Shown: one piece after another, positions 1 to 33,195 of the stretch
How positions within the stretch are numbered: the stretch's first letter is position 1
Layout: the number at the start of each line of letters is the position of its first letter
DNA from: a bacterium
GTDB lineage: Bacteria > Patescibacteriota > Minisyncoccia > Phycocordibacterales > UBA2100
Assembly (NCBI GenBank): GCA_030674455.1
Contig: JAUSGQ010000010.1
Coordinates: 1-33,195, forward strand
Direction of reading: 5' to 3'
Length of the DNA stretch: 33,195 bases
Made by a program: the position numbers and the translations under genes
Notes under the pieces: generated by a model
The model's database searches: none
The model's input: the letters and a program-made list of their open reading frames with translations, nothing else
Told to the model about the DNA's origin: nothing

Positions 1-141
1 GGCGTCGAGTTCCTCGGAGGCGATATCACCCTCCAGGAAAGTGCCATGCTCCGCTATTTAGCGGATTTAACTGTGGGTCGACCAACTCAAGAGGAGGTCG
101 GTCGTTTGCCCTGAAGATCGGGGGGTTATTTACCCGTCCGT
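1..141. repeat. Left copy of 141-bp inverted terminal repeat
   Basis: The first 141 bases are the exact reverse complement of the last 141 (33055-33195); the match breaks at base 142 (g here, t on the other side). The repeat covers the last codons of the minus-strand gene ending at 26. A perfect match of exactly 141 bases equals the largest default k-mer of a common metagenome assembler, so the contig probably stops where both ends enter one longer repeat present in inverted orientation. Confidence 0.95.
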
Positions 142-421
142 GACTCCTTTTGAGTATCTCGGCCCTCATACTCAACAGAGACGTCTGCACCTCTGTAGTG
201 GCATAAGGCGTCATAAAGGCGACGACCTCAACGTTGAGATCATCTACCAAATGAACTGCCTCGACACTTGCTTTTGATTCACCGCGCTGCTTCTGAACCC
301 TGACCAGTATGGCCCAAGCCCCCTCTTGAGCCATTTGGTCCCGAAGGGCCTGGACGGCATGGTCCAAAGCACTGTTTGCGAAAATTTCCGTCACGTTCAT
401 CGCTTTTTCTTGCGGTTTCAT
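26..421 (-). CDS. Hypothetical protein, 131 aa, 3' end inside the terminal repeat
   Basis: Unrecognised soluble protein starting MKPQEKAMNVTEIF and ending GAWHFPGG. I chose the ATG at 421 because GGAG lies 6 nt upstream and the ATGA there overlaps the stop of a 20-codon ORF (418-480), which suggests translational coupling; an ATG at 517 is open but lies inside the upstream gene. No signal peptide or membrane segment is visible. The middle (AWAILVRVQKQ...VEVVAFMTPY) alternates like beta strands. The last ~37 codons lie in the inverted repeat, so the C-terminus exists in a second, startless copy at the right end of the window. Function unknown. Confidence 0.6.
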   Translation of the reverse strand: MKPQEKAMNVTEIFANSALDHAVQALRDQMAQEGAWAILVRVQKQRGESKASVEAVHLVDDLNVEVVAFMTPYATTEVQTSLLSMRAEILKRSHGRVNNPPIFRANDRPPLELVDPQLNPLNSGAWHFPGG

Positions 422-480
422 TCTGGTCTCCATGAATGATGGTTGTAGAAATGGTTGGTTTGGAGCAACGATTCGTTCAT
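418..480 (-). CDS. Micro-ORF, 20 aa, possible coupling peptide
   Basis: A short frame beginning MNESLLQTNHF and ending SWRPE, with a near-perfect Shine-Dalgarno AGGAGG 4 nt before its ATG. Its TGA overlaps the ATG of the next gene (ATGA at 418-421). The AGGAGG sits at the very end of the preceding gene (stop at 481). The arrangement looks like a translated coupling peptide. Without homologues it could also be chance. Confidence 0.4.
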   Translation of the reverse strand: MNESLLQTNHFYNHHSWRPE

Positions 481-738
481 TCAGCCTCCTATCATTGATT
501 GCGGGTTGTAATTCCAATCGAGGATTTCAAAACCATCTTCGGTTTTGCGCAGTATAGGAGCATCATCTGCAATGGCTCCTGCAACCAATCGCAGTTCTTC
601 TTCGCGTTCCCTTCGCCCCATACGAAGGGTCAGCAGAGTAGAATCCGCGAGTTGAACTACGCGAAATGTTCCATTGCCTACTTCTACTGCTCGAGATGCT
701 CCAAGCTCGAGCATTTTTGCCATTAACTGCTCAGACAT
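481..738 (-). CDS. Hypothetical protein, 85 aa
   Basis: Small soluble protein (MSEQLMAKMLELGAS...), unrecognised. GGGAG lies 6-7 nt before the ATG. An N-terminal helix is followed by a strand-rich middle (TFRVVQLADSTLLTLRMG) and a charged helix (RREREEELRLVAGAI). Its stop lies one base from the start of the 20-codon ORF, so 738 to 26 reads as one three-gene transcript. Upstream lies a long untranslated stretch with a 20-bp-arm hairpin (781-838), which may regulate it. No function can be assigned. Confidence 0.65.
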   Translation of the reverse strand: MSEQLMAKMLELGASRAVEVGNGTFRVVQLADSTLLTLRMGRREREEELRLVAGAIADDAPILRKTEDGFEILDWNYNPQSMIGG

Positions 739-780
739 GATTACTCCCTTCTAGTGAGAAACAATGAGAGAGAACGACTT

Positions 781-838
781 GGTTGAAAAATACCAAACTG
801 TCCGCGACAGATTCCCGGTCAGTTTGGTATTTTCAACC
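781..838. repeat. Long hairpin upstream of the left-end small operon
   Basis: Arms 781-800 and 820-838 (ggttgaaaaataccaaactg and its complement, one T fewer) around a 19-base loop. It lies 45-100 bases upstream of the gene at 738 on the minus strand, so it would be in that operon's leader RNA or act as an operator. A TTGACA box (842-847, minus) abuts it, but no good -10 follows. Confidence 0.8.
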
Positions 839-869
839 CTATGTCAAAGAACAAGAGAACAAAATGTCC

Positions 870-906
870 CGAGGAGACACCTTGCAAATGCCAAGGAGTC
901 ACCTCG
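870..906. repeat. Palindromic repeat, family GAGGTGAC, copy 1
   Basis: Arms cgaggagacacctt (870-883) and aaggagtcacctcg (893-906) around a 9-base loop. Related copies lie at 13549-13641, 20856-20893, 20950-20991, about 28599-28620 and 30164-30259. All share the core GAGG(T/A)GAC(T/A)CCT(T/C) and lie between genes. Confidence 0.8.
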
Positions 907-920
907 AAAGAGCAGAAAAC

Positions 921-949
921 AAAAACCCCCCGCTCTGCGGAGGGTTTTT
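921..949. terminator. Bidirectional intrinsic terminator
   Basis: A run of A, a GC-rich stem (ccc.ccgc / gcgg.aggg with one mismatch, loop tct) and a run of T, so it can act on both strands. On the minus strand it closes the short transcript that starts near 1056. Confidence 0.85.
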
Positions 950-969
950 GTCTGAATATCTATTGAAAG

Positions 970-1056
970 TTATGCAGGCAAAACGCCTCCGCGCGGGGAG
1001 TTCATTCCACAACCACAAGAAAGCGTTGTCGCTGTTTTGTGTCCGTTTCTCTGCAT
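970..1056 (-). CDS. Leaderless 28-aa micro-gene or small structured RNA
   Basis: A 28-codon frame (MQRNGHKTATTL..., with CGCG in the middle and ending GGVLPA) has complete expression signals: TTGACA, 17-nt spacer, TATATT, then exactly 6 nt to the ATG, and an intrinsic terminator at 921-949. It contains two cysteines in a Cys-Gly-Cys motif. The first bases (atgcag) and the end of the frame (ctgcataa) are complementary, so the RNA would form a closing stem, and a small non-coding RNA of about 135 nt is an equally good reading. The 6-nt gap between -10 and ATG matches other genes here and favours translation. Family unknown. Confidence 0.5.
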   Translation of the reverse strand: MQRNGHKTATTLSCGCGMNSPRGGVLPA

Positions 1057-1062
1057 AAACGT

Positions 1063-1091
1063 AATATATCAAACCTGTTTTTTGGTGTCAA
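1063..1091 (-). promoter_or_regulatory. Sigma-70 type promoter for the 970-1056 transcript
   Basis: TTGACA (1086-1091) and TATATT (1063-1068) on the minus strand, separated by 17 bases; predicted start of RNA at the A of the ATG at 1056. Confidence 0.75.
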
Positions 1092-1159
1092 CCCCGTTAG
1101 AAGTAGCCCGCCCCAAGGCCCTTCGGGCGCGCTAGCGCGGGCGCGACTTCTAACGGGGT
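1091..1159. repeat. Hairpin with arms accccgttagaagt
   Basis: 14-base arms at 1091-1104 and 1146-1159, with GC-rich nested stems between (gcccttcgggc, cgcgctagcgcg). Related CCCGTTAG cores occur at 1837-1850 and inside the terminator at 26202-26225. Confidence 0.75.
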
Positions 1160-1167
1160 CAACCACA

Positions 1168-1198
1168 AATTGCGATGAGGCGTCGCCTCATCGCAATT
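1168..1198. repeat. Near-perfect 31-bp palindrome
   Basis: Arms aattgcgatgaggcg (1168-1182) and its complement (1184-1198) with one base between them. No gene signal is attached to it. Confidence 0.85.
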
Positions 1199-1206
1199 GA
1201 TTCAGG

Positions 1207-1248
1207 ATGTCATCATGCTGTGTCCGGCCGGACATTCCATGATGACAT
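1207..1248. repeat. Palindrome, TGTCCGGCC family, copy 1
   Basis: Outer arms atgtcatcatg / catgatgacat enclose an inner perfect palindrome tgtccggccggaca. Copies 2 and 3 are at 4036-4075 and 23830-23871. Arms and core are conserved and joining bases vary. Confidence 0.85.
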
Positions 1249-1280
1249 GTGTGAAAACAGCAGAAATCTCCACAACGTTC

Positions 1281-1315
1281 GCCCTATTTCTAGGGTTAAG
1301 CCTTAGAAATAGGGC
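1281..1315 (-). terminator. Hairpin containing the stop codon of the kinase-like gene
   Basis: Arms gccctatttcta (1281-1292) and its complement (1304-1315). The minus-strand gene's TAA (1298-1296) lies in the loop, and the upstream arm encodes its last residues (SPIS). Probably the 3' terminator or stabiliser; no clear U-run follows. Confidence 0.65.
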
Positions 1316-1838
1316 TTAGAAGCTTAACGATTTCCCGCGCGACGCCTTCGGAGTTCTTCCCTTTTCTGTCTATCGTGATGTCAGCATATTTTTCATAGGC
1401 AGGACAGCGTTCGTCGTACAGCTCGCGCAGGCTTTTTGAGAATCCTTCGCCGTCATAGGAACTTTGGCGCAGGCCTACAATAGCTCTCGGCTCGGTTCCT
1501 TTGAGGTTATTAAGCGTCGTTTCAAACGGCACTTTCAGGTAGACGATGGTTGATATGCGCTTAAGGTGCTCCATTGCATGCGGCAGATAGGCAACGCTCC
1601 CCGGCGGAGAAATAAGAAGATTGTCTTTTCCCTTCGTGTGTTCCAGTATCAACCTTTCTTCCTCAGCGAGGTACCATTTTTCGCCGCGTTCATCCAGGAT
1701 TTCTTGGACAGCTTTCCCGTGTATGCGTTCCCACAAATGCCTGTCGACATCGAGAAATTTAAGTCCAAGCTTTTCGGCAAGCAATTCGCCTACCTTGCTC
1801 TTGCCGGAGGCCGGCATGCCTATCAACGTCACATTCAT
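1296..1838 (-). CDS. Shikimate-kinase-like P-loop kinase, 180 aa
   Basis: P-loop kinase of the shikimate kinase family. It has Walker A GMPASGKS at residues 7-14, the LDVDRHLWE region after strand 2, a GEKWYLAEEERLIL segment, a LID-like stretch and the family's C-terminal RCPAYEKYADITID. True shikimate kinases have an Arg in GE..FR..E and a Gly-rich GGG motif; here these read YL and SPPGS, so shikimate binding is doubtful, and no other aromatic-pathway gene is present. It could phosphorylate a different small molecule. The ATG at 1838 abuts an inverted repeat (1837-1850 pairs with 1945-1958). Its stop lies inside a hairpin. Confidence 0.8.
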   Translation of the reverse strand: MNVTLIGMPASGKSKVGELLAEKLGLKFLDVDRHLWERIHGKAVQEILDERGEKWYLAEEERLILEHTKGKDNLLISPPGSVAYLPHAMEHLKRISTIVYLKVPFETTLNNLKGTEPRAIVGLRQSSYDGEGFSKSLRELYDERCPAYEKYADITIDRKGKNSEGVAREIVKLLSPISKA

Positions 1839-1958
1839 CCCGTTAGAGATAGGAAGCTTAAGCTTCCTATCTGGAAGTTAGATATTGTAAGCATTCGACC
1901 GATAAAAAACATTTACTGAATATATCACAGTCCAAACTTCCGTCATCTCTAACGGGAT
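1837..1958. repeat. Nested inverted repeats between aldolase and kinase genes
   Basis: Outer arms atcccgttagagat (1837-1850) and its complement (1945-1958), 94 bases apart. Nested at the left arm is a perfect 24-bp palindrome at 1848-1871 (gataggaagctt and its complement). The left arm overlaps the start codon of the kinase gene, so folding could affect its translation. Confidence 0.8.
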
Positions 1959-1975
1959 TCATACCACGTACGAAT

Positions 1976-3004
1976 CTATTTGTTCTCCTCTGCTTTCGAG
2001 TATTTCCCCAATGTCGCCAAGCTGTTCATTTTCGCTCGGTGCAGAAATGCTTTCTGCGCGGCGGGGACATTTTCCGCTTTTCCATTCCATGTCTTGAGCG
2101 CGGTGTTCTGGAGCGCCCGCCCATAGGAAAACGACATCTTCCACGGCAATGGTCCTTTTTTATTGATTGCGTCCAGATTTTCCGTCGCCTCTTCCTCGCT
2201 CTGCCCGCCGGAGAGAAACGCCTGACCCACAAGTTCTTTCGGCAGGACTTTCTTGAAAACCCCAAGTGTTGCTTCCGCTATCTCTTTTGGGGTCGCCTTT
2301 TGCGCGCACTCTTTCGCGGGGACTACCATGTTCGTTTTAAGAATTATTCCGTCTGTTGCCACGTCCGCCTTTTTGAGAGCCGCAAACAGAGCGGTCAGAA
2401 TTCTCTCGCTCGCATCCCTGCACGCTGAAATGTCGTGGCTTCCGTCCATAAGAACCTCCGGCTCAACTATCGGCACAATTCCCGCCTCCTGACAATGCTT
2501 GGCGTATTCTGCCAAATCTTTGGCATTTTGTTTGAGATTAGCGTCCGTAGGTAATCCCTCTCCAATCGTTATGACAGCCCTCCATTTCGCGAATTTTGCA
2601 CCTAATTGCGCGTATTCTTTTAAGCGTTCCGGCAATCCGTCGAGGCCTTTGGTAACTTTCTCATTAGGCGAACCCTCCATTTCCTTCAATCCTTGGTCAA
2701 CTTTTATCCCAGGCAAGACGCCGGCGTTTTCAAGAATTTCGACAAATCTCTTTCCGTTGCTGGCGCTCTGTCTTATGGTCTCGTCGTACAAAATCACGCC
2801 GGAGATGTATTTGCCAATTTCTGGAGACGTGAAGAAAAGTTCGCGGTAGGCGCGGCGAGTGTCTTCGGTACAAGGAATACCGGCTTTCGTGAATTTCTTT
2901 TCGCAAGTGCCGGTACTTTCATCGGCGGCCAGCAGTCCTCTTCCCGGCGCCACCATTTGCTCAGCCGTTGCTTTTAATTTCTTTTGCTGTTCTGCTGTAA
3001 TCAT
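1976..3004 (-). CDS. Fructose-bisphosphate aldolase, class I
   Basis: Cytosolic glycolytic/gluconeogenic enzyme that splits fructose 1,6-bisphosphate into dihydroxyacetone phosphate and glyceraldehyde 3-phosphate. It is the animal/plant-type class I family (342 aa; usual length ~350-365): APGRGLLAADESTGT near the N-terminus, GLDGLPERLKEYA, FAKWRAVI, IVPIVEPEVL, Schiff-base Lys in GIILKTNMV, and FLSGGQSEEEATENLDAIN. It lacks the C-terminal Tyr tail of animal enzymes. Upstream is AT-rich with no Shine-Dalgarno; TAAATT lies 7 nt before the ATG, so the mRNA may be leaderless. It lies 30 nt downstream of the fructose bisphosphatase gene on the same strand, a logical pair for gluconeogenic control. 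Confidence 0.95.
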   Translation of the reverse strand: MITAEQQKKLKATAEQMVAPGRGLLAADESTGTCEKKFTKAGIPCTEDTRRAYRELFFTSPEIGKYISGVILYDETIRQSASNGKRFVEILENAGVLPGIKVDQGLKEMEGSPNEKVTKGLDGLPERLKEYAQLGAKFAKWRAVITIGEGLPTDANLKQNAKDLAEYAKHCQEAGIVPIVEPEVLMDGSHDISACRDASERILTALFAALKKADVATDGIILKTNMVVPAKECAQKATPKEIAEATLGVFKKVLPKELVGQAFLSGGQSEEEATENLDAINKKGPLPWKMSFSYGRALQNTALKTWNGKAENVPAAQKAFLHRAKMNSLATLGKYSKAEENK

Positions 3005-3034
3005 AATTAGAAATTTATAATTTATAATTTGAAA

Positions 3035-3970
3035 CTATCTTCTGTGATGCGTTGTGATATACCGCATCGTCTCCGTCTGCCCGCGGACGACGAGCGAGTG
3101 CGTGATTATATCTCCATTCGCGTATCTCACCCCCTCCAAGAGCGGGCCGTCAATTACGCCTGTCGCGGTAAACGTCAGGTCTTTTCCTTTCGCCAAATCT
3201 TCGGCACAATACACTTTCCTGTCGTTCAGCGAATGTTTTTTGAGAAGCCCTTTGTGGTGGTCGTCTTTCGGCTTAAATCTGCATAAAATCTCGCCGTCCA
3301 AAATCTTGATGGCGACGGCCGCAAGCACCGCTTCCGTGGAACCGCCGATGCCCATCAGCACGTCGATTCCGGAACCGGGGATGCACGTGGCGAGCGCGGC
3401 GGCCACGTCGCCGTCTGTGATGAGCCGGACTTTTGCCCCTGCTTTGCGAATTTCCGCGATTAGATTTACGTGACGGTCTCTGTCCAAAACGATAACTGTA
3501 ACATCGGGGACTTTTTTGCCCAACGCCGAGGCAATTTTCTTTAAGTTCGTCGCGACGGTTGCGTCCAAATCAATTACTTTACTCGCTTTTGGCCCGACTG
3601 CGATTTTCCACATATACGTGTCGGGGCCGGAAAAGAGACTTCCTCGCGGACCGCTCGACGCCACGCACATCGCGTTTGAGCGTCCGTACGCGACGCTATC
3701 CGTGCATTCAAGCGGGTCAACGGCGAGGTCAAGATGCGGTTTCCCTCCTTTCCCAACTTTTTCTCCCGTGTACAATTCCGGCGCCTCGTCTTTGCTTCCC
3801 TCGCCGATGACGACTCGCCCCGTGAAATCAATATCATTGAAGCGAGCGCGCATCGCGTCTACCGCCGCTCCATCGGCCGCCATCGCGTCCCCGCGCCCTA
3901 TCCAATCGGCGGCCGCGATAGCGGCCGCTTCTGTAACTCTTACGAATTCAAGCGCAAGGTTTCTGTCCAT
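3035..3970 (-). CDS. glpX: Fructose-1,6-bisphosphatase class II (GlpX)
   Basis: Hydrolyses fructose 1,6-bisphosphate to fructose 6-phosphate with divalent metals. Visible family motifs are IGRGDAMAADGAAVDAMR, VVIGEGSKDEAP, the metal site DPLECTDSVAYG (usually DP.EGT; Gly is Cys here) and MGIGGSTEAVLAAVAIK. The frame is open to 4063, but those extra codons run through a palindromic repeat. I chose the ATG at 3970 (MDRNLALEFVRVTEAAA), which matches family N-termini and has TATACT 8 nt upstream. It gives 311 aa, near the family norm. Same strand as the aldolase 30 nt downstream. Confidence 0.93.
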   Translation of the reverse strand: MDRNLALEFVRVTEAAAIAAADWIGRGDAMAADGAAVDAMRARFNDIDFTGRVVIGEGSKDEAPELYTGEKVGKGGKPHLDLAVDPLECTDSVAYGRSNAMCVASSGPRGSLFSGPDTYMWKIAVGPKASKVIDLDATVATNLKKIASALGKKVPDVTVIVLDRDRHVNLIAEIRKAGAKVRLITDGDVAAALATCIPGSGIDVLMGIGGSTEAVLAAVAIKILDGEILCRFKPKDDHHKGLLKKHSLNDRKVYCAEDLAKGKDLTFTATGVIDGPLLEGVRYANGDIITHSLVVRGQTETMRYITTHHRR

Positions 3971-3978
3971 TGCCGAGC

Positions 3979-3984
3979 AGTATA
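3979..3984 (-). promoter_or_regulatory. -10 box (TATACT) for leaderless glpX
   Basis: TATACT ends 8 nt before the ATG at 3970; no Shine-Dalgarno lies between. Confidence 0.55.
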
Positions 3985-4035
3985 TATGATAGAAATTAGT
4001 CTTGCGAGTGCCGCCTTGAACATGGTTACGAATCA

Positions 4036-4075
4036 TGTCATCGTCTAATGTCCGGCCAGACATGAGACGATGACA
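4036..4075. repeat. Palindrome, TGTCCGGCC family, copy 2
   Basis: Outer arms tgtcatcgtct / agacgatgaca; inner atgtccggccagacat. It lies between msrB and glpX and would be read as N-terminal codons only if glpX started at 4063. Confidence 0.85.
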
Positions 4076-4107
4076 CCTGTCCGAGACTTACCTGTGGGTC
4101 GAAAATG

Positions 4108-4506
4108 CTACCGTTGACCGCCCGCTTCCAAATCCAAGCAAACGGAATTGAGGCAAAAACGTTTGCCTGTTTTGGTCGGGCCATCGTCAAAAACATGCCC
4201 TAGGTGCGAGCCGCACCGCGCGCAAACTATTTCCATACGGGAAGAGCCGAGCGAATTATCTGGCACCTGCCTCACCGCGCCTTGAATTGATTGGTCAAAG
4301 CTCGGCCAACCGGTGCCAGAATCAAATTTTGCGTCAGATTTGAAGAGCGGATTCCCGCATGCAGCGCACATGTAAGTGCCATTTTTATCTGCGTGCAAAA
4401 GTTTGCCCGAAAACGGCGCTTCCGTCCCCTTCTTGCGAAGAACTCGATATTGTTCAGGCGTCAGAGCCTTCTGCCACTCCTGCTCGTTTTTTGGAACGGA
4501 TTTCAT
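4108..4506 (-). CDS. msrB: Peptide-methionine (R)-S-oxide reductase MsrB
   Basis: Reduces the R epimer of methionine sulfoxide in proteins. Length 132 aa is typical. Two CxxC pairs (CAAC and CARC) bind structural zinc; GTGWPSF and the HLGHVFDDGP segment form the active site; the catalytic Cys is in RFCLNSV (usually RYCxNS). The start at 4506 has TATACT exactly 6 nt upstream and no Shine-Dalgarno, so the mRNA is probably leaderless. msrA lies just upstream on the same strand, separated by a 36-bp perfect palindrome, so the pair may be transcribed separately. Confidence 0.96.
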   Translation of the reverse strand: MKSVPKNEQEWQKALTPEQYRVLRKKGTEAPFSGKLLHADKNGTYMCAACGNPLFKSDAKFDSGTGWPSFDQSIQGAVRQVPDNSLGSSRMEIVCARCGSHLGHVFDDGPTKTGKRFCLNSVCLDLEAGGQR

Positions 4507-4512
4507 AAGTTC

Positions 4513-4518
4513 AGTATA
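4513..4518 (-). promoter_or_regulatory. -10 box (TATACT) for leaderless msrB
   Basis: TATACT then 6 nt (gaactt) then the ATG at 4506; RNA start predicted at the A of ATG. Confidence 0.65.
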
Positions 4519-4555
4519 CAGTATTTGGTATTCCGTCCATTATTTATGCGCTATT

Positions 4556-4591
4556 AACTACTTGCTTATTCGCGCGAATAAGCAAGTAGTT
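4556..4591. repeat. Perfect 36-bp palindrome, copy 1 (msrA stop inside)
   Basis: aactacttgcttattcgc followed by its exact complement, with no loop bases. An identical copy is at 5997-6032. The minus-strand msrA reads ELLAYSRE and its stop from this palindrome. Confidence 0.95.
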
Positions 4592-5126
4592 CCGCGAATT
4601 CTTTTTTCACCTTCTCTAGCTTTGGGTTTATAACGATTTCACAATACGGATTTCCCGGATTTTTCGCAAAGTAGTCTTTGTGATAATTCTCGGCCTCGTA
4701 AAACTTATCGAGCGGTTCCACATCTGTCACCACTGGTATACCTGCTTGGTTCGAATCATTAATTTCTTTAATAAACGCCTCCGCCTCTTTTTTCTGTTCT
4801 GGTGTCGTGGAGAAAATTACAGACCTGTACTGAGTGCCAATATCATTTCCCTGCCGGTTCACTGTTGTTGGGTCGTGGCTTCCGAAAAAAACGGTGAGGA
4901 GTGTTCTGTAGGAAACTTCCTGCGGATTGAATTCAAGGTAAACAACTTCGACGTGTCCCGTCGAACCGCTACAAACTTCCTCGTATGTCGGGCTCGGTAT
5001 GGTACCTCCTGCATATCCCGGGAGAACAACTGAAACGCCTTGCAGCATCTTAAAGACCGCTTCCGTGCACCAGAAACACCCCCCACCAAAGACGGCAACA
5101 TTACTTTGTGAATCTTTCTCAATCAT
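4566..5126 (-). CDS. msrA: Peptide-methionine (S)-S-oxide reductase MsrA
   Basis: Reduces the S epimer of methionine sulfoxide. The catalytic GGGCFWCTEAVF is near the N-terminus, followed by GVVLPGYAGG-like (GVSVVLPGYAGGT), HVEVVYLEFNP, FFGSHDPTTVNRQGNDIGTQYRS and NYHKDYFAKNPGNPYC. The frame is open to 5342, but that extension has no family similarity and includes hairpin-forming repeat sequence, so I start at 5126 (MIEKDSQSNVAV), giving 186 aa, the usual size. No convincing Shine-Dalgarno or -10 box was seen. The last eight residues and the stop are encoded by a palindromic repeat, so the C-terminus was probably reshaped by its insertion. Confidence 0.95.
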   Translation of the reverse strand: MIEKDSQSNVAVFGGGCFWCTEAVFKMLQGVSVVLPGYAGGTIPSPTYEEVCSGSTGHVEVVYLEFNPQEVSYRTLLTVFFGSHDPTTVNRQGNDIGTQYRSVIFSTTPEQKKEAEAFIKEINDSNQAGIPVVTDVEPLDKFYEAENYHKDYFAKNPGNPYCEIVINPKLEKVKKEFAELLAYSRE

Positions 5127-5262
5127 ACGAAAATGAACCGCAGACAATAAATGGGGTGTTTCTGGAAGAAACCCTGCCCCGTAGCTCCGCCGAAGGCGGA
5201 TGGTACCGGGGAGCCGCCGCCGAAGACGGCTATTTCCTTTGATTTTCCCATAATTCAGATGC

Positions 5263-5673
5263 CTAACGGCGCAGGAAAGCATGCACCCGGAAGTTAAATC
5301 TGGCATTAAGATAAAAATCCCACAGGCCGACAAATACTGCAACGATAAGACGGGCCATTACCACACTCAACCCAAATGTGTTCACGAACAAAATCACAAG
5401 ACCGTCCGTAAGCACCAGTCCGGAAAGAAGAATCATCGCAAAGTAGATGTACTCCTTGCTGACGGAACGACTCGAACTGCCAAATACCCACCAGTGGCAA
5501 GCTTCATACTGAAATATCGTTGCGACGACGAAAGCAATCGACACTGAAATATAGTAAGGAGCCTCAAGGAGGCGCAGTAAAGCGCTTAGCAACAGCAGTT
5601 CAAATCCGAGCGACGTAAGCCCCGCCGCGCTGTAGCGGAGAAAAATAATGAACTGGTCTTGAAATGCTCTCAT
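5263..5673 (-). CDS. GtrA-like family membrane protein, 136 aa
   Basis: Four predicted membrane segments (about residues 10-30, 38-58, 75-95, 103-123) in the GtrA/DPMS family arrangement. Family-like features are the RYSAAGLTSLGFELLLLSAL N-terminus, the aromatic/His-rich turn QYEACHWWVFG and the C-terminal FYLNARFNFR. GtrA proteins are thought to move lipid-linked sugars or assist glycosyltransferases in surface polysaccharide synthesis. The ATG at 5673 is one base from the stop of the SemiSWEET gene, so the two are co-transcribed. The exact substrate cannot be told. Confidence 0.85.
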   Translation of the reverse strand: MRAFQDQFIIFLRYSAAGLTSLGFELLLLSALLRLLEAPYYISVSIAFVVATIFQYEACHWWVFGSSSRSVSKEYIYFAMILLSGLVLTDGLVILFVNTFGLSVVMARLIVAVFVGLWDFYLNARFNFRVHAFLRR

Positions 5674-5674
5674 G

Positions 5675-5941
5675 TCAGTAATTCCCGCGTGAGGAATATC
5701 TCACCTGCAAGACTATCTGCGCGATGCTGATTACTATGGCAATTACGTTGGTTATTATTATCGGGACTGCGCCGAGGAGTAGCCCATAGATGAGCCAAAA
5801 GATGCAGTTAAAGAAATACAAAATCAGCATTCCCCACGAGACATCCTTCACACTTTTTGTCTTCAATGTTTTTAGCAACTGCGGCAGCATCAGGCATGTA
5901 CCCGTAATAGCGGCCAGGGTTCCTACGATAGTGGTGAGCAT
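5675..5941 (-). CDS. SemiSWEET-type sugar transporter, 88 aa
   Basis: Small three-helix membrane protein of the SemiSWEET/PQ-loop family, which works as a dimer for facilitated sugar movement. Helix 1 carries LPQLLKTLKTKSVKDVSW (PQ motif), helix 2 LYFFNCIFWLIYGLLLG with the conserved Asn, and helix 3 is hydrophobic. Length 88 aa is typical. TATACT lies 7 nt before the ATG at 5941, so a leaderless start is likely; the downstream GtrA gene begins one base after its stop. Confidence 0.87.
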   Translation of the reverse strand: MLTTIVGTLAAITGTCLMLPQLLKTLKTKSVKDVSWGMLILYFFNCIFWLIYGLLLGAVPIIITNVIAIVISIAQIVLQVRYSSRGNY

Positions 5942-5948
5942 TGGAATA

Positions 5949-5954
5949 AGTATA
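5949..5954 (-). promoter_or_regulatory. -10 box (TATACT) for the SemiSWEET-GtrA pair
   Basis: TATACT ends 7 nt before the ATG at 5941; no Shine-Dalgarno. Confidence 0.55.
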
Positions 5955-5996
5955 TCGCATATTCAAAATCCTAGATGCAAAACATAACTCGTTATC

Positions 5997-6032
5997 AACT
6001 ACTTGCTTATTCGCGCGAATAAGCAAGTAGTT
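5997..6032. repeat. Perfect 36-bp palindrome, copy 2
   Basis: Identical to 4556-4591. Here it lies in the spacer between the divergently transcribed SemiSWEET and winged-helix genes, so it cannot simply be a terminator of either. Confidence 0.95.
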
Positions 6033-6086
6033 AACGTTGTGACACATTATGACAAATGAGCGTGACGCAAGAAAGCAGGCGGATGA

Positions 6087-6092
6087 TATGAT
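6087..6092 (+). promoter_or_regulatory. -10 box (TATGAT) for leaderless winged-helix gene
   Basis: TATGAT then 6 nt (tctctc) then the ATG at 6099. Confidence 0.6.
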
Positions 6093-6098
6093 TCTCTC

Positions 6099-6737
6099 AT
6101 GAGTGATTCTGAGCAAGATTCTTCAGTTTCTCCAAGTGATGTTCCGACTCCAGAATCCGTCTCACCAGAGGTAGTTGCCGCAACAGTTGATGCCGCACCG
6201 CAAGAAAATAGTGAGGTAAATTCTACAAGCACCGCAGATGCGGAAGCAAGTGCTGATGTACCTGTTGCTCCGCCTACTACACCCGCGACATCACCCGATT
6301 CAACAGCGCCCGTAGAAAAATCCGAAACCGGACATTCCAACATTCTTGAGAATGTTGGAATGTCCGTAGAAGCTGATTTACCCGCCTCGCCAAGTCCTGC
6401 GCCTACCATTGCGGAAAATCCTTCTGCATCGTCTACACCACAGGTGGAATCGCCCGCGCCCGTTATCGCACCAGTAAGTTCTGCGCTACTATCACTGCGC
6501 GACAAAGCTCTTGAGGCTATTCAATTCAAAAGACGGGCAAGACTCGAGAAAATTATCGTTCTGGCAGAAAAGAAACGCTCTATCGGCAATGATGATGTGG
6601 AGAAACTTTTGCATGTCTCGGATTCGACCGCTACCCGCTACCTTGCCGCTCTTGTACGAGAGGGAAAATTGCAACAAACTGGGGTTCCGCAGGCGCAGCG
6701 ATATTCTATGCCTAGCGGGTCAAACGGCGCCGATTGA
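6099..6737 (+). CDS. Winged-helix protein with Ala/Pro/Ser-rich N-terminus, 212 aa
   Basis: Residues 1-130 are low-complexity (Ser, Ala, Pro, Val, acidic), probably disordered. Residues ~135-205 form a helix (RDKALEAIQFKRRARLEKIIVLAEKK) and a DeoR-like winged helix (GNDDVEKLLHVSDSTATRYLAALVREGKLQQTG). This suggests a DNA-binding role; target unknown. A -10 box 6 nt before the ATG suggests a leaderless mRNA. Residues ~77-90 (around HSNILENVGMS) are encoded by an almost perfect 38-bp palindrome (6329-6366), and the stop codon lies inside a hairpin (6714-6743). Confidence 0.8.
   Translation: MSDSEQDSSVSPSDVPTPESVSPEVVAATVDAAPQENSEVNSTSTADAEASADVPVAPPTTPATSPDSTAPVEKSETGHSNILENVGMSVEADLPASPSPAPTIAENPSASSTPQVESPAPVIAPVSSALLSLRDKALEAIQFKRRARLEKIIVLAEKKRSIGNDDVEKLLHVSDSTATRYLAALVREGKLQQTGVPQAQRYSMPSGSNGAD
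6329..6366. repeat. 38-bp palindrome inside the winged-helix CDS
   Basis: Arms cggacattccaacattct and its exact complement with a 2-base centre (tg). It is read in frame within the low-complexity region. Confidence 0.9.
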
Positions 6738-6743
6738 CCCGCT
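6714..6743 (+). terminator. Hairpin with stop codon of the winged-helix gene
   Basis: Arms agcgggtcaa (6714-6723) and ttgacccgct (6734-6743). The TGA at 6735-6737 is in the right arm. No T-run follows, and the HAD gene begins 17 nt later, so read-through is possible. Confidence 0.6.
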
Positions 6744-6760
6744 TCTATAGGGATAACACT

Positions 6761-7399
6761 ATGCAAAATCAATCTATAATTAAGGCAATCGTTTTTGACT
6801 GGGACGGGGTCATCGTTGATTCCATGCCGATGATTGCACGAGGCATACAAGAAACCGCCAAAAGCTATGGCGTGCATTTGTCCGTGGACGACGTACTTGC
6901 AACTTATATGCAACCCCGTCACACATTTTACGAGAACCTGGGCATCAAAATCGAGGACTTTGACGAACTTAATGCACGACATGCAACCAACATATTGAAG
7001 CACTTCTCGGAACCAAAACTCTTTGGCGATGTGTTGCCGGCTCTCGCACAACTCAATACAAAAGGCGTCAGGATGGGAGTTGCATCAAACGACACGGGTC
7101 CTAGAATTCCGAGGGAGGTTAAGATGTTCGGACTAGAAACATTCTTTCCCGAAGATAACATTATCAGCAGTCGCAAAAGAAAGCCGGAGAAACTCGCTGA
7201 TATGATGGCTCGATTTGGAGTCAAATCTGCCGAACTTTTATTTGTAGGCGACTTACCATCTGACGTGACGGCAGCAAGGAAAGTTGGAGCGCTATCAGCC
7301 GCTATTTCTCGGCACGAATCAGGTAAAGCGCGCCTCAAAGCCCTGAATCCGGATTACCTTCTCGATTCACTCACTGACTTATTGAAAATCGCGGGCTGA
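6761..7399 (+). CDS. HAD-superfamily phosphatase (phosphoglycolate phosphatase-like)
   Basis: Cytosolic HAD hydrolase, 212 aa. Motif I FDWDGVIVDS holds the nucleophile and acid Asp, followed by an alpha-helical cap. Motif II is VASND, motif III Lys is in SRKRKPEKL, and motif IV is FVGDLPSDVTAAR. The overall pattern matches phosphoglycolate phosphatase/beta-phosphoglucomutase relatives, but the substrate cannot be read from the sequence. I start at 6761 (MQNQSIIKAIVFD) because AGGGA lies 8-10 nt upstream; an earlier in-frame ATG at 6734 lies in the hairpin that ends the previous gene. It lies between the winged-helix gene and alr on the same strand. Confidence 0.88.
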   Translation: MQNQSIIKAIVFDWDGVIVDSMPMIARGIQETAKSYGVHLSVDDVLATYMQPRHTFYENLGIKIEDFDELNARHATNILKHFSEPKLFGDVLPALAQLNTKGVRMGVASNDTGPRIPREVKMFGLETFFPEDNIISSRKRKPEKLADMMARFGVKSAELLFVGDLPSDVTAARKVGALSAAISRHESGKARLKALNPDYLLDSLTDLLKIAG

Positions 7400-7401
7400 A
7401 G

Positions 7402-7407
7402 TATACT
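7402..7407 (+). promoter_or_regulatory. -10 box (TATACT) for leaderless alr
   Basis: TATACT then 6 nt (gttttt) then the ATG at 7414; TTATTG lies 17 nt upstream as a weak -35. The box overlaps the end of the HAD gene. Confidence 0.65.
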
Positions 7408-7413
7408 GTTTTT

Positions 7414-8556
7414 ATGAATCTCGGCCTAAGAACATTCTTGCGCTTTCTGCGCAGGAAGCGATTTGCGTATGAGCCGCTCATTACCATCACCATAGATAGC
7501 AAGGCGATACTTCACAACCTTCGCGCATTTCAAACCATGACGAAAAATACAGTCGCGCCGGTACTCAAATCAAACGCATACGGACACGGCCTTGTTCAGA
7601 TTGCGGAAATTCTGCGGAGCGAAACCGTTCCCTTCCTGTGCGTTGACTCCTATTTTGAGGCGCTCATTCTTCGCAACGAGGAAATCACGGCGCCGATTCT
7701 CATAATCGGGTACACGCCCCAAAAAACTCTGGAAAGTTCCAAACTGAAAGAATTGTCTTTTGCGATTATCAGTCTCGACGAATTGCGGCGCGCATCGCAA
7801 CAACTCCGCCGCGATACCAAAATACATCTGAAGATTGACACGGGCATGCATCGACACGGCATCATGGCGGAAGAAATTCCCGAAGCGATAAAACTCGTCC
7901 GCGCAAATTCGCGCCTGAAACTTGATGGCGTATATACGCATTTTGCCGATGCCGACACGCGCGATTCCGCGCACGCAAAAAAGCAAATAGAGAATTGGAA
8001 CGCTATTGCGGCCAAATTTCGTTCGGAATTCCCCGCAGTCCGGTATTTTCACGCGGCCGCAACTTCGGGAAGTGTCTATGCTTCCTCGCTGGATGCCAAC
8101 GTTCTCCGGCTCGGCATCGGGCTTTACGGCATCAATTCCGGATTTGCTGATTTGGAACTCCAGCCGGCGCTCGAAATGAAAACGCGCATTACATCCCTGC
8201 GCACTATCAAGACGGGAGAAAGCATTGGATACAATGCAACTTTCACGGCTACGAAAGATATTGTTGCCGCGACAATTCCCGCAGGATACTACGAAGGCAT
8301 CGACAGGCGGCTCTCTGGCAAAGGAGCGCTTACCATCAAAGGAATTCCGTGCCCTATTCTTGGGCGCGTAAGCATGAACATCACATCCATTGATGTGACG
8401 CGGGTCCCAAACACCTCGCTTGAGAACGAAGTCATCGTAATCAGTAGCGAAGCGAAGGCGCCAAATTCGGTAGAGAGTATGGCAAAAACATCCGGAACTA
8501 TTCCGTATGAAATTCTCGTACACATCCCCGCGCAAATTCGAAGAATAGTCGTTTAA
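7414..8556 (+). CDS. alr: Alanine racemase
   Basis: PLP-dependent interconversion of L- and D-alanine for peptidoglycan. The Schiff-base lysine is in PVLKSNAYGHGL (about residue 52); the barrel includes HLKIDTGMHRHG and YTHFADADT; RLGIGLYGI follows; the second catalytic base is the Tyr of IGYNATFTA (about residue 273); and GRVSMNITSIDV replaces the usual GRVCMDQ. Length 380 aa is normal. The first ~25 residues are a basic extension. A -10 box 6 nt before the ATG indicates leaderless initiation. Glutamate racemase lies convergently downstream, so both D-amino-acid genes for the wall are side by side. Confidence 0.95.
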   Translation: MNLGLRTFLRFLRRKRFAYEPLITITIDSKAILHNLRAFQTMTKNTVAPVLKSNAYGHGLVQIAEILRSETVPFLCVDSYFEALILRNEEITAPILIIGYTPQKTLESSKLKELSFAIISLDELRRASQQLRRDTKIHLKIDTGMHRHGIMAEEIPEAIKLVRANSRLKLDGVYTHFADADTRDSAHAKKQIENWNAIAAKFRSEFPAVRYFHAAATSGSVYASSLDANVLRLGIGLYGINSGFADLELQPALEMKTRITSLRTIKTGESIGYNATFTATKDIVAATIPAGYYEGIDRRLSGKGALTIKGIPCPILGRVSMNITSIDVTRVPNTSLENEVIVISSEAKAPNSVESMAKTSGTIPYEILVHIPAQIRRIVV

Positions 8557-8557
8557 G

Positions 8558-8668
8558 ATTCGTCATTGCGAGGAATGAGGAGGAACGACGAATGACGAAG
8601 CAATCCAGGGTAACCTTCAGAACTCCTGGATTGATTCCCGCCACGCTACGCTCGCGGTCGCAATGACA
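8558..8668. repeat. Dispersed GTCATTGCGAG / GAAGCAATCC repeat, copy 1
   Basis: A composite inverted repeat: attcgtcattgcgag ... gaagcaatccagg on the left and cctggattg ... cgcaatgac on the right. A half copy recurs at about 13569-13604. Sequences of this type (cgtcattgcgag...aagcaatc) are familiar dispersed repeats in diverse bacteria. It sits between the convergent alr and murI genes. Confidence 0.8.
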
Positions 8669-8680
8669 GGTGGCAGAAAG

Positions 8681-9502
8681 TTATAGAGAAACCGTTTCTG
8701 CGGCGATTTCTTCGCCAAAAAAGCGGCCTCCAAGAGTTTGGAAACGGCCGGTGGTATCAGTCGTATAAAATCGGCGAGAGCCGTTTTTTGTGAGTTTACT
8801 TTCGATTTCGGGATGCGCTTCCAGATACCGACGGAGCCGCGGCGGCACTACGTTTTCTTCGGAGACAAGCGAAACGCTAACGCCCACGATTTCCTGTATC
8901 TCTTTTTTGATAAGGCCGTAATGCGTACACCCCAATATGAGCGTATCAATATGCTCTTCTATGAGCGGCGCTAAATAGGAACGGAGCGCTTCACGAGCCG
9001 GGGCCGACGTTTCCTCGCCCGCTTCGATGAAAGGAACGAGAAGCGGACATGCCTGCTGATAAACGGAAACAGTCGGGTCTAATTTGGCAAGTTCGCGCAC
9101 AAATGTTTGCGACCGCACGGTAGCTTCTGTCGCCATCACGCCTACTTTCTTATTTCTTGTCCGATTAACGGCCTCCTCGCTGAACGGAATCAGCACTCCC
9201 AGGACTTTCCTATCCGGAAAATGCGCCGGAAGATACGTGTGCTGGATAACATGTAAGGCATTGCTTGAAGCGGTATTGCAGCCAAACACGATGAGCTCGC
9301 ATTGTTTGCTAAATAGAAAATCCACGGCCTCTTGCGAGAATTTATACACATCTTCTGTGTTTCGATGCCCGTAAGGCGCGCGCGACGTGTCTCCCAAATA
9401 TACATAATCGTATTCAGGCAGTACTTTTATAATTCCGCGGAGTACGCCTAAACCGCCGAAGCCGGAATCGAAGACACCGATGCTTTTATTCCTAACCACC
9501 AT
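8681..9502 (-). CDS. murI: Glutamate racemase
   Basis: Cofactor-independent conversion of L- to D-glutamate for peptidoglycan. Visible family motifs are IGVFDSGFGGLGVL at the N-terminus, YLGDTSRAPYG, the first catalytic Cys in FGCNTASSNAL (about residue 76) and the second in LILGCTHYGLI (about residue 190). Length 273 aa is typical. The start at 9502 lies 15 nt after the stop of the holin-like gene on the same strand, so the two are probably co-transcribed. No Shine-Dalgarno is obvious. Confidence 0.95.
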   Translation of the reverse strand: MVVRNKSIGVFDSGFGGLGVLRGIIKVLPEYDYVYLGDTSRAPYGHRNTEDVYKFSQEAVDFLFSKQCELIVFGCNTASSNALHVIQHTYLPAHFPDRKVLGVLIPFSEEAVNRTRNKKVGVMATEATVRSQTFVRELAKLDPTVSVYQQACPLLVPFIEAGEETSAPAREALRSYLAPLIEEHIDTLILGCTHYGLIKKEIQEIVGVSVSLVSEENVVPPRLRRYLEAHPEIESKLTKNGSRRFYTTDTTGRFQTLGGRFFGEEIAAETVSL

Positions 9503-9517
9503 GGAGAAAGGGTCTGC

Positions 9518-9853
9518 CTACAGAATTTTGTGAATCATCCACGAAAGTATTGAGAGTACGACTGCGCCGAGAAGTGCCGACCAAAATCCCGGGACTTCAA
9601 AGCCTTCAACTATCCACGACATCGCGTAAAAAAGAAACGCGTTGAGAACGAATGAGAACAAACCAAACGTGATGATGGTGATAGGCAAAGTAAGGATGCT
9701 CAAGATTGGCCTCACGACCATTGTGATAACAGACCACACGACCGCGACGAGCAAAATCGTAGTCCATCCGCCAGTCACGGTAATTCCTGGGACAAGATTC
9801 ACCGTCAAAGCGACCGCGGCAACTGTTCCGAGGAATTTTAAGATTGTGTGCAT
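9518..9853 (-). CDS. Phage-holin-IV/YvlD-like membrane protein, 111 aa
   Basis: Four hydrophobic segments with the family pattern (LKFLGTVAAVALTVNLVPGI, TTILLVAVVWSVITMVVRPIL, LPITIITFGLFSFVLNAFLFY, FWSALLGAVVLSILSWMI). This matches the widespread phage-holin-family IV/DUF360 proteins, whose role in bacteria is unclear. The upstream strand has tandem ctataacctag-type repeats (about 9864-9895), with TATAAC 10 nt before the ATG. It is followed by murI after 15 nt, so it may be linked to envelope synthesis. Confidence 0.85.
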   Translation of the reverse strand: MHTILKFLGTVAAVALTVNLVPGITVTGGWTTILLVAVVWSVITMVVRPILSILTLPITIITFGLFSFVLNAFLFYAMSWIVEGFEVPGFWSALLGAVVLSILSWMIHKIL

Positions 9854-9973
9854 ACAGAGATAGGTTATAGGTGCTAGGTTATAGGTTCTAGGTTGGAAAT
9901 CCTAGACCTTTATTGACTATAACATAATCAAGGTTGTGCGACGCATTTATATTTAACGAACCTCAACGAAAAG

Positions 9974-10025
9974 AACCGGCCATTTTAGACGGTGCGAGTT
10001 CATCTTCCGTCTAAAATGGCCGGTT
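9974..10025. terminator. 19-bp hairpin between acidic-protein and holin genes
   Basis: Perfect arms aaccggccattttagacgg (9974-9992) and complement (10007-10025), 14-base loop. It starts 13 nt downstream of the stop of the 43-aa gene (minus strand), fitting a 3' end structure, although no U-run follows. Confidence 0.65.
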
Positions 10026-10038
10026 ACTTGAGTCTCCC

Positions 10039-10170
10039 TCACTCCCACTTTTCCTCTTCTTCTTCCGGAACTTCCTTTTCTACCTCATCGTCATCAGTTT
10101 CTTCCAACAATCCATCAACCGCTTCCCCAGGCAAAATGGCATCGTCATCTTCTTTGTCTCTGTAAATCAT
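10039..10170 (-). CDS. Small highly acidic protein, 43 aa
   Basis: Frame MIYRDKEDDDAILPGEAV... ending EEEEEKWE; about half its residues are Asp or Glu. It is followed by a strong hairpin (9974-10025). TATTAT lies 5 nt before the ATG, near the leaderless pattern seen elsewhere, and there is no Shine-Dalgarno. The sequence upstream (10171-10306) is an AT-rich spacer shared with the divergent membrane-protein gene and holds no other gene I can see. Function unknown; it is probably disordered. Confidence 0.6.
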   Translation of the reverse strand: MIYRDKEDDDAILPGEAVDGLLEETDDDEVEKEVPEEEEEKWE

Positions 10171-10294
10171 AGTTAATAATAAAGAATTATGAACTTCTTA
10201 ATTCTTAACACGCCAATATTACCGAGCGTAACGGCACGCGCAAGATGTAAATAGCATGGGTGTGTATAACTAGATTTAAGCACTGTGATTAGCG

Positions 10295-10300
10295 TAAACT
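10295..10300 (+). promoter_or_regulatory. -10 box (TAAACT) for leaderless membrane gene
   Basis: TAAACT then 6 nt (tactgc) then the ATG at 10307. Confidence 0.6.
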
Positions 10301-10306
10301 TACTGC

Positions 10307-10639
10307 ATGTTTAGAAAAACATTAGTTGTTCTTAGGGTATTATTTGTTGCTTATTTTTTCATCTTAATTATCTTTGGTCGAGATTACCCTTCTGTCTATT
10401 TTCCATTTACTCACGTTCTGTTCCCTAATGGCTGTGGCGCTTGGGGTTGTAACCTAGGATTATCTGGATGGGCAATAGCGTTAATAATTTCCTTGGCCTT
10501 CACTACATGGATCGATAGTATTGACGCTCGGTTAAATCCAAAACCACCAATTCCAGCGAAAACAAGAAACATTAAAGCTATTGTTGCGCTGCTCATAACA
10601 ATAGTCGCGGCAACTATTGGTTATATATCTACACGATAA
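10307..10639 (+). CDS. Three-helix membrane protein, 110 aa, unknown
   Basis: Hydrophobic segments at about residues 6-24, 52-68 and 88-106. A short loop between the first two has two cysteines (GCGAWGCNLG). The region between segments two and three is basic (DARLNPKPPIPAKTRNIK) and would face the cytoplasm by the positive-inside rule. The codons are more AT-rich than neighbouring genes. A -10 box exactly 6 nt before the ATG supports leaderless expression. It lies 51 nt upstream of recG, which has its own -10 box. No family recognised. Confidence 0.65.
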   Translation: MFRKTLVVLRVLFVAYFFILIIFGRDYPSVYFPFTHVLFPNGCGAWGCNLGLSGWAIALIISLAFTTWIDSIDARLNPKPPIPAKTRNIKAIVALLITIVAATIGYISTR

Positions 10640-10678
10640 AAAGAAGGTCGCCAATGGCTTTTGAGTAGATGCAACGGG

Positions 10679-10684
10679 TATACT
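10679..10684 (+). promoter_or_regulatory. -10 box (TATACT) for leaderless recG
   Basis: TATACT then 6 nt (tatccc) then the ATG at 10691. Confidence 0.65.
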
Positions 10685-10690
10685 TATCCC

Positions 10691-13477
10691 ATGCATCCGG
10701 AAGACTTAATCGCAAAGCGTTTCCGACTCGCGCCCGCGCAAGCGACGGCATTGCGTAAACTCGGGCTCATTACGATTCGCGACCTTCTGTACCATTTCCC
10801 TTCCCGATACGAACAGCAGGGTTCCGAATCGAATACGAGACAATTAGTCCCCGGTAAAAAAGTCACTCTCTACGGCACGCTCTCGAAATTAAAAGCGAAG
10901 AAACTCTGGAAAAGCCGGCGCGCAATTACCGAAGGATGGTTTGAAGATGCGACCGGCCGCGTTAAGTGCATGTGGTTCAACCAGCCGTATATCGCGTCAT
11001 ACATTTCCGAAGGAAGTTTCGTGAGATTGGCAGGAACCGTTGGCGGAAGCACAGGTAACCCCTACATCGCTAATCCTGAATTTGAAGTCGTTCCGCCAGG
11101 AAGCACGTCCGCAGGATTGTTTAAAGAAGTCCCGACGCATGGATCGGGACCCCGACAAAACATCGGGGCTAGAAACTCTGTAATTCCTGTCTATCCCGAG
11201 AGCAGGGGCGTAACAAGTCTCTGGTTCTATCACGCAATTCGAAAAGTATGCGAGAACGGCGTGCACAAAACGATTAAAGACCCGATACCGGAAAACATTC
11301 GCAAGAAATACCATTTGCCTGATTTAGCAACCGCACTCATGTTCATTCATTCGCCGGAACAACAAAAACATGCGGAAGCCGCTCGTAAGCGTTTCGCGTT
11401 TGAAGAGATATTTGTAATGCAAACGGCACGCGCCCGGGAACGCGCGCTGAACGATTCGCAAACACCGTTTCAAATCATCAAGGGAGCGTCTTATGTTGAG
11501 AAGTTCCTCTCATCAATCGCTTTCCCTCCTACGCGCGCGCAGAGCCGCGCCATCGCAGATATTCTCAAAGACTTTTCCGGCGCGCACCCGATGGCGCGGC
11601 TCCTCGAAGGAGATGTCGGCGCCGGTAAAACGCTTGTTGCCGCTGCGGCCGCATACGCGGTCGTCCATAGCCGCCCGCCGCTCAAACTCGCCTCCGGCGA
11701 GTTCGGGCGATTGCCTAATGGCGATTTAGCCGTGCGCAACTCCGGCACGCTTCAAGTCGCCTATATGGCTCCCACGGAAATCCTCGCGACACAGCATTTT
11801 CAGTCTTTCATCGAGTATTTTAGCCATCTCCCTATCAATATCGCGCTGATTACAGGCAGCGGCTGTTGGAAATTCCCATCCAAGACGCGGAACTATGCAG
11901 AACAAACGCGGAACGACGCAGAAAAATGGCGAGAACGAGTGACGAACATTTCAAGGGCGCAGTTGTTGAAATGGGTTGAGAATGGAGAAATTGCGATGGT
12001 AGTCGGGACGCATGCGCTTATACAGAAATCAGTAAAATTCCAGAATCTGGCATTCGCGATAGTTGACGAGCAGCACAGGTTCGGAGTCAATCAGCGCAAG
12101 GCGCTGATTCGCAGATTACCGCAAAAAAATGCACCGCAGATTGACGCCGATGGATTCCTATTTAAGGATTTAAGTTATGCGATCCGCAACGCCGCGTTTA
12201 CTGTCCATAACGAACTAGGACGCGGGCATAAAGAAATCGTGTATCAAAACGCGCTTGCAGAAGAGCTTGGGAAACGCAACATTATCTTTTCAAGAGAAAA
12301 ACAGATAGATGTATTATACGGAAGCAAGAAAGTTGGGATATACCAGCCAGACTTTGTTGTGGACGACAAAGTTGTTGTCGAAATAAAGGCGCTGCCTTTT
12401 ACCGGAACACGTGAAAAAACACAGTTGTGGAATTACTTGAAAGGAAGTCCGTACCGTCTTGCTCTCCTCATAAACTTTGGTACAGATTCAGTAGATATCG
12501 TTCGCGTTGTTTTTGACACGGCGCGCAGCAATTTGCGTCAATCTGCGTCTCCTATGCGTTCATCTGCGGAAATGATACCTCATTTCTTATCCATGACAGC
12601 GACTCCGATACCTCGAACGCTCGCTCTCACTATTTATGGCGACCTGGATATTTCCGTTCTGGATGAACTTCCGCCCGGGCGCGCAAAAGTAACGACGCGG
12701 ATAATAAAAAAAGAGGGTCGCGACGAGGCTTACGAAAACGTGAGGCGCGAGCTTGCATCGGGACGGCAAGCATTCGTCGTGTGTCCGCGCATCGACCAGC
12801 CGCAGATTGACGCAGAAAACACGCAGATGAACGCAGATACAAATCCGCGTAAATCTGCGAGAATCTCCTATCAGCGGAAATCTGCGTCTTTGGCGAAATC
12901 AGCAAAAGCAGAGGCGAAACATCTGCAAAAGGTAGTGTTTCCGGAATTCAGGGTGGGACTGCTCCATGGCGCCATGTCTGCCAAAGAAAAAGACAATACT
13001 ATGCGCGATTTTGCTGCAGGAAAAATCCACGTGTTGGTAGCGACTTCGGTAGTTGAAGTCGGCATTAACGTGCCAAATGCGACCGTCATGATGATAGAGG
13101 GGGCGGAACGATTCGGCTTGGCACAACTTCATCAGCTTAGGGGCCGCATCATGCGCTCATCGCATCCGCCGCATTGTTTTCTTCTTCCGGAAACATTCGG
13201 CCAGGTTTCTTCAAAACGTCTACGAGCGCTAGAGAAAAGCGATGACGGATTCAAACTGGCTGAAGCCGACTTAGAGACACGAGGTGCAGGTGATTTGCTC
13301 GGCAAACGCCAATGGGGCATTTCAGACATAGGTATGGAAGCTCTTAAGAATCCGCGACTGATACAAGCCGCCCGCGAGGAGGCATTCGCGCTCGTTCACG
13401 AAGACTCGGCTCTTGGGAATTATCCGGAACTGGCCGCGCGCGCGGAAAGCGTTTCCAAAGCGCTGCACTCGGAGTAA
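10691..13477 (+). CDS. recG: ATP-dependent DNA helicase RecG with inserted GxxExxY nuclease-like domain
   Basis: Remodels stalled replication forks and Holliday junctions. It has the RecG wedge/OB domain (GKKVTLYGTLSKLKAKKLW, GRVKCMWFNQPYI), motif I GDVGAGKTLVA (about residue 308), Ia MAPTEILATQHF, VVGTHALIQ, II VDEQHRFGVNQR (~459), III SMTATPIPRTLALT and V ATSVVEVGINVPNA. Motif VI reads QLRGRIMRSS instead of QLRGRVGRG. At 928 aa it is ~230 longer than typical RecG. Most of the excess is a GxxExxY domain (~482-620) between motifs II and III. Smaller extra segments lie near 147-160, 325-350, 398-415 and 704-735, all made of repeat DNA read in frame. Start chosen at 10691 (MHPEDLIAKRFRLAP) with a -10 box 6 nt upstream. 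Confidence 0.95.
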   Translation: MHPEDLIAKRFRLAPAQATALRKLGLITIRDLLYHFPSRYEQQGSESNTRQLVPGKKVTLYGTLSKLKAKKLWKSRRAITEGWFEDATGRVKCMWFNQPYIASYISEGSFVRLAGTVGGSTGNPYIANPEFEVVPPGSTSAGLFKEVPTHGSGPRQNIGARNSVIPVYPESRGVTSLWFYHAIRKVCENGVHKTIKDPIPENIRKKYHLPDLATALMFIHSPEQQKHAEAARKRFAFEEIFVMQTARARERALNDSQTPFQIIKGASYVEKFLSSIAFPPTRAQSRAIADILKDFSGAHPMARLLEGDVGAGKTLVAAAAAYAVVHSRPPLKLASGEFGRLPNGDLAVRNSGTLQVAYMAPTEILATQHFQSFIEYFSHLPINIALITGSGCWKFPSKTRNYAEQTRNDAEKWRERVTNISRAQLLKWVENGEIAMVVGTHALIQKSVKFQNLAFAIVDEQHRFGVNQRKALIRRLPQKNAPQIDADGFLFKDLSYAIRNAAFTVHNELGRGHKEIVYQNALAEELGKRNIIFSREKQIDVLYGSKKVGIYQPDFVVDDKVVVEIKALPFTGTREKTQLWNYLKGSPYRLALLINFGTDSVDIVRVVFDTARSNLRQSASPMRSSAEMIPHFLSMTATPIPRTLALTIYGDLDISVLDELPPGRAKVTTRIIKKEGRDEAYENVRRELASGRQAFVVCPRIDQPQIDAENTQMNADTNPRKSARISYQRKSASLAKSAKAEAKHLQKVVFPEFRVGLLHGAMSAKEKDNTMRDFAAGKIHVLVATSVVEVGINVPNATVMMIEGAERFGLAQLHQLRGRIMRSSHPPHCFLLPETFGQVSSKRLRALEKSDDGFKLAEADLETRGAGDLLGKRQWGISDIGMEALKNPRLIQAAREEAFALVHEDSALGNYPELAARAESVSKALHSE
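11129..11169. repeat. Double hairpin repeat inside recG
   Basis: Two adjacent stems: gtcccga/tcgggac (11129-11150) and ccccga/tcgggg (11150-11168). Read in frame as VPTHGSGPRQNIGAR between the OB domain and the next RecG segment, where most RecG proteins have a shorter link. Confidence 0.75.
11685..11703. repeat. Small palindrome inside recG after Walker A
   Basis: aactcgcc / ggcgagtt with a 3-base loop. It falls in a segment of roughly 15-25 extra residues between motif I and motif Ia. Confidence 0.65.
11884..11922. repeat. Tandem GCGGAA..GCAGAA repeat inside recG
   Basis: acgcggaactatgcagaa is followed after 2 bases by acgcggaacgacgcagaa, then aa. In frame it gives TRNYAEQTRNDAEKW, an addition before the ISRAQLLKWVENGEI segment. 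It resembles the flanks of the CGCAGAT elements further along recG. Confidence 0.65.
12135..12547 (+). mobile_element. GxxExxY-domain insertion in recG with 13-bp inverted ends
   Basis: Bounded by cgcagattgacgc (12135-12147) and its exact complement gcgtcaatctgcg (12535-12547). The inside is read in frame with recG and encodes a complete GxxExxY protein: DLSYAIRNAAFTVHNELG, the signature G-HK-E-IV-Y, and a PD-(D/E)XK-like core QPDFVVDDKVVVEIKA with Asp, Glu and Lys intact, ending LALLINFG. GxxExxY proteins are normally free-standing and grouped with the PDDEXK nuclease superfamily; their function is unknown. Here the domain sits between helicase motifs II and III. No transposase is present, so how it moved is unknown. 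Confidence 0.85.
12801..12888. repeat. Second CGCAGATTGACGC element in recG, without a domain
   Basis: The same 13-mer cgcagattgacgc (12801-12813) opens a short insert with further cgcagat copies (about 12822 and 12833), then the inverted form aaatctgcg at 12851-12859 and again at about 12879. It is read in frame as QIDAENTQMNADTNPRKSAR..., between VVCPRID and the HGAMSAKEK segment. It looks like an internally deleted copy of the 12135-12547 element. Confidence 0.75.
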
Positions 13478-13487
13478 ACGATGAACC

Positions 13488-13533
13488 ATTTCCCACAAGT
13501 CTGACTTGTCGACAAGTCAGACTTGTGGGAAAT
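13488..13533. repeat. Perfect 46-bp palindrome downstream of recG
   Basis: atttcccacaagtctgactt followed by gtc and exact complement; no mismatches. Contains the ACAAGTCTGACTTGT core also found at 21785-21805; a related AGTCTGACT core lies inside pyrC. Starts 11 nt after the recG stop, so it could end that transcript. Confidence 0.9.
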
Positions 13534-13548
13534 CCGAATAATGTATTC

Positions 13549-13641
13549 CCGAGGTGACTCCTGCATATTCGTCATTGCGAGTGCAACGAAGCAATCCAGG
13601 ATTAATTCCGCATTTGAGTCGTACAAGGTGTCTCCTCGGGA
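13549..13641. repeat. GAGGTGAC-family inverted repeat enclosing a CATTGCGAG repeat
   Basis: Outer arms cccgaggtgactcct and aaggtgtctcctcggga. Between them lies a half copy of the gtcattgcgag...gaagcaatccagg repeat. One repeat family has apparently inserted into the loop of another, in the spacer between the convergent recG and peptidoglycan-binding genes. Confidence 0.8.
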
Positions 13642-13656
13642 GCGATTTCAGCTATG

Positions 13657-14358
13657 TTATTGCACCGACACCACGACTGATGTCTTGTGTGAACCAGTAC
13701 TCAAAGTAACTTGATACGTTCCCGCCAACTGATACGTGTGATTAATAGTACTCGTTACTGCTCTGCAAGTGCCTGCCGCAACTGTGACCGGAGATTTTCC
13801 CGTGTTGTCTCCGTAATCGAGAATGTATGTAGACGCACTGCATGAGTTGGCCGCATTCGCCGTTACCTGCACAGCAATTGAGCGTGAATTACCCCGCGCA
13901 TAAGGCGAGACAGCGATAAAACCGCCGACGACACTTGTCGGGCTTGGTGTACTAGCGCCTGCACAGCCGAGAGCCATGGCTGCGGCAGTACGCGGCCCGA
14001 CAGCGCCGTATCCAGTGGTGCTCGGAGTCCCGGAATTAACAATTCCATTTTTCACCTGGAATCTTTGAACGGCCTTTTCAGTGAGCGGTCCAAATGTCCC
14101 GCTGACTATTCCCTCTGGGTAAATACTTCTGTCTTGCGCGAGAAATTGTTGAAGCCGCGTCACATCCGCTCCGCTTGAACCGCGCTTCAGAGAACCCGCG
14201 GGCTTAGGGCACAACAAGCCCGCCAAAGCAGATTTCTGCTGTGTTGCTTGATTCTGCGCGCTTTGCGCCTGTTGTGCGGTTCCTGTAGCAGCCGCGCTCG
14301 TCAGCAACGGTAAGGCAAAAGCAACAGCAGTCAAGGCCGAGAGGAACTTGATATTCAT
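13657..14358 (-). CDS. Secreted peptidoglycan-binding protein, 233 aa
   Basis: The N-terminus MNIKFLSALTAVAFALPLLTSAAA is a signal peptide. Residues ~55-120 form a PG_binding_1 domain (GSSGADVTRLQQFLAQ...GTFGPLTEKAVQRFQVKNGI...YGAVGPRTAAAM), often found in wall-attached hydrolases of this lineage. The C-terminal part (STYILDYGDNTGKSPVTV...TINHTYQLAGTYQVTLSTG) has the YxGD...HTY..AGTY pattern of a PKD-like beta domain. No catalytic domain is visible. Start chosen at 14358; an upstream extension would put residues before the signal peptide. GACAAT lies 6 nt before this ATG. Expected outside the membrane, bound to the wall. Confidence 0.82.
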   Translation of the reverse strand: MNIKFLSALTAVAFALPLLTSAAATGTAQQAQSAQNQATQQKSALAGLLCPKPAGSLKRGSSGADVTRLQQFLAQDRSIYPEGIVSGTFGPLTEKAVQRFQVKNGIVNSGTPSTTGYGAVGPRTAAAMALGCAGASTPSPTSVVGGFIAVSPYARGNSRSIAVQVTANAANSCSASTYILDYGDNTGKSPVTVAAGTCRAVTSTINHTYQLAGTYQVTLSTGSHKTSVVVSVQ

Positions 14359-14427
14359 ATACGCATTGTCGCACGCGCCCGAAAGGGCGCAACACTGAAT
14401 CCCCAGCATGAAATTTCACGGATTTTG

Positions 14428-14685
14428 TTACCGATACATATCATGGGTATCAACGTCAACGAATGCGACGGAGCCATCGGGCAGGAAGTCAAACATAATG
14501 CGGTATCTGTTCGTTATGGAAAACGCCCAAAACTTCGAATACTTGCCGTGTAGCTTATGCGTTTCGAGTTTTGGATTGAACGGGTCATCACGAAAGATTA
14601 CTTCCCGTTCTTTTGCGCACCGCTTGACTTCTTCGGGCAGTTTCTTGAACTTCCGACGGAACTGCGAGGCGGTATATATTTCCAT
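14428..14685 (-). CDS. RelE/ParE-superfamily toxin of a toxin-antitoxin pair
   Basis: 85-aa basic protein from the ATG at 14685 (MEIYTASQFRRKFKKLPEEV). The fold pattern is RelE-like: two helices with Arg/Lys, then DPFNPKLETHKLHGKYSKFWAFSITNRYRIMFDF and a C-terminal DVDTHDMY. RelE-type toxins cleave mRNA on the ribosome; ParE-type ones inhibit gyrase. The LETHKLHG...YRIMF strand pattern and His near the end fit the YoeB/YafQ side, but this is not certain. It starts 4 nt after the antitoxin stop, the usual arrangement. Confidence 0.82.
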   Translation of the reverse strand: MEIYTASQFRRKFKKLPEEVKRCAKEREVIFRDDPFNPKLETHKLHGKYSKFWAFSITNRYRIMFDFLPDGSVAFVDVDTHDMYR

Positions 14686-14689
14686 ACCG

Positions 14690-14941
14690 CTACCGTATAT
14701 CGGAAAGCGAGGATAGTTTCTTGAGCTTGCCGGCACGACGTTCCTTGTCGAATATCGCGATGACTTTGTCTATCGATTGCTCTTCTTCGCTGGAGAGAAT
14801 GCCGTACCGGAGATGCCCCGAAACGAAATTACGCGTTGCGGATTTGAGGAAGGCGCTTAGCGTGGTTCCTTCCGTTTTTGCGCGGCGCATGGCGTCACGC
14901 TTCAATTTCTCATCTATTTTAAAAACTACGCTTGTGGTCAT
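14690..14941 (-). CDS. RelB/DinJ-like antitoxin
   Basis: 83 aa from the ATG at 14941. The N-terminus TTSVVFKIDEKLKRDAMRRAKTEGTTLSAFLKSA is a ribbon-helix-helix DNA-binding segment as in RelB/DinJ antitoxins. The rest is charged and helical (SSEEEQSIDKVIAIFDKERRAGKL) and would wrap the toxin. It is transcribed first, from a promoter at 14974-15001 that overlaps a 14-bp palindrome, as expected for autorepression by the antitoxin or the complex. Confidence 0.82.
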   Translation of the reverse strand: MTTSVVFKIDEKLKRDAMRRAKTEGTTLSAFLKSATRNFVSGHLRYGILSSEEEQSIDKVIAIFDKERRAGKLKKLSSLSDIR

Positions 14942-14971
14942 AGAAAATTGCAGTGTCTTAATGGTATAGAT

Positions 14972-15001
14972 AAAGTATATACTTTGTATCACTTTCGTCA
15001 A
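14972..15001 (-). promoter_or_regulatory. Toxin-antitoxin promoter with operator palindrome
   Basis: On the minus strand TTGACG (14996-15001), 16-nt spacer, TATACT (14974-14979). The -10 lies inside the perfect palindrome aaagtatatacttt (14972-14985), a good site for the ribbon-helix-helix antitoxin. Confidence 0.7.
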
Positions 15002-15056
15002 GAACGCCACTTACGGTGTCTTTATAGCTCGATTGATTGGCACAGAATTCTCACAT

Positions 15057-15656
15057 CTATGAATCGAGCTTATCGTACGGTGGCAATTTCCTACCCCAGC
15101 GCGTCAAGTTTGGGGTCACTTCTTGAAGCGGGACTTTGAGAAACTCGGCAATGATTTTCGCGATCCCGGGTATAGTTGAGTCATCCGATTGATGACCGAA
15201 AGACACCCTTATCCCGTCTTTAGAAACCAGAACAACTTGATGCACAAGCACCGATAGATTACGATGATTTCGCGTTCGTCGCTGGAGAAGTCGTGTTAAT
15301 TCAACCGATGCAATATTTGTGAATTTAAAGGTCTGTTCGGTGCTCTTAAATACGCCTCTTTTCGTAAGCACAATCTCTTCGTGTGTCCAATCTATAGCAA
15401 GACTCGCCCAGCATGCCCACAGAATAAAATATACTCCTGCTACGAAAATCATAAGAAGGGTTGGAAGTAGACCAACAATAACAACGAGCTGATTAGTATT
15501 GGTAAACGCCGTAGCGAAATCCATAGATGAAAGAATCATGTAAATAAAAACCGAAGTGATGAGAGCAGCCCAAAATCCATTAAATACCCGTACCCAATCT
15601 TTCACACCCCCATCTTTCAGCACGAGTTGGTCCTGTGTTTGAAGGGCGATTTTCAT
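15057..15656 (-). CDS. Membrane protein with PH-like domain, 199 aa, unknown
   Basis: Two membrane segments (about residues 27-45 and 57-88). Next comes a soluble part whose pattern (SLAIDWTHEEIVLTKRGVFKSTEQTFKFTNIASVELTR ... GIRVSFGHQSDDSTIPGIAKIIAEFL) resembles bacterial PH (YdbS/YdbT-like) domains that follow paired helices. No catalytic motif. A palindrome gcacagctgtgc lies about 20 nt upstream of the ATG. Role unknown. Confidence 0.65.
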   Translation of the reverse strand: MKIALQTQDQLVLKDGGVKDWVRVFNGFWAALITSVFIYMILSSMDFATAFTNTNQLVVIVGLLPTLLMIFVAGVYFILWACWASLAIDWTHEEIVLTKRGVFKSTEQTFKFTNIASVELTRLLQRRTRNHRNLSVLVHQVVLVSKDGIRVSFGHQSDDSTIPGIAKIIAEFLKVPLQEVTPNLTRWGRKLPPYDKLDS

Positions 15657-15728
15657 AAAAATGATTCGGGCACAGCTGTGCTTATAGTAAATGTGTGTCC
15701 AGATGTATCTATTATAATTACTGAAAAA

Positions 15729-16892
15729 TCACTGACATGCATACTCTACCGTTTCCTTTCCTGTATAACCATCTGTGACTTTATCGCCATCGTCAATTGA
15801 TGTAATTACGGTAAACAAGAAAACATCATCAGAATTATTATACTGTTTCCTCACTTTCGAAATAAAGGAGGTCGGGATTTTACAGATGGTTTTAAGACCG
15901 GCTTCGCGGGAAATGTTGCAGTACTGGCCTTCCTTTCTTGCTATTGCGTACGTTTTTGACTGAATGCCGACGACTGTCAGCGCCTTTGAATCGCAGTTGG
16001 TCAAGGCCTGCACCATGCAGTCAAGGGCCGCGTTCTCCGCCGCCGTCCTGTCGGGCTCATACGTCAGATTCGTAAATTTTATCGAGCCGCAGCTTGGCAC
16101 TGCACTCGCGGGCAGGTTCTGCGGTATGAGTTGATTTGCCTGCGCTACTGGTGTCGCCCCGCATTCAATGATGCCGAATTTCCATTGATTATCTTCCAGA
16201 AATACGGGCAGACCGCACAATGTATTGTCTTTCGTCTTAATGACAAGCCTGCCCGTCGAGCCTCTGATTTCTTCGCTGATGTCAACAATATCCCTTACCA
16301 ATGGCGGCGTGGTCGTCGCCATAGCCAACAACTGACTCTTTTGCTCTGCAGAGAGGTTCACTTGTACCTGGTCATAACCCAAGGCCTTTGTGTCTGTTGT
16401 CGTGCTCGTGTATTGCATATTGAGAGCGATTGCATCGTCGAACGATGTTGCCCCCTCTAAGGCAGCCTTAAATTCGAGAAAACTGTCTTTCGCGCTTTTT
16501 ATTGTCACCGTATCGGCTGGCGGCGCTATCGGAGTACTCGTTGCTATATCAGTTTGCGAAACTTCCTGCTTGAGAAATATCGCCGTGTAGTAATAAAATC
16601 CGGCGGCTCCCATGGCCAGCAGGACGAGAATTGAGCTAATCGCAATAATCAGACTGTTGCCAGATTTACTGTCCTGTGCCATTGAATGCACCACTTGCGG
16701 ACTGTGTGCTAGCGCGCCTGGAGAATTCACCACAGGCGGCGGCATTGGCATCGGCATGGCGGAGGGTTTAAATCCTTCCTCAACGGTCAACTTCGGCCAG
16801 CCGGATTGTTTCAGAGCAGATTTAATCTGTTCGTCAGTTTGGCCGACGGCCCTGCATTTCTCTATGTAATCAGCCAGCTCACGGTTAATCAT
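15729..16892 (-). CDS. Membrane-anchored extracytoplasmic protein, 387 aa
   Basis: Residues 1-42 form a short helical module (INRELADYIEKCRAVGQTDEQIKSALKQSGWPKLTVEEGF) of a kind often seen at the start of Patescibacteria membrane proteins. Then a Pro/Met/Ser linker, one membrane helix (about 79-101, LIIAISSILVLLAMGAAGFYYY) and a ~285-residue outside region containing eight cysteines that could form disulfides (CGLPV, ECGAT, SCGS, DCMVQALTNCD, YCNI, TICK, YACQ). No known catalytic domain was recognised. TATCAT lies 7 nt before the ATG. The spacer of ~150 bases upstream holds a repeat and the tRNA gene. Confidence 0.7.
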   Translation of the reverse strand: MINRELADYIEKCRAVGQTDEQIKSALKQSGWPKLTVEEGFKPSAMPMPMPPPVVNSPGALAHSPQVVHSMAQDSKSGNSLIIAISSILVLLAMGAAGFYYYTAIFLKQEVSQTDIATSTPIAPPADTVTIKSAKDSFLEFKAALEGATSFDDAIALNMQYTSTTTDTKALGYDQVQVNLSAEQKSQLLAMATTTPPLVRDIVDISEEIRGSTGRLVIKTKDNTLCGLPVFLEDNQWKFGIIECGATPVAQANQLIPQNLPASAVPSCGSIKFTNLTYEPDRTAAENAALDCMVQALTNCDSKALTVVGIQSKTYAIARKEGQYCNISREAGLKTICKIPTSFISKVRKQYNNSDDVFLFTVITSIDDGDKVTDGYTGKETVEYACQ

Positions 16893-16899
16893 TAATCGG

Positions 16900-16905
16900 A
16901 TGATA
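16900..16905 (-). promoter_or_regulatory. -10 box (TATCAT) before the 387-aa protein
   Basis: TATCAT ends 7 nt before the ATG at 16892. Confidence 0.45.
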
Positions 16906-16971
16906 CCAACCTCACATCGCGTTTAGAAATGGGTTATCCCCTTAACACAATTTTGTCCGCCCGCTTGCCTG

Positions 16972-16997
16972 CCCGCCACAGCTTCAGCGACGGCGGG
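16972..16997. repeat. CCCGCC..CAGCG..GGCGGG repeat, copy 1
   Basis: 26-base imperfect palindrome cccgccacagcttcagcg(acggcggg). A copy with 3 changes forms codons near the C-terminus of malic enzyme (18465-18490). Confidence 0.7.
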
Positions 16998-17046
16998 GAC
17001 TCGAACCAAGGATCCTCGAGGATATTCTATATGGAAGGTTCACTTG

Positions 17047-17118
17047 TACGCCCACCTGGACTCGAACCAGGATCATTCGGATATAAGCCGAACGCACTAA
17101 CCTTTGTGCTATGGGCGC
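17047..17118 (-). tRNA. tRNA-Ile, anticodon UAU
   Basis: Full cloverleaf of 72 nt: acceptor GCGCCCA/TGGGCGT (G1-U72 wobble), D stem GCAC/GTGC with GG in the loop, anticodon stem TTCGG/CCGAA with loop CTTATAT (anticodon UAU, reads AUA), 4-nt variable loop, T stem CCTGG/CCAGG with loop TTCGAGT, discriminator A. CCA is not encoded. Most bacteria read AUA with a lysidine-modified CAU anticodon, so UAU is unusual. Confidence 0.92.
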
Positions 17119-17129
17119 AAGAGAGGAGC

Positions 17130-17158
17130 AAAATAAGAATATCTCATATTCTTATTTT
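17130..17158 (-). terminator. Hairpin containing the stop of the HTH/LAGLIDADG-like gene
   Basis: Perfect 13-base arms aaaataagaatat and complement, 3-base loop. The minus-strand TAA (17154-17152) is in one arm, and a run of A/T at each end makes it usable as a terminator. Confidence 0.75.
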
Positions 17159-17868
17159 CTCCGAACGCCGCGTTCATATGATAAATATGGGCGCGTATGC
17201 TGTTCGCGCATATATTGAAGCGCCATTGTAATGTACTCCCACATTGGCATATTCTCAAATCGAAGATTGCATGTTCCGTGTCCAACTGTTTTGTAAGTAA
17301 TTCCGGAAAGAGTGGATGTTTTGATGTACGGTTTACGAAATTGTGATAGCGGCAATTTTAAAATCTTTGACCAATACAACATTTCTTTCTTGACATCCAT
17401 ATCAACATACAGATGCATTCGCACGTACATATCCTCTTTTGGCATCCCCATCACTTCTGCCCAGTCTAGAAAAGCAAGAATAACTGCTGGGTCAGTATTA
17501 GAGATTCCTACATTCGCTTGGCCTGACTTATTCCCTTCTCCCCAATACAAATAGAGACCAGCGATAAAAAGATCTCTGCGTGACAATGTGCCTATTTCTT
17601 TTCTCGCTCTCTCATAGGCGATTTTTAGACGGGCATCTCTTTTCTTTTTCATTGTTTCTCGAAAACGTTCAATGCGGCGCGGATTGAAGTCGCGCACCTT
17701 GCGCATCTGTTCCGGCGAGAGCGGCATGTCATTGAGCCAAACGCTTAAAGTTCCCTTGCCAACTTTTAATAGTTCCTTAATTTCAGAATAGCTCTTTCCA
17801 TTTGCGCGTAGTTCTCTAGCTTTTGCCCTATCTTGAAACCTAGTAATAATCGAACCTCTATGTTTTAT
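17152..17868 (-). CDS. HTH protein with LAGLIDADG-like segment, start codon unclear
   Basis: The open frame runs from 17877 to 17152. Its N-terminal part (after about residue 10: QDRAKARELRANGKSYSEIKELLKVGKGTLSVWLNDM) is a helix-turn-helix, followed by a basic helix and then LFIAGLYLYWGEGNKSGQANVGISNTDPAVILAFLDWAEVMG, which resembles a single LAGLIDADG homing-endonuclease motif. No ATG, GTG or TTG lies in frame before the HTH. An AUA at 17868 lies 8 nt after a TATAAT box (17877-17882). Alternatively, removing one A from the AAAA run at 17863-17866 joins the frame to the ATG at 17878. The ATG at 17727 would cut off the HTH. DNA binding is likely; nuclease activity is a guess. Confidence 0.65.
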   Translation of the reverse strand: MKHRGSIITRFQDRAKARELRANGKSYSEIKELLKVGKGTLSVWLNDMPLSPEQMRKVRDFNPRRIERFRETMKKKRDARLKIAYERARKEIGTLSRRDLFIAGLYLYWGEGNKSGQANVGISNTDPAVILAFLDWAEVMGMPKEDMYVRMHLYVDMDVKKEMLYWSKILKLPLSQFRKPYIKTSTLSGITYKTVGHGTCNLRFENMPMWEYITMALQYMREQHTRPYLSYERGVRRK

Positions 17869-17936
17869 ATACCAGCATTATATATCCAGACGTACATAAA
17901 ATACATACGCCTGTGAATAACCCGCTTACTAAACTT

Positions 17937-18428
17937 TCAAAGTTCCTCAAAGACCTGCTTCTGCTCATTCTTTCTAACATTGTCCCAAGGAAACGCTTTA
18001 CCGCTCATCGCGACATATACGCCATGCGGTAATTGTCTCGCTTTCTCAACAGCGTATTTGAGATTTCCGACTGCATCGGAGCCGTTCCTTACATACGGAA
18101 TGAATGCTCCGACAAGAACCACTGTTTTGTTATGTATGCGCCTTCCTAACACCGTGGCCGTTTCAACCATCGTGTTCGTTCCATGAGTAATGACGACTCT
18201 CTTTTCCGGGCATGATATACAGCGTTCCAGTATTTGCTTCCGGTCTTCCTCGTTTATGTCTGAAGAATCTTTCAGCATTAATTTCTCAACAATAACGCCG
18301 CTAGATATACTCGCCTCCTCCAACATTTCCGGCACATGGCTTTGCAAAAACAGAGACTTACCCGTGGAGTCTGCGCTATCTTCATCAATGGTACCGCCAG
18401 TTATTAATAACCTGACGATTTCATCCAT
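17937..18428 (-). CDS. Short asparaginase-domain protein, 163 aa
   Basis: Matches only the N-terminal domain of L-asparaginases (full enzymes ~330 aa). It has the first catalytic Thr in LLITGGTIDE and the second motif as ITHGTNTMVETA, where asparaginases have HGTDT; the Asp that helps activate water is Asn here. VVLVGAFIPYVRNGSDAVGNL is also conserved. The C-terminal domain that completes the active site is missing, so it may act as a dimer, on another amide, or only bind. It starts 5 nt after the malic enzyme stop and is co-transcribed with it. Confidence 0.82.
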   Translation of the reverse strand: MDEIVRLLITGGTIDEDSADSTGKSLFLQSHVPEMLEEASISSGVIVEKLMLKDSSDINEEDRKQILERCISCPEKRVVITHGTNTMVETATVLGRRIHNKTVVLVGAFIPYVRNGSDAVGNLKYAVEKARQLPHGVYVAMSGKAFPWDNVRKNEQKQVFEEL

Positions 18429-18433
18429 AGCTT

Positions 18434-19597
18434 CTAGCGAATCGCTTTGGCAATCGCTTTCTTGCCCGCCATAGCTTTAGCGACGGTGGGAGCTACTCTC
18501 TTATCAAACATATCCGGAAGAACCTTCACGGCCGTCGGTTTCTTCACGAGCGCCGCGAGCGCGCGACCGGCTTTCAGCTTCAATTCTTGTGTTATTTTTG
18601 TGACGCCATGGTCCAGAGCGCCGCGGAACAACCCCGGGAATATAAGCGAATTATTTATCTGATTCGGGAAGTCTGAACGGCCGGTGCCGATGACCGCGGC
18701 GCCTCCGCGCTTCGCCTCATCCGGCATAATCTCCGGAACCGGATTTGCAAGCGCAAACACGATTGATTTCTTTGCCATAAGCTTGATGTCTGCCGCCGTT
18801 GCAAGCCCCGGCCCTGAAACGCCAATCAGGATATCTGCACCCGTGAGCGCTTCGCGCAGCCCGCCCTTTATTCCTTTCGGATTTGTAAACTTCGCCAATT
18901 CTTTCTTGTGCGACTCATCCCTCGTCGCATCGATAATTCCCTTTCTGTCGAGCATGATTATATTTTTTGCACCTGCCGCATACGCGAGATTCGCGCAAGC
19001 AGTTCCCGCCGCGCCCGCGCCTGAAATAACGATTTGCACATTCGCAAGTTTCTTGCCGACAACTTTGAGCGAATTCAGGATACCGGCCAAGACGACTATT
19101 GCGGTGCCGTGCTGGTCGTCGTGCATCACCGGAATATTGAGAGCATCGACAACGCGCCGCTCAATTTCAAAACAGCGCGGCGCTGCGATATCTTCAAGAT
19201 TGATGCCGCCGAATGCGGGGGCAATTGCGGTTACGATTTTTACTATCTCGTCTGTATCCTGCGTATCCAAAACTATCGGCACAGCGTCCACGTCGCCAAA
19301 TGTCTTAAAAAGCGCACATTTTCCTTCCATTACTGGCAGAGCGCCGAGCGGCCCAATATTACCTAGCCCCAACACAGCCGAACCGTCGGAAACCACCGCC
19401 ACCATCCTGCCTTTCATTGTGTACTGCGGAGCCAGTTTAGGATTCTTTGCGAGAAGCATCGAAACCGCCGCGACTCCGGGAGTGTAAACGAGCGACAAAT
19501 CAGCGCGATTGCGCACAGGCGCCGCCGGTTCAATTCGGATTTTGCCACCTAGCTTTTTGTGAAGAGCGATTGCCTGCTTTGCTACGTCCTTTGCCAT
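18434..19597 (-). CDS. NAD(P)-dependent malic enzyme
   Basis: Oxidative decarboxylation of malate to pyruvate and CO2 with NAD(P)H. 387 aa, without the phosphotransacetylase-like tail found in large MaeB. Seen: catalytic Tyr in LSLVYTPGVA, Lys in GKCALFK, metal-binding EDIAAPRCFEIE, and DDQHGTAIV. The Rossmann motif is ISGAGAAGTACANLA, followed by LANPVPEIMPDEA and GTGRSDFPNQINN. Near the C-terminus, codons for about residues 370-378 come from a dispersed 26-base repeat (18465-18490). TAAACT sits exactly 6 nt before the ATG, with TTGCCT 18 nt further up. Divergent from pyrC. The downstream short asparaginase is in the same transcript. Confidence 0.95.
   Translation of the reverse strand: MAKDVAKQAIALHKKLGGKIRIEPAAPVRNRADLSLVYTPGVAAVSMLLAKNPKLAPQYTMKGRMVAVVSDGSAVLGLGNIGPLGALPVMEGKCALFKTFGDVDAVPIVLDTQDTDEIVKIVTAIAPAFGGINLEDIAAPRCFEIERRVVDALNIPVMHDDQHGTAIVVLAGILNSLKVVGKKLANVQIVISGAGAAGTACANLAYAAGAKNIIMLDRKGIIDATRDESHKKELAKFTNPKGIKGGLREALTGADILIGVSGPGLATAADIKLMAKKSIVFALANPVPEIMPDEAKRGGAAVIGTGRSDFPNQINNSLIFPGLFRGALDHGVTKITQELKLKAGRALAALVKKPTAVKVLPDMFDKRVAPTVAKAMAGKKAIAKAIR
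18465..18490. repeat. CCCGCC..TAGCG..GGTGGG repeat inside malic enzyme
   Basis: 26-base relative of 16972-16997, read in frame near the end of the protein (APTVAKAMAG). Confidence 0.65.
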
Positions 19598-19603
19598 TTC
19601 GGG

Positions 19604-19609
19604 AGTTTA
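19604..19609 (-). promoter_or_regulatory. -10 box (TAAACT) for leaderless malic enzyme gene
   Basis: TAAACT then 6 nt (cccgaa) then the ATG at 19597. Confidence 0.65.
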
Positions 19610-19664
19610 CCACAAGGGGCGGGCACTAGGCAAAAGGCATTAAAAAATTATGCCGGGTGTGTTG

Positions 19665-19670
19665 TATAAT
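19665..19670 (+). promoter_or_regulatory. -10 box (TATAAT) for leaderless pyrC
   Basis: Consensus TATAAT then 6 nt (cccgtt) then the ATG at 19677. Confidence 0.7.
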
Positions 19671-19676
19671 CCCGTT

Positions 19677-20816
19677 ATGACAACAAAAACCATTACCATC
19701 AAAAAGCCCTTTGACTCCCATGTGCACCTCCGGCGCGGGGCGACTCTGCGAGCGGTCACAAAATACACAGCCGAACGGTTCGGGCGAGGAATAATCATGC
19801 CCAACACCGAGCCGCCGATTGATACCGTCGAACAAGCGCTGGAATACAAAAAGGAAATTCTATCCGCCATTCCGGTTAGTCTGACTAACCAGGTTAGTCA
19901 GACTAACCGAAATGCATTTGAGCCGCTCATGACCTTGTATCTCACGAAGAATTTGAAGGCCTCGGAGATAGAGAAAGCTGCCTCGGGCGGAACAAAAATC
20001 TACGGCGTAAAATACTACCCCTGGGGATATTCAATCAACTCGCAGTGGGGACCGAGAAATGTCGTTGATGCTAAAGAAGTACTGCAAGCGATGGAAGGTG
20101 TTGGTATTCCCCTACTTCTGCACAGCGAAGTACATTTGAATGACAAGAACGAGGAGGAAGACCCGTACGAGGGCGAGAAAATCTTTTTCAACGACGTACT
20201 GCCGAAGCTTTTGGAGACTTATCCAAAACTCAAGATATCTCTTGAACATATCAGCACGCGCGAGGCCGCGATTTTCATCGAAAAAAACGGCCAAGCGGAA
20301 AAATTGGTCGCGACGATAACGCCGCATCACCTTGTGTATGACCGCACGCATGCATTTTCCGGCGGCTACCGAACACTCCTGAGCTGCAAACCGCTAATTA
20401 AAATGCACGAGGATAGAGAAGCTCTGCGCGAACTTTTAAAGAAAGACTTGCCGTTTATATCTGCCGGTACAGATTCAGCTCCGCATCCAGAATCTAGGAA
20501 ATTCTCTTCTTGCGCTGTTTATGGAGCTTTCAATGCGCCTGTCGCAGTCGAGCTTTACACGCAGGTTTTTGATGAACTTGGGTGCTTGGACCCTCTCGAC
20601 AAGCTCGGGGCAAGCAAACTGGAAGGATTTCTTTCGGTAAACGGCCCGCGCTTTTTCGGCCTCGAACCCAGCGCCGAAACCATCACGCTCGCGAAAGAAG
20701 ATTGGCAGGTAACAGAGCCCGTAGTTACGGACGAAGGAGTAAAAATCTGGTCGTTGTGCGATAAACAGCATGGCCTTGGGAATGAAGTCATCCACTGGAA
20801 ACTTAACGCGGATTGA
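19677..20816 (+). CDS. pyrC: Dihydroorotase, PyrC type
   Basis: Third step of pyrimidine synthesis: cyclises carbamoyl aspartate to dihydroorotate using two metals. 379 aa. Seen: HxH in FDSHVHLRRG, IIMPNTEPP, the carboxylated Lys in GVKYYPWGYS, His in LLLHSEVH and LEHISTREAA, ITPHHL, and the catalytic Asp in SAGTDSAPHP, with SVNGPRFFGL near the end. The start at 19677 follows a consensus -10 box by 6 nt. Residues ~66-78 (LTNQVSQTN) come from a 37-bp palindrome and replace the short turn seen in the E. coli enzyme before PLMT.YLT. The stop codon lies inside a cgcggattgacgc copy. No other pyrimidine gene is in the window. Confidence 0.95.
   Translation: MTTKTITIKKPFDSHVHLRRGATLRAVTKYTAERFGRGIIMPNTEPPIDTVEQALEYKKEILSAIPVSLTNQVSQTNRNAFEPLMTLYLTKNLKASEIEKAASGGTKIYGVKYYPWGYSINSQWGPRNVVDAKEVLQAMEGVGIPLLLHSEVHLNDKNEEEDPYEGEKIFFNDVLPKLLETYPKLKISLEHISTREAAIFIEKNGQAEKLVATITPHHLVYDRTHAFSGGYRTLLSCKPLIKMHEDREALRELLKKDLPFISAGTDSAPHPESRKFSSCAVYGAFNAPVAVELYTQVFDELGCLDPLDKLGASKLEGFLSVNGPRFFGLEPSAETITLAKEDWQVTEPVVTDEGVKIWSLCDKQHGLGNEVIHWKLNAD
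19873..19909. repeat. 37-bp palindrome inside pyrC
   Basis: cggttagtctgactaacc, one base, then its exact complement. Shares the AGTCTGACT core with 13488-13533 and 21785-21805 but with different outer arms that remain self-complementary. Confidence 0.9.
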
Positions 20817-21040
20817 CGCCAAACCCGAGCGCAGATTTCCGCAGATGACGATTTTCGAGGTGACTCCTTCGCATTTGGAAGGTGTCTCCTCGGAAATCGT
20901 AAAATATCTCCTCCATGACACCACGGCAAGGTAAGACCTTGCCGTGGATAAGGTCACTCCTCGTGAATTCTGTATTTTGAGGTGTAACCTTGCGTATTTT
21001 TTCTGCGTTTTTCTGCGGCCGGTCTGCGATGTTCTGCGGG
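20807..21040. repeat. Composite repeat region after pyrC
   Basis: Opens with cgcggattgacgc (20807-20819, one change from the recG 13-mer) and cgcagat copies. Then two GAGGTGAC-family repeats (20856-20893 and 20950-20991) flank a perfect 12-bp hairpin ccacggcaaggt/aag/complement (20921-20947). It closes with inverted ctgcg units (ttctgcgtttttctgcgg..., 21000-21040). It looks like a CGCAGAT element with other repeats inserted in it. No gene is visible. Confidence 0.7.
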
Positions 21041-21061
21041 AATGTGCCACAGCATATTCCA

Positions 21062-21090
21062 TTGACTCTCTCTCTCTCTGATTTGCGATA
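21062..21090 (+). promoter_or_regulatory. Sigma-70 type promoter for the small membrane operon
   Basis: TTGACT (21062-21067), 17-nt spacer, GATATT (21085-21090). The leader of ~45 nt includes a full Shine-Dalgarno AAAGGAGG (21128-21135). Confidence 0.65.
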
Positions 21091-21140
21091 TTGCAGTCTG
21101 TTGAGCAGAAACATCGGGTCTTTTCCTAAAGGAGGTAGAC

Positions 21141-21311
21141 ATGCTTCGCATTATATTGGGAACGGTTGTCTATGCTGCAATTCTCGGATTTACTGTGGGA
21201 GCGGTACTTCATTCTGTGACGAGATTGAAGGAACTGGGGCTGAATACAATTGTGATTTCAGCCGCCGTCTTCGTTGTCGCCATACTGGCGACAATGGCAA
21301 GATCCCTTTGA
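21141..21311 (+). CDS. Small membrane protein, 56 aa
   Basis: Begins MLRIILGTVVYAAILGF and ends ATMARSL. Two predicted membrane helices (about 4-24 and 35-53) joined by a short loop with charged residues (HSVTRLKELG). A strong Shine-Dalgarno AAAGGAGG lies 5 nt before the ATG, and a near-consensus promoter lies at 21062-21090, so expression is well supported. A stem (21317-21343) follows the stop. Family unknown. Confidence 0.7.
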   Translation: MLRIILGTVVYAAILGFTVGAVLHSVTRLKELGLNTIVISAAVFVVAILATMARSL

Positions 21312-21316
21312 TTCTT

Positions 21317-21355
21317 CCCCGAGTGCCAGCCGTGCACTCGGGGTCGCTGATTTTT
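21317..21355 (+). terminator. Intrinsic terminator-like stem after the 56-aa gene
   Basis: Arms ccccgagtgc and gcactcgggg (21317-21326, 21334-21343), then a short T-run at about 21351-21355. Its distance from the stem weakens it, so some transcription may continue to the next gene. Confidence 0.65.
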
Positions 21356-21425
21356 ATCTCGTCCGATTGACTCCAATTCTGCAATTTGCGATAGTTCCTA
21401 TTCGATCTTTGGAGAAAGGAAAAAC

Positions 21426-21731
21426 ATGGTCACTTTGTTATTTGGTTACCTATTGGTAACCTTTGGATTTATCGTTTTGTTCATCCTGTGGCCAGAATTT
21501 GTCTTAATTGACTTCTCGCCCTTTGAGGGCAAGGAAAGGGTTCAGATAAAGCAACTGGCTAACGCAGGAGCAGTCCTTCACATAACGATAGTATTTATAG
21601 TCACGTTTGCCTTCTATCTTGATTTGAAGGACTCGATAATAACAACATTGGTCGCGACGTTTTGTTTTCTTTACATCGTAACGACCATGCTCTGCTATGT
21701 AATAGTTCGCAGAGTGTTAAGGAACCCCTGA
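21426..21731 (+). CDS. Three-helix membrane protein, 101 aa, unknown
   Basis: Membrane segments at about residues 3-25, 48-66 and 73-95. A conserved-looking acidic/aromatic loop (WPEFVLIDFSPFEGKERVQIKQ) follows helix 1. Translation signal is GGAGAAAGG ending 6 nt before the ATG. It follows the 56-aa gene by 114 nt and may share its promoter. The stop lies in a stem (21725-21752). No family recognised. The use of Shine-Dalgarno sites sets this pair apart from the leaderless genes around it. Confidence 0.65.
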   Translation: MVTLLFGYLLVTFGFIVLFILWPEFVLIDFSPFEGKERVQIKQLANAGAVLHITIVFIVTFAFYLDLKDSIITTLVATFCFLYIVTTMLCYVIVRRVLRNP

Positions 21732-21752
21732 TTGTTTGGCCAACAGTCGGGG
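21725..21752 (+). terminator. Stem containing the stop of the 101-aa gene
   Basis: cccctgattgtt pairs with aacagtcgggg (one bulge and a wobble). The TGA at 21729-21731 is in the left arm. No T-run follows. Confidence 0.5.
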
Positions 21753-21784
21753 GTGAAGTTTATCTGCGCTATTGCATTAACACT

Positions 21785-21805
21785 CACACAAGTCTGACTT
21801 GTGTG
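21785..21805. repeat. AGTCTGACT-core palindrome, short copy
   Basis: cacacaagtctgacttgtgtg, self-complementary except the central base. It lies between the convergent 101-aa gene and ftsH. Confidence 0.8.
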
Positions 21806-21813
21806 AGGCTGGT

Positions 21814-21831
21814 ACCTGTAGACGGTCCGCG
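21814..21831. repeat. ACCTGTAGACGGTC(C/T)GCG repeat, copy 1
   Basis: acctgtagacggtccgcg, just downstream of ftsH. Copy 2 (one base different) is at 30742-30759, just downstream of the DoxX gene. Confidence 0.65.
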
Positions 21832-21839
21832 CCTCGGTT

Positions 21840-23774
21840 TTAGACAATCGGCTGATGCTCAATATCCTGTTTCTTTTTTGGCGTAATGCCATGGGCTATC
21901 AAAATCTTTTCAAAATCATCGCGCTCTATCGTTTCGACTTCTATCAATTTCTGCGCAATCGCGTCCATCGCTCCGCGGTGTTTCTTGATGACCCCTTCCG
22001 CTTTCTTGAGAGCGCCGTTAATGATGCTTTTCACCTCCGAGTCAATCAGAGCCGCGACTTCTTCCGACTGTTCCCCGTTTTCTATTCCAGCCCCAAACAT
22101 CGTGCGGCCTAAAGCCGGGTCAAACGCCATCGGCCCCATTTTGTCGGACATTCCGTAGCGCGTGACCATGTCGCGCGCGAGCGCCGTCAAGACTTGCAAG
22201 TCGTTCGAGGCGCCCGTTGTTATATCATCAAATATCGTCTTTTCCGCGACGTAACCGCCCAAAGATACGGCAATGTCGTCCAAGAATTCCTTGCGCGACT
22301 GCATTCGCCTCTCATCTATCGGGAGCTTGAGGGTGTAGCCGGCGGCGCGCCCGCGGCTGATAATCGAGACTTTGTGTACGGGGTCGGCATACGGAAGCAC
22401 AGAAGCGATAATCGCGTGCCCCGCCTCGTGATACGCGGTGATTTCCTTCTCCTTCTTGTTGAGCACATGGCTGCGCCGCTCGGGGCCCAGCATTACCTTT
22501 TCAATCGAGCGGATGAGGTCGTATTGCGTGATTTCTTTGCGCTCCTCGCGCGCGGCAAGAATCGCCGCTTCGTTCATGAGGTTGGCGAGGTCGGCTCCGG
22601 AAAATCCCGGGGTGCGCTCGGCAATCACGATTAATTTCACGTCGGGTCCGAACGGCTTTTTGCGTGCGTGGACTTTTAGGATGTCCTCGCGGTCTTTCCT
22701 GTCCGGCAAATCAATTGTTACGCGCCTGTCGAAACGGCCCGGGCGCACGAGTGCGGGGTCCAAAACATCCGGCCGGTTCGTCGCCGCCATAACGATGACT
22801 TTTTCGTTCACCTCGAACCCGTCCATTTCAACGAGGATTTGGTTCAGGGTCTGTTCACGCTCGTCGTTGCCGCCGCCCACGCCGGAGCCGCGCACCCGCC
22901 CTATCGCATCAATTTCATCCACGAACAAAATCGAAGGCGCGGCTTTCTTTGCTATTTGGAACGTATCGCGCACTCGCGAAGCGCCGACTCCCACGAACAT
23001 CTCGACGAATTCCGAACCGGAGATGGAGAAGAACGGCACGCCCGCCTCCCCTGCGACAGCGCGAGCAAGCAGCGTTTTTCCCGTACCGGCCGCGCCCATC
23101 AAAAGCACTCCCTTGGGAATACGCGCGCCGATGTCCAAGAACTTCTTAGGATTCTTGAGGAAATCAACTATTTCCAGAAGCTCCGATTTGGCCTCTTTGG
23201 CTCCTGCGACGTCGGCAAAAGTTACTCTCTGCCCTTCATCTTCCGGAGAAACGAGACGCGCCATTGATTTTCCGAATGTGAGCGCCTGCATACCTCCCGC
23301 TTTCACCTGCCGCGAGAGATACCAAATGATTCCGAAGAGAAGAAGAACGGGGATGAGCAGAGGTGCGAGAGTCAAGAACCAGAATCGAACCCCGCCCTCG
23401 TCTTTTATATCAATCTTAACAATGTCTATCTTTTCTTTGGGAACTCCGTAATTTGAAAGCGTCTGCGTGAAAGATGTTTCAGTTTCCTTTCGAGAAGTCT
23501 TCTCGGTCTTGTCGACATAGGTTGCCTTTATGGTATCGCCCTCGATGGTGACGGAGGATATCTTTCCCGCGTTGATGTCGGTGGCTATTTGAGAAAGTGG
23601 AACTACCTCTTTTTCCGCGCTTATATATTGTTTTACCGAAGAGTACAGCGTCGAGAGAATCAGGAAAATGACGAATGCCGTCAAGAGCTGCATCCAAAGG
23701 CTCGGCCCTGAAGATGCGCCGGGATTTCTCGGCTTTCGCGGTCGTTGATTTTTACGTTCTGGAATAGTAGCCAT
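21840..23774 (-). CDS. ftsH: ATP-dependent zinc metalloprotease FtsH
   Basis: Membrane-bound AAA+ protease for quality control of membrane and short-lived proteins. 644 aa. Seen: helix 1 (about 27-45), a small outside domain, helix 2 (about 129-154), Walker [12 protein letters not shown] (about 230), pore loop [15 protein letters not shown], Walker [12 protein letters not shown], second region of homology ([18 protein letters not shown]), [14 protein letters not shown], and the zinc site HEAGH (about 450) with the third ligand Asp in TTGASNDLQ. All key residues are intact. TATAAT lies 8 nt before the ATG at 23774 with no Shine-Dalgarno. The C-terminus ends shortly after the protease domain ([12 protein letters not shown]). 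Confidence 0.97.
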
Positions 23775-23782
23775 ATCGGGGA

Positions 23783-23788
23783 ATTATA
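23783..23788 (-). promoter_or_regulatory. -10 box (TATAAT) for ftsH
   Basis: Consensus TATAAT ends 8 nt before the ATG at 23774. Confidence 0.6.
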
Positions 23789-23829
23789 CATAAATCGCAT
23801 CTTCGGGCTAGCATTCTGGCGCATATTAC

Positions 23830-23871
23830 ATGTCATCGTCTCATGTCCGGCCAGACATTACATGATGACAT
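23830..23871. repeat. Palindrome, TGTCCGGCC family, copy 3
   Basis: Outer arms atgtcatc(g)tc.. / ..(a)tgatgacat and inner atgtccggccagacat. It lies in the divergent spacer between ftsH and the patatin-like gene, between the two -10 boxes. Confidence 0.85.
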
Positions 23872-23902
23872 CGCATTTCAACTCCTTCGTTATCGCGCGT
23901 GA

Positions 23903-23908
23903 TATAGT
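23903..23908 (+). promoter_or_regulatory. -10 box (TATAGT) for leaderless patatin-smpB transcript
   Basis: TATAGT then 6 nt (tttgcc) then the ATG at 23915. Confidence 0.6.
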
Positions 23909-23914
23909 TTTGCC

Positions 23915-24751
23915 ATGCAAGAGAGAGAATTGACGGCAATTGTATGTTCAGGCGGCGGGATGCGCAATGCGCACGGCGCAGGATTTTTGTATGCGCTTGC
24001 AATGCAATTGGGCATAACAAAACCCGATGTGATGATTGGTTCATCAGGCGACGGCGGAAATGTACTCTACTTTTCTGCCGCACAATACGAAAGCATGAAA
24101 CGCATCTGGACCGAACTTCTTTCCACTCCGAAGTTCATATCCCCTTTGCGCTTCTGGCGCATGATGGACATAAACTATCTCGTTGATACCGTATTTAAAA
24201 ATCAGGAGCCACTCAATATTTCTAAACTAAACTCCTCTGCCATACACTGGTTTGTGCCTATAGAAGACTTTGATACTGGGCAAACACGATATGTAAGCGT
24301 CAAAGATGCACTTGACCCCTTTGAGGTATTGCGCGCAACAACCGCTCTTCCCATTTTTTTCGGGCAGAAAGTGCCGATTGCCGGCAAACGCTATCTTGAC
24401 GGAGAATTCGGACCAATTCTCCAGGACCATGTAACTCAAGCTCTTCGTCAGGGAGTCAAGAAAATCCTCGTCATCAATCACACGTCGCCATGGACTGCTG
24501 TTTCGCGCGCGGTCATTAGGGGATATGCGGCTCATGTGCCTCACGGCATGCGCGATGCCATAATCAGAGATATTTCCACCAATGTTTTTCAAATGAAAGC
24601 GCCCGGAACTCATGTGATTGCAGTTGCACCGCAAAACCTTCCCGCAGGTACATTAACCCGCGACCAAAAGAAACTGCAAAAAACTTTTGACCAAGGCGTA
24701 GCAGATGCACTTTCGATTGAAAAAGAATTGCGAGAACTTTTTGCTGTATGA
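23915..24751 (+). CDS. Patatin-like phospholipase family protein
   Basis: 278 aa with the patatin order: oxyanion loop CSGGGMRNAHGAGFLYAL at the N-terminus, the nucleophile elbow, then ALPIFFGQKVPIAGKRYLDGEFG with the dyad Asp in DGE. The elbow reads IGSSGDGG, giving G-S-S-G-D rather than the strict GxSxG, so activity is uncertain. The rest (VKKILVINH, IIRDISTNVFQMK) fits the bacterial family. No signal peptide or membrane helix. -10 box 6 nt before the ATG. Its TGA overlaps the ATG of smpB (ATGA at 24748), so the two are translationally coupled; a functional link to trans-translation is not obvious. Confidence 0.83.
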   Translation: MQERELTAIVCSGGGMRNAHGAGFLYALAMQLGITKPDVMIGSSGDGGNVLYFSAAQYESMKRIWTELLSTPKFISPLRFWRMMDINYLVDTVFKNQEPLNISKLNSSAIHWFVPIEDFDTGQTRYVSVKDALDPFEVLRATTALPIFFGQKVPIAGKRYLDGEFGPILQDHVTQALRQGVKKILVINHTSPWTAVSRAVIRGYAAHVPHGMRDAIIRDISTNVFQMKAPGTHVIAVAPQNLPAGTLTRDQKKLQKTFDQGVADALSIEKELRELFAV

Positions 24752-25194
24752 GCTTAATTGAAAATAAGAGAGTCGGATTCGATTACGAGATTCTCGAGAC
24801 ACTTGAGGCGGGTTTGGAGTTGCTGGGGTTTGAAGTGAAGTCGCTTCGCGCCGGGCAGGGGTCTCTGAAGGGCGCGCACGTCGTCGCGCGCGGTGGCGAG
24901 GCATATCTCGTGGGCGCAACCATCCCCGCGTGGCAGCCGGCGAACGCGCCAAAATCGTATGACCCCGAAAGAACGCGCAGATTATTGCTTTCAAAGAAAG
25001 AGATTATGCGAGTCGCATCGGCAGAATCCGAAAAGGGATTGACAATAGTACCTCTCTCGGTGTATAATAAAAAGCACAAACTGAAGCTCGGAATCGCGAT
25101 TGCGCGCGGTAAGAAAACAGCAGACAAACGTCACTCTATACGCGCCCGCGAAGAAGAGCGCAGGATGGATAGAACTTTGAAAAAGTACCTGTGA
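24748..25194 (+). CDS. smpB: SsrA-binding protein SmpB
   Basis: Binds tmRNA and brings it to stalled ribosomes. 148 aa, normal length. Visible: NKRVGFDYEILETLEAGLELLGFEVKSLRAG (OB-fold start), SLKGAHVV, KSYDPERTRRLLLSKKEI, and the basic C-terminal tail GKKTADKRHSIRAREEERRMDRTLKKYL that enters the mRNA channel. It starts inside the patatin stop (ATGA) and its RNA partner begins 41 nt after its own stop, so the two halves of the system are adjacent. Confidence 0.97.
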   Translation: MSLIENKRVGFDYEILETLEAGLELLGFEVKSLRAGQGSLKGAHVVARGGEAYLVGATIPAWQPANAPKSYDPERTRRLLLSKKEIMRVASAESEKGLTIVPLSVYNKKHKLKLGIAIARGKKTADKRHSIRAREEERRMDRTLKKYL

Positions 25195-25203
25195 TTAGTC
25201 GGT

Positions 25204-25239
25204 CCCCGAATGCATTTGAAACTCAAATGCAACCGGGGG
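25204..25239 (+). promoter_or_regulatory. Hairpin between smpB and tmRNA
   Basis: ccccg..atgcatttga / tcaaatgca..cgggg with a short loop. Its right arm overlaps the first bases of tmRNA, so it may mark the processing site of a joint smpB-ssrA transcript. Confidence 0.55.
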
Positions 25240-25632
25240 ATGATTTGATTCGACAGGGGCATAGATAGCGACATGTGCGCCACGGGAGCGAGCGTCTCCC
25301 ATATCAACACTCAAATTCTAAGTGCGAACAAAGTAGCACGGGCAATCTTGTCACCTATACAGGTGGCAGACTTGCAGCCCGCTTACGCTCTCGTAGCCTA
25401 AGCGCCGTCCACGAAGCCGATGCTTGATTAAGCTTCGCTGGGCGTAAGAAAATTCAAGTACTGATGCGCAGGGCCCTCTGCGTATCTAAGACTTCGGGCT
25501 CGGCAATGCATTATTCTGTTTATCTTACAGATGCAAAGCTTAAATCCGCTTCGGCGGGCCAAGATATCCAACGCGGCGTAGTATCATCCGAAATCTATCT
25601 CTTGGACGGGAGCTCACTACTCCCCATCTCCA
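25236..25632 (+). ncRNA. ssrA: Transfer-messenger RNA (tmRNA)
   Basis: Rescues stalled ribosomes by adding a degradation tag. The 5' end GGGGATGATTTGATTCGAC pairs with 3' CATCTCC (one wobble), discriminator A at 25632; T arm GGGAG-CTCACTA-CTCCC. CCA is not encoded. The most likely tag frame starts at the GCG at 25324 and stops at 25399 (TAA): ANKVARAILS...PAYALVA, 25 residues, longer than usual but with the hydrophobic end typical of tags. A small stem (cacct/aggtg) lies within the tag region. One-piece form, directly after smpB. Confidence 0.93.
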
Positions 25633-25684
25633 CACGTTTACGAAAATCTCCGCGCGAGCGGAGATTTTTGTTTAGATAGCGTGA

Positions 25685-26137
25685 CTAGGGCGCAGGCAGC
25701 TCCCTTCTCGGCGGCAGTTCGGTAGCGGTTTGTGTCGGGGATGTCTGTGCAGTTGGGGTAACGATGGAAATCTTTGCGAGCGTCGCCCGAAGCTCGGCTA
25801 TTTTTTGCGGGTCCAGAGCTTGCTTTTCAAGTAGTGAGATTTGCTCCAAAAGCCATGCATATGCACCGGGACTTATCCCCCCGCTCCTTCTTGCTGTATC
25901 TATCTGCCGCTCGATATCAATAAGATTCATTGACCTCTTTCCGCTTTCTTGCCGGGCGTTTGTTTGCGGGTCTGAAGATTCTATTGCGTCTCTCGTGTCT
26001 TCGTTTCCGCTTCCCTGTTCAGTTGCACGGTCGCTGTTATTTTTGACGGCAATATAGCCGGCACACGCAATAATAAGCGCCGCAATGACGAGCGGAATAA
26101 GCGGGATAAATCCTCTGGTGCATAAGGACCTTTTCAT
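25685..26137 (-). CDS. Membrane-anchored hypothetical protein, ~150 aa
   Basis: Starts MKRSLCTRGFIPLIPLVIAALIIACAGYIAVKN: an RGFIPL sequence before one hydrophobic helix, a pattern common in this lineage for exported or anchored proteins. The rest is outside: an acidic/polar linker, a helical segment (LIDIERQIDTARRSGG...AWLLEQISLLEKQALDPQKIAELRATLAKI) and a Thr/Pro tail. An ATG three codons earlier (26146) is also possible. No family recognised. It lies just after tmRNA, convergent with it; the last 45 bases between hold a short hairpin (tctccgcgcgagcggaga). Confidence 0.65.
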   Translation of the reverse strand: MKRSLCTRGFIPLIPLVIAALIIACAGYIAVKNNSDRATEQGSGNEDTRDAIESSDPQTNARQESGKRSMNLIDIERQIDTARRSGGISPGAYAWLLEQISLLEKQALDPQKIAELRATLAKISIVTPTAQTSPTQTATELPPRRELPAP

Positions 26138-26201
26138 AGCGTACAATCCATTGTAACGCTTTAATTTGCTTTTCGGACAAACAACAGTGGATTACTAACA
26201 C

Positions 26202-26225
26202 AAAACCGCCCCGTTAGGCGGTTTT
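26202..26225. terminator. Bidirectional intrinsic terminator
   Basis: aaaaccgcc / ggcggtttt with a 6-base loop (ccgtta). It follows the 82-aa gene on the minus strand. Confidence 0.88.
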
Positions 26226-26243
26226 ATGTTACCTCTCTGATTA

Positions 26244-26492
26244 TTAGAAGGCCGCCGGATTTGTACCAGGATTTACGTTATCCGTACCGGGAACAATGTT
26301 CTGGTCGGGAAGCTGGGTAGGTATAGTAACGTTTATATCGCCTGTTTGCGGTGTTGCCGGCGCGGGGGTTCCGTACAAGCGGAACCACAGGATGCCCAAT
26401 ATTACTACCGCAATTAGTACGATAACAGCCACTGCCCAACCCGCAGCTCCATCGTCTCTGGCTGGTGTGTTCACAATCGTTGATTCTGCCAT
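26244..26492 (-). CDS. Single-pass membrane protein, 82 aa
   Basis: Short polar N-terminus, one strongly hydrophobic helix (about residues 18-39, WAVAVIVLIAVVILGILWF), then a Pro/Thr/Asn-rich outside tail (APATPQTGDINVTIPTQLPDQ). Followed by a clear terminator. The ~70 bases upstream are AT-rich with TATAAG 13 nt before the ATG. Unrecognised; small tail-rich proteins of this kind occur widely in reduced genomes. Confidence 0.65.
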   Translation of the reverse strand: MAESTIVNTPARDDGAAGWAVAVIVLIAVVILGILWFRLYGTPAPATPQTGDINVTIPTQLPDQNIVPGTDNVNPGTNPAAF

Positions 26493-26562
26493 AAAGAATT
26501 ATTTACTTATATTAAGTAATAATGCAGCATTATAGTCTCCTAAGATAAAGTTCTCGTGAATG

Positions 26563-28092
26563 CTAGACATACCCCGGGAAGAAATCCTTTTTAATCTGTA
26601 CGGGGCTTACTCCTATTCCTTTAAGAACATCCTCGAATGCCACGACCATTCCGTGAGGCCCAGAAAGGTAGAACATGCTTTCTCGATAATCGGGAACCTC
26701 GCGCACGATTGTTTGAGCATCAAGCCGCGCAGCTGCGGCACCCTCTGTATAAATATAGACGGTTTTTAAACCGAGTTTCATTTGCGCTTCATCGAAAATT
26801 TCCCGATACGCGACATCCGCCGAAGTTTTGTTGGAATAGAAAAGTACAATGGAACGCTGTTCCCGCTTATCGAGCAGATACTGAACCATGCTGCGGAACG
26901 GCGTAATGCCGATTCCGCCGGCAATGAACACCAGCTTCTTATCCGTACCTTTCGGCAAAGTAAAATCCCCCGCGCGCTCGGAGGCGACAATAGTCTCGCC
27001 CACGAGCATGGCAAGGAATTTCTTTTTAAAACTGCTTCCACTTGGATAGAACTTCACGCCAAGCCGCACATCTTTCTCGATGGACGAAGAGGCAATGGTA
27101 AAGAACCGCCGTATGCCTCGCGTGTCAGACCAAGGATGCCACAAAGTCCATTCCATGTATTGGCCTGGCTGGAATACGGGTTTCTTGTCGGGCGAAAAAA
27201 CAAATTCATAGACATCACTGGTGAGCCGGTTCTTTTCTTTCAGAGTGAGAACAAGTTTCTGCTTATGGCCTACGAGATATGAAAAAGCATTACCGAGGAG
27301 GAGCGCAAGTTCCGGCGTCGAGTATATGCTTCCAAGATGCACGAATGGAGGAAACAAGAAACCGACAAGCGCCCCGTATGCAATTCGCAAAATCCGCGTC
27401 GGAGGAGTCGTGAAAGGTTCCGTCAGCATTATGGTGGCAAGAAAAAAAATCGGGCTGTACAGCAGAATATCGGCAACTGCAGAGTAAACGTTGCCGCCAT
27501 TCACGAAAGTGAATCCAACGATGATTAGAAGTGCGGCACCCAAAAACGAAAGCACTAAATCGAAGCGCTGCATCTTTCTTACAACGAGAAGTCCGCCGGC
27601 AATCACAAACGGCAACATCGCAAGCGTGCCGACCCACCATGTTGCCGATTCATTCAGTGTGAACGCGGTAATTGCCACTGCAATCGCCGCCGGATTGAAG
27701 ATATGTTTCTTCTCTATCGCGAGAATGTATTTGGAAGCGGAGGCGAGAGCCGCGGCTAATCCGGCGAGCGAAAGAAAATTCACGTCAAGCAATGAAGACG
27801 CAGGGGTAATGATGAGCGCCAAAATAAACGCGGTGATAAAAGTCGATTCTGGATTCGATGGCGCCTGAAAGGCTAGGGCGAATATTTTGTTCGCTATCCA
27901 TGCGACAGCAAATATGTATGCTGCAGAAAACGCAATAAAAAGCGGCGAATACGCCAGAAGTCCGAAGAAACCCAAGGCGGCCGCGGCGACAAGAAGAAAT
28001 ATCAGCTCGTAAAGCACGAGCCGATACATTGTTATCTTGTTCAGGAAATTATCTATCGCGCGCATAAACGTGTCGGCAGAGAATGCAAACAC
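26563..28092 (-). CDS. RnfD/NqrB-like membrane domain fused to FAD/NAD oxidoreductase
   Basis: 509 aa. Residues ~25-270 are hydrophobic with about nine helices. EKKHIFNPAAIAVAITAF and LATIMLTEPFTTPP resemble the NqrB/RnfD membrane subunits. Residues ~280-509 are a ferredoxin-NADP reductase-type module: FQPGQYMEWTL, the FAD motif RRFFTIASS, the nucleotide motif FIAGGIGITPFRSM and the C-terminal YLSGPHGMV. No [2Fe-2S] cysteine motif, and no other Rnf/Nqr subunits nearby. Electron flow between NAD(P)H and a membrane acceptor is the likely role. GTG start at 28092; an ATG at 28065 is the alternative. Lies 18 nt after DUF1003. Confidence 0.85.
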   Translation of the reverse strand: MFAFSADTFMRAIDNFLNKITMYRLVLYELIFLLVAAAALGFFGLLAYSPLFIAFSAAYIFAVAWIANKIFALAFQAPSNPESTFITAFILALIITPASSLLDVNFLSLAGLAAALASASKYILAIEKKHIFNPAAIAVAITAFTLNESATWWVGTLAMLPFVIAGGLLVVRKMQRFDLVLSFLGAALLIIVGFTFVNGGNVYSAVADILLYSPIFFLATIMLTEPFTTPPTRILRIAYGALVGFLFPPFVHLGSIYSTPELALLLGNAFSYLVGHKQKLVLTLKEKNRLTSDVYEFVFSPDKKPVFQPGQYMEWTLWHPWSDTRGIRRFFTIASSSIEKDVRLGVKFYPSGSSFKKKFLAMLVGETIVASERAGDFTLPKGTDKKLVFIAGGIGITPFRSMVQYLLDKREQRSIVLFYSNKTSADVAYREIFDEAQMKLGLKTVYIYTEGAAAARLDAQTIVREVPDYRESMFYLSGPHGMVVAFEDVLKGIGVSPVQIKKDFFPGYV

Positions 28093-28110
28093 AAACCACG
28101 CCCCGCCGAA

Positions 28111-28554
28111 TTACTTCTCCAGCTTTTTCAAAATAGCGAGAGTCATTTCATTTTGATTTTCCAGGTGTTCTAAAACAGTCTCCACCTCTCGCTCTGCTTT
28201 TGTGTTTACCTCATAATCGGCTTCCGCTCTCGCTTCCGCGTGCTTTCCCTGCAGATTCTGCACAATGAGGAGCATCGGCATGAGAAAAAGCTGAATCATG
28301 TTGGATATGAGGAGCCACAGGACAAATGCCGGATACGGGTCAAATGTAAGTTCCGAGGGCGCAAGTACATTCCAGCCGAGCCACAGAATAGTCCATGTGA
28401 GGATAAGAAGGAGGAAACCCATCGTGCCGACGCGCTTGGTTATCCAAACAGCAAAACGCTCGAGCGAAGTTAATCTCTCTTTATAAACGGCATTTATGTC
28501 ACGAATTGGTTTTCGCGCTTTTTTCAGCTCTGCTAACGGAAGGGGTTGCTTCAT
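28111..28554 (-). CDS. DUF1003 membrane protein, 147 aa
   Basis: Two membrane helices (about residues 41-63 and 77-99) with the DUF1003 pattern (LTSLERFAVWITKRVGTMGFLLLILTWTILWLGWN, FDPYPAFVLWLLISNMIQLFLMPMLLIVQN). Then a charged coiled-coil tail (EARAEADYEVNTKAEREVETVLEHLENQNE). Start taken at 28554 (MKQPLPLAELKKARKPI); the longer frame to 28641 includes repeat DNA. Function of the family is unknown. Next gene downstream is the RnfD/FNR fusion. Confidence 0.85.
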   Translation of the reverse strand: MKQPLPLAELKKARKPIRDINAVYKERLTSLERFAVWITKRVGTMGFLLLILTWTILWLGWNVLAPSELTFDPYPAFVLWLLISNMIQLFLMPMLLIVQNLQGKHAEARAEADYEVNTKAEREVETVLEHLENQNEMTLAILKKLEK

Positions 28555-28634
28555 ATCTATAGTGTTCCACACAAATGAAAACCGCGCCACCTGCAAATCC
28601 CCAAGGTCTCTCCTCGGGAATTCTTGTATATGAA

Positions 28635-28685
28635 TCCCCAAGGTTTAACCTTGAGAATTTCGCATTTAAGGTTAAACCTTTGGGA
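28635..28685. terminator. 18-bp-arm hairpin after threonine synthase
   Basis: tccccaaggtttaacctt and its complement (one mismatch) around a 15-base loop, 9 nt after the thrC stop. Immediately beyond, 28599-28620 carries a GAGGAGAGACC half-repeat. No U-run, so its role as terminator is an inference. Confidence 0.6.
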
Positions 28686-28693
28686 TTCTCTCC

Positions 28694-30124
28694 TCAACTC
28701 ACATGCTCCGCAATAAACTTCTTGACCAAATCTGTTTCGTTTTCCATGCGCGTGGTGTGTTCGGGAAGGTTGGCGAGGCTTTCGTAGCTCTTTGGGATCG
28801 GGGCTTCAAACCCGAGCGCCTCGCGAATGGTATCGGCAAACTTCGCCGGCTGCGCCGTCTCAACGACGACGAGCGGAATCCCCTTCTCGCGCTTCTCCAG
28901 CCCCACTTTCATGGCAACGGCCGTGTGCGGGTCGATGACATATCCGTACTTTTTGTGCGCCTCGCGTATCGTTTCAAGAACATCCTTATCGGTCGCACTG
29001 CCGGATGTCATGCGAAATGCAGTTCCCGGCTCGGAATTTCCGATATCAAACTCTCGTTTTGCATTGAGCTCCTGCCAAAGAGCGCGCACTTTTTCGGAAT
29101 CGCGCCCGACATAGTCAAAAACAAATCGCTCAAAATTAGAAGCCGATGCAATGTCCATTGACGGGCTGGATGTTACTTTTACTTCGCTTCCTTTGCGGAT
29201 GTGATAAATTCCTGAACTAAAGAATTGGTCGAGAACATCGTTCTCGTTGGTGCATACGATTATCTCGATATTCAGTCCCATTTCACGCGCAATGTGCGCC
29301 GAGAGCGCGTTTCCAAAATTCCCGCTTGGCACGGCATATGCCACCCGCTCCGAATTATTTTTGGTCAGCCGTGAATACGAATAGAAATAATAGACTATCT
29401 GCGCCGCAATGCGTCCCCAATTTATTGAATTAACCGCACCGAGCTTGTACTTCTTCTTGAAGTCCGCGTCCGCATTCGCTTCTTTTACGATTGTCTGGCA
29501 GTCGTCGAATGTTCCGTTAACCACAATGTTAAAAATGTTCGGCTCACTCAGCGTATACATCTGCAGCTGCTGAAAACGGCTCATGCGGCCGTGTGGCGAG
29601 AGCATGAAAAGCCGGAGGTTCTTTTTCCCTTTGAGCGCGTATGCCGCCGCAGAGCCGGTGTCGCCGGATGTTGCCCCGAGGACGTTCAATTCCCTGCCTT
29701 TTTCGGCGAGGACATATTCCATCAGGTTTCCCAATAACTGAAGCGGAACATCTTTGAATGCCAGAGTTGGACCATTTGATAATTGCAGAAGCGATAGCCC
29801 CGGCTCAAGTTGCTTCAGCGGCGTTATTTCCTGCGTTCCAAAAACTTCTTTTGTGTATGTCCGCGCGATGAGCGTCTTCAAATCACCCTCCGGGATGTCA
29901 GTAATAAAAGTCCGCAGTACAGTCAAAGCAACTTCGTGATAATTCTTTCCTGCCTGCGCCGCGTCCGGCGCGGCAGGCAGGCCGCGTAAGGCATCTAGCT
30001 CCGCATCCGTAAACTTCGGATATGTTTCTGGAACATAAAGCCCGCCATCCGGCGCGAGTCCTTCAAGCAAAATTTCTTTAAATTCAGCCGGTTCTGAATT
30101 CCCGCGGGTTGAAACGTATTTCAT
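28694..30124 (-). CDS. thrC: Threonine synthase
   Basis: PLP enzyme that turns O-phosphohomoserine into threonine. 476 aa. Seen: YVSTRGNSEPAEFKEILLEGLAPDGGLYVPE at the N-terminus, the PLP Lys in GPTLAFKDVPLQLLG, GATSGDTGSAAAYAL, AVNSINWGRIAAQIVYYF, VPSGNFGNALSAHIA and the late IDPHTAVAMKVG. Residues ~48-59 (LPAAPDAAQAG) come from a GC-rich palindrome (29949-29981) and look like an extra loop. Start at 30124 with TAAACT 7 nt upstream; upstream frame to 30217 is repeat DNA. No other threonine-pathway gene is near. Confidence 0.95.
   Translation of the reverse strand: MKYVSTRGNSEPAEFKEILLEGLAPDGGLYVPETYPKFTDAELDALRGLPAAPDAAQAGKNYHEVALTVLRTFITDIPEGDLKTLIARTYTKEVFGTQEITPLKQLEPGLSLLQLSNGPTLAFKDVPLQLLGNLMEYVLAEKGRELNVLGATSGDTGSAAAYALKGKKNLRLFMLSPHGRMSRFQQLQMYTLSEPNIFNIVVNGTFDDCQTIVKEANADADFKKKYKLGAVNSINWGRIAAQIVYYFYSYSRLTKNNSERVAYAVPSGNFGNALSAHIAREMGLNIEIIVCTNENDVLDQFFSSGIYHIRKGSEVKVTSSPSMDIASASNFERFVFDYVGRDSEKVRALWQELNAKREFDIGNSEPGTAFRMTSGSATDKDVLETIREAHKKYGYVIDPHTAVAMKVGLEKREKGIPLVVVETAQPAKFADTIREALGFEAPIPKSYESLANLPEHTTRMENETDLVKKFIAEHVS
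29949..29981. repeat. GC-rich palindrome inside thrC
   Basis: Arms cctgcctgc / gcaggcagg around gccgcgtccggcgcg; read in frame. Confidence 0.75.
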
Positions 30125-30131
30125 ATTTTGC

Positions 30132-30137
30132 AGTTTA
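30132..30137 (-). promoter_or_regulatory. -10 box (TAAACT) for thrC
   Basis: TAAACT ends 7 nt before the ATG at 30124. Confidence 0.5.
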
Positions 30138-30163
30138 GCATTACAGAACATCCGGTGCATGTT

Positions 30164-30259
30164 GTTCCCGAGGTCCCGAGGTAACTCTTCGTCTTTGCGA
30201 GGTGACTCCTCACCCAAAGGGGGAGGTGTCTCCTCGCGTATGGATTTCTCCTCGGGAAC
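30164..30259. repeat. Nested GAGGTGAC-family repeat upstream of thrC
   Basis: Outer arms gttcccgag / ctcgggaac. The inner pair gcgaggtgactcctc (30197-30211) and ggaggtgtctcctcgc (30222-30237) differs at two symmetric positions. Confidence 0.8.
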
Positions 30260-30290
30260 TGATGCGATTTGTCAGACACAAAATGAAATT

Positions 30291-30317
30291 GCCACCGGAA
30301 TTCCTTTTTCCGGTGGC
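30291..30317. terminator. Hairpin gccaccgg upstream of thrC
   Basis: 8-bp stem gccaccgg/ccggtggc, 11-base loop, with A/T-rich sequence after it on the minus strand. It lies between a 33-codon ORF and thrC, so it could end a short leader transcript. Confidence 0.55.
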
Positions 30318-30394
30318 GTTGGTAGGTCTCAGCGGGTTACGCCTAACCTACCCCAGTGCTGCCCCCGCGTGGGGAGCTTTGCGCGGTTACCGTT

Positions 30395-30496
30395 TCATTT
30401 CAGCGCGCACTGCAATGCTGCCACGTCTTTGGCGGGGTTGCGAAGAACCGCCACCAAAGTCGGGCCGCGGGCGACCGCGGCGAGCAACTTTTTCAT
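30395..30496 (-). CDS. Possible 33-aa micro-ORF upstream of thrC
   Basis: MKKLLAAVARGPTLV...ending LQCALK, basic and amphipathic. GGGAG lies 7 nt before the ATG. Further downstream on the same strand come a small tree of stems (about 30320-30360), the hairpin at 30291-30317 and then thrC. The order micro-ORF, hairpin, biosynthetic gene resembles a leader peptide arrangement, but the peptide holds only one Thr, so classical threonine attenuation is not supported. Confidence 0.35.
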   Translation of the reverse strand: MKKLLAAVARGPTLVAVLRNPAKDVAALQCALK

Positions 30497-30618
30497 GAAA
30501 AATCTCCCATGGTTAAAAAACACGGCATGTGGGCAATCCCACTACCGTATGCTTGCCGCGTCCTTTCAGCGCAGCCTAAACCGATGCTATCCCCCCCCCG
30601 CAAATTTTGCAAGCACTT

Positions 30619-30671
30619 AAATTGGACACCCGATGTCCAATTTAACCATACCTTGAGGTTAAACCTCAAGG
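30619..30671. repeat. Two adjacent perfect hairpins downstream of doxX
   Basis: aaattggaca/tgtccaattt (30619-30643, 5-base loop) and ccttgaggtt/aacctcaagg (30651-30671, 1-base loop). The rest of 30497-30765 holds a run of nine C (30591-30599), the second acctgtagacgg repeat and no gene I can support. Confidence 0.8.
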
Positions 30672-30741
30672 ATACGATTTCTTGCAAGCTTCCGCATTAA
30701 TCCGCGTTTGTTCCGTCTTAGCCGATGGGAATGGCATCGGC

Positions 30742-30759
30742 ACCTGTAGACGGTCTGCG
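30742..30759. repeat. ACCTGTAGACGGTC(C/T)GCG repeat, copy 2
   Basis: acctgtagacggtctgcg, seven bases downstream of the DoxX stop codon; copy 1 follows ftsH in the same way. Confidence 0.65.
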
Positions 30760-30765
30760 ATGTGC

Positions 30766-31332
30766 CTAATTGTGATAATTTTGTGGATTCACTCTTCTGG
30801 AAATCAGCGGCAAAACATAGCGGTCTAAGCCCCAGTAGCCGGCAACACGCCACGCCAGAACGAGAAATATCGCAAGCGTCAGCATTATCGGATTCACCGA
30901 AACAGTTCCGGCCAATAAGAAATTCAAGTTCATAAACCCTCCAAAGAACGCGGAAAGTCCCACGAAAAGTCCGAGAATAAGAGCCACGCCTATTATCACC
31001 TCTCCCCACGCGACCATGTACGACCATACCGTCGAATTCGGAAGAACAACATTTTGAAGAAATGCCGCGTACCATCCCTGCACGTCTGCGTGACAAGCCG
31101 CCGGCAATGGCTGGCAAAATTCTGCCGTTTTCTTCAGCGCGCCCTGCACGAAACCCGTGATTGCCGCGCCTGCGGAATCCCCCACCCACGCAGGATTATT
31201 AACTTTATCCCATCCGGCAATCAGCCACTCATACCCGAGGTACACGCGCACCACGAGCCACAAAACCGCACTCTTATTGTTTGAGCAAAAGAAATGAGCC
31301 ACCGCTGATTCTTGAGCAAAATATTGTGCCAT
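30766..31332 (-). CDS. DoxX-family membrane protein, 188 aa
   Basis: Four helices in the DoxX/TQO-small-subunit pattern. LWLVVRVYLGYEWLIAGWDKV is helix 1. Between helices 1 and 2 lies a long outside loop with two Cys (EFCQPLPAACHAD). WSYMVAWGEVIIGVALILGLFVGLSAFFGGFMNLNFLLAG and a final helix follow. DoxX proteins occur in thiosulfate:quinone reductases and redox-stress complexes; substrate unknown here. Start at the ATG at 31332; a TTG at 31356 is in frame. The gene upstream (GNAT) is separated by a strong terminator, so it has its own promoter, possibly TAGATAAT near 31360. Confidence 0.83.
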   Translation of the reverse strand: MAQYFAQESAVAHFFCSNNKSAVLWLVVRVYLGYEWLIAGWDKVNNPAWVGDSAGAAITGFVQGALKKTAEFCQPLPAACHADVQGWYAAFLQNVVLPNSTVWSYMVAWGEVIIGVALILGLFVGLSAFFGGFMNLNFLLAGTVSVNPIMLTLAIFLVLAWRVAGYWGLDRYVLPLISRRVNPQNYHN

Positions 31333-31419
31333 AGATTTACATCCCTGTTGGCTCAATTATCTACTAAAAACACACCGTCTGCCCCCAATGGATGTGCATA
31401 ACAAATTTCGTGAACAGAA

Positions 31420-31453
31420 AAAATAATAGGGCGATATATCGCCCTATTATTTT
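31420..31453. terminator. Perfect 34-bp palindromic terminator
   Basis: aaaataatagggcgata then its exact complement, A-run before and T-run after, so it works on both strands. It lies after the GNAT gene and before DoxX. Confidence 0.85.
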
Positions 31454-31475
31454 ACGATAATCATGTCGTAATCAT

Positions 31476-31922
31476 TCAAAGCTTCAGGCAATAGGCATTC
31501 GTTTCTCTTTTTTCAAAACCGATTTTCGGATAGAGAGCATTCGCAGCAACGCGCGCGGGACGGCCTGTGAGATAAATTGCTTTGAGTTTTTTCTTCTGCG
31601 CCAACTCAATAAGCTTATTCATGAGTTGTTTCCCCAGCCCTTGTCCGCGATATGTTTCGTCCACTACCACGTCTTCCACCTGTCCCGTCTGCCTGCCGAT
31701 ACGAACCATAATGCAGAGCGTGGCCATCCCAACGATACGCACGCCGTCCTTCGCGACGATAATCAAAGTGTTCCTATCCTTCAGTACCTCACGAAGCTGC
31801 GCGATTGTAATCGATTCTTTATCCGAACCGCTGCGCACCTGCGCCAAAAGCCCTCGTATATCCTGCAGGTTTGAGGAATCCGCTCGTTTAAGTATCGCTG
31901 TCTTGATGGCGACCATAGGCAT
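31476..31922 (-). CDS. GNAT-family N-acetyltransferase, 148 aa
   Basis: Transfers an acetyl group from acetyl-CoA to an amine. Seen: substrate-side strand RIVGMATLCIMVRIGRQTGQVEDVVVD, then the CoA-binding motif YRGQGLGKQLMNKLIELA, and AIYLTGRPARVAANALYPKIGFEKRETNAYCLKL, which is close to uncharacterised bacterial GNATs of this size. Start at 31922 or two codons later. Acceptor unknown. Single gene between two opposing signals. Confidence 0.87.
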   Translation of the reverse strand: MPMVAIKTAILKRADSSNLQDIRGLLAQVRSGSDKESITIAQLREVLKDRNTLIIVAKDGVRIVGMATLCIMVRIGRQTGQVEDVVVDETYRGQGLGKQLMNKLIELAQKKKLKAIYLTGRPARVAANALYPKIGFEKRETNAYCLKL

Positions 31923-31991
31923 ATCCTACCCCATCGTTATATCGTATACAATTGACTGCATGCCCGGTAGGACAATTTCGAATCGCCTCGT

Positions 31992-32099
31992 ATGGATATT
32001 CACCGTGCTATGACTAGAACGTTTGATGAAGTAGTTTTTCTATCTGTTGCTGGCGAGGCTACGGCAGAAATTATTCGAAATTGTACTGACCGGGAATGA
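31992..32099 (+). CDS. Possible 35-aa ORF coupled to the thermonuclease gene
   Basis: MDIHRAMTRTFDEVVFL... ending RNCTDRE; a second in-frame ATG is at 32010. Its TGA overlaps the ATG of the thermonuclease (ATGA, 32096-32099), which otherwise lacks a Shine-Dalgarno, so coupling would explain that gene's translation. No family recognised. Confidence 0.4.
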   Translation: MDIHRAMTRTFDEVVFLSVAGEATAEIIRNCTDRE

Positions 32100-32728
32100 A
32101 TAAGAAAATTCTCATTAGTATTGTTTTCGCCGCGATTATTCTCGGGCTTATTTCATATCGTTCCGTTCCCAAACGCTTGCAGAATAAAGAACCCGCGCAA
32201 TCGGCGGCAGTTGTGAATACGGCGTCAACAATTCCTCAAGATACGGAAATATTTTACCCAGTAACAAAGGTAGTGGACGGCGATACAATAGTGGTCAACA
32301 TCAGCGGAAAGAACACGACCATTCGCCTCATCGGACTCGACACGCCGGAAACGGTTGACCCGCAGTCCAGCCTTCGTAGCCGTGGCTACTATGGCGGAGT
32401 AGGCCAAACCTCAGTGCAGTGTTTCGGCAAAGAAGCGAGCGACAAGGCAAAAGAATTACTTACCGGAAAAAGAGTACGAATTGAGATGGACCCGTCGCAG
32501 GGACAACTGGATAAGTACGGGAGAACGCTTGCGTATGTGTTTCTAGAGGACGAGACGAATTTTAACGAGATGATGATACGAGAGGGTTTCGGGCATGAAT
32601 ACACATATAACCTGCCTTACAAATACCAAAAGCAATTTAAGGAAGCGGAACAGACAGCGAGAGAAAACAAAATAGGTCTCTGGTCGCCTGAGGCATGCGC
32701 GACTGCCTCGCCCAAATTGACACAATAA
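32096..32728 (+). CDS. Thermonuclease-family (SNase) nuclease, membrane-anchored
   Basis: Calcium-dependent nuclease of the staphylococcal nuclease family, 210 aa. The N-terminal helix (KKILISIVFAAIILGLISY) is a signal anchor, so the enzyme is outside and may digest environmental DNA. SNase motifs: TKVVDGDTIVV, IRLIGLDTPETV (Arg and Glu of the active site), and KYGRTLAYVFL (second Arg). Residues ~90-104 (SSLRSRGYYGGVGQ) interrupt the usual DTPE...CFGKEAS link and come from a repeat. The TTGACA promoter of the next gene is inside the last codons. Confidence 0.9.
   Translation: MNKKILISIVFAAIILGLISYRSVPKRLQNKEPAQSAAVVNTASTIPQDTEIFYPVTKVVDGDTIVVNISGKNTTIRLIGLDTPETVDPQSSLRSRGYYGGVGQTSVQCFGKEASDKAKELLTGKRVRIEMDPSQGQLDKYGRTLAYVFLEDETNFNEMMIREGFGHEYTYNLPYKYQKQFKEAEQTARENKIGLWSPEACATASPKLTQ
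32362..32406. repeat. In-frame repeat insert in the thermonuclease gene
   Basis: cagccttcgtagccgtggctac then tatggcggagtagg: a stem gtagcc/ggctac plus ccttcg/cggag complementarity. About 45 bases, not needed by the SNase fold. Confidence 0.6.
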
Positions 32729-32744
32729 ACACGGATGATATATT
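32717..32744 (+). promoter_or_regulatory. Sigma-70 type promoter for the right-end gene
   Basis: TTGACA (32717-32722), 16-nt spacer, TATATT (32739-32744); RNA start expected near 32751. Confidence 0.75.
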
Positions 32745-32774
32745 TGCGCTCGGCACTACATTGCGGAGGGAAAA

Positions 32775-33041
32775 ATGTACACGGTAGACCATTGGGAAAA
32801 TGCGGAGGGTGACCTCCGAGAAGGCGAGCTGGAATTAAAGGAATTGTGTCCAAACTTGGACACGGCCAGGGCATACCTTGAGGCGAGTAGGGATGCACTG
32901 GAACAAGCCAGAGACTGGCAGATGATTCCTGACGCATTCGCCGAAGCGCTTTTAGTAAATCGCCAGGAAACTCTGGAGAGGATGATTGGCGCTCTTGCGC
33001 AAAAAAGCCCTGACTCGGTTACATCACTCAAGAGCCACTGA
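32775..33041 (+). CDS. Small helical protein, 88 aa
   Basis: Mostly alpha-helical and acidic (EGELELKELCPNLDTARAYLEASRDALEQARDWQ, AFAEALLVNRQETLERMIGAL); no membrane segment. It has a consensus promoter and GGAGGG 4-5 nt before the ATG, among the strongest signals in the window. An 8-bp stem (gtgtccaa/ttggacac) lies within the frame. It ends 13 nt before the right inverted repeat. Like the left-end genes, it uses Shine-Dalgarno initiation. Unrecognised. Confidence 0.65.
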   Translation: MYTVDHWENAEGDLREGELELKELCPNLDTARAYLEASRDALEQARDWQMIPDAFAEALLVNRQETLERMIGALAQKSPDSVTSLKSH

Positions 33042-33054
33042 TTTCCGTAAAGGA

Positions 33055-33195
33055 ACGGACGGGTAAATAACCCCCCGATCTTCAGGGCAAACGACCGACC
33101 TCCTCTTGAGTTGGTCGACCCACAGTTAAATCCGCTAAATAGCGGAGCATGGCACTTTCCTGGAGGGTGATATCGCCTCCGAGGAACTCGACGCC
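33055..33195. repeat. Right copy of 141-bp inverted terminal repeat
   Basis: Exact reverse complement of 1-141. On the plus strand it encodes the same C-terminal residues (VNNPPIFRAND...HFPGG then a stop) as the minus-strand gene at the left end. Here they have no start codon: a stop (taa, about 33047) lies a few codons upstream in frame. The right copy therefore holds only the 3' end of that gene. Confidence 0.95.

Follow-up and report, generated by a model that had tools for sequence, protein, structure and literature searches.

An in-frame GxxExxY nuclease in RecG of a patescibacterium, probably a small mobile element in its autonomous form

The recG gene of this patescibacterium carries, between two of its helicase motifs, a complete GxxExxY nuclease domain enclosed by arms of inverted repeats. 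This insert is probably a small mobile element in autonomous form, one of a family whose GxxExxY nuclease is tolerated in protein loops. The comparison brings together filled and empty sites, matched arms, autonomous and deletion copies, conserved catalytic residues and differing nuclease lineages at one site, all drawn from assemblies, nearly all of them metagenomic.

The insert in recG and its empty counterparts

Within the window, i.e. the whole stretch of 33,195 nucleotides analyzed here, recG occupies positions 10661-13477 of the plus strand as a single uninterrupted frame of 938 amino acids with helicase motifs present. It is the only RecG match in the genome, so the nuclease fusion is the sole RecG found. 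Residues 502-617 (12164-12511, plus strand) match the Pfam and NCBIfam profiles PF13366 (E 1.2e-30) and TIGR04256 (E 8.1e-32), and scores of 106.7 and 110 bits exceed the curated cut-offs of 22 and 35, respectively, for GxxExxY / PDDEXK_3 (TIGR04256, PF13366). The domain lies after DEQHRFG (motif II) and before SMTATPIPRT (motif III). An earlier note on this DNA had placed a complete GxxExxY domain with its catalytic residues between these motifs, which is borne out by the profile matches and by the presence of E, D and E-x-K. No in-frame ATG, GTG or TTG is found just upstream of the domain. Among the copies compared, an ATG precedes the domain in 4 of 25 fused copies versus 33 of 35 stand-alone genes, so a fused nuclease is probably produced only together with its host, as one protein.

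Of 30 RecG loci examined in the genus, three contain the nuclease (the window, L142 and L146) and 27 do not, and the stretch from DEQHRFG to ATPIPR, typically 34 residues long when empty, reaches 184 in the window. The nearest empty relative, L143 (79% identical over the searched part), has none of the three inserts that we find in the recG of the window. Judged by these alignments, the nuclease is a mobile insert and not an ancestral part of RecG. Descent from an ancestral RecG domain, which the earlier note had named as the finding that would speak against it, is ruled out by the empty sites in the genus, and the same sites support its claim of a self-contained, repeat-bounded element that carries a GxxExxY gene in frame and leaves recG unbroken. 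Its estimate that recG is some 230 codons too long holds as regards the overlength, the sources of which are three inserts of about 150 (nuclease), 21 and 13 codons in relation to the empty relative.

Alignment of related RecGs, the empty L143 and L144 and the filled L142, places the inserted element (terminal inverted repeat, nuclease, terminal inverted repeat; 459 bp, in frame) at about 12110-12568 of the plus strand, longer than first noted, its edges being set by inference at the repeat units farthest out. The left arm consists of an imperfect outer unit, CGCAGATTACCGC (12110-12122, plus strand), recognized by inverted-repeat search and comparison with relatives, and an inner unit, CGCAGATTGACGC (12135-12147, plus strand). 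The right arm consists of an inner unit that is a perfect inverted copy of the latter (12535-12547, minus strand) and an outer unit, CGCAGATGAACGC (12556-12568, minus strand); these three were located by inverted-repeat and pattern searches. The perfect 13-bp inverted repeat that had been taken for the boundary is therefore present but is not the only boundary, each arm being built of two 13-bp units, and what had looked like one repeat pair belongs to arms of several units and to a repeat family dispersed in the genome. A pattern search of the 1.25-Mb genome gives 28 occurrences of the motif CGCAGATNNACGC versus 0 for the reversed control pattern. Six of the 28 copies lie in the recG of the window, where the motif is found again at 12801-12886. 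There, in the loop after motif IV, a nuclease-less repeat insert with two units one way and two the other (12798-12886, plus strand) adds 63 nt (21 codons) to the empty site. The third insert (11885-11925, plus strand), situated before motif II, holds direct repeats only (ACGCGGAACTATGCAGAACAA...) and adds 39 nt (13 codons); it is common to L142 and, in shorter form, L148. All three inserts add whole codons.

The history of the motif II-III loop seems to have been more than a single insertion. RecG of the sister species (L142) is 85% identical to that of the window in its host part and only 59% in the nuclease, and a shared clade of the two nucleases is rejected (p-AU 0.008, for a pair chosen by host identity after the nuclease tree had been seen). 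Since the two nucleases come from different branches, the RecG site was filled more than once or the element was replaced. The pair L063 and L039, with hosts 88% and nucleases 66% identical (p-AU 0.065), is only suggestive of a second lineage replacement. In further sister species (L157, L166 and L153) the same loop holds other, unrelated palindromes in frame, and it may be a general landing place.

Copies elsewhere and the loops they occupy

The clearest signs of mobility come from G492, a genome from another part of the phylum. Two 442-bp copies in it are 79% identical over about 450 bp, and their homology stops at the tips of a shared terminal inverted repeat (GTAGTGTCTAGCCACAAATTTAT), beyond which the flanks are unrelated. 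The same genome has five gene-less pairs of this repeat, 85-89 bp apart, i.e. deletion derivatives of about 87 bp. Two marks of insertion sequences and MITEs, matched terminal inverted repeats and non-autonomous derivatives with the same ends, are found, the second in G492 and at the GatB site of L201 and L204. Beside seven paired elements of G492 we saw no target-site duplication, although very short ones could escape, and this suggests a chemistry unlike that of the usual transposase. The window's element has no DDE, HUH, tyrosine or serine transposase, its only Pfam and NCBIfam matches being PDDEXK_3 and GxxExxY. A planctomycete relative has 33 copies of its own terminal inverted repeat versus 0 for the control. 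In G618 and G492 up to 11 GxxExxY copies are present per small genome, most of them with inverted repeats of their own sequence.

The genome of the window holds a second in-frame copy, inside GatB (L002). It is only 54% identical to the nuclease in recG, and the two copies are old. At the same GatB site, inserts of inverted repeats that lack the nuclease are present in the sister species L201 and L204, and the loop is short in most of the others read. In-frame palindromic DNA within protein-coding genes, by which a Rickettsia palindromic element is recognized, is thus found in both recG (12798-12886) and GatB. In-frame repeat units also occur in L004, L028 and L029 of this genome, which we take to be PheS, MnmA and LeuS, respectively. 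A third, distant GxxExxY gene of the genome stands alone (L003, G000:C49:13346-13663).

In the order, 39 of 297 genomes carry the GxxExxY family, and among the matches listed 13 lie in host frames (nine in RecG, three in LepA, one in GatB). More in-frame cases in RecG and LepA are found elsewhere in the phylum, and the same LepA loop is occupied in seven loci (L032, L036, L067, L077, L178, L179 and L181). The search for other proteins with both RecG and GxxExxY, which the earlier note had proposed, found them, and with them the same domain in unrelated hosts: named records add transketolase and glycosyltransferase as in-frame hosts, and terminal fusions join GxxExxY to HisI (PRA-CH), an aconitase-C protein and a tetrapyrrole methylase. 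Proportions in this host list are biased, because part of it comes from a search seeded with RecG inserts; the order-wide (297 genomes) and phylum-wide searches are unbiased. One glycosyltransferase-like frame (L066:3897-6482) contains two strongly differing GxxExxY domains. No GxxExxY relatives were confirmed in viral contigs. The window itself also has, at 14428-15010 on the minus strand, two overlapping small ORFs that resemble a RelE-type toxin-antitoxin pair and are without a Pfam match.

The recurrent filling of one RecG loop in many lineages and of one LepA loop in seven loci raises the main rival explanation, which we regard as possible though not probable. It is homing, in which the nuclease would cut its host gene (RecG, LepA), where this is unoccupied, in the conserved sequence flanking the loop, and the element would be copied across during repair, much as for inteins and intron homing endonucleases, except that nothing is spliced; the inverted repeats would be secondary. 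Like homing sites, the occupied loops are framed by highly conserved motifs, sister species have different nuclease lineages at one site, and in some cross-family pairs the nucleases are more alike than their hosts (71% versus 53% for L142 and L064). The data are compatible with one nuclease clade for each site but do not favour it (p 0.37 for RecG, p 0.37 for LepA). On the other hand, copies at unrelated sites and short deletion derivatives fit transposition, and, as unrelated palindromes share the RecG loop, recurrence there may reflect tolerance. Homing and arm-directed movement may also be combined.

Repeat arms and their association with the nuclease

The arms are associated with the nuclease. 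Flanks with an inverted match better than that of shuffles (p at most 0.015) are present in 21 of 29 fused cases, while in a few inserts (L065, L070 and L077) the arms are weak or undetectable. The arm units vary between genomes (GAT, GAA or GAC), yet they match within an element; none of 20000 permutations with re-paired arms reached the observed left-right match score. Successive units are 10 or 11 nt apart in 90 of 131 intervals, a distance close to the helical repeat of DNA, and a pair of units amounts to 21 nt, i.e. seven codons. The association extends to stand-alone GxxExxY genes of many phyla, where an inverted-match score of 13 is reached by 27 of 51, versus 7 of 153 swapped flanks. 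Across the 297 genomes of the order, repeats are found in 21 of 39 with the nuclease versus 22 of 258 without it (Fisher 1.9e-10, a statistic that ignores kinship).

Repeats without a nuclease do occur. An order search detected no TIGR04256 match in G054, which has 25 repeat copies, and G016 and G063 are likewise rich in repeats without a detected TIGR04256 gene. For G054 the nuclease may have been lost, have diverged or be absent from the assembly. Such genomes would also be expected if some other enzyme moves the repeat units and the nuclease gene rides along as cargo or as a genome-maintenance factor, an explanation which we find rather unlikely: apart from the strong co-occurrence of repeat and nuclease, the latter is the sole gene of the 442-bp element in G492, and most of the 20 copies examined have matched arms of their own.

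The nuclease, a possible mechanism and known systems

The residues E33, D72, K78, E82 and K84, which include the catalytic E, D and E-x-K, are invariant in 50 homologues. The nuclease has pN of 0.12-0.23 and pS of 0.75-0.95 (used in place of the dN/dS ratio as synonymous sites are saturated), which points to purifying selection. The AF2 model (pLDDT 90.6) matches SSO0001 (Z 9.4), AF1548 (Z 7.9) and Hjc (Z 6.7), and on its strength we confidently predict a PD-(D/E)XK fold with a restriction-endonuclease-like core. Kinship with T7 endonuclease I is not claimed, the profile E value being only 0.084 and the protein being absent from the listed structure matches. A defence gene was rejected on the lack of a PADLOC match. 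An intein is ruled out, as the Pfam and NCBIfam scan of the whole RecG protein gave no HINT splicing domain; so is a self-splicing intron, as no Rfam family of group I or II introns is found in 11800-13000 in a search to E 1, which returned one sub-threshold hairpin match.

The earlier note had seen the meaning of the arrangement in a helicase-nuclease fusion. As a functional fusion, the nuclease would have been recruited to let RecG cut branched DNA. Branched DNA is indeed the substrate of RecG, the active-site residues are retained, and the faint profile resemblance to the junction resolvase T7 endonuclease I and the fold similarity to Hjc are in line with this idea. We nevertheless consider it very improbable, because the hosts are functionally unrelated: the same element sits in GatB, LepA, transketolase and glycosyltransferase, which are unconnected with DNA cleavage. 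Its occurrence is sporadic even inside one genus, and the fusion model (10 sequences, pLDDT 69.6), the modelling of which was carried out as proposed, has low-confidence linkers on both sides, the one feature of it used here. An assembly artefact or a decayed gene, which sequences nearly all from metagenome assemblies might suggest, is hardly credible given the same architecture in different assemblies (L069 and L070; the window, L142 and L146) and frames open across both junctions in every case read.

For the small mobile element we infer that it is moved by its nuclease, which DNA is cut, and that RecG remains functional. The element would consist of terminal inverted repeats of 10/11-bp-phased units (ACGCRGATNN type) around a single PD-(D/E)XK gene. 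The nuclease most likely recognizes the arms, either in duplex form or extruded as a hairpin or cruciform, and would cut at or near them; through repair or recombination the unit would then be copied into a new location or an empty allele. Arm-only deletion derivatives would be moved in trans as MITE-like elements. Copies would be tolerated in variable surface loops of conserved proteins because arms and gene can be read through in the host frame and lengthen it by whole codons; in RecG the domain would be suspended by flexible linkers between motifs II and III.

There is about an even chance that this extends further, to GxxExxY nucleases of many bacterial and archaeal phyla as the mobility enzymes of unnamed minimal elements, in which a lone PD-(D/E)XK nuclease replaces the transposase, generates dispersed palindromes of the ACGCRGAT type and lives unspliced inside host proteins; similar nucleases may then explain the spread of protein-coding palindromes such as the Rickettsia palindromic elements. 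If true, a function would be gained for a nuclease family annotated across many phyla by sequence motif alone, and dispersed palindromic repeats, a widespread class, would have a candidate enzyme. Beside inteins and introns there would be a third way for a selfish gene to reside in an essential gene, as an unspliced, tolerated extra loop domain, and the spread of protein-coding palindromes would become a directly testable question.

Searches of full-text literature that includes few subscription papers and no preprints listed no paper on a GxxExxY mobile element; the name is rare there, in one case incidental, and goes with no title on mobility. By curated cut-off the recG domain is a member of GxxExxY (TIGR04256) / PDDEXK_3 (PF13366), a family normally annotated as a separate gene. 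PD-(D/E)XK homing endonucleases exist, e.g. I-Ssp6803I. Like homing endonucleases and inteins, the nuclease is found at recurrent sites beside conserved motifs, sporadically and replaced by other lineages; unlike them, it has neither HINT domain nor intron, it stays in the protein and it has inverted repeats at its ends. With pairs of insertion sequences and MITEs the element shares terminal inverted repeats, one gene and, within one genome, short deletion derivatives that end alike. It differs from those of the DDE type in that it encodes a PD-(D/E)XK nuclease; scans revealed no transposase domain, target-site duplications were not seen, and copies lie in frame inside proteins. PARCELs are likewise coding palindromes, which spread between genes and genomes, but they are 25-residue tandem repeats, many in membrane proteins, without a nuclease element (PMC2996958). 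Rickettsia palindromic elements (Ogata et al. 2000, 2002) are described as being about 150 bp long, lying in frame in genes and having no mobility enzyme of their own (PMC10969869). As in those elements, palindromic repeats are found here in frame in many unrelated genes and are tolerated by the host protein; compared by description, the elements here differ in the nuclease of their autonomous copies, in the look of their repeat units and in having Patescibacteria as hosts.
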